Assembly (NCBI GenBank): GCA_018820925.1
Contig: JAHJNJ010000033.1
Coordinates: forward strand, 1-46,280
DNA from: Gammaproteobacteria bacterium
GTDB lineage: Bacteria; Pseudomonadota; Gammaproteobacteria; Burkholderiales; Gallionellaceae
Length of the DNA: 46,280 bases
Direction: 5' to 3'
Shown: piece by piece, positions 1 to 46,280 of the stretch
Numbering within the stretch: the stretch's first letter is position 1
Layout: each line of letters starts with the position of its first letter
Notes under the pieces: model-generated
Databases searched by the model: none
The model's input: the letters and a program-made list of their open reading frames with translations, nothing else
Told to the model about the DNA's origin: nothing
Program-made: the position numbers and the translations under genes

Positions 1-804
1 CGCTTCTTCAGCGGTCTTGATCAGTCCCATGCGCAACGCACCCGCCACACGGATCTTCTCAAACCGTGCCAGTGCGGCCGGGTCGGTATTGATGGCTTCA
101 CGCAGTTCGGTACCGGTGTAACCGATATCCTTTGCATTCACGAACACGGTCGGGATGCCGGCGGTGATCATGGTGGCCTTGAAGGTGCCGACACCCGGCA
201 CTTCCAGATCGTCGACCAGATTACCGGTGGGGAACAGGCTGCCGCCTTCTTCACTGTCGTCGGAGGGATCCATGAAATCCAGCACGATCTCGGCTGCCGG
301 GAAGGTCACGCCATCCAGCTCGAAATCACCGGTCTCCTGCACCTGACCGTTGCTGACTGGCACATGGGCGATGATGGTTTTGCTGATGTTGGCCTGCCAG
401 ATGCGCACGGTGCAGACGCCATCTTTAAGACGTGCGGCATCGATGTATCCGGCATGGATCGCGAAAGCGCCCGCGCCCGTGGAGAGGTTGCCGCAGTTGC
501 CGCTCCAGTCGACGAAGTCCTTGTCGATGGAGACCTGGCCGTAGAGGTAGTCCACATCATGGCCGGGGCGAGTGCTCTTTGACAGGATCACGCACTTGCT
601 GGTACTGGAGGTCGCGCCGCCCATGCCGTCGATCTGCGCGGCATAAGGGTCGGGGCTACCGATCACGCGCTGGAACAATTTGTCGCGCGCCTTGCCGGGG
701 GCCTGTGCCGCCTTCGGCAAATCTTCCAGCCGGAAGAACACGCCTTTCGATGTGCCGCCGCGCATATAGGTGGCGGGGATTTTGATTTGTGGGGCTTGCG
801 ACAT
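1..804 (-). CDS. prpF: PrpF, 2-methylaconitate cis-trans isomerase (C-terminus cut by window edge)
   Basis: PrpF isomerises the aconitate product that AcnD makes from 2-methylcitrate, so the AcnD/PrpF pair replaces PrpD in the propionate-degrading methylcitrate cycle in the cytoplasm. Translation gives 268 residues starting MSQAPQIKIPATYMRGGTSK; the MRGGTSKG segment and the later DWSGNCGNLSTGAGAF segment are typical of the PrpF/diaminopimelate-epimerase-like fold. Family members are near 390-400 residues, so roughly 125 C-terminal residues lie beyond position 1. The start is set by GGAGG seven bases upstream of the ATG at 804. It is the last visible gene of the prp operon, 163 bp after acnD, with a palindromic repeat pair between them. 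The identification is firm because of the context and motif. Confidence 0.93.
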   Translation of the reverse strand, partial: MSQAPQIKIPATYMRGGTSKGVFFRLEDLPKAAQAPGKARDKLFQRVIGSPDPYAAQIDGMGGATSSTSKCVILSKSTRPGHDVDYLYGQVSIDKDFVDWSGNCGNLSTGAGAFAIHAGYIDAARLKDGVCTVRIWQANISKTIIAHVPVSNGQVQETGDFELDGVTFPAAEIVLDFMDPSDDSEEGGSLFPTGNLVDDLEVPGVGTFKATMITAGIPTVFVNAKDIGYTGTELREAINTDPAALARFEKIRVAGALRMGLIKTAEEA

Positions 805-831
805 TAGAACGCCTCCAACATTCGTCCAAAG

Positions 832-934
832 CCCTTCTCCCTCTGGGAGAAGGGTTGGGATGAGGGTGTACGTATCTTGCAGCGCGCTGATCTTAAAGCC
901 TCCCTCACCCTAACCCTCTCCCAGGGGGAGAGGG
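832..934. repeat. Palindromic repeat pair (CCCTCTCCC / GGGAGAGGG type)
   Basis: Two hairpins, CCCTTCTCCCTCTGGGAGAAGGG and CCCTCTCCCAGGGGGAGAGGG in abbreviated form, lie in opposite orientation and are joined by matching GGGATGAGGG / CCCTCACCC arms. The whole unit is a large imperfect palindrome between acnD and prpF. The same family occurs at 23054-23164. It resembles REP/BIME elements; a role in transcript stability between acnD and prpF is inference. Confidence 0.75.
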
Positions 935-967
935 AATCAGGGCGCACGCACGAATTGCTGTTGCTCA

Positions 968-3574
968 TCATGCCGCTCCTTCGAGGAAGTCCTGCGCAAA
1001 GCGTTGCAGTACACCGCCCGCGTTGTAGACGCGCACTTCGGCGGCGGTATCCAGACGACAGGTGACGGGGATGCGCACCGTCTCGCCATTCTTGCGGTGC
1101 ATGACCACAACCAAATCAGCGCGCGGCGCGATGTCGCCTTCCACGTCGTAAGTCTCGGTACCGTCGATGGCGTAAGTCTTGCGCGTATCGCCCGCCTTGA
1201 ACTCCAGCGGCAGCACGCCCATGCCGACCAGATTGGTGCGGTGGATGCGCTCGAAACCTTCCGCGACGATGGCTTCCACACCGGCCAGACGCACGCCTTT
1301 GGCCGCCCAGTCGCGCGAAGAACCCTGTCCGTAGTCGGCTCCGGCCACGATGATGAGGTTCTGCTTGCGCTCCATGTAGGTCTCGATGGCTTCCCACATA
1401 CGCATCACCTTGCCCTCCGGCTCGACACGGGCCAGAGAACCCTTTTTCACTTCACCATCGATCACAGCCATTTCATTGACCAACTGCGGATTGGCAAAGG
1501 TGGCGCGCTGTGCGGTGAGGTGGTCGCCGCGATGCGTCGCGTAGGAATTGAAGTCCTCTTCCGGCAGGCCCATCTTCGCCAGGTATTCACCGGCGGCAGA
1601 GTCGAGCAGGATCGCGTTCGAGGGCGACAGGTGGTCGGTGGTGATGTTGTCCGGCAAGACTGCGAGCGGACGCATCCCTTTCATCGTGCGTTCACCGGCC
1701 AGTGCGCCTTCCCAATACGGCGGACGGCGGATGTAGGTGGACTGCGGACGCCAGTCGTACAAGGGGCTCTTCGCTGCTTCGATCACCCCAAGGTCGAACA
1801 TCGGGTTGTAGATCTGCTTGAACTGTTCCGGCTTCACGCTGGCAGCGACGATCGCGTCGATCTCTTCATCGGCAGGCCAGATGTCCTTCAGCGTGACCGG
1901 CTTGCCGGACTTGTCGGTGCCCAGTGCATCCTGCTCGATGTCGAAGCGCACCGTACCCGCGATCGCGTAAGCAACCACCAGTGGCGGGGAAGCCAAAAAG
2001 GCTTGCTTCGCATACGGGTGGATACGGCCGTCGAAGTTGCGGTTGCCGGACAGCACGGCGGTGGCGTACAGGTCGCGGTCTATGATCTCCTGCTGGATCT
2101 TGGGATCGAGTGCGCCGGACATGCCGTTACAGGTGGTGCAGGCGAATCCGACGATACCGAAGCCCAGCTTCTCCAGTTCGGTCAGCAGGCCAGCCTCTTT
2201 CAGGTACAGCTCGGCCACTTTGGAACCGGGCGCGAAAGAAGTCTTGACCCAAGGCTTGCGCAGCAGACCCAGTGCGTTGGCTTTCTTCGCCAGCAACGCG
2301 GCAGCAACCACGTTGCGCGGATTGGAGGTGTTGGTGCAGGAAGTGATGGCCGCGATGATCACTGCGCCATCCGGCATCAGACCCTGCGCTTCTTCAGTCT
2401 TGCCTGCTGCCAGCTTGGCTTCGTCGGCGATGCCGCGTTCATGCAGCGCAGACGTTGGCAGACGACGGTGCGGATTGGACGGGCCGGCCATGTTGCGCAC
2501 CACGCTGGACAGATCGAATTCCAGCACGCGCTCGTAATCGGCGGCAACCATCTGTTCCGCCCACAAGCCGGTGGTCTTGGCGTAGTTTTCCACCAGGGCG
2601 ACCTGCTCGGGCTCACGTCCGGTCAGCTTCAGGTAGGTGATGGTCTGCGCGTCGATGTAGAACAACGCTGCCGTCGCGCCGTATTCCGGACACATGTTGG
2701 AGATGGTCGCGCGGTCGCCGATGGTGAGGCTGTCCGCGCCTGCACCGAAGAATTCGACCCAGGCACCGACCACTTTTTCTTTGCGCAAAAACTCGGTCAG
2801 CGCCAGCACGATGTCGGTGGCAGTGATGCCGGGCTGACGCTTGCCCACCAGCTTCACACCGACGATGTCCGGCAGGCGCATCATGGAAGGCAGACCCAGC
2901 ATCACGGTTTCCGCTTCCAGACCGCCAACACCAATCGCGATCACGCCCAGAGCATCGACATGCGGCGTGTGCGAGTCGGTGCCCACGCAGGTATCGGGGA
3001 AGGCGACACCATCGCGCGCCTGGATCACCGGCGACATCTTCTCCAGATTGATCTGATGCATGATGCCGTTACCCGCCGGGATCACATCCACGTTCTTGAA
3101 CGCAGTCTTGGTCCACTCGATGAAGTGGAAGCGGTCTTCGTTGCGGCGGTCCTCGATCTCGCGGTTCTTGCGGAAGGCATCCTTGTCGAAACCGGCGGCT
3201 TCCACCGCCAGCGAGTGATCGACGATCAACTGCGTCGGCACCACCGGGTTGACCAAGGCAGGATCGCCGCCCTGGTCGGCGATCGCGTCACGCAGACCGG
3301 CGAGGTCCACCAAGGCGGTCTGGCCGAGGATGTCGTGGCACACCACGCGCGCGGGATACCACGGGAAATCGAGGTCGCTCTTGCGTTCGATCAACTGTTT
3401 CAGCGCATCGGTCAACGCTTCCGGCTCGCAGCGGCGCACCAGTTGTTCGGCCAGCACTTTGGAAGTGTAGGGCAGTTTGGCATAAGCGCCGGGCTGGATG
3501 GCTTCGACGGCCGCACGGGTGTCGAAGTAATCCAGTTTGGTTCCGGCTAAAGGTTTGCGGTATTGGGTGTTCAT
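968..3574 (-). CDS. acnD: AcnD, Fe/S-dependent 2-methylisocitrate/2-methylcitrate dehydratase
   Basis: This aconitase-family [4Fe-4S] enzyme dehydrates 2-methylcitrate in the methylcitrate cycle and needs PrpF as a partner. The protein is 868 residues, the usual AcnD length. Cluster cysteines are visible at about C413 (SCTNTSNP) and C479/C482 (FACTTCNG), and a C-terminal swivel domain contains YGQGSSRDWAAKG. The start at 3574 (MNTQYRKPLAG) was chosen because the longer frame, beginning at 3664, would add 30 residues encoded by a dispersed palindrome. It lies 118 bp downstream of prpC and upstream of prpF on the same strand. A generic aconitase A is the alternative, but the neighbours prpC, prpB and prpF favour AcnD strongly. 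Confidence 0.95.
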   Translation of the reverse strand: MNTQYRKPLAGTKLDYFDTRAAVEAIQPGAYAKLPYTSKVLAEQLVRRCEPEALTDALKQLIERKSDLDFPWYPARVVCHDILGQTALVDLAGLRDAIADQGGDPALVNPVVPTQLIVDHSLAVEAAGFDKDAFRKNREIEDRRNEDRFHFIEWTKTAFKNVDVIPAGNGIMHQINLEKMSPVIQARDGVAFPDTCVGTDSHTPHVDALGVIAIGVGGLEAETVMLGLPSMMRLPDIVGVKLVGKRQPGITATDIVLALTEFLRKEKVVGAWVEFFGAGADSLTIGDRATISNMCPEYGATAALFYIDAQTITYLKLTGREPEQVALVENYAKTTGLWAEQMVAADYERVLEFDLSSVVRNMAGPSNPHRRLPTSALHERGIADEAKLAAGKTEEAQGLMPDGAVIIAAITSCTNTSNPRNVVAAALLAKKANALGLLRKPWVKTSFAPGSKVAELYLKEAGLLTELEKLGFGIVGFACTTCNGMSGALDPKIQQEIIDRDLYATAVLSGNRNFDGRIHPYAKQAFLASPPLVVAYAIAGTVRFDIEQDALGTDKSGKPVTLKDIWPADEEIDAIVAASVKPEQFKQIYNPMFDLGVIEAAKSPLYDWRPQSTYIRRPPYWEGALAGERTMKGMRPLAVLPDNITTDHLSPSNAILLDSAAGEYLAKMGLPEEDFNSYATHRGDHLTAQRATFANPQLVNEMAVIDGEVKKGSLARVEPEGKVMRMWEAIETYMERKQNLIIVAGADYGQGSSRDWAAKGVRLAGVEAIVAEGFERIHRTNLVGMGVLPLEFKAGDTRKTYAIDGTETYDVEGDIAPRADLVVVMHRKNGETVRIPVTCRLDTAAEVRVYNAGGVLQRFAQDFLEGAA

Positions 3575-3601
3575 AAAGTCCTTCAAAATCTTTTTTAGTC
3601 T

Positions 3602-3682
3602 GTAGGGTGGGCACATTTTTTTGTGCCCACGCTGTACGCAATGCGGGAAACCGCGTGGGCACAAAAAACGTGCCCACCCTAC
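3602..3682. repeat. Dispersed palindrome, GTAGGGTGGGCAC type, copy 1
   Basis: The arms GTAGGGTGGGCACATTTT and its complement ending GTGCCCACCCTAC enclose a short core with internal GTGCCCACGC / GCGTGGGCAC arms, so the 81-bp unit is a near-perfect long hairpin. It fills the prpC-acnD gap. Close copies are at 20432-20510, 45968-46052 and 46156-46240. Confidence 0.9.
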
Positions 3683-3692
3683 CTGTTATTGT

Positions 3693-4841
3693 CTAACGCT
3701 TTTCGATCGGTACCCATTTCAAATCATCCGGTCCGATGTAGTTCGCGCTCGGGCGGATGATCTTGCCGTCGGCGCGTTGTTCGATCACGTGTGCGCCCCA
3801 GCCGGTGGTGCGCGAGATGACGAACAGCGGGGTGAACATATTGGTCGGCACGCCCATCATGGCATACGACACGGCCGAGAACCAATCCAGGTTGGGGAAC
3901 ATTTTCTTCAGATCCCACATCACGCTTTCCAGTCTGGCGGCGATGTCGAACAGGCGCATGTCGCCTTTTTCTTCCGATAACTGTTTCGCCACGCGCTTGA
4001 TCACTTCATTGCGCGGATCGGAGATGGTGTAAACCGGGTGACCGAAACCGATGACGATTTCCTTGTTCTCGACGCGCTTGCGGATGTCGGCCTCGGCTTC
4101 GTCGGCATTCCTGTAACGGCTCTGGATGCGGTACGCTTCCTCGTTGGCGCCGCCATGCTTGGGGCCGCGCAACGCGCCGATCGCGCCGGTGATGCAGGAA
4201 TACAGATCGGAGTTGGTGCCCGCGATCACGCGCGCAGTGAAAGTTGAGGCGTTGAATTCATGCTCCGCGTACAGGATCAGCGAAGTGTGCATGGCTCGTA
4301 CCCAGGATGCCTTCGGTGCGGTGCCGTGCAGCAAATGCAGGAAGTGCCCGCCGATCGAGTCGTCGTCCGTTTCCACATTGATACGCTTGCCGCTGGTGCT
4401 GAAGTGGTACCAGTAAACCAGCATCGAGCCGAAGCTGGCCATCAGGCGGTCGAGCAGTTCGCGCGTTTTGGCGGGGTCGTGCGCTTCCGGTTCCTGTTCG
4501 ACCGTGCCGAGCACCGAGCAACCCGTGCGCATCACATCCATCGGGTGCGCATTTGCGGGGAGGGCTTCCAGCGCTTGCTTTACCGCCTGCGGCAGGCCGC
4601 GCATTGATCTCAGTTTGGCCTTGTAGGCCTTGAGTTGAGCGGCGGTGGGCAAAGCTTCATGGATCAGCAGGTAGGCGATTTCCTCGAATTCCGCCGATTC
4701 CGCGAAATCCAGAATATCGTAGCCGCGATAGTGCAGGTCGTTGCCGGTGCGCCCGACGGTACAGACCGCAGTGTTGCCGGCGACGGTGCCGGAAAGTGCA
4801 ACGGATTTTTTCGGTTTGAATGCAGTAGCTTCTTCTGCCAT
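3693..4841 (-). CDS. prpC: PrpC, 2-methylcitrate synthase
   Basis: PrpC condenses propionyl-CoA with oxaloacetate to give 2-methylcitrate, the entry step of the pathway. The 382-residue protein has the citrate-synthase-family histidines in AEHEFNAST (H194), PKHGGANEE (H229) and GFGHPVY (H268), and its length fits the short PrpC/type II class rather than the roughly 430-residue housekeeping citrate synthase. The ATG at 4841 sits behind AGGAG. It follows prpB by 24 bp on the same strand, so it is almost certainly cotranscribed. Ordinary citrate synthase is the only serious alternative, and the operon argues against it. Confidence 0.95.
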
Positions 4842-4865
4842 GACTTTCTCCTATAACAAAATTTG

Positions 4866-5747
4866 TTACTCGGCGCCTTTCTCTGCGAACAGGCGATCAA
4901 GTTGCTGCTCATAAGCGTGATAGCCGAGATAATCGTAAAGTTCCATGCGCGGTTGCATCTCCGCGATGACGTTCTTTTGCGAACCGTCCTTGAGAATATG
5001 CTGGTAGACGTTCAACGCCGCCTTGCTCATGGCGCGGAAAGCCGAGAGCGGATACAGCACCAGCTTGACGCCCACGCCGGCCAGTTCCTCTGTGGTGTAC
5101 AGCGGAGTGGCGCCGAATTCGGTGATGTTCGCCAGCACCGGCACATGCACGGCTTTGGTGAACTCGGTGTATTGCTCCAGTTTGGTCATTGCTTCCGGGA
5201 AAATCATGTCGGCACCGGCTTCGACGCAGGCCTGTGCGCGGTCGATGGCACTCTGCATGCCCTCCACGGCCAGCGCATCGGTGCGCGCCATGATCACGAA
5301 GCTGGCATCTGTGCGCGCATCCACGGCCGCCTTGATGCGGTCCGTCATCTCGCCCTGGCTCACGATGGCCTTGTTGGGGCGGTGGCCGCAACGCTTCTGC
5401 ATCACCTGGTCTTCAATGTGAAATCCTGCTGCACCGGACTGTGCGATCTCGCGCGTGGCGCGCGCGATGTTGAAAGCGCCGCCCCAGCCGGTATCGATGT
5501 CCACCAGCAGTGGCAGGTCGCTCACGGCAGTGATACGGCGCGCGTCTTCGCACACATCGTGCAAGGTCGTGATGCCGAGATCGGGAATGCCCAGCGAAGA
5601 AGCTGCCACACCGCCGCCGGATAAGTACAAAGCCTTGTGCCCTGTCTTCTGCGCGAGGATGGCGCAATAGGCGGTGACGGCACCGACGACTTGCAGGGGA
5701 TGGTTATCTGCTACGGCTTGGCGCAGTTTTTGGCCGGGTGTATTCAT
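4866..5747 (-). CDS. prpB: PrpB, 2-methylisocitrate lyase
   Basis: PrpB cleaves 2-methylisocitrate to pyruvate and succinate, the last step of the methylcitrate cycle. The 293-residue protein has the family KRCGH motif at residues 118-122, with catalytic C120, and DIDTGWGG and IEDQ segments of the isocitrate-lyase/PEP-mutase TIM barrel. Its length is standard for PrpB. The start MNTPGQKLR at 5747 follows AAGGGAG. It is the first enzyme gene after the gntR regulator (42 bp gap), then prpC, acnD and prpF. Confidence 0.95.
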
Positions 5748-5789
5748 GCGTGCTCCCTTTTTACAAAATCGTTTATTGGGCTTTGCAGG

Positions 5790-6482
5790 TCAGGCCTGGG
5801 TCTGACCTGACTCTTCTTTATCAATCATTTCGCTGATACTGTGCCATGCGCCGTGAATATGACGACGCATCAGTATTTCGGCCAACTCGCCGTCGCGTTG
5901 TGCCAGCGCCTCGACGATCTGGCGATGCTGGTTCAAGGCGGGCTTGGTGCGCTGCGCGTTGCGGCTGGTACGGTAGCGGCACATGCGCAGCAACTGGTAT
6001 TGCTCGCTGCCGAGCAGATTCATCAGCATTTGGTTGCGACTGCCGCGCACGATCTGGTAATGGAAATCCAGGTCGCCTTCGCTTTGCGAGTACACCTTGC
6101 CACCCTGTTGTTCGATCTGTTGCTCATGCTGGTCGAGCAGCGCATTCAGTTGCGCGATCTCGCTGTCAGTCATTTCCTTGGCGGCGAGGCGGCAGGCCAT
6201 GCCTTCCAGCGTCTCGCGCACCGCGTAGAGGTCGGAGAGCGTCTTGCGATCCAGCACCACCACGCGCGCGCCCGCGTTGGGAATGCGCTTCACCAGGCGC
6301 ATGCCTTCCAGATGACGCAAGGCTTCGCGCAACGGGCCGCGGCCCATGCCGAAACGTTCGGCCAGTTCCGCCTCGTTCAATTTCTGGCCCTGGGCCAGTT
6401 CGCCGGTGACAATGCTTTGGGCCAGACGATGCGTTGCCACGTCGGCCAGGGTGCTTTGTTCAGGAACTTCGATGGGCATCAT
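5790..6482 (-). CDS. GntR/FadR-family (FCD domain) regulator of the prp operon
   Basis: The 230-residue protein has an N-terminal winged helix (about residues 20-75, including LNEAELAERFGMGRGPLREAL) followed by an all-helical FCD ligand-binding domain (about 90-215). FadR-subfamily regulators bind TNGTNNACNA-like dyads and respond to small organic acids or acyl-CoAs. It stands first in the prp operon, so it probably senses a propionate metabolite and controls the operon, itself included. The ATG at 6482 is followed at once by a second ATG at 6479; neither has a strong ribosome-binding site. A dyad with the expected spacing lies 8-21 bases upstream of the start. The effector is not deducible from sequence. 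This differs from the sigma-54-dependent PrpR of enterobacteria. Confidence 0.88.
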   Translation of the reverse strand: MMPIEVPEQSTLADVATHRLAQSIVTGELAQGQKLNEAELAERFGMGRGPLREALRHLEGMRLVKRIPNAGARVVVLDRKTLSDLYAVRETLEGMACRLAAKEMTDSEIAQLNALLDQHEQQIEQQGGKVYSQSEGDLDFHYQIVRGSRNQMLMNLLGSEQYQLLRMCRYRTSRNAQRTKPALNQHRQIVEALAQRDGELAEILMRRHIHGAWHSISEMIDKEESGQTQA

Positions 6483-6490
6483 TCAATCTC

Positions 6491-6504
6491 GATTGTCGAC
6501 AATC
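6491..6504. promoter_or_regulatory. Candidate GntR operator 1
   Basis: GATTGTCGACAATC is a perfect 14-bp palindrome immediately upstream of the gntR start, with the TNGTNNACNA core expected for FadR-subfamily regulators. Binding here could block transcription or initiation of the regulator and prp genes. This is inferred from motif and position. Confidence 0.6.
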
Positions 6505-6554
6505 CGTGGCAATACTAGCATCAAAAACCCGAATAAGTGCAAAGAATTTGTAAT

Positions 6555-6566
6555 TATGTCGACATA
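6555..6566. promoter_or_regulatory. Candidate GntR operator 2
   Basis: TATGTCGACATA is a perfect 12-bp palindrome sharing the TGTCGACA core with the dyad at 6491-6504; the two centres are 63 bp apart, six helical turns. A further degenerate site, ATTGTCGACC, lies at 6645-6654. The 371-bp gap 6483-6853 holds these sites and no supported gene. Confidence 0.5.
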
Positions 6567-6853
6567 GCAGGGTGGTTTGTTCGGCGCACGCGATTGTTTT
6601 TCATGCGGATTCCTGTGCGGTTGTGCAGGAATTCGGGGGGGGATATTGTCGACCGATGCCGGAATATTGGCATGGAACCCAAAAAGAATCCGCTGACAAT
6701 CGTCGGCAAGCTGCGCATCCAAGTTGGATGCAGAACACTTTGTTGCTCGACGAACCAGGGTTGAAGTTTGCGCGTGCCAGCGCAAGATTAAAAAATGCAT
6801 CATGCAGGAGTTGCCGCCAAGGGCAGACAGCAAACCCTGTCTCGCCTTTACAT

Positions 6854-7750
6854 TCAGGCCAGATTACCTTCTGCGATATAGCGGTAGACCAGTCCCTTCA
6901 GCCAGAGAGCATCTGTAGCGGAGATATCGCGGAAGGCAATGCCATATTCCAGCAGGTTGCTTTCGGTCTCCAAACCGGCTTGCGGCATATGCAAATGAAC
7001 ATGCAGGATCGCGGCCTGCAGATTCAGTGTCGTCTCCAGTTCATCCATGGTGGCATGGAACGAAAGCAGCAAGGTGTTGCCCGGTTCGCCCATCGTGGGC
7101 ATTGCGTGGAGTTGCGCGCCATCCGGACTGAGATTGACGATGCGCACGGCTTCGTGCGCCCCCTGCGCACTGGTTACGGTGGCACTGAGGTTCACTCTTG
7201 CCCAAGGTGATTTGCGCAGCTTTTGCGTGCGCACCTCGGCGGGATATTCCAGATGCATGTAATGAACGGGGCTGATGCACAAACGCTGGATCGAAGTCTC
7301 AAACACATGGATATTGCTGCCGGTCACCATGCGCACTTCCATCTGTTCCCCATCCGCGAGGATGAGCGGGATACCGGCGACCATCGGCGTCGTCACCAGA
7401 ATGCTTTGGTTCTTGATGTGGCCGATCAGGCGGACGGAATAATAGGCTTGCAGGTTCCGGTTCAGCAGGCGCAGTTGCACCAGTTTGCCCACCTGCGGTT
7501 TGATGCCGGCAGGCGGAAAGGGCCCGCCCGGAGCGATCTTCCTGAATTCGCCCCAGTCTCCCGTCTCATGGGTTTGCGGCGGCGCATCCATGTCGCGCAG
7601 CAAACCTGCGGCGAGCAGATTCCCCAGTTGTTCGCGACTAGTCACCATCTCGCCGCGCGCAAATACGATATAACCGCTATGGTCATATATACGCCAGGGC
7701 AAAGGCTTGCCCAGCGGGATATCTTCGACAGGTACGGGCTGGAGGTTCAT
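6854..7750 (-). CDS. PilZ-domain (YcgR-like) c-di-GMP-binding protein
   Basis: The 298-residue protein looks like a YcgR-type receptor: a flagellar-brake-like beta domain (about 85-165) followed by a PilZ domain (about 170-290). The c-di-GMP-binding features are arginines around R174-R179 (RTQKLRK) and NLSPDGA at 206-212, matching the D/NxSxxG signature. An extra N-terminal segment of about 80 residues precedes the YcgR part. Such proteins adjust flagellar motor or surface behaviour in response to c-di-GMP, but no flagellar gene is in view, so the target is unknown. It follows hpf by 52 bp on the same strand. No transmembrane segment is evident, so it is probably cytoplasmic. Confidence 0.8.
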   Translation of the reverse strand: MNLQPVPVEDIPLGKPLPWRIYDHSGYIVFARGEMVTSREQLGNLLAAGLLRDMDAPPQTHETGDWGEFRKIAPGGPFPPAGIKPQVGKLVQLRLLNRNLQAYYSVRLIGHIKNQSILVTTPMVAGIPLILADGEQMEVRMVTGSNIHVFETSIQRLCISPVHYMHLEYPAEVRTQKLRKSPWARVNLSATVTSAQGAHEAVRIVNLSPDGAQLHAMPTMGEPGNTLLLSFHATMDELETTLNLQAAILHVHLHMPQAGLETESNLLEYGIAFRDISATDALWLKGLVYRYIAEGNLA

Positions 7751-7802
7751 GATGGCAGGTCCGCTACGGCTTCAGTGGATATCTTGCCGCAGCCGAATTT
7801 GT

Positions 7803-8153
7803 TTAACTTTCATTCATGCGTTTTGGTTCGTGCTTCTTGACAGCGCCGCGCAGTTTGCGCGCGTAGTCCTCAAGCTGGCGTTTGGCGACATCGAAAGCGT
7901 CGCGCAAGGCTACATAGGCATCTTCGGCGTGGTCGCGGTTAACCACGATTTCGCCGCCGGCAACGCCGATGTCGATGCGCACAGTGAACTGCTTACCCTG
8001 GTGTTGGTGCTTATGCGGTATTTCGACCACTACCCGGCACGACATGATGTGATCAAAGAACTCGTCGAGTTTTTTCGCCTTGTCGCGAATATGCTTTTCC
8101 AGCTCGTCCGAATGCTCGATATTGCGAATGGTGATTTGCAAAGGTATCTGCAT
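7803..8153 (-). CDS. hpf: HPF/RaiA-family ribosome hibernation factor (short form)
   Basis: The 116-residue protein begins MQIPLQITIRNIEHSDELE and has the beta-alpha-beta-beta-beta-alpha pattern of the S30AE family, which binds the 30S decoding region and silences or dimerises ribosomes in stationary phase. It lacks the C-terminal dimerisation domain of long HPF. A basic tail (KLRGAVKKHEPKR) is typical of proteins that lie along the 16S rRNA. It stands alone here rather than next to rpoN, where the housekeeping copy often sits, so it may be a second, stress-specific copy. The start at 8153 follows AAGGAAT. Confidence 0.87.
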   Translation of the reverse strand: MQIPLQITIRNIEHSDELEKHIRDKAKKLDEFFDHIMSCRVVVEIPHKHQHQGKQFTVRIDIGVAGGEIVVNRDHAEDAYVALRDAFDVAKRQLEDYARKLRGAVKKHEPKRMNES

Positions 8154-8279
8154 GAGTTATTCCTTAAGTTTGATTTTAACTAACGGCGGATGGGATGAAA
8201 GACTGGTGGTGTGATTGGTGAGATACGGCAGCCTCCTTGTGTTGTTGTATCAAAACGGACTCAGTGCCAGCTTTACCGT

Positions 8280-9377
8280 TCATTTGTTCGCATGCATCTG
8301 AACGGGGATCATGCGCGAACCGAATGGTTTTCCGAATTCGCCGAAACGTCCGGCGAGGGTTGTCCCGCACTCGGGGCAGGCGCCGTGCGGCGTGAGGTCG
8401 TAGTGGAGAATCTCATACCAGTCGCGCACCACGGCGGCGTGACGGCATTTCGGGCAATAAGTGGTGTCGCCTTCCGGGTCGTGCATGTTGCCGGTATAGA
8501 CGTAATGCAGGCCCGCATCCAGCGCGATGCGCCGGGCATTCTTGAGTGTGGAAGAAGGGGTCGGCGGCACATCCTGCATTTTCCAGTCCGGTTTGAAGGC
8601 AGTAAAGTGCAGCGGCACATCCGGTCCCAGTTCCTGCGCAACCCAGTTGCTCAGCGCCTTGAGCTCCGCATCCGAATCGTTGTAGCCGGGGATGAGGAGG
8701 GTAGTGATCTCCAGCCAGCAATCGGTTTCGTGATGCACGTAGGTCAGGTTGTCCAGTACCGGTTGCAGATGGCCGCCGCAAAGCTTGACGTAAAACGCTT
8801 CTTTGAAACTCTTGAGGTCGATGTTGGCCGCATCCATCTTCGCGTAGAACGCGCGTTTCGGCGCGTCGTGCAGATAGCCGGCGGTGACGGCGATGGTGCG
8901 GATGCCGAGCGCATGGCAGGCATCGGCCGTGTCGAGCGCGTATTCCAGGAAGACCACCGGATCGTTGTAGGTGAAGGCCACGCTCTTGCTGCCGTATTTT
9001 TTTGCCGCGCGGGCAATGTCCTCCGGTGAGGCGCTATCCATGAGCCGATCCATTTCGCGCGACTTGGAAATGTCCCAGTTCTGGCAGAATTTGCAGGCCA
9101 GATTGCATCCGGCGGTGCCGAAGGAAAATACGCTGGAGCCGGGATAAAAATGGTTGAGCGGTTTTTTTTCGACGGGGTCTATGCAGAAACCCGACGAACG
9201 GCCATAAGTGGTGAGTACCATCTGCCCGTCCACCATGCCCCGCACGAAGCACGAGCCGCGCTGACCCTCGTGCAGTTTGCAATCGCGCGGGCAGACATCG
9301 CACTGCAGGCGGCCATCGTCCAGTCTGTGCCAATATTTTGCCGGATGGCGTTCGTCGATGCCAATGGGTTCGTCCAT
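8280..9377 (-). CDS. amrS: AmmeMemoRadiSam-system radical SAM enzyme
   Basis: The protein carries the radical SAM motif CNLACKFC (C91, C95, C98) plus an N-terminal cysteine cluster (C26, C29, C33, C43) and a C-terminal zinc-ribbon-like set (CPKC and CPEC), the architecture of the AmmeMemoRadiSam/PflA-like family. These enzymes reductively cleave S-adenosylmethionine; the reaction of this family is not settled. The Memo and AMMECR1 companions are not in the window. Two consecutive ATGs at 9380 and 9377 follow AAAGGA; 9377 has the better spacing (365 residues). The frame stays open further upstream to 9653 but that would overlap the preceding gene. It lies 69 bp after the geranylgeranyl-reductase-like gene on the same strand. 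Confidence 0.88.
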   Translation of the reverse strand: MDEPIGIDERHPAKYWHRLDDGRLQCDVCPRDCKLHEGQRGSCFVRGMVDGQMVLTTYGRSSGFCIDPVEKKPLNHFYPGSSVFSFGTAGCNLACKFCQNWDISKSREMDRLMDSASPEDIARAAKKYGSKSVAFTYNDPVVFLEYALDTADACHALGIRTIAVTAGYLHDAPKRAFYAKMDAANIDLKSFKEAFYVKLCGGHLQPVLDNLTYVHHETDCWLEITTLLIPGYNDSDAELKALSNWVAQELGPDVPLHFTAFKPDWKMQDVPPTPSSTLKNARRIALDAGLHYVYTGNMHDPEGDTTYCPKCRHAAVVRDWYEILHYDLTPHGACPECGTTLAGRFGEFGKPFGSRMIPVQMHANK

Positions 9378-9448
9378 CATCCAATCCTTTCTTTCATTCG
9401 TTGCAGACGGTGAAACAAGCAACCCGGCGGCGCACGGATGTAACGTGT

Positions 9449-10564
9449 TTATGCGGCATACATGGCCAGTTGGCGGGTATGCAGGAACCAGCGATCCAGC
9501 ACCACATGCCGGGTAAACCACCTGTTGTTCAGCAATGCTGCGGCGAAGAAATTGCCGATGGACGATTGGCCGATGCGGCTTGATGCCGACGCATTGCCGA
9601 AACGTGCAACCAGGCGGGAGTTGTAAGGCAGCAATTGCCGGCGGCTGTAACACTCCCCGGCTTCCAGGATTGTGTCGGCAGCCATGAAACCGGACTCAAC
9701 TGCAGGCCTGATTCCCTCGCCGCTTTGCGGATAGGCCAGCCCGGCCGCATCGCCGACGAGAAGGATGCCGTTGTCGACTGTTTTGCGTTCAGCATGCCCG
9801 TATGGCAGGTACGCGTGGCCATGGAATCTCGCCGGAATATTCTCCGGAATCCTGGCGCGTTGTTTGAGGAAGTCGCAGAATTGCCCGAGGTGTTCCGAAA
9901 GGCGGTGGCTTGCCTCGCGGCCCAGTCCGATATTGAGGTAATTGCCCTTGCGAAAGCACCAGCCGTAACCTTTCATGTCCCGGCAAAAATAGAGCTCGGG
10001 TGTGTCGCCGCGCACCGCGCAGACGCCGCTTTGCTCCGGACTCATTGGAAATTCGATTTCCTTTGCTGCAATGGCGGGTTCGCGGGCTCCGGTCCGCGCA
10101 CCCATGAAACGCGCAACCGGGCAAAAGTGTCCGCCCGCGCCGATGATCATGGGGGTTGCGATGACGTTGTTGACGATGAACCGGTTGCCGTCCCTGCGTA
10201 ACGATTCGAGCCCCTGGCCAAGTTGCAGGCGCGCACCCGAACGCCGCAGCAGATAGTCGTCAAATTCGTAACGGCGTATGCCGTAGCTGACGGTATCCGG
10301 ATATCTTGTCTCCACGTTGCCGCCATCGATCAACCCGGTACGGAAAGCCCGGATCGGCTGCAGCACATGCTGCCGGGCATAATCTGCGGCATCCACTTGC
10401 AGTGCCTCCAGCACGGCAGGCGTGATCCAGCCGGCACAGACTTTCTCGCGCGGGAACGACGCCTTGTCCATGACTACAACATCGAGACCGTGCCGGCTCA
10501 GCTTCCAGGCACAGCTGGAGCCTGCGGGGCCGCCGCCTACCACGAGTGCGTCACAGGTTTCCAT
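9449..10564 (-). CDS. Geranylgeranyl-reductase-family FAD-dependent oxidoreductase
   Basis: The 371-residue flavoprotein has an N-terminal dinucleotide-binding motif GGGPAG (residues 10-15) and the downstream GILLVGDAAGLAYPQSGEGI segment typical of the geranylgeranyl reductase/PHBH-like class. Family members reduce isolated double bonds of isoprenoid chains or act as lipid- or quinone-related oxidoreductases. The preceding cyclopropane synthase gene overlaps it by 14 bp, which implies translational coupling. In that setting the substrate is more likely a membrane lipid than chlorophyll, because no photosynthesis gene is present. The exact reaction cannot be read from sequence. Confidence 0.82.
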   Translation of the reverse strand: METCDALVVGGGPAGSSCAWKLSRHGLDVVVMDKASFPREKVCAGWITPAVLEALQVDAADYARQHVLQPIRAFRTGLIDGGNVETRYPDTVSYGIRRYEFDDYLLRRSGARLQLGQGLESLRRDGNRFIVNNVIATPMIIGAGGHFCPVARFMGARTGAREPAIAAKEIEFPMSPEQSGVCAVRGDTPELYFCRDMKGYGWCFRKGNYLNIGLGREASHRLSEHLGQFCDFLKQRARIPENIPARFHGHAYLPYGHAERKTVDNGILLVGDAAGLAYPQSGEGIRPAVESGFMAADTILEAGECYSRRQLLPYNSRLVARFGNASASSRIGQSSIGNFFAAALLNNRWFTRHVVLDRWFLHTRQLAMYAA

Positions 10565-11873
10565 TGTTCAATCCGGCGGGAAGGCATTCCGCGCCATACA
10601 GATATTGTCTGGTCCACGGAATCCGGTTGTTGCTTGCGCGGGAGAAGGTCAATTGGAACAGTTGCATCTTCCCGATCTTGAAAGTGGTAATGGAAGCGGC
10701 AAGGTACAAACGCCAGGCCAGCACGAAATTCTCATCGAACATGCGGGAGACGCGATCGACATTGTCCTCGTACCGCTGCAACCAATGCTCCAGGGTCCTG
10801 GCGTAATGCAGGCGCAAGTTCTCCACATCCAGAACCGAAAAATCGTAGGGCTCGAGGATTTGCATCATTTGGGCAAGACTGGGAGGAGAGGCACCGGGAA
10901 AAATATGGCGTTCCGCCCAGTCATCCATTGGCCGCGGAAAATTGAAGCCGATGGAGTGGATCAAGCCGCGGCCGTCGTCTTTCAGGACGCGATTGATCAC
11001 TTCACCGAGTTCGCGGTAATGATCCAAACCGACATGCTCAAGCATGCCGACGGAAACAAAGGCATCGAATTTTCCGCGCATGTGACGGTAGTCGTCTTCG
11101 ATGAATTCGACCTTTCCGTCCAGCCCTTCGGCGCGCGCGCGTTCCCGCGCCAGGGATATCTGTTCGCGCGAGATGTTGTAGGCCCGAACCGTGACGCCGT
11201 AATGCTTCGCCATGTGCAATGCCAGCGCACCCCAGCCGCAGCCCGCTTCGACGACTGTTTCACCCGGTCGCAGGTTCAGTTTGCGGCAGATGTGGTCCAT
11301 CTTGGCAAGTTGCGCCTCTTCCAGGCTTGCGTCGGGGTGTTGGAAATAGGCGCAGGTGTAAACCATGCGTTCGTCGAGCCAGAGCTTGTAGAAGTCGTTG
11401 CCGATGTCGTAGTGGTGCCGGATGTTGCGGCGCGCACCGGCCAGGGTATTGCGCCGTATTTCGTCAAACGGAAGGAGCAGTTTGTCGCTACTCCTGTTCG
11501 CGCGGCGCAATGGCCGGCAGCGGAACACGGCTTCCAGGAAGTCCAGAAGGTCGCCTTGGATTTCAACGCGCCTGGCCGAGTACAACTCTCCGAAATACAG
11601 CCTGTGGTTGAAGAATAATTTCAGCAGGGCCGCCAGATCGCGTATCAATACCTGTGCCACCGTGCTTTCCTTCTGGGTTGGAATTTCCAGGCCGTTCCAC
11701 AGCAATATCTGTACAGGGGGATTGCCGACGGCCTGCAGGATTTTTTCCAACAAAAGTTTTTCCGCAGCAAAGCTCATGCCGCCAAGCGGCATGCGACGTT
11801 TCTTTTCAACCCCAAAATAAGCCGATCTGCCGCTTGCCGGTTTGCCGGAAGATTCTGTTTGTTCCAGCCTCAT
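10551..11873 (-). CDS. cfa: Cyclopropane-fatty-acyl-phospholipid synthase (Cfa family methyltransferase)
   Basis: Cfa transfers a methylene group from S-adenosylmethionine to the double bond of phospholipid acyl chains at the membrane face. The 440-residue protein has the family HHYDIGNDFY segment (153-162), YTCAYF (172-177), and SAM motif I EAGCGWG (209-215). Its length is slightly above E. coli Cfa because of about 30 extra N-terminal residues; an internal ATG near residue 28 is a possible alternative start. It heads the cfa / flavoprotein / radical SAM set on the minus strand. A related methyltransferase that makes methyl-branched or methylene chains is possible, given the fused operon with a flavin reductase. 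Confidence 0.88.
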   Translation of the reverse strand: MRLEQTESSGKPASGRSAYFGVEKKRRMPLGGMSFAAEKLLLEKILQAVGNPPVQILLWNGLEIPTQKESTVAQVLIRDLAALLKLFFNHRLYFGELYSARRVEIQGDLLDFLEAVFRCRPLRRANRSSDKLLLPFDEIRRNTLAGARRNIRHHYDIGNDFYKLWLDERMVYTCAYFQHPDASLEEAQLAKMDHICRKLNLRPGETVVEAGCGWGALALHMAKHYGVTVRAYNISREQISLARERARAEGLDGKVEFIEDDYRHMRGKFDAFVSVGMLEHVGLDHYRELGEVINRVLKDDGRGLIHSIGFNFPRPMDDWAERHIFPGASPPSLAQMMQILEPYDFSVLDVENLRLHYARTLEHWLQRYEDNVDRVSRMFDENFVLAWRLYLAASITTFKIGKMQLFQLTFSRASNNRIPWTRQYLYGAECLPAGLNNGNL

Positions 11874-12015
11874 GCCTATCTCCTTTCAAGCAGTTGGCGC
11901 CGGCCGTGATCCGGCACACGCGTTTGCCCGTCACGAAACATTCACGGAATGCGAAATATTACCCCTGAGTAACCTTTCCGGCGAGAGGGCTGCAGGGCTA
12001 TTTCTGCGCCTTGTT

Positions 12016-12519
12016 TCAGTGGATCCAGTTCACGCGCAACAGATTTTCCTGCGGGTTGTAGTGATAATCCAGTTCGCCCTGATAGGCATGATGCAGGGCC
12101 TCGCCAATGCCGCGTGCCAGATGGATGTCGGTTGTAGTCACCAATGTGGCATTGTCTTTCTCTTCAACAGCCATGATGCGTTTAAGCGGGTGTTCCGCGC
12201 GTTCGCGCTGCTCGTGGTTGTGCACGAGATTCATGATTTCCTCGCGGTGAGACAGGAAATAATCGCCCTGCAAGGTCAGGAAGCCGGCGGGATAATGATC
12301 CAGAATACGTTGGCAGGCGGGACAGACGTTACGATGCGCTTTGGCCGGCATGGTGAGCCACTGCCAGCGCCCGGCATGAAAGACGGCACCGCATTCGTGG
12401 CAGACCGTCGGTTCCGGCGGTTTGCCTTTTGCCTTGTAGGTGTCGTGCACAAACTCCTGGAATATTCCATCGTGCCGGTGAATGCGGCGGAAGCCGTCAG
12501 ACGCGACTGGATGATTCAT
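12016..12519 (-). CDS. BCAM0308-family protein (NMD3-like zinc-binding)
   Basis: The 167-residue protein starts MNHPVASDGFRRIHRHDG and contains two CxxC pairs (CHEC and CPAC) that probably bind zinc, then TTTDIHLARGIGEALHHAYQGEL, which I recognise from the BCAM0308 family, often annotated as an NMD-like protein affecting ribosome stability. BCAM0308 belongs to the low-oxygen-activated locus of Burkholderia cenocepacia. The start at 12519 follows AGGAG; the frame remains open upstream to 12618 but without a ribosome-binding site. It lies among stress genes (cfa, hsp20, cspA). Biochemical function is unknown. Confidence 0.78.
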   Translation of the reverse strand: MNHPVASDGFRRIHRHDGIFQEFVHDTYKAKGKPPEPTVCHECGAVFHAGRWQWLTMPAKAHRNVCPACQRILDHYPAGFLTLQGDYFLSHREEIMNLVHNHEQRERAEHPLKRIMAVEEKDNATLVTTTDIHLARGIGEALHHAYQGELDYHYNPQENLLRVNWIH

Positions 12520-12631
12520 GGTGTTTTCTCCTGGGTCGGTTGCGGGCCGTTTGACCCGATGCTCTTGCTGGATAACCATCCCGGCTAATTCGCCCGGCTT
12601 GCCGGTTTTCTTCGGCAACCAATTTACGATT

Positions 12632-12776
12632 CGTCATTCCGGCTCTTCGACAAGCTCGGGGCAGACCGACCTTTGGTCATGCCGGAATCCAGTGTTTTGC
12701 GAGTTGGGCAGGAAGCCGCCCAACTCTGCGATCCTCATCCAAACCAACCGGACACCGGCTTTCGCCGGTGTGACGA
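12632..12776. repeat. Dispersed palindromic repeat cluster with strong hairpin
   Basis: A CGTCATTCCGGC / GCCGGAATCCAG pair (12632-12691) with an internal TTCGACAAGCTC segment is followed by the hairpin ACACCGGCTTTCGCCGGTGT at 12752-12771. These are familiar proteobacterial intergenic repeat motifs. The hairpin lies just past the hsp20 stop and may end that transcript, though no T-tract follows it. Confidence 0.65.
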
Positions 12777-12799
12777 CTCATTCGGCATTTCCCCAGGAA

Positions 12800-13264
12800 T
12801 TACGAAACCGCAATTTCCTTGCGCTGCGATCCGGGTTTCTTGGGCAGGGTCAGTTCAAGCACGCCGTCGCTATACTTTGCCTGGACTTTGCCCTGGTCCA
12901 CCTCGTCGGACAGGCTGAAGCTGCGCGAGGCCATGCCGTAACTGCGCTCGCTGCGGATTACACGCTCGCCTTCCTTTTCTTCCTTTTCCTGCTTGACTTC
13001 GGCGCTGATGGAAACACGGTTTCCTTCCACGGATACATGGATGTCTTCCTTTTTCACGCCGGGAATTTCCGCCTTGATCGTGTATTTGCCATCCGCCTCT
13101 TTCACATCCATCTTGATCTGCGGTTCCATTTCACCGCGCAAGAGCGGACGCATCAGGGATCGGCCAAATACATCGTCCATGTCGAAAAATGGGTCGAACC
13201 GCGAAAGCAACGGATCAACACGTGCCAGATCGTTGAATGGATTGAAACGGGTAATGTTGCTCAT
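12800..13264 (-). CDS. Hsp20/alpha-crystallin small heat-shock protein
   Basis: The 154-residue protein has a phenylalanine-rich N-terminal arm, an alpha-crystallin domain (about 45-140; IPGVKKEDIHVSVEGN then SFSLSDEVDQGKVQAKYSDGVLELTLPK) and a short C-terminal tail. Small heat-shock proteins hold unfolding clients without ATP and pass them to DnaK/DnaJ; a DnaK/DnaJ pair is encoded 5 kb away. The start at 13264 follows AAGGAGAAATATC. It is 46 bp downstream of the cold-shock gene on the same strand with no hairpin between them, so the two are probably cotranscribed. Confidence 0.95.
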   Translation of the reverse strand: MSNITRFNPFNDLARVDPLLSRFDPFFDMDDVFGRSLMRPLLRGEMEPQIKMDVKEADGKYTIKAEIPGVKKEDIHVSVEGNRVSISAEVKQEKEEKEGERVIRSERSYGMASRSFSLSDEVDQGKVQAKYSDGVLELTLPKKPGSQRKEIAVS

Positions 13265-13310
13265 GATATTTCTCCTTGCATCTTGTTGAAACGGCAGAAT
13301 GAAGCTCCGG

Positions 13311-13514
13311 TTAAACGGATTGAATATTCGAGGCTTGTTTGCCCTTGGGGCCTTGCATCACTTCAAAAGTGACCTTCTGGCCCTCCTTGAGCGACTTGAA
13401 ACCGTTCATGTTGATTGCCGAAAAGTGAGCAAACAAATCTACGCTACCATCATCGGGAGTAATAAAACCGAAACCCTTTGCATCGTTAAACCATTTCACT
13501 GTACCGATTGCCAT
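13311..13514 (-). CDS. Cold-shock-domain protein (CspA family)
   Basis: The 67-residue protein begins [20 protein letters not shown] and carries the RNP1 (KGFGFI) and RNP2 (DLFAHF) motifs of the single-stranded nucleic-acid-binding cold-shock fold. Such proteins act as RNA chaperones. The start at 13514 follows AAGGAGAAAGTGTC; an upstream in-frame extension to 13598 is rejected because the family starts at this methionine. It precedes hsp20. Confidence 0.97.
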
Positions 13515-13609
13515 GACACTTTCTCCTTGCTGAAAAACAGGGACGCCCCCTGCGGGTTTGTTACAACTCTGAAACTTCAATTGCCTGAAGGCATTCAACC
13601 TGATCCAAT

Positions 13610-13816
13610 TTATATTTGCCCCTCAAGACGTGCTTCCTCAAAACAATCTTCACGCCAGCAACACTCGAACTGATCGCATTCACCGTCGTAGGCGGTGCCA
13701 TAGCAGTCGTAATTACCTTCCTTTAACTGGATGGTTTTGATCAGTTCGGTCTTAAGAAGATTGTCCGGATTGATGCCGAGCGATTTGGCAATGTTCTTTA
13801 TTACCGTGATCTTCAT
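13610..13816 (-). CDS. SAP/Rho-N-like small protein with cysteine-rich C-terminus
   Basis: The 68-residue protein begins [19 protein letters not shown]. Its first half is a SAP/Rho-N-like helix-extended-helix (IAKSLGI...TELIKTIQ), a fold that binds nucleic acid. The second half has five cysteines ([24 protein letters not shown]), which could hold a metal. I recognise it as a conserved small family of proteobacteria; its function is unknown. It lies about 100 bp upstream of the cspA start on the same strand. Confidence 0.75.
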
Positions 13817-13949
13817 GGTGGCGATCCTTTTTCCGGTTACGTTTGCTGCGCAATAAAATTAGTCAGGAAGCCAGCCATGAAAATCCGGCATTCACGGGTT
13901 TGTCCAGCAGGTTTCAACTTGAAAATTGGCAGCCAGAGTTCATTGCCGG

Positions 13950-14063
13950 TCAGGGGAGCGTCATGCCGGCAAGGTGCCATGCTGCCTTGAAAGCGTGACC
14001 ATTCCGGCGGTAGTAGCGGAAGTTCCCGATGAAGCGTACGAAGTTGGAAAATGTGCGGAACAT
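13950..14063 (-). CDS. Candidate 37-residue basic small protein
   Basis: The frame reads MFRTFSNFVRFIGNFRYYRR then NGHAFKAAWHLAGMTLP. GAGGG lies seven bases upstream of the ATG at 14063. The peptide is strongly basic and aromatic (amphipathic, RYYRRNGHAF), a composition that random frames rarely give. It precedes the SAP-like gene by 134 bp on the same strand. No homologue is claimed. The rest of the gap 13817-14259 holds no other gene I can support. Confidence 0.45.
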   Translation of the reverse strand: MFRTFSNFVRFIGNFRYYRRNGHAFKAAWHLAGMTLP

Positions 14064-14259
14064 GGACACCCTCGGCTCTTTTCAAATGATTTTGAAATAC
14101 ACATTTTGAAATTGCGTTTGAAACGCTATCTACCCGTTTGAGACGAATCTACAGCAGGCCCGCAGCGATATATATACGCAGAAATACATATATTGCTGGG
14201 GTTGCATATCTGTCTGTAACATGGCAATCGGATAGACGGGCAAACGAGGGTCACACCAG

Positions 14260-15345
14260 ATGGCACTACTTGAACTCAGGAACGTTACCCGCCGCTTTGG
14301 CGATTTTGCCGCCGTGGACGATGTCAGCCTGAGCATAGAGGCTGGCGAGTTCTTCACCCTGCTCGGACCCTCCGGCAGCGGCAAGACCACCATCCTGCGC
14401 ATGATCGCCGGTTTCGACTTTCCCGATGCAGGGCAGATACTGCTGGACGGCAAGGACCTTGCCGATACCCCCGCCGAGAAACGTCCCATCCACACCGTAT
14501 TCCAGAGCTACGCGCTGTTTCCGCACTTGAGCGTCGCGGACAACATCAGCTTTCCTTTGCGCATGGCGCGCCGTGACCCGGCGGAAATCCGCAAGCGCCT
14601 GACTGCCGCGCTTGAGCAGGTGCGCTTGAGCGGCAAGGCCGACAGGTATCCGCATGAACTTTCCGGCGGGCAGCAGCAGCGCGTCGCGCTGGCGCGCGCA
14701 CTGGTCAACCGGCCGCGCCTGCTGTTGCTCGACGAATCGCTGGGCGCGCTGGATGCCAAGCTGCGCGAGGAGATGCAGGTCGAACTCATCAACCTGCAGC
14801 GCGAAGTCGGCATCACCTTCGTGTTCGTGACGCATGCGCAAGTGGAAGCGCTGGCGCTGTCGCACCGCATCGCGGTGATGAACCAGGGCAGGGTGGAGCA
14901 GGTGGACGAACCGGCGCGGCTTTACGGTTTTCCGCGCAACCGTTTCGTCGCCGATTTCATCGGCCACATCAACATGATGGAGGCGCAGGTGGCGGCAGCG
15001 GGGCATAGCCACCTGCATCTGGCGGTGGCAGGATTGGGCGAGATCGTCACACCGTTGCAGAAAGATGTCGCGGTGGGCGACAAAGGCGTGTTCGCCATCC
15101 GTCCCGAGCAGGTGCGCATCGGCCTGCAGGCCGACCTCGCCGAGTTGAAGAACCATTTTCCCGGCGAGGTGCACAGCCTGCTGTACCAGGGCGACGTCAG
15201 CGTGTACCGCGTGCGCCTGCCCAACGGCAAGGTCGTCGAGGCGCTGCTGCCCAACGCGGCGCCGGGGCGCGCGGAACTGTTCAGGATGGGCGCGGTAATC
15301 AAGGTCGGCTGGCGCCATGATGCGGGGGTGTTTCTGCATGAATAG
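14260..15345 (+). CDS. potA: PotA-like polyamine ABC transporter ATPase
   Basis: The 361-residue protein powers import of putrescine/spermidine-type substrates. It has Walker A GPSGSGKT, signature LSGGQQQR, Walker B LLLLDESLGALD and the H-loop in VTHAQVEAL, followed by a C-terminal TOBE-like regulatory domain (about 270-360). The residue after the catalytic glutamate is Ser, where most family members have Pro; the catalytic D and E are intact. It begins the four-gene potABCD set, 57 bp before potB, with a small palindrome between. Substrate is inferred from the family, chiefly potD. Confidence 0.9.
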   Translation: MALLELRNVTRRFGDFAAVDDVSLSIEAGEFFTLLGPSGSGKTTILRMIAGFDFPDAGQILLDGKDLADTPAEKRPIHTVFQSYALFPHLSVADNISFPLRMARRDPAEIRKRLTAALEQVRLSGKADRYPHELSGGQQQRVALARALVNRPRLLLLDESLGALDAKLREEMQVELINLQREVGITFVFVTHAQVEALALSHRIAVMNQGRVEQVDEPARLYGFPRNRFVADFIGHINMMEAQVAAAGHSHLHLAVAGLGEIVTPLQKDVAVGDKGVFAIRPEQVRIGLQADLAELKNHFPGEVHSLLYQGDVSVYRVRLPNGKVVEALLPNAAPGRAELFRMGAVIKVGWRHDAGVFLHE

Positions 15346-15350
15346 CGGCA

Positions 15351-15378
15351 GGGTGGGCACACAGATCGTGCCCACCCC
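15351..15378. repeat. Short palindrome related to the GTGGGCAC family
   Basis: GGGTGGGCAC, an eight-base loop and GTGCCCACCCC form a hairpin between potA and potB. The arms match the core of the long dispersed palindrome (3602, 20432, 45968). It may be a shortened copy. Confidence 0.7.
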
Positions 15379-15402
15379 GGGTGCTGATTGATCGGGGCAG
15401 GT

Positions 15403-16308
15403 ATGAACGACGGACGCAAACAATCGCATGCGACACGCCTCACCCGCTGGCTGGTGGGCGGCCCGCCGTTGCTGTTCCTGTTGCTGCTGGTCGCAGTTCC
15501 CGGCGCGATCATGGTGCTCGCGTCGTTCCGATATCCCGGCGAGTTCGGCGGGCTGGCGCCGCTGTTTGCCGATGCGCAGACCCTGCACGGCGTCACCACC
15601 GAAACGTACCGCTTCTTCTTTAGCGACTTCATCTACACCGAAGTGTTCCTCAAGTCCTTCGGCATGGCGCTTGCCACCACGCTGATCTGCCTGGTGATGG
15701 CCTATCCGCTGGCGATGCTGATCGCGCGCAGCCCGAAGCGGAACCGCAACCTGATGATGCTGCTGGTGATCCTGCCGTTCACCAGCAACTTCCTGATCGG
15801 CATCTACGCATGGATGATCATCCTCGGGCCGCAGGCCGCGCTCAACCATGCGATCAACGCGCTGCTCGGCGCGTTCGGCGCCGCGCCCGTGCAACTGCTG
15901 TTCTCGCCGTTTGCGGTGCTGATCGTCATGGTCTACGTGTACCTGCCGTTCATGGTGCTGCCGCTTTACACCAACCTGGAAAAGCACGACCCGCTTCTGC
16001 TCGATGCGGCGCAGGATCTGGGCGCGAACGCATGGCAGCGTTTCTGGCGCGTGACCTTCCCGCTGTCGCGGCCGGGCATTTTCGCCGGCTGCGCGCTGGT
16101 ATTCATCCCGGCCATCGGCATGTTCCTCGTGCCCGAGCTGGTCGGCGGCACGGGCGACATCATGATCGGCAACCTGATCAAGGAGCAGTTCCTCGCCACG
16201 CGCGACTGGCCGTTCGGTTCCACGCTGGCGATCCTGCTCACGCTGGCGGTGCTGCTGGTGTTGTGGATCGTGGCGAAGTTATCCGCCAGGGGAGGTCGTT
16301 ATGCGTAG
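15403..16308 (+). CDS. potB: PotB-like polyamine ABC transporter permease
   Basis: The 301-residue inner-membrane protein has about six hydrophobic helices and the binding-protein-dependent EAA loop (DAAQDLGANAWQRFWRVTF) that docks on the ATPase. I place the start at 15403 (MNDGRKQ), behind GGGGCAGGT; an in-frame TTG at 15388 is the alternative. The last eight bases overlap potC, so the two permeases are translationally coupled, as usual for the heterodimeric PotBC channel. Confidence 0.9.
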   Translation: MNDGRKQSHATRLTRWLVGGPPLLFLLLLVAVPGAIMVLASFRYPGEFGGLAPLFADAQTLHGVTTETYRFFFSDFIYTEVFLKSFGMALATTLICLVMAYPLAMLIARSPKRNRNLMMLLVILPFTSNFLIGIYAWMIILGPQAALNHAINALLGAFGAAPVQLLFSPFAVLIVMVYVYLPFMVLPLYTNLEKHDPLLLDAAQDLGANAWQRFWRVTFPLSRPGIFAGCALVFIPAIGMFLVPELVGGTGDIMIGNLIKEQFLATRDWPFGSTLAILLTLAVLLVLWIVAKLSARGGRYA

Positions 16309-17077
16309 GGGGCCATGGCTGTGGACGGCGGGACTGGCGGCCTACGTTTTCCTCTACCTGCCGCTCACCATCGTCGTGGCCTACTCGTTCAACGACTCGC
16401 GCCTGAACGCCGAGTGGGTCGGCTTCACCTGGCACTGGTACCGCGAACTGTTCCAGGATCAGGACATGCTGAATGCGGCCGGCAACTCGCTGCTCATTGC
16501 GACCCTGTCCAGCCTGTCCGCCACCTTGTTCGGCACCATGGCGGGCCTCGCCATCCATCGCTACAACTTCAAGCTGCTCAACTTTCTCGTGCTGGCGCCG
16601 GTGGCGATGCCGGAGATACTGCTCGGCGTGTCGCTGCTGCTGTTCTTCATCCAGGTGCTCAACCTCACGCTCGGCATGCTCTCCATCGTGCTCGCGCACA
16701 TCACCTTTTCCATCGGCTTCGTCGCGGTGATCGTGCGCGCGCAACTGACCAGCATCGATGAAAGCCTGTTCGAGGCGGCGCGCGACCTTGGCGCCACACC
16801 GTGGAAAACATTTCGCTACGTCACCTTGCCGCTGATCCTGCCCGCCGTGATCGCGGGCGGGCTGATGGCGTTCACGCTGTCCATCGACGATTTCGTCGTC
16901 ACCTTCTTCACCGCCGGGGTCGGGGTGCAGACGTTGCCGTTGCGCATCTACTCCATGATCAAGATCGCGGTGACGCCGGAGGTGAATGCGGTGTCCACGC
17001 TGCTGATGCTGCTCACGCTGGGCATGATCGTGCTGGCGTCGCGGTTTGCGCCGGATGTGCTGAAGGGGAAGATATGA
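16301..17077 (+). CDS. potC: PotC-like polyamine ABC transporter permease
   Basis: This 258-residue permease is the second half of the channel, with six predicted membrane helices and EAA loop EAARDLGATPWKTFRYVTL. It overlaps potB by 8 bp at its start and potD by 4 bp (ATGA) at its end. Length and motif match PotC/PotI. Confidence 0.9.
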   Translation: MRRGPWLWTAGLAAYVFLYLPLTIVVAYSFNDSRLNAEWVGFTWHWYRELFQDQDMLNAAGNSLLIATLSSLSATLFGTMAGLAIHRYNFKLLNFLVLAPVAMPEILLGVSLLLFFIQVLNLTLGMLSIVLAHITFSIGFVAVIVRAQLTSIDESLFEAARDLGATPWKTFRYVTLPLILPAVIAGGLMAFTLSIDDFVVTFFTAGVGVQTLPLRIYSMIKIAVTPEVNAVSTLLMLLTLGMIVLASRFAPDVLKGKI

Positions 17078-18228
17078 AGACCCCACAGCAAAATCGATTT
17101 AGCCACCGAGGACACAGAGCACACAGAGAAAACCGCTGCCCCCTTTATTGCCGCCGCGTTCTCTGTGGCCTCTGTGTCCTCTGTGGCTTATGGTTTGGTT
17201 TGTCGCCTTTCTCGGCGTATGCCGAAGACATTCTCCACCTCTACAACTGGAACAACTACATCTCCGACACCACCATCTCGCGCTTCGAGGACGAATGCAA
17301 ATGCCGCGTGATACAGGACTACTACTCCGACAACGAGGAGATGCTGGCCAAGCTGGCAGCCGGTGCCACCGGTTACGACATCATCGTGCCGACCGGCAAC
17401 GCGGTGGAAGCGCTGGTCCGCCAGCATGCCTTGCGTCCGCTCGACAAAAGCCTGCTGCCCAACCTGAAGAACATCGATCCGGCTTATCTGAATACCTGGT
17501 TCGATCCCGGCAACAAATATTCGGTACCCTACGCCTACACCATCACGCTGATCGGTTACAACAGCGAGAAGCTGCGCGGCCTGGATCTGCCGCTCGACAG
17601 TTGGGCGGCGATCTTCGAGCCGCGCTACCTTGAAAAAGTGAAAGGCCGCGTCACCGTACTCGACAGCCAGCGCGAACTGCTGGCGGCGGCGCTGAAGTAT
17701 CTCGGCTATTCGGTCAACGATACCGACGAAGGACACTGGAGGCAGGCGCGCGACCTGATCATCCGCGCCAAACCGTATTGGGCCGCGTTCAATGCTTCCA
17801 GTTATATCAAGGAGCTCACCGTGGGCAACATCTGGCTGGTGCACGGCTATTCCAACGACATCTTCCAGGCCGACCAGGATGCACAGAAAGCCCGGCGCGG
17901 CTTTCGCATCCGCGCCAACCTGCCCAAGGAGGGTGCGGTACTGGCGCTGGATTCGATGGTGCTGCACAAATCCGGCCCGCGTCCCGATCTCGCGCATCGC
18001 TTCATCAGTTTCATGCTCGACGGGCGCAACTCCTCCGAACTCACCAACCTGATCGGTTCCGGCAATCCCAATCGTGCGGCACAGCCATACATCCTGCCGG
18101 AGATCGCCGACAACCCTTCGGTCTTCCCCAATCACGAACAGCAGGCGCGCCTGGAAATGCTGCGCGACCTCGACCGCAACCAGCGCCGCGTGTTGTCGCG
18201 CATCTGGACGGAAATAAAGCTGCGTTGA
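17074..18228 (+). CDS. potD: PotD-like periplasmic polyamine-binding protein with repeat-derived signal peptide
   Basis: The mature part, from about residue 51 (EDILHLYNWNNYISDTTISRF), is a typical PotD/PotF polyamine-binding protein and delivers substrate to PotBC in the periplasm. The start is fixed by the ATGA overlap with potC at 17074. Residues 10-38 are encoded by an 88-bp inverted repeat (17101-17188); the resulting stretch VLCGLCVLCGLWFGLSPFSA forms the hydrophobic core of the signal peptide, with likely cleavage after AYA. The n-region is unusually long and His/Arg rich. No alternative start lies closer to the hydrophobic core. Total 384 residues, slightly longer than usual because of this segment. 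Confidence 0.88.
   Translation: MKTPQQNRFSHRGHRAHRENRCPLYCRRVLCGLCVLCGLWFGLSPFSAYAEDILHLYNWNNYISDTTISRFEDECKCRVIQDYYSDNEEMLAKLAAGATGYDIIVPTGNAVEALVRQHALRPLDKSLLPNLKNIDPAYLNTWFDPGNKYSVPYAYTITLIGYNSEKLRGLDLPLDSWAAIFEPRYLEKVKGRVTVLDSQRELLAAALKYLGYSVNDTDEGHWRQARDLIIRAKPYWAAFNASSYIKELTVGNIWLVHGYSNDIFQADQDAQKARRGFRIRANLPKEGAVLALDSMVLHKSGPRPDLAHRFISFMLDGRNSSELTNLIGSGNPNRAAQPYILPEIADNPSVFPNHEQQARLEMLRDLDRNQRRVLSRIWTEIKLR
17101..17188. repeat. Inverted repeat inside the potD coding sequence
   Basis: The 30-bp left arm (17101-17130) and right arm (17159-17188) match at 27 of 30 positions as reverse complements; each is built from CACAGAG units (right arm CTCTGTGTCCTCTGTGGCT). This is a familiar dispersed intergenic repeat in proteobacteria, here in frame within the signal-peptide region of potD. 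Confidence 0.85.
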
Positions 18229-18263
18229 GTTTGAAAGTTTGTGGATGAGTGAAGTGAAAGGAT

Positions 18264-18364
18264 TGTCCGCAGATTACGCAGATTAAGTCAGTTGCGTGCA
18301 AATGCGGCATCAGGCAAGGAATGGGTGCGTGATTCAAACTGATCAGGGTTTAATCTGCGGACAA
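18264..18364. repeat. Inverted repeat TGTCCGCAGATTA...TAATCTGCGGACAA
   Basis: The left arm at 18264-18285 (TGTCCGCAGATTACGCAG followed by ATTA) and right arm at 18350-18364 (TTAATCTGCGGACAA) bracket about 65 bp after potD. This resembles another dispersed intergenic repeat. The 259-bp gap 18229-18487 otherwise holds only the upstream region of the dnaK paralogue; no clear sigma-32 promoter was found. Confidence 0.7.
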
Positions 18365-18487
18365 CGGTTTTTCAGAAAACAACTTGCCGGAAAACGATGA
18401 CTTATTTTCAGATGGCAGTAGAATGAATGCGTCGTGTCAGCGGCAGCATGCGCCGCTCCAAATGGAAATACATATAGTGAGGACATT

Positions 18488-20383
18488 ATGGCCATCATTG
18501 GTATTGATCTGGGCACTTCAAATTCTGCAGCCGCCGTCCTGCGCGGCGGGCGACCCGTCATCATTCCCAGCGCCGAAGGCATCAGCATAGGCGGCAAGGC
18601 CTTCCCCAGTTATGTTGCAGTCACCGCCGACGGCCAGGTGCTGGTGGGCGAACCGGCGCGGCGCCAGGCATCGGCCAATCCGGAGGGCACGGCCAGTGCG
18701 TTCAAACGCAAGATGGGCAAGCGCGAGAACTACCGCCTGCGCGACAAGGATTACTCTCCCGAGCAACTCTCCGCTTTCCTGCTGCAAAAAATCAAGCGCG
18801 ATGCCGAAGCCTTCCTCGGTGAACCGGTGGAAAAAGCCGTGGTCACCGTGCCGGCGTATTTCGACGATAACCAGCGCGCCGCGACCAAGGATGCGTGCCG
18901 TATTGCGGGTCTCGAAGTCGTGCGTCTCGTGAACGAACCCACTGCCGCTTCCTTGGCTTATGGCCTCGACCGCCTGGGACAGGAACTGCGCATCGTGGTG
19001 ATCGACCTCGGCGGCGGCACGCTGGACGTGACCATCATGGAATTCGGCAAGGGCGTGTTCGAGGTCAAGGCCACCAGCGGCGATACCCAGCTCGGCGGCA
19101 CCGACATGAACCAGCGCATTTATGAACATCTGGTCGAACGTTTCCAGATGTCCACAGGGGTGGACGTGCGCAACGACCCGAAAGCCGCCGCGCGCCTGAT
19201 CGAGGCGGCCGAGACCGCCAAGATCGAACTTTCCACCAGCGTGACTGCGCATATCAGCCTGCCCTATCTTGCCGCCGTCAACGGCGAACCGCGCCATCTC
19301 GAACTGGATTTGAATCGCACGGAACTGGAACGTCTGGTGCGCTCGGTGATCGATCGCTGCAAGGCTCCCGTGGAACAGGCGCTGCACGATGCGGGCATCA
19401 CCCCCAAGGAGGTGGATCGCGTGGTGTTCGTCGGCGGGCCGACGCGCATGCCGGTGGTGCGGGCCTTTTTTGAAGACATGTTCGGGCGCAAGGCCGAGAT
19501 GGGCGTGGACCCGATGGAGTGCGTGGCCGCAGGGGCCGCGATCCAGGCCGGCGTGCTGGCGGGCGAGGTGGGCGGGATCGTGCTGGTAGATGTGACACCG
19601 CTCACGCTGGGCGTCGAGACATTGGGCGGCATTGCCACGCCGCTCATCGCGCGCAACACGCCGGTGCCGGTCAAGCGCAGCGAGACCTTCACCACCGCAG
19701 CCGACATGCAGACCAGCGTCACCATTCACGTGTTCCAGGGCGAACGCCCGATGTCTGGCGACAACACCAGCCTCGGCGAATTCAATCTGAGCGGCCTGCC
19801 GCCCGCGCCGCGCGGCGTGCCCAAGGTCGAAGTGACATTCGACATCGATTCCAACGGCATCCTCAGCGTGACCGCCAAGGACACCGCCAGCGGCAAGACA
19901 CAGTCCATCAGCATCACGGGCTCCACGCGTCTTTCGGAGGACGACAAGAAGCGCATGGTGGACGATGCCACCAAGTACGCCGATGCCGACAAGAAGCGCC
20001 GCGCAGACGCGGAGAAGCTCAATGCCGCCGATGCCGGCTGCTACGAGGCCGAGAAAATGCTGGCCAATTTTTCCGACAAGCTCACCGACGAATTAAAGAA
20101 ACGCATCGAGACCGCTTTGCGCGAAACCAAGGAAGCGCTGCTCAAGAAGGATGCGCCTCTTGCTACAGAAAAAGCAGACGCGTTGCGCAAGGTGCTGCAG
20201 GAAGCCGGGGCAGTGTTGTATGCACAATCAGACCAGGCACCGAAGAGCGGGCCCTATACTGAAACGCGCTGGCAGGGACCGGAGCCGGCGCCCAACGTGG
20301 GCGCACCGTCGGGCGAAGCGCGCCCGAGCGGATCGGGGCCGCGCGGCAAGGTGGTGGATGCCGAGTACAAGGAGAACAAGTAA
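18488..20383 (+). CDS. dnaK: Second DnaK/Hsp70 chaperone
   Basis: The 631-residue protein has the Hsp70 phosphate-binding motifs GIDLGTSNSAAAV, IDLGGGTLDVTIME and VFVGGPTRMPVV, then a substrate-binding domain with VDVTPLTLGVETLGG and a lid that ends in DAEYKENK. It is an ATP-driven foldase in the cytoplasm. SNSAAAV replaces the TNS(C/V) of housekeeping DnaK and grpE/hrcA are absent, which points to a paralogue rather than the main chaperone. The start at 18488 (MAIIGIDLG) replaces a longer frame from 18434. Its neighbours are a Lon-like protease and a DnaJ, forming a small folding/degradation cluster. Confidence 0.93.
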   Translation: MAIIGIDLGTSNSAAAVLRGGRPVIIPSAEGISIGGKAFPSYVAVTADGQVLVGEPARRQASANPEGTASAFKRKMGKRENYRLRDKDYSPEQLSAFLLQKIKRDAEAFLGEPVEKAVVTVPAYFDDNQRAATKDACRIAGLEVVRLVNEPTAASLAYGLDRLGQELRIVVIDLGGGTLDVTIMEFGKGVFEVKATSGDTQLGGTDMNQRIYEHLVERFQMSTGVDVRNDPKAAARLIEAAETAKIELSTSVTAHISLPYLAAVNGEPRHLELDLNRTELERLVRSVIDRCKAPVEQALHDAGITPKEVDRVVFVGGPTRMPVVRAFFEDMFGRKAEMGVDPMECVAAGAAIQAGVLAGEVGGIVLVDVTPLTLGVETLGGIATPLIARNTPVPVKRSETFTTAADMQTSVTIHVFQGERPMSGDNTSLGEFNLSGLPPAPRGVPKVEVTFDIDSNGILSVTAKDTASGKTQSISITGSTRLSEDDKKRMVDDATKYADADKKRRADAEKLNAADAGCYEAEKMLANFSDKLTDELKKRIETALRETKEALLKKDAPLATEKADALRKVLQEAGAVLYAQSDQAPKSGPYTETRWQGPEPAPNVGAPSGEARPSGSGPRGKVVDAEYKENK

Positions 20384-20431
20384 TGAACCCAACATTGTTC
20401 GCAGAACCTGTTCCTTCCCCTTTGCAGCAGC

Positions 20432-20510
20432 GTAGGGTGGGCACGTTTCTTGTGCCCACGCGGTTAGCGGAGAACATCCCGCGTGGGCACAAAAAACGTG
20501 CCCACCCTAC
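20432..20510. repeat. Dispersed palindrome, GTAGGGTGGGCAC type, copy 2
   Basis: Arms GTAGGGTGGGCACGTTT and its complement ending GTGCCCACCCTAC flank internal GTGCCCACGCGG / GCGTGGGCAC arms. It lies between the dnaK paralogue and the Lon-like gene and could fold in the mRNA between them. Confidence 0.9.
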
Positions 20511-20586
20511 GCTGACAGCGTCATCCAGAAATGAAAGTGCAAAGCAGTTGATAACAACCTGAAACAAGAACTTGGGGACAACAGCC

Positions 20587-23022
20587 ATGCAAAGCAAGAC
20601 CATCCATCCTCTCCCACTGCCACCGCAACAACTTTACCAAGCCTGCGACCACGCGCAATTCAACTTCCAGACCACCGCCGACCTGGAGGATATGACCGAG
20701 ATTATCGGCCAGATGCGTGCCATGGATGCGATCCGTTTCGGCACCGGCATCCATCATGACGGCTACAACCTGTTTGTGCTGGGTCCCTCGGGCATCGGCA
20801 AGAACAGCATGGTGCGGCGCTTCCTTGAGCAGAAGGCTAGCGGCGAGCACAAACAGGACGACTGGTGCTACATCAACAACTTCGAGCATCCGCACAAACC
20901 CCAGGCGCTCAGGCTGCCCTCCGGCAGGGGGGAAGAGTTGCGCCAGCGCATGGAGAAACTGGTGGATTATTTGCGCAGCGCGATTCCCGCGTTGTTCGAG
21001 GGCGACGAATACCGCGCCAAGGCGGGTGCGATCCAGGAAGAGTTCAGGACGCGGCAAGAGAAGGTGTTCAATGACCTGGGCGAGGATGCCGGGAAACAGC
21101 AAATCGCTTTTCTGCGTACCCCCGAAGGTTTCGCTTTTGCACCGCTGCGCGAAGGCGAGGTGATTCCTCCCGACGAGTACGAGAAGCTGCCCGAGGAGGA
21201 GCGGCAGCGGGTGGAGACGGCAATCACCGCGCTGCAGGAGAGGCTGGAAAAGATTCTGCGGCAGATACCGCAGTGGCGCAAAGAACACCACGAACGGATC
21301 GAGAAGCTGGATCGAGAAACCACGCTGTCGGCCGTCGAGCACCTGGTAAGCGAGATCAAGGAGTCCTATACCGACCTGCCCGAGGTGTTGAAATACCTCG
21401 ACTTGGTGCAGCAGGACATGGTCGACAACGCGGATGATTTCCGCAAACAGGAAGAGACCTCCAATGTCGGCGGCATGACCATGGTTGTCCATCGCAGCTT
21501 CCACCAATACAAGGTGAACGTGCTGGTGGGCAATGGCAAGCAGGCGGGTTCGCCCATCGTCAGCGAAGACAGCCCGACCTACAGCAACCTGGTCGGACGG
21601 GTCGAGCATATCTCCCAGTTTGGCGCGCTGGTCACGGATTTCACCCTGATCAAATCGGGCGCGCTGCACCGCGCCAACGGCGGCTACCTGCTGCTGGATA
21701 TCCGCAAAGTGTTGACGCAGCCGTTCGCCTGGGAAGGATTGAAACGCGCGTTGCAGTCGCGAGAGATTCGCATCGAATCGCTGGGCCAGATGTACAGCCT
21801 GGTCAGCACCGTGTCGCTGGAGCCGCAACCCATCCCGCTGGAGACCAAGGTGATCCTGTTCGGCGACCGCATTTTCTATTACCTGCTGCAGGAATACGAT
21901 CCGGAGTTCGCCGAGCTGTTCAAGGTGGCGGCGGATTTCGAGGAGCGCGTCGAGCGTAATCCGGACACGCATTTGCTGTATGCGCGCCTGGTCGCCACGC
22001 TGACACGCAAGGAAAAATTGCTGCCGTTCGACCGCAGCGGCGTGGCCAGGGTCATCGAGCACAGCGCGCGCATGGTCGAGGATGCGGAGCGGCTGTCCAC
22101 GCACATGCGCAGCATCGTGGATCTGCTGCGCGAGGCCGACTTCTGTTCGCGCGAGGCCGGGCATGGCGTGGTGGACGCCGGCGACGTGCAATGCGCAATC
22201 GATGCACAGATACACCGCCAGTCCAGGTTGAAAGAACGGCTGTACGAAGCGATCCTGCGCGACACGCTGGTGATCGCCACGCAGGGCGCAGTGACGGGCC
22301 AGATCAACGGGCTCTCCGTGCTTTCCCTGGGCGATTTTGCTTTCGGCCAGCCGAGCCGCATCACCGCGACCACGCGGCTCGGCGACGGCGAGATGGTCAA
22401 CATCGAGCGTGAAGTGAAACTCTCCGGCGCCATTCATTCCAAGGGCGTATTGATCCTGTCCTCATTCCTCGCCGCGCGATTTGCGAAGAACCAGCCGCTG
22501 TCGCTATCCGCCAGCCTGGTGTTCGAACAGTCCTACGGCATGGTCGACGGCGACAGCGCTTCGCTCGCGGAATTGTGCGTGCTGCTGTCCAACCTGGCGG
22601 ACGCGCCGATCAAACAATCGCTGGCGATCACCGGCTCGGTGAACCAGCATGGTCAGGCGCAGGCCATCGGCGGCGTCAACGAAAAGATCGAGGGCTTCTT
22701 CGACATCTGTGCGGCGCGCGAATTGAGCGGCGAGCAGGGGGTATTGATTCCCGTTGCCAATATCAAACACCTGATGCTGCGCCATGATGTGGTGGCCGCC
22801 GTCGAGGCCGGGAAATTCAACATCTACGCGGTGGAGGATGTAGATCAGGCCATCTCGCTGCTGACCGGTTTGCCGGCCGGGGAAGCCGATGCCAAAGGGG
22901 TTTATCCGGCAGGCAGCGTCAACCGCAAGGTGGCGGCGCGGCTCGCCGAGCTGACCGAGATACGGAAATCGTTTGCGAAGCAGGTGCAGAAGAAAATCGG
23001 CGCGAAGAAGAAAGCGGATTGA
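20587..23022 (+). CDS. Lon-like ATP-dependent protease (YcbZ/LonB-type AAA+ S16 peptidase)
   Basis: The 811-residue protein has a Walker A GPSGIGKNS at residues 66-74, a long charged, probably coiled-coil insertion (about 130-280), and a C-terminal S16 protease domain with GDSASLAEL (catalytic S657) and GGVNEKIEG (catalytic K700). The Ser-Lys distance of 43 residues equals that of E. coli Lon. It lacks the N-terminal Lon substrate domain, which fits the YcbZ-like class, but is longer than E. coli YcbZ (586). The ATG at 20587 follows GGGGA; an in-frame TTG upstream is rejected. It lies between dnaK and dnaJ paralogues and probably degrades what they cannot refold. Confidence 0.88.
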   Translation: MQSKTIHPLPLPPQQLYQACDHAQFNFQTTADLEDMTEIIGQMRAMDAIRFGTGIHHDGYNLFVLGPSGIGKNSMVRRFLEQKASGEHKQDDWCYINNFEHPHKPQALRLPSGRGEELRQRMEKLVDYLRSAIPALFEGDEYRAKAGAIQEEFRTRQEKVFNDLGEDAGKQQIAFLRTPEGFAFAPLREGEVIPPDEYEKLPEEERQRVETAITALQERLEKILRQIPQWRKEHHERIEKLDRETTLSAVEHLVSEIKESYTDLPEVLKYLDLVQQDMVDNADDFRKQEETSNVGGMTMVVHRSFHQYKVNVLVGNGKQAGSPIVSEDSPTYSNLVGRVEHISQFGALVTDFTLIKSGALHRANGGYLLLDIRKVLTQPFAWEGLKRALQSREIRIESLGQMYSLVSTVSLEPQPIPLETKVILFGDRIFYYLLQEYDPEFAELFKVAADFEERVERNPDTHLLYARLVATLTRKEKLLPFDRSGVARVIEHSARMVEDAERLSTHMRSIVDLLREADFCSREAGHGVVDAGDVQCAIDAQIHRQSRLKERLYEAILRDTLVIATQGAVTGQINGLSVLSLGDFAFGQPSRITATTRLGDGEMVNIEREVKLSGAIHSKGVLILSSFLAARFAKNQPLSLSASLVFEQSYGMVDGDSASLAELCVLLSNLADAPIKQSLAITGSVNQHGQAQAIGGVNEKIEGFFDICAARELSGEQGVLIPVANIKHLMLRHDVVAAVEAGKFNIYAVEDVDQAISLLTGLPAGEADAKGVYPAGSVNRKVAARLAELTEIRKSFAKQVQKKIGAKKKAD

Positions 23023-23053
23023 TCCGGCATTTTTTCAGTTCAGGAAGTTAGAA

Positions 23054-23164
23054 CCCTCTCCCGCAAGCGGGAGAGGGCAGGGTGAGGGGCGGCAGGCACA
23101 CGCATAGTTGTGTTTTGGATCAACGTCCCTCACCCCAACCCCTCTCCCGCTAGCGGGCGAGGGG
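23054..23164. repeat. Palindromic repeat pair upstream of dnaJ
   Basis: CCCTCTCCCGCAAGCGGGAG plus AGGG, and CCCCTCTCCCGCTAGCGGGC plus GAGGGG, are two hairpins in opposite orientation joined by GGGTGAGGGG / CCCTCACCCC arms. It is the same family as 832-934. The second hairpin ends 25 bp before the probable dnaJ start, so it may affect translation or transcript ends there. Confidence 0.78.
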
Positions 23165-23175
23165 CATTAATCATC

Positions 23176-23182
23176 AAGGTGA
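23176..23182 (+). promoter_or_regulatory. Ribosome-binding site that decides the dnaJ start
   Basis: AAGGTGA lies six bases upstream of ATT at 23189, an optimal spacing. It overlaps the in-frame TGA stop (23180-23182), so no start further upstream is possible in this frame. Confidence 0.7.
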
Positions 23183-23188
23183 ACGATC

Positions 23189-24322
23189 ATTACTACCCAA
23201 CGCGATTACTACGAAGTGCTCGGCGTCGCCAAGGATGCCGACCAGAAGGCGATCAAGGATGCGTTCCGCACCCTTGCGATGAAATATCATCCGGACCGCA
23301 ACAAGGAGCCGGGAGCCGAAGAACACTTCAAGGAAATCGCCGAAGCCTACGCCATCCTGTCCGATCCGAAGAAACGGTCGGAATACGACGCGCGCGGCTT
23401 CGCCGGGGTGGAGGGCTTCAGCCAGGAAGATCTGTTCGGCGGCATCAACTTCGACGACATCTTCGGCGGGCTCAATTTCGATTTCGGCGGCGGTGGCTTG
23501 TTCGACAGTTTTTTTCATCGTCGCGGCCGTCATGCAGGACCCGCACGCGGCGCGAACATCGAGGTGGAGCTGGACATCCCGCTGGAGCGGGTGGCGAGCG
23601 GCGGCGAAGAGAAAGTGCACCTGGGCCGTCCCGCGCCATGCCATGCCTGTCACGGCACCGGCAGCGAGGGTGGCGTGGCGCCGAAGATATGCGCGACCTG
23701 CCAAGGCAGCGGGCGCATCACGCACAGCAGCCGCCAGGAAAAGAACCATGTCCTGATCCAGCAGATCAGCACCTGTCCGGCCTGCCACGGGCGCGGCAGC
23801 ATCATCGAACATCCGTGCAGCGTCTGCCACGGCAGCGGCAACGAGGATCGGGAAGAAACGCTGACGGTGAAAATTCCGCAGGGTGTGGAAGAGGGCATGG
23901 CGCTGCGCATTCCCGGCAAGGGCATGCCAAGCCCGGAAGCCGGTGGCGCGAGCGGCGACCTGTTCGTGGTGGTGCGCGCAAAACCGGATCCGCGTTTTCA
24001 GCGGGCAGGCGCCGACCTGTTGCGGCAGGAGACCATCGCGCTGACCGATGCGGTACTCGGTACCAAGCTGGATGTGCCGACGCTGGACGGTTCGGCCAGC
24101 GTGACCATTCCGCCCGGCATCCAGCCGGGTGCGATATTGCGCGTCAAAGGCAAAGGCTTGCCGGAATTCGGCAGCGCTCGTCACGGCGAACTCTACCTGC
24201 GCATCGAGGTGAAGATTCCGGAACGCCTCTCGCACGACGAGCGCGAATTGTATGAACGGTTGCGGGCGCTTGGCGACAAGACACCGGCAACTTCCGCAGG
24301 TCATTGGTGGCAAAAGGAGTGA
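23189..24322 (+). CDS. dnaJ: DnaJ-type Hsp40 co-chaperone, apparent ATT start
   Basis: The protein is a full type I J-protein: J domain with HPD at 34-36, Gly/Phe-rich region, four CxxCxGxG zinc repeats from about residue 151 (CHACHGTG, CATCQGSG, CPACHGRG, CSVCHGSG) and a C-terminal client-binding domain; 377 residues. It would stimulate the neighbouring DnaK. No ATG, GTG or TTG lies between the in-frame stop at 23180 and the conserved start of the J domain. Translation from ATT gives (M)TTQRDYYEVLGV, exactly where homologues start. The first GTG (23216) would delete RDYYE of helix I. An ATC at 23186 is the other candidate. Confidence 0.9.
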   Translation: MTTQRDYYEVLGVAKDADQKAIKDAFRTLAMKYHPDRNKEPGAEEHFKEIAEAYAILSDPKKRSEYDARGFAGVEGFSQEDLFGGINFDDIFGGLNFDFGGGGLFDSFFHRRGRHAGPARGANIEVELDIPLERVASGGEEKVHLGRPAPCHACHGTGSEGGVAPKICATCQGSGRITHSSRQEKNHVLIQQISTCPACHGRGSIIEHPCSVCHGSGNEDREETLTVKIPQGVEEGMALRIPGKGMPSPEAGGASGDLFVVVRAKPDPRFQRAGADLLRQETIALTDAVLGTKLDVPTLDGSASVTIPPGIQPGAILRVKGKGLPEFGSARHGELYLRIEVKIPERLSHDERELYERLRALGDKTPATSAGHWWQKE

Positions 24323-24326
24323 AATC

Positions 24327-24488
24327 ATGTTGAGAAAAACGCATATCCGCCGTCCCATAGCTGTCGTGCTGATGATCCTTGGCGCGGCAATGATCTTCCT
24401 GGCGCTGCAAACCTGGGTTGGCGCTTTGGTGTTCGCGCTGGGCCTGTTCATCGAAGCGGCCGGCATTGCCTTCAGTCGCAAGGAATGA
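24327..24488 (+). CDS. Small two-helix membrane protein
   Basis: The 53-residue protein MLRKTHIRRPIAVVLMILGA... has a basic N-terminus and two hydrophobic segments joined by a short turn (LQTWVG), so it is probably an inner-membrane hairpin. AAAGGAG lies upstream of the ATG at 24327, 4 bp after the dnaJ stop, so it is translated from the same message. I do not recognise a function; conserved small membrane proteins of this kind often accompany chaperone clusters. Confidence 0.7.
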   Translation: MLRKTHIRRPIAVVLMILGAAMIFLALQTWVGALVFALGLFIEAAGIAFSRKE

Positions 24489-24530
24489 TGCGCGCAGTTT
24501 TTTCATAAGCACAAGGCATTCAGGATAAAC

Positions 24531-25232
24531 ATGGTTTTTTCAAAGCCGCATGGCACGCAAACAGAAAGCGAGGACAGGTACGCTCGTGCCCGATTGAAGA
24601 TGGTCGAAGAAATCCGCGAGACGGCGCGCGAAGCGAGTGACTATGTCTCAACGCCGCTTTCTGAAAAAGTACTTGCCGTCATGTCCCGTGTGCCGCGCCA
24701 CCGCTTCGTGCCGGAGGGCGAGTTGTATGGCGCCTATTACAACAATCCCTTGCCCATCGGGCATGGGCAGACGATTTCGCAGCCATATATCGTGGCGCTG
24801 ATGACGGACCTGCTGGCACTGGACAAGCAACAAACAGTGCTGGAGGTGGGCACCGGTTCGGGTTATCAGGCGGCAGTGCTGTCCGAACTGGCGGGCAAGG
24901 TATACAGCATGGAAATCGTGGCACCGCTTGCCACGGCGGCGGCAAAAGTGCTGGATGAACTGGGTTATGCCAATGTGGAAGTGAAGGCCGGCGACGGTTC
25001 GCTGGGCTGGCCCGAACATGCGCCCTACGATGGCATCATCGTCACCGCAGCCGCAGAACAAATTCCGCAACCGCTGCTGGATCAGCTCAAACCCGGCGGG
25101 CGCCTGGTGATCCCGGTGGGTGGACGCTTCGACGTCCAGTATTTGCTGCTGATCACCAGGGATAGCGACGGCGTATTCCACCGCAAAACCATTGAGCCCG
25201 TGCGCTTTGTGCCGCTTACCGGAGAGGGTTAG
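24531..25232 (+). CDS. pcm: Protein-L-isoaspartate O-methyltransferase, cytoplasmic form
   Basis: PCMT methylates isoaspartyl residues in aged proteins so they can revert to aspartate. The 233-residue protein has [34 protein letters not shown] and SAM motif [15 protein letters not shown]. It has no signal peptide, only an extra charged N-terminal helix of about 35 residues, so it acts in the cytoplasm. It lies 42 bp after the small membrane protein and belongs to the protein-repair cluster. A paralogue with a signal peptide follows at 25637. Confidence 0.93.
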   Translation: MVFSKPHGTQTESEDRYARARLKMVEEIRETAREASDYVSTPLSEKVLAVMSRVPRHRFVPEGELYGAYYNNPLPIGHGQTISQPYIVALMTDLLALDKQQTVLEVGTGSGYQAAVLSELAGKVYSMEIVAPLATAAAKVLDELGYANVEVKAGDGSLGWPEHAPYDGIIVTAAAEQIPQPLLDQLKPGGRLVIPVGGRFDVQYLLLITRDSDGVFHRKTIEPVRFVPLTGEG

Positions 25233-25242
25233 CAGGCTGTCC

Positions 25243-25281
25243 GGGAAATGTCGTCCCGCCCTGCGCAAACGAATCACTTAA
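25243..25281 (+). repeat. Direct repeat, copy A left part (interrupted by MITE)
   Basis: GGGAAATGTCGTCCCGCCCTG and the following 18 bases match 25576-25614 with one internal difference. The copy continues after the inserted element at 25439-25480. Together they duplicate the 5' region of the second isoaspartyl methyltransferase gene. Confidence 0.85.
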
Positions 25282-25438
25282 GGAATCTCTGATTAAGTCC
25301 TCCGTTCGTGGTGAGCCTGTCGAACCATGAACGGAGGCAGTCAGCAAATCAGCGGCTTGCAATGTTCACCCTTCGACAAGGCCTTTAGTCCTGAGCGTAG
25401 TCGAAGGGTCAGGGCGAACGGACTTAATCAGAGCTTCC
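25282..25438. mobile_element. 157-bp MITE with IS5-type ends and TTAA target duplication
   Basis: Ends GGAATCTCTGATTAAGTCC and GGACTTAATCAGAGCTTCC are inverted repeats with one mismatch in 19. TTAA flanks both sides (25278-25281 and 25439-25442), fitting the YTAR target preference of IS5-group elements. The interior holds further inverted segments (CCGTTCGTGGTGAGCCTGTC; TCGAAGGGTCAGGGCGAACGG in part) and no coding capacity, so it must have moved with a transposase supplied in trans. Confidence 0.85.
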
Positions 25439-25502
25439 TTAAGGAAGTTGCCGGGAGCAAATCATGAAATGCCATTTATTGATCCGGCCAAAAGAAGTTT
25501 GA
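25439..25502 (+). pseudogene. Duplicated start region of the exported isoaspartyl methyltransferase
   Basis: After the MITE the sequence GGAAGTTGCCGGGAGCAAAT and ATGAAATGCCATT repeat the ribosome-binding site and first codons of the real gene at 25637. Here the frame reads [12 protein letters not shown] and stops at 25502. It appears to be the remnant of an extra gene copy or a partial tandem duplication. Confidence 0.75.
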
Positions 25503-25513
25503 AGTCAGCAGTT

Positions 25514-25563
25514 GTAGGGTGCGCTTGCGCACCAAAGCAAACTGGTGCGCAAGCGCACCCTAC
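25514..25563. repeat. Palindrome GTAGGGTGCGCTTGCGCACC
   Basis: The arms GTAGGGTGCGCTTGCGCACC and its complement ending GGTGCGCAAGCGCACCCTAC form a perfect 20-bp stem around a short loop. It is a variant relative of the GTAGGGTGGGCAC family, between the two methyltransferase genes. Confidence 0.88.
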
Positions 25564-25575
25564 CTTTGGACTGAC

Positions 25576-25614
25576 GGGGAAATGCCGTCCCGCCCTGCGC
25601 AAACGAATCACTTA
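25576..25614 (+). repeat. Direct repeat, copy B (uninterrupted)
   Basis: This copy reads straight through CACTTATGGAAGTTGCC, where copy A has the MITE inserted between CACTTAA and GGAAGTTGCC. It therefore shows what the site looked like before insertion, apart from a T/A difference. Confidence 0.85.
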
Positions 25615-25636
25615 TGGAAGTTGCCGGGAGCAAATC

Positions 25637-26362
25637 ATGAAATGCCATTCAGCTTTGGGTGCCTTGATCTTGTTCAGTTGCGCGCTGCCGTCGCAGGGCG
25701 GCGAATTCGATGCCGAACACCGCAAAATGGTGGATGAAGTACTGGCCGACACTGTGGCGACTGCCGCATACACCGGCAGCTCTGCGCTCAGCCCGCAAGT
25801 CGTGGCGGCCATGGAAAAAGTGGAGCGCCACCGTTTCGTCCCTCCCGGTCTGGTTGCGCTCGCCTACCTCAACCGTCCCCTGCCCATCGGCTACGGGCAG
25901 ACCATCTCGCAGCCTTATATCGTGGCGCTGATGACCGACCTGATGAAGCTCAAGCCGGGCGGCAAGGTGCTGGAGATCGGCACCGGTTCCGGCTACCAGG
26001 CAGCGGTCCTGGCGGAACTGGCCGGCTTGGTTTACAGCATCGAAATCATCGAGCCGCTGGGCAAACAGGCGGGCGAGCGCCTGCAAACGCTCGGCTACCG
26101 CAACGTGAAAACGAAAGTGGGCGACGGCTACTACGGCTGGCCGGAGGCGGCACCGTTCGACGCCATCATGGTGACGGCTGCCGCCAGCCATGTGCCGCCG
26201 CCGCTGATCAAGCAGTTGAAGCCGGGCGGCCGCATGGTGATCCCGCTCGGCTCGCAATTCATGACGCAGACGCTGATGCTGGTGGAGAAGCATCGGGACG
26301 GTTCGGTGACCAACCGCCAGATACTGCCGGTGGCTTTCGTGCCGCTGACCGGCGGGCATTGA
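25637..26362 (+). CDS. pcm: Protein-L-isoaspartate O-methyltransferase, exported form
   Basis: The 241-residue protein is a second PCMT ([35 protein letters not shown]) with an N-terminal segment [20 protein letters not shown] that looks like a signal peptide or lipoprotein-like leader, so it may act in the periplasm, where S-adenosylmethionine supply is an open question. The start at 25637 follows GGGAG; a longer in-frame extension would run through the palindrome and is rejected. It lies 1 bp before the membrane spermidine-synthase-like gene and arose by tandem duplication with the copy at 24531. Confidence 0.9.
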
Positions 26363-26363
26363 C

Positions 26364-28748
26364 ATGCAGCGCCCGCCGTTCATCGCCATCGGCCTGCTCT
26401 CATCTTGCGTACTGGCGTATGAAGTGCTGCTGACACGTATGTTCAGCATCGTGCTGTGGCATCACTTCGCCTACATGATCATCAGCGCGGCGATGCTGGG
26501 TTACGGCGCGAGCGGCACCGCGCTGACCCTGCTCAAGGAAAAGATCGCCCCGCACTTCGGCGCGGTGTACATGCTGGCTGCGGCGGCGCTGGCCGTGCTG
26601 ATGCCCGCAGCGTTCTGGCTTTCGCAACAGGTTCCGTTCAACCCGCTCGAGCTGCTGTGGGACCCGGCCCAGCCGGGCAGACTGCTCACCGTGTATCTGC
26701 TGATGATGCTGCCGTTCTTTTGTGGCGGCATCGGCATCGGTCTCGTATTTGCGCATTTCGGCCGCCAGTCGTCCCGCGTCTATGCCTGCGACATCCTCGG
26801 TGCGGGGGCGGGCAGCCTGGGCGCCATCGTCGTGCTGTTCTTCATACAACCCGCGCAAGTGCTCACCGCCCTCACGGCATTGGCGCTGCTGGCGGCCGCC
26901 GTCGCCGCCGCCGAATTGAAACTGCGGCCGCGATGGCTGGTGGAATTGTTCGCCGGGCTGGCCGTGGTGGCGTTGGCGCTGCCCGCCATCCCGCTGCATC
27001 TCTCCCCCTACAAGGATTTGAGCCAGGCGCTGGCCATCACCGGCGCACGCGTGATCGAAGAAAGCAGCAGTCCCCTGGGGCAGGTCACGGTGGTGGAAAA
27101 CGTGCAGGTGCCGTTGCGCAACGCGCCGGGGATGAGCCTCAATGCGACGGGCGAGCCGCCGCCGCAATTGGGCGTGTTCGTGGACGGCAACGGACCGTCT
27201 GCATTAACCCGGTTTGATGGCATGCTCGCGCCGCTGGCCTATCTCGATCAGCTCACCTCGGCATTGCCCTATCACCTGATCGAACGCCCGCGCGTGCTGG
27301 TGCTGGGCGCCGGTGCGGGCAGCGACGTGCTGCAGGCGCTGTATCACGGCAGTGCCGCCATCGATGCGGTGGAACTGGATCGCAACGTCACCGATCTGGT
27401 CGACCGGCGTTTCAAGGATTATGCCGGCAACCTTTATGGCAGACCCGGCGTGCATGTATATGCAGCCGAAGCGCGCGGCTTCGTCAACGCCAGCCGCCAG
27501 CGTTACGACCTGATCCAGGTGGCACTGCTGGATTCGTTCGGCACCGCGTCGGCCGGACTGTATGGGCTCAGCGAAAACTATCTCTACACCGTGGAGGCGC
27601 TGCAGGCAGACCTGAACCGGCTCGCACCGGACGGCATGCTGGCCGTCACGCGCTGGCTCACGCTGCCGCCGCGCGGCGCGCTGAAACTGTTCGCCACGGC
27701 GGTGACCGCGCTGGAGCGGAACGGCGCGTCCAACCCCGCATCAAGGCTGGTGATGATCCGCGGCTGGAAGACGGTCACGCTGCTGGTGAAGAACAGCGAA
27801 TTCAGCGCAAAGGAAATCGCGGCGGTCAGGGAATTCTGCCGCACGCGTTCCTTCGATCTTGTCTATTACCCCGGCATGCGCGCCAGTGAGGCGAACCGCT
27901 ACAACCAACTGGCGCAGCCGTATTTCCATGAAGGAGCGGTGGCGCTGCTAAGTCCACAGCGGCAAGCGTTTATCGACCGGTACAAGTTCTACATCGAACC
28001 GGCGACCGACGACCGGCCGCATTTTTTCCGTTTCTTCAAATGGAATGCCGCCGCCGAAATATTCTCCCTGCGCGAACAGGGCGGCATGCCGTTGCTCGAC
28101 TGGAGTTACCCACTGCTGGTGGCGACGCTGCTGCAATCGATTGCGGCCAGCGCGTTGCTGATCCTGGCGCCGCTGGCCCTGTCGCGCTGCCGGCGCAGCC
28201 TGCCCGGTGTGCCGGTGGCGCTGTATTTCCTCGCCATCGGCTTCGCCTTCATGTTCATGGAGATCGCCTTCATCCAGAAGTTCGTGCTGTTCCTGTCCCA
28301 CCCGCTGTATGCCGTGGCGGTTGTGTTGTGCGCCTTCCTGCTGTTCGCAGCTGCCGGAAGCTGGCTGGCCGGACGCTGGCAGGCCGCGAACAAAGTCATG
28401 CTGGCGGTGAGCGCAATGGGCGCGCTGTCGCTGCTATATCTGGCCATCCTGCCCGGCCTGTTCCAGGCGCTGATCCACCTGCCCGATGCGGCGAAAATAT
28501 TCATTTCCGTGCTGCTGATCGCGCCGCTGGCGATGTGCATGGGCGTGCCGTTTCCCACGGGACTGACGCGGCTGGCGGGGACGAAAGAAGAGGCCATCCC
28601 CTGGGCCTGGGCCATCAACGGCTTCGCCTCGGTGGTGGGCGCCGTGCTCGCCACACTGCTGGCGATCCATCTGGGTTTTGCCAGCGTGATCCTGCTGGCG
28701 GTGCTGATCTATGCATTGGCCGGTGTCGCATTGAGGAGGTTCGCATGA
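26364..28748 (+). CDS. Membrane spermidine-synthase-like SAM-binding protein
   Basis: The 794-residue protein has an N-terminal block of about six membrane helices (to about residue 215), a cytoplasmic spermidine-synthase-like methyltransferase-fold domain (about 250-560; VLVLGAGAGSDVLQAL and VELDRNVTDLVDRRF resemble the SAM/dcSAM pocket) and a C-terminal block of about six helices. Such fusions are widespread and mostly uncharacterised. The start ATG at 26364 lies at once after the methyltransferase stop, so the two are cotranscribed. The real substrate is unknown; aminopropyl transfer is only one option. The AlphaX-DDR segment (ATDDRPHFF) near 545 is typical of the family. Confidence 0.8.
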   Translation: MQRPPFIAIGLLSSCVLAYEVLLTRMFSIVLWHHFAYMIISAAMLGYGASGTALTLLKEKIAPHFGAVYMLAAAALAVLMPAAFWLSQQVPFNPLELLWDPAQPGRLLTVYLLMMLPFFCGGIGIGLVFAHFGRQSSRVYACDILGAGAGSLGAIVVLFFIQPAQVLTALTALALLAAAVAAAELKLRPRWLVELFAGLAVVALALPAIPLHLSPYKDLSQALAITGARVIEESSSPLGQVTVVENVQVPLRNAPGMSLNATGEPPPQLGVFVDGNGPSALTRFDGMLAPLAYLDQLTSALPYHLIERPRVLVLGAGAGSDVLQALYHGSAAIDAVELDRNVTDLVDRRFKDYAGNLYGRPGVHVYAAEARGFVNASRQRYDLIQVALLDSFGTASAGLYGLSENYLYTVEALQADLNRLAPDGMLAVTRWLTLPPRGALKLFATAVTALERNGASNPASRLVMIRGWKTVTLLVKNSEFSAKEIAAVREFCRTRSFDLVYYPGMRASEANRYNQLAQPYFHEGAVALLSPQRQAFIDRYKFYIEPATDDRPHFFRFFKWNAAAEIFSLREQGGMPLLDWSYPLLVATLLQSIAASALLILAPLALSRCRRSLPGVPVALYFLAIGFAFMFMEIAFIQKFVLFLSHPLYAVAVVLCAFLLFAAAGSWLAGRWQAANKVMLAVSAMGALSLLYLAILPGLFQALIHLPDAAKIFISVLLIAPLAMCMGVPFPTGLTRLAGTKEEAIPWAWAINGFASVVGAVLATLLAIHLGFASVILLAVLIYALAGVALRRFA

Positions 28749-28773
28749 TGAAAAGTTTTCGTGCGGTGGCGGG

Positions 28774-29622
28774 ATGCGCATGATGTGGCACGTGCTGGGC
28801 ATTCTGCTCGCGGTTTATGGCGGGCTCGCGCTGCTGCTGTATTTCTCGCAGTCGCGGCTGGTCTACTATCCGGAAACCGGGCGCGAGATTATTGCCACGC
28901 CGGTACGGATCGGCTTGCCCTTTGAGGACATCCGGCTGACGGCATCCGACGGCATCGGCCTGCACGGCTGGTTCGTTCCGGCACCGCAGCCGCGCGGCAC
29001 CGTGCTGTTCCTGCACGGCAACGCGGGGAACATTTCGCACCGGCTCGATTCGCTGCAGATGTTCCACCGGCTGGGCTACAACACGCTGATCTTCGACTAT
29101 CGCGGCTACGGCAACAGCAGCGGCACGCCCACCGAGCAGGGCACCTATCGCGACGCCGAGGCCGCCTGGCGCTACCTGACCGAACAACGGCAAGTGCCCG
29201 CCTGCCGCATCGTGCTGTTCGGCGAATCGTTGGGCGGCGCCATCGCCGCGCAGTTGGCTTCCACTCGAAAACCGGCCGCCCTGGTGATCGCGTCCGGTTT
29301 CACTTCCGTGCCGGAAATGGCGCAGCACCTTTATCCGTATCTCCCGGTGCGCTGGCTGGCGCGCATCCGTTACGACACGCGCGCCTGCCTGCGCACGGTC
29401 ACCGCGCCGGTGCTGATCGCCCACAGCCCGCAGGACGAGATCATTCCCTACGAACACGGGCGCGCGCTGTTTGCCGCAGCCCATCCGCCCAAACAATTTC
29501 TCGAACTGGCCGGCGGCCATAACGACGGTTTCATTTTCATGCGCGAAGAATGGGTCAGGGCGCTCGGGGATTTTCTCGGCAAACAGATGGATGCGGCTTG
29601 CGCACCGGCACAGCCTGCGTGA
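28774..29622 (+). CDS. Membrane-anchored alpha/beta hydrolase (BEM46/YfhR-like)
   Basis: The 282-residue protein begins with one hydrophobic helix (VLGILLAVYGGLALLLYF) that probably anchors it to the membrane, then an alpha/beta-hydrolase domain with LFLHGNAGNISHR, the nucleophile elbow GESLGG, a late aspartate in HSPQDEIIPYEHG and the catalytic histidine in GGHNDGF. It resembles YfhR/BEM46 hydrolases of unknown substrate. It follows the spermidine-synthase-like gene by 25 bp and ends the cluster. Confidence 0.85.
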   Translation: MRMMWHVLGILLAVYGGLALLLYFSQSRLVYYPETGREIIATPVRIGLPFEDIRLTASDGIGLHGWFVPAPQPRGTVLFLHGNAGNISHRLDSLQMFHRLGYNTLIFDYRGYGNSSGTPTEQGTYRDAEAAWRYLTEQRQVPACRIVLFGESLGGAIAAQLASTRKPAALVIASGFTSVPEMAQHLYPYLPVRWLARIRYDTRACLRTVTAPVLIAHSPQDEIIPYEHGRALFAAAHPPKQFLELAGGHNDGFIFMREEWVRALGDFLGKQMDAACAPAQPA

Positions 29623-29656
29623 GATGTACAGCGCTTGCCACATCGTCCTTGGGTCA

Positions 29657-29698
29657 ACGGGCACGGGCAAACAATCTCGCAGCCTTGTATCGTGGTGC
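29657..29698 (+). pseudogene. Relic of an isoaspartyl methyltransferase gene
   Basis: One frame reads NGHGQTISQPCIV, matching the [13 protein letters not shown] block of the genes at 24531 and 25637, with about 32 of 39 bases equal to the first. Nothing of the gene before or after this block is recognisable. The rest of the 335-bp gap 29623-29957 holds no gene I can support. Confidence 0.65.
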
Positions 29699-29957
29699 CG
29701 CCATTGGCGGTGGATAATACGGTCGTCTCTTTTTCGGCCAAAGCTGCCACTTCGAACCAGACGGTGTCACTTCTGCTTCCAACACAAATCGGTCGTTGCT
29801 CAACTATTGTGATGCTGCGCCCATATTGAGCCATTTAAGCGTTTGCCGCACCCTCGCCGGATACCGCATAATGCGCCGCTACAGAAAAGCGCAAGGCAAC
29901 GGGCAGTTCATCAACCCCGGCGCACTTGCAAAGCAACAAGACATTCAGGGAAGACTC

Positions 29958-31496
29958 ATGCTCACCGGCGAACTTCGCAGCCAAATAGACTCAATCTGGA
30001 ACGCCTTCTGGTCGGGCGGCATCTCCAACCCGATGGAGGTGATGGAGCAGATCACTTATCTGCTGTTCCTGCGCAGGCTGGACGACCTGCACACCCTCGA
30101 AGAAAACAAATCCACCCGCCTCGGCAAGCCGATAGAGCGGCGCATTTTCCCCGAGGGCAAAGACGCCAAAAAGCGGAATTACAACGACCTGCGCTGGTCG
30201 CGCTTCAAGCACTTTGCGCCTGCCGAGATGTACACCGTGGTGGGCGAGCATGTGTTTCCATTCCTGCGCACCATGGGCGGCGATGGCTCTACCTATGCGC
30301 ACCACATGAAAGATGCGCGCTTCACCATCCCCACCCCGGCGCTGCTCGCCAAGGTGGTGGACTTGCTCGACCACGTGCCGATGGAAGACCGCGACACCAA
30401 GGGCGACCTCTACGAATACATGCTGGGCAAGATTGCCAGCGCCGGGCAGAACGGCCAGTTCCGCACGCCGCGTCACATCATCCAGCTCATGGTGGAAATG
30501 TCCGCACCCAACCCCAAAGACATCATCTGCGACCCGGCCAGCGGCACTTGCGGTTTTCTGGTGGCGGCGGGCGAATACCTGCGCCAGCATCATCCTGAAA
30601 TCCTGCGCGATGCCAAAGCCAGCAAGCATTTCCACCACGGCATGTTCCACGGCTACGACTTCGACAACACCATGTTGCGCATCGGCAGCATGAACATGGC
30701 ACTGCACGGCGTGGACAACCCCGACATCCGCTACCGCGATTCGCTGGCGCAAGATCACGCCGGGGATGAAGACAAATATTCGCTCATCCTCGCCAACCCG
30801 CCGTTTGCTGGTTCGCTCGATTACGAGAACACCGCCAAAGACCTGCTCGCCATCGTCAAGACCAAAAAGACCGAGCTGCTGTTCCTGGCCCTTTTTCTGC
30901 GCCTGCTCAAACCCGGTGGACGCGCCACTGTCATCGTCCCGGACGGTGTGCTATTCGGCTCATCCAACGCGCACAAAGAACTGCGCCGCATGCTGGTCGA
31001 AGACCACAAGCTGGAAGCCGTCATCTCGCTGCCCTCCGGCGCATTCAGACCTTACGCGGGTGTCTCAACGGGTATTCTGATATTCACCAAGACCAACTCA
31101 GGCGGCACGGATAACGTCTGGTTCTACGACATGCAGGCAGATGGCTGGAGCCTGGACGACAAGCGGCAACCGCTGCTGTCCGAGGATAAACTGGGCGCCA
31201 CTCCAGCACGAACATTGAGCGAAGCGGAACACGCCAAGAACAATCTGCCCGATGTGTTGGCACGGTGGGAGCAACGCGAGGGTAAAGAGTTGCAACACCC
31301 CCGAACCGCGCAGAGCTTCTGCGTTCCCAAGGCAGAGATTGCTGCCAATGGCTATGACCTCTCCATCAACCGCTACAAAGAGGTGGTGCATGACGTGGTG
31401 GAACACGAGCCGCCCAAGGTGATTATGGCAAGGATAGACAAGCTGGAAGCGGAGATTACTGCGGGCATGAAAGAGCTAAAGGGGATGTTGCTTTGA
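29958..31496 (+). CDS. hsdM: HsdM, type I restriction-modification methyltransferase subunit
   Basis: HsdM methylates adenine at N6 in the site chosen by HsdS. The 512-residue protein has an N-terminal helical HsdM domain (MLTGELRSQIDSIWNAFWSG), SAM motif I DPASGTCG (192-199) and catalytic motif IV NPPF (280-283). The start at 29958 is chosen from homology and a GGGAAG-like site; the frame stays open to 29796 without good signals. It begins a four-gene operon with overlapping starts: hsdM, hsdS, a DUF262 gene, hsdR. Codon use is GC-rich like the chromosome. Confidence 0.95.
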   Translation: MLTGELRSQIDSIWNAFWSGGISNPMEVMEQITYLLFLRRLDDLHTLEENKSTRLGKPIERRIFPEGKDAKKRNYNDLRWSRFKHFAPAEMYTVVGEHVFPFLRTMGGDGSTYAHHMKDARFTIPTPALLAKVVDLLDHVPMEDRDTKGDLYEYMLGKIASAGQNGQFRTPRHIIQLMVEMSAPNPKDIICDPASGTCGFLVAAGEYLRQHHPEILRDAKASKHFHHGMFHGYDFDNTMLRIGSMNMALHGVDNPDIRYRDSLAQDHAGDEDKYSLILANPPFAGSLDYENTAKDLLAIVKTKKTELLFLALFLRLLKPGGRATVIVPDGVLFGSSNAHKELRRMLVEDHKLEAVISLPSGAFRPYAGVSTGILIFTKTNSGGTDNVWFYDMQADGWSLDDKRQPLLSEDKLGATPARTLSEAEHAKNNLPDVLARWEQREGKELQHPRTAQSFCVPKAEIAANGYDLSINRYKEVVHDVVEHEPPKVIMARIDKLEAEITAGMKELKGMLL

Positions 31497-32632
31497 AAGG
31501 TTGGTCAAATCGTCCGCTCAGTATGATGGTCAATACCAGCCAGAAAGCTAAATCGCCTTCAGTGGGGGCGATGGTATGGAACCTCAATCTTGATCAGATT
31601 GAATCCAACAGTGGGCGCGTTCTTCAGAAAGTCTATGCAAATGCCAATGAACTCGGGACTTCAACGCATGCCTTTGAACCAAGGACGGTACTATATTCAA
31701 AGCTCCGCCCTTACCTGAATAAAGTTGTTGTTGCCGACGAGGCAGGTGTTGCTACCACCGAGTTAGTGCCCCTACGATGCCACACGGAAGATGTGCTTCC
31801 AGAATACTTGGCTTATTTTCTACGCTCCCCCGACTTTCTCAAGTTTGCCACTATGGTTGTAGCTGGGGCTAAGATGCCTCGAATGGTGATGAGCGAATTT
31901 TGGAATTACAAGGTTCCTCTACCTCCATTCCGTGAGCAAGTCCGCATCGCCGCGATACTTGACCAAGCCAATGCGCTGCGAGTTAAACGCAGGGAAGCCT
32001 TGGCGCAACTGGATAGCCTCACGCAGGCTATATTCATTGAGATGTTTGGCGATCCAGTAGAAAATCCAAGAGGCTTCACGAGAAAAACACTGGGAGAGTT
32101 GGTGAAGTTTGAAGGTGGTGCGCAACCTCCAGCATCAGTATTTACTTCAGAGGCTAGTCCAGAGAATATCAGGTTGGTACAGATACGTGACTTCAAGTCT
32201 GACAAATTCAAAACGTTTATCCCACGCAAGCTGGCACGGCGATTTTTTGAGGAAGATGATGTAATGATTGGCCGCTATGGCCCGCCAGTATTTCAAATAC
32301 TGAAAGGCTTGTCAGGGTCTTACAACGTTGCGTTGATAAAGGCTGTGCCGCGCGAGGGAGTAACAAAGAACTTTGTTTATTATTTGCTTCAAGAGAAGCG
32401 CCTTCACAATTATGTTGTGGCCAATTCAGAACGAACTGCTGGCCAGAGTGGCGTCAATTTAGAGCTATTGGAGAAGTACGAGGCCTATCAACCCCCACAA
32501 GAACTACAGCATGAATTTTCAAAACGTGTGGATGCGGTGGATAAATTGAAAAAAGCACAACAGCAATCACTTGCCGAAATGGAGAACTTGTTCGCCTCCC
32601 TGCAACATCGCGCCTTCAAAGGAGAACTCTGA
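31493..32632 (+). CDS. hsdS: HsdS, type I specificity subunit
   Basis: HsdS reads the bipartite target for the methyltransferase and restriction complexes. The 379-residue protein has a first target-recognition domain (about 1-145), a helical spacer (REQVRIAAILDQANALRVKR...), a second recognition domain (about 195-345) and a C-terminal helix. It starts with TTG at 31493, overlapping the hsdM stop by four bases. The first recognition domain is short at its N-terminus. Base composition is visibly richer in A and T than hsdM and hsdR, which suggests that the specificity gene was exchanged by recombination. The recognised sequence cannot be deduced. Confidence 0.92.
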   Translation: MKGWSNRPLSMMVNTSQKAKSPSVGAMVWNLNLDQIESNSGRVLQKVYANANELGTSTHAFEPRTVLYSKLRPYLNKVVVADEAGVATTELVPLRCHTEDVLPEYLAYFLRSPDFLKFATMVVAGAKMPRMVMSEFWNYKVPLPPFREQVRIAAILDQANALRVKRREALAQLDSLTQAIFIEMFGDPVENPRGFTRKTLGELVKFEGGAQPPASVFTSEASPENIRLVQIRDFKSDKFKTFIPRKLARRFFEEDDVMIGRYGPPVFQILKGLSGSYNVALIKAVPREGVTKNFVYYLLQEKRLHNYVVANSERTAGQSGVNLELLEKYEAYQPPQELQHEFSKRVDAVDKLKKAQQQSLAEMENLFASLQHRAFKGEL

Positions 32633-32634
32633 TC

Positions 32635-34365
32635 ATGCAACAGCAGAACATTCCGATATCCACCTTGGTGGATATGTATAAGCGCGGTGAACTCCGCCTG
32701 CCAGAGATACAGCGTCATTATGTCTGGCAAGGTACTCGGGTGCGCGATTTGCTAGATTCTCTCTATAGAGGATATCCAAGTGGATCTATCCTGATGTGGG
32801 AAACTGATGAGGCGGTACCAACAAGAGACTTCGCTATTGCTCAAGACACGAATGCCTTTGCCGGACGTAAATTATTGTTGGATGGCCAGCAACGACTCAC
32901 CTCTCTAACGGCAGTGCTCAATGGTGATCCAGTACAGGTTCGTGGGCGCAAACGTGCCATCGAAATCCTTTTCAATCTGGAACACCCGGATGGCCCACCA
33001 TCCGACAACGTTGATATTGAGAGCGATGAAGTATCACCGGTAACGCCAGACGATGAATTGCCAGACGAAGCCGAGGAGAACGAAGAAGAAGGTGAAGCAG
33101 GATTTAAGGAAAAGTTGAACCGCCGCACCTTCGTGGTATCGAGCAAGAACCTGCTCTCGCAACCGCAATGGGTGTCTGTAAGTGAGGTGTTCCGCACAGC
33201 CAATGACACAGACATTTTGAAAAAGGCTGGCATCACGTCCTTAGATGACCCCCGATATCAAAAATATGCGGGCCGACTGCAAAAGCTACGCGCTATCAAG
33301 CAATATCAGTACGTGGTTCATGTGTTGGAACGCAAAATGGGTTATGAGGAAGTTACTCAGATATTTGTGCGCGTGAATTCTCTAGGCGCAAAACTGCGGT
33401 CCTCCGACCTTGCTCTCGCACAAATTACCTCACGCTGGCCTAATCTGCTTAAAGAGTTAGAGAAGTTTCAGGACGAATGTGAACAAAGTTGGTTCACTAT
33501 CGAGCTCGGTCAGTTGGTAAGAGGTATTGTGATTTTTGCAACGAAGCAGTGTTTGTTCCGTACTGTGGCCAGCACCCCAGTTGATGCGCTAAAGGAAGGA
33601 TGGAAGCAGGCACAAGAAGGGCTGCGCTTTGCCATTAACTTCTTGCGCACTAATGCCGGGATTGAAGATGAGTCGCTGCTGTCTTCGCCGATGTTCATCC
33701 ATGCTCTAGCTGCGGTGAGCCGGGTCAAAGACAACAAACTGACTGCGGATGAGCAGAACAAGTTGCTGCACTGGCTGCTGATTGCCAATGCTCGCGGTCG
33801 ATACTCGCGCGGTTCCACTGAAAGTTTGCTCAATGAGGACTTGGCAATCATTTTCCGAACCGGAGACATTGGTGCCTTGTTGGAGCCTGTAAAGCGCCAG
33901 TTCGGCAGACTCCACATTGAACCGGGCGACCTGGCTGGGCGTGGCGTAAATAGTCCGCTTTTCTCCTTGTCTTACCTTGCGCTGAAGGCTTCCGGAGCCA
34001 AAGACTGGTATAGCGGTTTGGGCTTATCCCTAACGCATCAAGGCAAGCTGCACTTTATTCAGTGGCACCACATCATTCCCAAATCGCTGCTCAAAGAACG
34101 CGGGTATGAGACAGGCGAAATAAATGAAATCGCCAATATGGCCTTTATCACTGGCCAGACTAATCGTCGTATTAGCAATAAGGAGGCAACGGGGTATCTC
34201 GTCGATATTGTCGCCAAGCAGGGTGAGGAAGCACTCCATTGCCAGTGTGTCCCAACGGACTCTGAGCTTTGGTCGACAGAACGGTATAGAGATTTCTTGC
34301 AGAGTCGGCGTACAGCTCTGGCGGAGAGGATGAATAGCTTCATCAAGGAGTCGGCAAAACTATGA
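32635..34365 (+). CDS. DUF262/HNH (GmrSD-like) defence protein embedded in the hsd operon
   Basis: The 576-residue protein has an N-terminal DUF262 domain with the ParB-like motif LLDGQQR (DGQQR at 83-87) and a C-terminal HNH-type segment WHHIIPKSLL (H478, H479) followed by EIANMAFITGQTNRRISNK. This is the fused architecture of GmrSD-type and related nucleotide-dependent nucleases, which cut modified phage DNA. An acidic linker (DDELPDEAEENEEEGEAG) splits the first domain. It starts 2 bp after hsdS and overlaps hsdR by ATGA, so it is part of the operon. Its AT-rich composition matches hsdS. It may restrict modified DNA that escapes the type I enzyme, or modulate that enzyme; neither is shown. 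Confidence 0.85.
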   Translation: MQQQNIPISTLVDMYKRGELRLPEIQRHYVWQGTRVRDLLDSLYRGYPSGSILMWETDEAVPTRDFAIAQDTNAFAGRKLLLDGQQRLTSLTAVLNGDPVQVRGRKRAIEILFNLEHPDGPPSDNVDIESDEVSPVTPDDELPDEAEENEEEGEAGFKEKLNRRTFVVSSKNLLSQPQWVSVSEVFRTANDTDILKKAGITSLDDPRYQKYAGRLQKLRAIKQYQYVVHVLERKMGYEEVTQIFVRVNSLGAKLRSSDLALAQITSRWPNLLKELEKFQDECEQSWFTIELGQLVRGIVIFATKQCLFRTVASTPVDALKEGWKQAQEGLRFAINFLRTNAGIEDESLLSSPMFIHALAAVSRVKDNKLTADEQNKLLHWLLIANARGRYSRGSTESLLNEDLAIIFRTGDIGALLEPVKRQFGRLHIEPGDLAGRGVNSPLFSLSYLALKASGAKDWYSGLGLSLTHQGKLHFIQWHHIIPKSLLKERGYETGEINEIANMAFITGQTNRRISNKEATGYLVDIVAKQGEEALHCQCVPTDSELWSTERYRDFLQSRRTALAERMNSFIKESAKL

Positions 34366-37300
34366 GCAACTTCGCCTTCCTTCAGTCCGAGTGGCCACTG
34401 CTGTTTGAAGCAGCAACCCAAGCCGAAGGAATGGCGAACACCGATGCGCGTGCATCCTGCTTTTATTCCCGCCGCGCGCTGGAACTGACAGTGGCGTGGC
34501 TGTATACCTACGACAAGACGCTCAAGCTGCCGTACCAGGACCACTTGAGCGCGCTCATCCACGAGCCTACTTTCCGCAAGGCAACTGGCGAGGCGGTGTT
34601 CACCAAGACCAGGCTCATCAAAGACCTCGGCAATCTTGCGGTACACAGCACGCGCAAGATCATGCCTGCCGATGCGCTGACGGCAACGCGCGAACTGTTC
34701 CATGTGTGCTACTGGCTGGCGCGCACTTATGGCAAGAAATCGCGCCCTGACCCTGGCCTGACTTTTTCCGCTGTGTTACTGCCGCAGCCTTCTGCTGCAC
34801 CGGCGCAGTCGCTAGATCAATTGCAGAAGCTGGAAGCGCAACTGCACGAACGCGACCAAAAGCTCACCACGCTGTTGGCTGACAAAGCGGCACTGGATGA
34901 GGAACTAAAAAAGCTGCGCGAGGAAATCGCTGTTGCCAAGAAAACCAACTCCGCGCAAGTCGATACCCACGATTATTCCGAAGCGCAAACTCGCGACTAC
35001 TTCATCGACCTGCTGTTGAAAGAAGCGGGCTGGCCGCTGGATAAGCCGCAAGACCGCGAGTTTGAAGTGAGCGGCATGCCCAGCGATTCCGGCGTCGGCT
35101 TTGTCGATTATGTGCTGTGGGCGGATGATGGCAAGCCGCTGGCGGTGATTGAAGCCAAGCGCACCAAGCGCGATGCCAAGGTGGGGCAGCAGCAAGCCAA
35201 GCTGTATGCCGATTGCCTGGAAGCGAAGTATGGTCAGCGCCCGGTGATTTTCTACACCAACGGCTATGAGCATTGGCTGTGGGACGATGCCAGCTACCCG
35301 CCGCGCGCAGTGCAGGGCTTCTTCAAAAAGGCCGAGCTGGAGTTGATGATTCAGCGCAGAACCACGCGCAAATCGCTGGCCGCCGCGCCGATTAACGAGG
35401 CCATCGTCGAACGCTATTACCAGACCCGCGCCATCCGCCGCATCGGCGAAGCCATTGAAACCGACCGCCAGCGCAAGGCCTTGGTGGTGATGGCGACCGG
35501 GGCGGGCAAGACGCGCACGGTGATTGCGCTGGCCGATGTGCTGATGCGCTGCAACTGGGCCAAGCGCGTGCTGTTTCTGGCCGACCGTGTGGCCTTGGTG
35601 CGGCAGGCGGTCAATGCCTTCAAGATCCACTTGCCGGATTCTTCGCCGGTGAATCTGGTTACCGAAAAAGACACCGAGGGGCGCGTTTACCTTTCCACCT
35701 ATCCCACCATGATGGGGCTGATTGATGACGCGAAGGACGGGCAGCGCCGCTTTGGTGTGGGGCACTTCGACCTCATCGTTATCGACGAGGCGCACCGTTC
35801 GGTGTATCAAAAGTATCGAGCCATTTTCGAGTATTTCGACAGCTTGCTGGTGGGGCTGACGGCGACGCCTAAGGATGAAATCGACCACAACACTTACGGC
35901 TTGTTCGATCTGGAAAGCGGCGTGCCGACCGATGCCTATTCGCTGGACGATGCGGTGTCCGATAAGTTTCTGGTTCCGCCCGAGGCGGTTTCCGTGCCGC
36001 TCAAGTTTCAGCGCGAGGGCATCAAGTACGATCAGCTTTCGGAAGACGAACAAGAGCAGTGGGACGCGCTGGAGTGGAACGAGGACGGCACTGCGCCCGA
36101 TGAAGTGGGCGCCGAAGCGCTCAACAAGTGGCTGTTCAATACCGACACCGTGGACAAGGTGCTGGCGCATGTGATGACGCGCGGGCAGAAGGTGGCGGGC
36201 GGCGACCGGCTGGGCAAGACCATCATCTTCGCTAAGAACCTCCAGCATGCCGATTACATTGCCGAGCGTTTCGATATCGCCTATCCACATTACAAGGGCG
36301 AGTTTGCGCGGGTCATCACCTACAAGACCGAATACGCGCAGAGCCTGATCGACAACTTCTCCGCCAAGGACAAGATGCCGCACATCGCCATCTCGGTGGA
36401 TATGCTGGACACCGGCATCGACGTGCCGGAAGTGTTGAACCTGGTGTTCTTCAAGGCGGTGCGCTCCAAGACCAAGTTCTGGCAGATGGTTGGGCGCGGC
36501 ACGCGTTTGTGTCCCAATGTGTTCGGGCCGAATGAGGACAAGAAATTCTTTTACATTTTCGACTACTGCCAGAACCTGGAATATTTCAGCCAGAACCCGG
36601 ATGTGACCGACGGTTCGGCCAGCGAAGCACTGGGCACGCGCTTGTTCAAGGCGCGCCTGCAACTTATTGGCGAGTTGGATAACCAGTTCACCGATGAACG
36701 GGCAATGCGCCAAGTCGAAGATGCGTATGTCGATACTGGTGACGACAAGACGCTGCGCCGCGATTTGGCCGATATGCTGCATACGCAGGTGGCGGCGATG
36801 AATATCGATAATTTTGTGGTGCGACCACAACGCAGGCTGGTCGAAAAATATGCCCAGACTGAGCCGTGGCAAAAGTTGGGTGTGGCGGAGTTTACCGAGC
36901 TGGCGCAATATGTGTCGGGTCTGCCGACCGAGATGGCCGATGAAGAAGAAGAGTCCAAGCGTTTCGATTTGCTGGTGCTGCGCACGCAGCTTTCTATTTT
37001 GCAGGCCAAGCCGGACTTCGCCAGCCTGCGCGACAAAATCATCGCGATTGCCAGCGCGCTGGAAGATCAGCAGAGCATCCCGGCCATCAAGGCGCACATC
37101 GTGCTGATTCAGTCGATGATGAGCGATGAGTGGTGGACGGATGTCACCGTTGCCATGCTGGAGACGGCGCGCAAACGCCTGCGCACGTTAATCAAGCTCA
37201 TTGAAAAAGGTAAGCGCATCGTCGTTTACACCGACTTTGAAGACGAACTGGGTGAAGGCACCACGATTGAGCTGCCGGAAATGGGTATCGGCATGAACTT

Positions 37301-37763
37301 CGAGCGCTTCCGCGACAAGGCGCGCCAGTTCCTCAAGGCGCATGAAAGCCACCTGGCACTGCAACGCCTGCGCCGCAACCAGCCGCTTACGCCCTCCGAC
37401 CTGGACGAACTGGAGCGCATGCTGGTCGAAGCGGGCGGCACACAGGCAATCATCGACCGCGCCAAGGAACAAAGCCACGGGCTGGGCGTGTTCATCCGCT
37501 CGCTGGTGGGGCTGGACCATGAAACTGCGAAGCAGGCATTCAGCCAATTCATCTCGGGGACTGCGGTGACGGCCAACCAGATTGAGTTCATCAACCTGGT
37601 TGTCGACTACCTGACTGAGAACGGCGTGATGGAACCGGACAGGCTGTATGAGTCGCCGTTTACCGACATCAATCCGTTGGGGCCGGAGGGGGTGTTTCCG
37701 TCGGCGAAGGTGGATCAGATGGTGCAGGTGTTGGCGGAGATTCGGATGAGTGCGGTGGGGTAG
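34362..37763 (+). CDS. hsdR: HsdR, type I restriction endonuclease/translocase subunit
   Basis: The 1133-residue protein cuts DNA after ATP-driven translocation. In order: an N-terminal DUF4145-like domain (about 1-125), a coiled coil (about 145-200), the HsdR nuclease core with D249, E264 and K266 (VDYVLWADDGKPLAVIEAK), a SF2 helicase with Walker A ATGAGKT (K383), DEAH (D475) and GLTATP, motif VI-like MVGRGTRLC, and a C-terminal EcoEI-type domain. It overlaps the DUF262 gene by four bases. All key residues are intact, so the system appears functional. Confidence 0.95.
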   Translation: MSNFAFLQSEWPLLFEAATQAEGMANTDARASCFYSRRALELTVAWLYTYDKTLKLPYQDHLSALIHEPTFRKATGEAVFTKTRLIKDLGNLAVHSTRKIMPADALTATRELFHVCYWLARTYGKKSRPDPGLTFSAVLLPQPSAAPAQSLDQLQKLEAQLHERDQKLTTLLADKAALDEELKKLREEIAVAKKTNSAQVDTHDYSEAQTRDYFIDLLLKEAGWPLDKPQDREFEVSGMPSDSGVGFVDYVLWADDGKPLAVIEAKRTKRDAKVGQQQAKLYADCLEAKYGQRPVIFYTNGYEHWLWDDASYPPRAVQGFFKKAELELMIQRRTTRKSLAAAPINEAIVERYYQTRAIRRIGEAIETDRQRKALVVMATGAGKTRTVIALADVLMRCNWAKRVLFLADRVALVRQAVNAFKIHLPDSSPVNLVTEKDTEGRVYLSTYPTMMGLIDDAKDGQRRFGVGHFDLIVIDEAHRSVYQKYRAIFEYFDSLLVGLTATPKDEIDHNTYGLFDLESGVPTDAYSLDDAVSDKFLVPPEAVSVPLKFQREGIKYDQLSEDEQEQWDALEWNEDGTAPDEVGAEALNKWLFNTDTVDKVLAHVMTRGQKVAGGDRLGKTIIFAKNLQHADYIAERFDIAYPHYKGEFARVITYKTEYAQSLIDNFSAKDKMPHIAISVDMLDTGIDVPEVLNLVFFKAVRSKTKFWQMVGRGTRLCPNVFGPNEDKKFFYIFDYCQNLEYFSQNPDVTDGSASEALGTRLFKARLQLIGELDNQFTDERAMRQVEDAYVDTGDDKTLRRDLADMLHTQVAAMNIDNFVVRPQRRLVEKYAQTEPWQKLGVAEFTELAQYVSGLPTEMADEEEESKRFDLLVLRTQLSILQAKPDFASLRDKIIAIASALEDQQSIPAIKAHIVLIQSMMSDEWWTDVTVAMLETARKRLRTLIKLIEKGKRIVVYTDFEDELGEGTTIELPEMGIGMNFERFRDKARQFLKAHESHLALQRLRRNQPLTPSDLDELERMLVEAGGTQAIIDRAKEQSHGLGVFIRSLVGLDHETAKQAFSQFISGTAVTANQIEFINLVVDYLTENGVMEPDRLYESPFTDINPLGPEGVFPSAKVDQMVQVLAEIRMSAVG

Positions 37764-37882
37764 GGCAGGCCATTGTCTGCTGGCTAATGGAAAACATATT
37801 GATTTAAAGTGGTTTTGTTATTTTCGGTGTGGCAGCAACACTAATATGGCTAGGTAAATTAAAGCTTGTGCAATTTTGGCCG

Positions 37883-37894
37883 TTGTATATACAA
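37883..37894. promoter_or_regulatory. Candidate toxin-antitoxin operator 1
   Basis: TTGTATATACAA is a perfect 12-bp palindrome upstream of the toxin-like gene. Its core GTATATAC recurs at 38227-38234 before the antitoxin-like gene. Ribbon-helix-helix antitoxins commonly repress their own operon at such dyads. Confidence 0.55.
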
Positions 37895-37921
37895 TGCAGG
37901 CCTATTCCGGAATTCATGACC

Positions 37922-38215
37922 ATGAAACTCCATATTTCAGCAGCAGTTCGGGAAAAGCTTGCAAACAAGACACCGCCTGTGTCAGAGAGTGAAATCGTCC
38001 AATGTTTCGCGAACCGTACGGGCAAGGATTTGATTGATACACGGGCAGACAATATGACAAATCCGCTAACCCGTTGGTTTATTGCTGAAACGGATTTTGG
38101 GCGGAAGCTTAAGGTGGCATATATGCCGACGGTTAACGGGATTGTCATCAAGTCAGCCTACGATCCCAATGATGAGGAGAAACGGATTTATAACAAGTAT
38201 TCTCACCCAATTTAG
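37922..38215 (+). CDS. BrnT-like small toxin candidate
   Basis: The 97-residue protein MKLHISAAVREKLANKTPPV... has the compact beta-rich layout of the BrnT/DUF4258 RNase-like class (WFIAETDFGRKLKVAYMP, then VIKSAYDPNDEEKRIYNKY). Close relatives are often labelled ADP-ribosyl-(dinitrogen reductase) hydrolase, which is probably a misnomer. An ATG two codons upstream (37916) is an equal alternative start. A ribbon-helix-helix-like gene follows by 58 bp, making a toxin-first pair. Composition is AT-rich, like the neighbouring defence genes. RNase action is inferred from the family, not from residues I can assign. Confidence 0.65.
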   Translation: MKLHISAAVREKLANKTPPVSESEIVQCFANRTGKDLIDTRADNMTNPLTRWFIAETDFGRKLKVAYMPTVNGIVIKSAYDPNDEEKRIYNKYSHPI

Positions 38216-38226
38216 TATTTGCTCTC

Positions 38227-38234
38227 GTATATAC
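38227..38234. promoter_or_regulatory. Candidate toxin-antitoxin operator 2
   Basis: GTATATAC is identical to the core of the palindrome at 37883-37894 and lies about 40 bp upstream of the antitoxin-like start. Two spaced copies suggest that both genes of the pair can be controlled by the same DNA-binding protein. Confidence 0.45.
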
Positions 38235-38273
38235 AGAAAACATTAGCCTAAAAGGCACACCAAGGAGACAGCC

Positions 38274-38648
38274 ATGAGCAAAAAACCACCAACCCCCAAA
38301 ATTCTAGATACCGAGGAAGCTTGGCTATCTGGTGAGTTGGGCACGGATGAGGAATTTGTGGCGGTAGCACCAGACGATGCGGAATCGATCATTAACGAAC
38401 AGCTCGACTTGCAACCGATTTCCATTCGGCTCGAAAAGTCCCTCATCGAAGACTTCAAACTCATTGCGGCGATGCACGGGCTTGGATATCAGCCGTTGAT
38501 GAGGCAATCTCTGAAACGGTTTGCGGACTGCGAGAAGAAGCGCATTCTGCGCGAAGCGGCAGCGGATATGGCTGCAAGAAAAAAGGCAGAGAAAGAGTCG
38601 CAATCTGAAGCCACCTCAACGGTAGAGCCGCAAAAGAAAGCGGCCTAA
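38274..38648 (+). CDS. Ribbon-helix-helix (BrnA/CopG-like) antitoxin candidate
   Basis: The 124-residue protein has an acidic N-terminal arm, probably the toxin-binding part, then PISIRLEKSLIEDFKLIAAM and HGLGYQPLMRQSLKRFAD, which fit a strand-helix-helix DNA-binding domain (about 45-85), and a charged, Lys/Glu-rich tail. BrnA antitoxins have the same ISIRLD...GYQ pattern. AAGGAG lies upstream of the ATG at 38274. It would neutralise the upstream toxin-like protein and repress the pair. Confidence 0.7.
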   Translation: MSKKPPTPKILDTEEAWLSGELGTDEEFVAVAPDDAESIINEQLDLQPISIRLEKSLIEDFKLIAAMHGLGYQPLMRQSLKRFADCEKKRILREAAADMAARKKAEKESQSEATSTVEPQKKAA

Positions 38649-38714
38649 CTATTGCCATCCCACCTGTTGGTGGGGGCGTTCACTCAGAGATGGGTTAATC
38701 ACTTTGCCAATAAG

Positions 38715-38745
38715 AAGCCTCGCAGCAATGCGAGGCTTTTTGTTT
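38715..38745 (+). terminator. Rho-independent terminator after the toxin-antitoxin pair
   Basis: AAGCCTCGCA, loop GCAA and TGCGAGGCTT form a perfect 10-bp stem followed by TTTGTTT. It closes the defence block. Between it and 39088 (part of the 439-bp gap 38649-39087) I see no gene or clear signal except the ribosome-binding site of the next gene. Confidence 0.88.
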
Positions 38746-39087
38746 CTGACGGTCGATGCGGGGCAATATGGAGCCTGCATCGCAATAGCTCTGAGCTATG
38801 ACCGGTTTGTGTGCTGAAAGCAGGCGAAACACCACCTAGTTCAAAGTGGCTGCAATGGCCGATGAAGAGACTGTCCGAGCGCACTATCCGAACTTCCACC
38901 TTCGGATCACGTTGCGAATTCCTGGAACGCTGTCCTTTCGGATGGTCCATTAACTGGGTATGATCACAGCAACCGGCAACCAGAGCGGACATTTGCGGGT
39001 TGTTCTTGCCGCCTCTTGTCCGGTAGTCCTGTCCGCATTTGCCAATGCGCGCGCACGTCGATAACAACAATCGAGGATGTCGACACG

Positions 39088-40361
39088 ATGAGCACACTGC
39101 TATCCAAGCTGCTGACCTTGCTATTGCTGATCCTGATCAGCGGCGGGGTGGCGCGGGCGGCGACGCTGTCGATCTCCTGCGGCGCGGTCGGCAAGGAGCT
39201 GAGCTTGTGCCGGCAGGGTGTCGAGGCCTGGTCGCAACGCACCGGCCATCACGTCAAGGTCGTCGCGACGCCCAACTCGGCGACCGAGCGTTTCGCGCTC
39301 TACCAGCAGATCCTGGCGTCGCATTCGTCCGACATCGACATTCTGCAGATCGACGTGGTCTGGCCCGGCACGCTGGCGCCGCATCTGGTCGACCTGTCGC
39401 AGTACATCGGCGGCGACGTCACGCAACAATATTTCCCCGCATTGATCGCCAACAACACCATCGCCGGCAAACTGGTGGCGCTGCCGTGGTTCACCAACGC
39501 CGGTGTGCTTTACTACCGCAAGGACCTGCTGAAAAAATACCACGCGCAGCCGCCCGCCACCTGGCAGCAACTGACGGCCACCGCGCGCCGCATCCAGGAT
39601 GCCGAGCGCCGTGCCGGCAATCCGCGCATGCAGGGTTTCGTGTTCCAGGCCAAGGGCTATGAAGGCCTCACTTGCGACGCGCTGGAATGGATAGACAGCT
39701 TCGGCGGCGGTGCGCTGGTCGATGCCGACGGCACGGTCACGGTCGACAACCCGCGCGCCGTAGCGGCGCTGCAACTGGCCGCGAGCTGGATCGGCGACAT
39801 CGCGCCGCAGGGCGTGCTCAACTACGACGAAGAAGAGAGTCGCGGCGTGTTCCAGTCCGGCAACGCGGTGTTCATGCGCAACTGGCCGTACGCCTGGGCG
39901 CTGGGCAATGCCGCCGACAGCCCGATCCGCGGCAGGATCGGCGTCGTCGCGCTGCCCGCTGGCGGACCGGACGGCCACCAGACCGGCACGCTCGGCGGCT
40001 GGCAACTGGCGGTGTCGCGCTATTCGCAGCATCCCGAACTCGCCGCCGACCTGGTGCGCCACCTGACCGCCTACGCCGAGCAGAAGCGTCGCGCCATCGC
40101 GGGCTCCTACAACCCGGCGATCCCCGCGCTGTACCGCGACAAGGAAGTGCTTGCGGCGGTGCCGTTCTTCGGCACGCTGTACACGACCTTCGAACACGCG
40201 GTGGCGCGACCGTCGCGCATCGCCGGCAGCAAATATGCGCGCGTCAGCGCCGAGTTCTACTACGCGGTACACGACGTGTTGAGCGGCAAGACCGAAGCGG
40301 CCCCCGCGCTGGCGGCGCTGCAAAGCAAGCTGACGCGGCTTTCGCGCGGGGGGCAGTGGTG

Positions 40362-40362
<1 letters not shown>
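39088..40362 (+). CDS. Sugar ABC transporter substrate-binding protein (CUT1 family)
   Basis: The 424-residue protein has a signal peptide (MSTLLSKLLTLLLLILISGG...ARA) and a family 1 solute-binding fold (QILASHSSDIDILQIDVVWPG, LPWFTNAGVLYYRKDLLKKY, GGWQLAVSRYS), which resembles trehalose/maltose or related oligosaccharide binders such as ThuE/LpqY. It acts in the periplasm and serves the two permeases that follow. The start at 39088 follows GAGGA; an in-frame extension to 39016 is rejected because it would precede the signal peptide. Its stop overlaps the next ATG by one base (TGATG). The sugar cannot be named from sequence. Confidence 0.9.
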
Positions 40363-41255
<893 letters not shown>

Positions 41256-41258
41256 ACG

Positions 41259-42098
41259 ATGCAGCGCAGAACGAAACGGCTGATCGGCAAAAGCGCGTTC
41301 TACCTGCTGCTTGCCGTCATCGTGCTCTACACCGTGTTCCCGTTCTACTGGGCCGTCGTGTCGTCGCTGAAGTCGGGCTCGGCGTTGTTCCAGGTCGAAT
41401 TCTGGCCCGCGCATCCGCAGTGGCACAACTACCTCGCCGTGTTTCGCGAACAGCCGTTCGGCCGCAACATCCTAAACTCGCTGTTCGTGGCGGTCTCCAC
41501 CGTGGCGCTCTCGCTGGCGCTGGCGCTGGCCGCCGCCTGGTCGCTCGGCCGCGTGCGGTTTCGCGGCCGCACGCTGCTGTTGCTGGTGATCCTGGGCGTG
41601 TCGATGTTTCCGCAGATCGCGGTGCTGTCCGGCATGTTCGAGCTGATCAGTTCGCTGGGTCTGTACAACAACCTGCTGGCGCTGTCGTTCTCCTACCTGA
41701 TTTTCACCCTGCCGTTCACGGTGTGGGTGCTGACCACGTTCATGCGCGAACTGCCGAAGGAGTTGGAAGAAGCGGCGATTGTCGACGGCGCGACACCGCT
41801 GACCATCGTCACGCGCGTGTTCATGCCGCTGATGGGGCCGGCACTGGTGACCACCGGCCTGCTGGCGTTCATCGCGGCCTGGAACGAGTTCCTGTTCGCG
41901 CTGACCTTCACGCTGTCGGGCGACATGCGCACCGTGCCAGTGGCGATCGCGCTGATCTCCGGCGCCAGCGAGCACGAATTGCCTTGGGGCAACATCATGG
42001 CCGCGTCGGTCATCGTCACCGTACCGCTGATCGCGCTGGTGCTGGTGTTCCAGCGGCGCATCGTGTCGGGGCTGACTGCGGGGGCGATCAAGGGATGA
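41259..42098 (+). CDS. Sugar ABC transporter permease (MalG/ThuG-like)
   Basis: The 279-residue protein is the second channel half, with about six helices and EAA loop [20 protein letters not shown]. It starts 3 bp after the first permease. The C-terminal [10 protein letters not shown] is the usual MalG-type ending that contacts the ATPase. Confidence 0.93.
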
Positions 42099-42117
42099 TG
42101 CATGAGGCACTTCAACA

Positions 42118-42217
42118 GCCCCCCTTTACAAAAAGGGGGGTATGGGGGGATTTGCGGCAGAATGAGTTATTGCCAGTCTGCTAAATCCCCCTCCCGTCCC
42201 CCTTTCCTAAAGGGGGA
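42118..42217. repeat. Inverted repeat of C/G runs between permease and ATPase genes
   Basis: A CCCCCCTTTACAAAAAGGGG hairpin leads into TATGGGGGGATTT, which is complementary to AAATCCCCCTCCCGTCCCCC further right, followed by another small hairpin. This is a familiar dispersed intergenic repeat. It separates the ATPase gene from the rest of the transporter operon (236-bp gap). Confidence 0.75.
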
Positions 42218-42334
42218 AGCGTACGGAGAAGCCGCCTCAGGCAGCGCATGGTTTGATGGCCCTTTGAGGGGCTCAATAATGAAGGCTCCAGCTTTGCCGG
42301 GTTGTTATACATATTCGAGAGGAGAACGTAATCC

Positions 42335-43429
<1,095 letters not shown>

Positions 43430-43489
43430 GCATGCGTCTTCAATCGACACACATCGGCAGCCGCTGATCGACCCCGCGCCTTTAAGAGC

Positions 43490-43558
43490 CAAAAGAAACC
43501 AGAAAAACACACAGTCCCTGCCTGACTCGGTATAACCCGATGCAGGCAGAGACTGTGC
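43490..43558 (-). terminator. Hairpin terminator for katG
   Basis: CACAGTCCCTGCCTG (43510-43524) and CAGGCAGAGACTGTG (43543-43557) form an imperfect long stem. Read in the katG direction it is followed by a T-rich run (TGTGTTTTTCTGGTTTCTTTT). The opposite side has no T-tract, so it mainly ends the minus-strand transcript. Confidence 0.7.
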
Positions 43559-43589
43559 GGTTCTGGACTATTAAATCTTTCCTCCCGGA

Positions 43590-45890
<2,301 letters not shown>

Positions 45891-45962
45891 CGCATTGAAT
45901 CGGTATCCATCGCTCGGCGCGCCGTTCCTTCCTTCGACAGGCTCAGGACGAACGGGTTGGGA

Positions 45963-46092
45963 GCCAGGTAGGGTGGGCACGTTTTTTGTGCCCACGCGGT
46001 AAATCCTCTTCAAAGTCATAACTGCGTGGGCACAAAGCCGTGCCCACCCTACGAATTCTGCTTTCTCACTCCAATGCCGGACCGATAATACA
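45963..46092. repeat. 188-bp tandem duplication, unit 1 shared part
   Basis: This 130-bp stretch is identical to 46151-46280. It contains dispersed palindrome copy 3 (45968-46052, arms GTAGGGTGGGCAC) and a 40-bp tail GAATTCTGCTTTCTCACTCC... The period is 188 bp. The gap 45786-46280 otherwise holds the katG control region and a TTCGACAGGCTCAGGACGAA repeat fragment at about 45933. Confidence 0.92.
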
Positions 46093-46094
46093 TA

Positions 46095-46154
46095 TCACCC
46101 CATCACCAGCACCGCTGCCCCCTTGATCTCTCCCTTGCGCAACCGCTCCAGCCA
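46095..46154 (-). pseudogene. 3'-end fragment of a gene, possibly zinc-type alcohol dehydrogenase/quinone reductase
   Basis: On the minus strand the codons read WLERLRKGEIKGAAVLVMG then stop (TGA at 46097-46095). Short C-termini of this kind (RLRKGEIKGAAVLV) are typical of medium-chain dehydrogenases. Upstream in this copy the sequence passes directly into the dispersed palindrome and a stop, so only the tail is present here. It is probably a by-product of the tandem duplication; an intact gene may lie beyond the window. Confidence 0.4.
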
Positions 46155-46280
46155 GGTAGGGTGGGCACGTTTTTTGTGCCCACGCGGTAAATCCTCTTCA
46201 AAGTCATAACTGCGTGGGCACAAAGCCGTGCCCACCCTACGAATTCTGCTTTCTCACTCCAATGCCGGACCGATAATACA
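46151..46280. repeat. 188-bp tandem duplication, unit 2 (runs to window edge)
   Basis: Identical to 45963-46092 and containing dispersed palindrome copy 4 (46156-46240). Since identity continues to the last base, the array may extend further. Confidence 0.92.

Follow-up and report, generated by a model that had tools for sequence, protein, structure and literature searches.

A dispersed palindromic repeat that probably supplies the signal peptide of the polyamine-binding protein PotD

Introduction

REP elements are short, dispersed, intergenic palindromes that carry a GTAG-type tag and are mobilized by RAYT, and the palindromic elements of Rickettsia have inserted in frame into functional protein-coding genes, where they are known from the mature part of the protein and not from leaders. 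The repeat described here resembles REP elements in that it is a short, dispersed, intergenic palindrome and resembles the Rickettsia elements in that it lies in frame, but it is located in a leader, that of the polyamine-binding protein PotD. Ordinary Sec signal peptides of PotD/PotF have a positive start, a hydrophobic core, and an AxA-type end. The repeat-bearing PotD leader has the same parts, but its core comes from a dispersed repeat and its n-region comprises about 28 residues.

RU-2, an intergenic small mobile repeat of Yersinia, encodes residues 1–30 of the annotated exported protein YPO1552, including a portion of the predicted signal peptide, and the leaders of relatives are unrelated (Delihas, 2007; PMC2759123). 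The two cases are alike in that an intergenic repeat encodes part of a predicted signal peptide. However, RU-2 in YPO1552 is one case in a putative protein of 144 residues (PMC2759123), whereas the potD repeat lies in the gene of a conserved transporter, occurs there in several families and several lineages, and has two arms that read as n- and h-region. A repeat-derived predicted signal peptide is therefore already known from RU-2 in YPO1552, and what is new here is recurrence at one gene. A literature search, judged mostly by title, brought up no description of the repeat class, of a PotD leader derived from a repeat, or of recurrent leader capture.

Results

The stretch of DNA analyzed (46,280 nucleotides from the genome of a member of the Gallionellaceae, a relative of iron oxidizers; hereafter the window) encodes an operon of the potABCD type. 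By similarity to solved members, its PotD is a polyamine-binding protein of the PotD/PotF kind (3ttm, 2.2e-70; 1a99, 2.1e-67), and the NCBIfam PotD and PotF models both match it below their equivalog cut-offs. The mature part has a dN/dS of 0.11 between the window's species and its sister species and of 0.085–0.135 across five pairs, which shows purifying selection on mature PotD. The TGA of potC ends at 17077 (...KGKI-TGA) and the ATG of potD begins at 17074, and this ATGA overlap fixes the start of potD, as the preliminary description of the locus had proposed.

Table 1. Features of the potC–potD junction and of the palindrome in the potD leader, in window coordinates.
Feature	Position	Strand	Remarks
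potC, permease gene	16301..17077	+	BPD_transp_1 match; best NCBIfam model is PotC, score under cut-off
potD, polyamine-binding protein gene, 384 aa	17074..18228	+	SBP_bac_8, 9e-28; similarity to 3ttm/3ttk, 2e-70
potD leader, 50 codons	17074..17223	+	Cleavage after SAYA placed by eye
Palindrome left arm	17101..17130	+	Reads SHRGHRAHRE: basic n-region
Loop separating the arms	17131..17158	+	From ungapped-core scoring
Palindrome right arm	17159..17188	+	Reads VLCGLCVLCG: hydrophobic core (h-region); the top 11-residue hydropathy of the leader, 2.75, starts here
Leader remainder, LWFGLSPFSAYA	17189..17223	+	W aligned with MIW/MMW of short leaders

The PotD leader reads MKTPQQNRFSHRGHRAHRENRCPLYCRRVLCGLCVLCGLWFGLSPFSAYA, and the mature part begins with ED. 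An inverted-repeat search recovered arms of 39 nt at 17101–17139 and 17150–17188 (82%), and palindrome scoring placed the best ungapped core at 17101–17188 (30 + 28 + 30 nt), a core matched by none of 40 leader shuffles. This scoring confirmed the 88-bp inverted repeat of the preliminary description, with 27 of 30 arm positions paired and in frame at codons 10–38, and the right arm indeed reads as the hydrophobic core of the leader (Table 1). The RNA of 17045–17200 has a folding energy of -69.8 kcal/mol (z -6.5), and none of 200 shuffles was equally stable. An Rfam search of 16800–17500 with E up to 1 returned no match to a known RNA family.

Without the repeat, the best 11-residue hydropathy of the window leader is 1.21 rather than 2.75, which is below the lowest value among short PotD leaders (1.68–3.43; n = 86), and only 3 of 5,000 shuffles of the repeat in place reached 2.75. 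The sole in-frame start 3' of the right arm, a TTG, would leave just LSPFSAYA, which is no usable leader. Because the hydrophobic core is absent without the repeat and a usable later start is lacking, PotD, if exported, has to rely on the right arm for its core. By simple scoring and reading by eye, the leader has the basic n-region (charge +7), hydrophobic h-region (2.75), and small residues at -3/-1 (SAYA) of a Sec signal peptide; the length of the n-region (28 residues) counts against this reading. The remainder of the leader, judging from the alignment of its W, is probably the end of an older leader. Conservation of the gene (mature dN/dS 0.11) suggests that the signal is a working one and that PotD would be exported by the repeat-derived peptide.

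The units of the repeat are 7 bp long and recur at 9-bp spacing. Four matches to the 18-mer CCTCTGTGTCCTCTGTGG, with up to three mismatches allowed, were found in the window, all within the potD repeat (0.01 expected). In the window's genome, a search with a 101-bp stretch recovered places on C39, C33, C34, C2, and, weakly (E 0.16), C37, to which the unit motif added C14 (one arm only) and two places on C15. This motif has 21 matches in the genome, four of them in the potD repeat, and the reversed pattern has none. The copies at these eight places are intergenic when read by eye without gene annotation. The preliminary description had taken the repeat to be of an intergenic, dispersed kind, and the genome count of about eight places beyond potD bears this out. 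A plasmid search with the repeat gave a single record, from Gemmatirosa, in which 82% of the query aligned at 74.7% identity.

Related repeats are present well beyond the window's genome. A degenerate superfamily pattern has matches in all 20 genomes searched (8 to 160 each, versus 0 to 5 for the reversed control; both strands counted), with 14 versus 3 in the window's genome. The lowest counts are near the control (10 versus 3 in G545 and 8 versus 4 in G546); in the same two genomes an 8-bp-period form has 8 and 18 matches versus 0 for the control. Homologs that share the exact leader in genomes free of dispersed copies, which would speak against uptake of an intergenic repeat, were not seen: repeats of this family or of others occur in the relatives, and in each of the 20 genomes the superfamily motif is more frequent than its reversed control. 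A partial counter-case is G099, where potD holds the sole exact CTCTGTG-CTCTGTGG of 15 matches and the rest belong to other or mixed families, so that the potD repeat is not of that genome's common family. The dominant family varies by genome: most matches are TTTCGTG in G093 and CTCTGTG in G095, and those of G099 are CTTCGTG and mixed.

To describe leaders among relatives, 210 potD loci (159 distinct) were gathered by closeness to the window's PotD, a sample that excludes some order-level matches. Palindromes were scored at the 126 loci with an adjoining potC and at least 62% identity; the other 33 distinct loci comprise 24 under 62% identity, eight for which potC was not found, and one with potC too distant. 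Two loci at contig edges (L045, L094) were dropped. A palindrome of the window's architecture is present in 19 of the 126 leaders, in at least six sequence families: CTCTGTG (L039, which is the window, L040, L042, L063, L066, L068, L071, L110, L165, and L190), TTTCGTG (L044, L058, and L069), an 8-bp-period family, CTCTGTGC (L112 and L114), CTTCGCG (L119), CTCCGTG (L115), CTTTGCG (L046), and mixed CTCTGCG/CTTTGCG (L233). The weakest, that of L068, scores 10, and the highest score among its 40 shuffles is 9. Outside the 19 are L059 and L070, which have a TCGACAGG-type element, and L183, L152, and L167, which have other palindromes that score above their own shuffles.

The remaining leaders are mostly plain, such as the 17-residue MMWRSLLFLLFIGSAYA of the sister species, and most of the 126 lack a strong palindrome (scores mostly 3–8, matched by shuffles). 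Alignment of relatives thus showed what the preliminary description anticipated, namely ordinary short leaders that are replaced or preceded by the repeat. Since a palindrome is also found in a one-contig genome (L165 in G335) and in Sulfuricella sp. T08 (L046), it is more than an artefact of genome binning. A one-base overlap with potC (ATGA, GTGA, or TTGA) opens 13 of the 19 palindrome leaders and many short leaders of relatives as well. In one related family (L179, L183, L186, L188, and L189), leaders resemble those of lipoproteins, with a terminal GC (AGC, TGC, PGC, DGC) followed by a polar stretch, so relatives may not all export PotD by one route.

On a DNA tree of the potC end and mature potD (41 rows; 14 of 38 inner branches open), at least 14 changes of leader state are required, 10 of them between repeat and none. 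Plain leaders occur in the sister of the window's species (support 100/95) and in L072, the sister of L068 (100/97). A protein tree built earlier from 134 rows, in which 52 of 131 inner branches are open, implied 20 state changes, including 15 between repeat and none. A single ancestral insertion in the Gallionellaceae clade was rejected, in that the seven CTCTGTG rows do not form one clade (p-AU 0.0003), and a single clade of the three TTTCGTG rows was likewise rejected (p-AU 0.0003); in both tests the groups had been defined on the data used to test them.

Species that are not sisters share leader tails (LWF/IWF; LVQLNCAHA) and a loop segment, GFASWARSCPSLPKPIL, which is also present outside potD at 12694–12729 of the window and at two places in G006. 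These shared tails and loops indicate that alleles were inherited or exchanged too and that many Gallionellaceae rows are not separate insertions. Because of this, captures may conservatively be put at about eight rather than one per row: Gallionellaceae CTCTGTG, L165, TTTCGTG, the 8-bp form, L119, L115, L046, and L233. A target-site duplication was not established. The copy at 12694–12729 is 89% identical to the segment in the palindrome loop of three relatives, so palindromes of the potD type seem to take nested insertions. In the non-sister species of L063 and L110, an extra segment of about 60 bp, which reads ITSDLA..FW.PSRMASSYI, splits the left arm.

The last unit of the right arm falls at codon position 1 (phase 0) in 18 of the 19 leaders, a measure that was chosen after the data had been seen and from which the decayed copy L043 was excluded; left arms occur in phases 0, 1, and 2, and other units are in other phases in the 8-bp-period form and L119. 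The exception, L190, has its own ATG and a complete ordinary leader 3' of the repeat. An in-frame ATG that follows the repeat, and could be the true start, is present in four of the 18 (L044, L058, L115, and L119), and L112 has an ATG between the arms. The chance of one common phase over about eight captures is roughly (1/3)^7 = 0.0005, which is only a guide given the post-hoc measure and the four rows that could start later.

Among 46 CTCTGTG copies (two in potD), hydropathy reached at least 2.4 in 19 of 92 reads in phase 0, 4 of 92 in phase 2, and 1 of 92 in phase 1; most of these copies came from loci found with the LCVLCG peptide, which biases them toward phase 0. Open reads were equally common in phases 0 and 2 (78 of 92 each), with median hydropathies of 2.02 and 1.86. 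In the window's genome alone (six copies), hydropathy of at least 2.4 was seen in 1, 0, and 0 of 12 reads, and open reads numbered 6 of 12 in phase 0 versus 10 of 12 in phase 2.

Peptide surveys were used to search for other genes that use the repeat as a leader. Among the matches listed for 158 family genomes, places were found in at least 65 genomes. We viewed 26 loci, of which 24 had open frames containing the repeat (27 frames), and 25 frames were scanned against Pfam, with two duplicate sites omitted. Six scanned frames have a domain (GATase_4, Pribosyltran, T3SS/FliI-type ATPase, MurG-type, NusG_II, and ABC_tran). In five of these a Met lies between repeat and domain, and in the sixth (L285) the domain starts more than 300 residues later; the NusG_II frame (L292) has no start codon ahead of the right arm of the repeat. 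The long frames outside potD that were followed thus either lack a known domain or belong to genes that have their own Met after the repeat. A survey of the order gave 22 places in 9 of 399 genomes (E up to 5e-5), where the only stop-free frames of at least 300 are potD of G000 and G335 and an antisense frame at G335; four shorter frames were scanned and had no Pfam domain, most shorter frames being outside the scan. With the TTTCGTG family, nine places were found in 7 of the 158 genomes; two have long frames, potD of G093 and L348, the latter without a Pfam domain. Within these limited peptide surveys, no gene other than potD was found to use the repeat as a leader. Known potD carriers were missed, namely G095 with the family peptide, G030 and G180 with TTTCGTG, and G050, G191, and G358, which have other repeat families, in the order survey; other genes may therefore have been missed too.

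Discussion

From the position, frame, dispersal, recurrence, and codon phase of the repeat, we infer that a dispersed palindromic repeat, read in the potD frame, probably supplies the n- and h-region of the PotD signal peptide, and that the same slot has been filled repeatedly by different families. This supports the earlier reading of an intergenic repeat taken up as a secretion signal. A repeat with 7-bp units and 9-bp spacing would have inserted just behind the potD start codon, and the end of the old leader would have been kept, as the aligned W suggests (IW/LW versus MIW/MMW). The left arm would then form a hydrophilic, basic n-region and the right arm a hydrophobic h-region, with the cleavage site supplied by the end of the old leader. 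Different repeat families would have filled this slot several times in related Betaproteobacteria. In Cys-type families (LCVLCG) the right arm would be the core; in families of the Arg type (FRVFRG, LRVLRG) its contribution is more likely charge, with the native segment that follows it acting as core.

It is very improbable that translation starts after the repeat and that the repeat is an untranslated potC–potD spacer. L190 and L070 likely have such a start, and the four leaders with an ATG after the repeat may have one, but the only later start in the window is the TTG that leaves no leader, and the one-base potC overlap opens 13 of 19 palindrome leaders just as it opens many short ones. Also unlikely, although a good deal less so, is that an RNA hairpin is what is kept, the stem inside potD setting mRNA stability or the potC:potD ratio and the peptide being a tolerated by-product. 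The stem is very stable (-69.8 kcal/mol, z -6.5), and several different palindromes at one place would also fit selection on a stem. However, most of the 126 relatives lack a strong palindrome there, and a hairpin does not need the single codon phase of the right arm in 18 of 19 leaders, the out-of-phase case having a later start and an ordinary leader.

Capture of the repeat as an export signal is compatible with a further alternative that concerns advantage only. That potD is a harmless landing site for an intergenic repeat, signal peptides tolerating nearly any hydrophobic segment, such that the capture is real but confers no advantage and draws on no special property of palindromes, has about an even chance. 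The frequent changes of leader state (at least 14 on 41 rows) and the equal openness of phases 0 and 2, with similar median hydropathies, favor this alternative. Conversely, 18 of 19 leaders use phase 0, and hydropathy of at least 2.4 is commoner in that phase (19 of 92 reads, versus 4 and 1), although the choice of loci by LCVLCG favors phase 0.

A special suitability of palindromes would have a simple basis in sequence. In an inverted repeat, codons with a middle T (hydrophobic) face codons with a middle A (hydrophilic), so a hydrophobic right arm implies a hydrophilic left arm. We tentatively suggest, while regarding it as doubtful, that a properly framed inverted repeat is a ready-made signal peptide, its left arm often basic, and that dispersed palindromes form a standing reservoir of export signals for which the potC–potD junction is a hot spot of leader replacement. 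The locus would provide an example from natural genomes of how non-coding repeat DNA can give a conserved gene a new export signal, and more than once, and closely related pairs with repeat and plain leaders permit its cost or benefit to be measured.

The potD repeat was also considered as a RAYT-mobilized REP, and this was rejected. It has no GTAG tag, its termini being AGCCACAGAG...CTCTGTGGC(T/A/C) in the copies viewed, and its motif is present in none of the nine Y1_Tnp neighborhoods examined, of 31 matches found in seven of seven genomes. Two of the four Y1_Tnp genes of the window's genome (L305 and L308, on C14 and C24 of G000) adjoin GTAG-containing palindromes (CTGTAGGTGCGAATTCATTCGCAC; GTAGGGTGGGCACG...), which are possibly true REPs. 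A second palindrome lies directly 3' of the potD stop in the window (18263–18364), with arms TTGTCCGCAGATTA and TAATCTGCGGACAA; its left arm extends as CGCAGATTACGCAGATTAA, where the spacing is again 9 bp.
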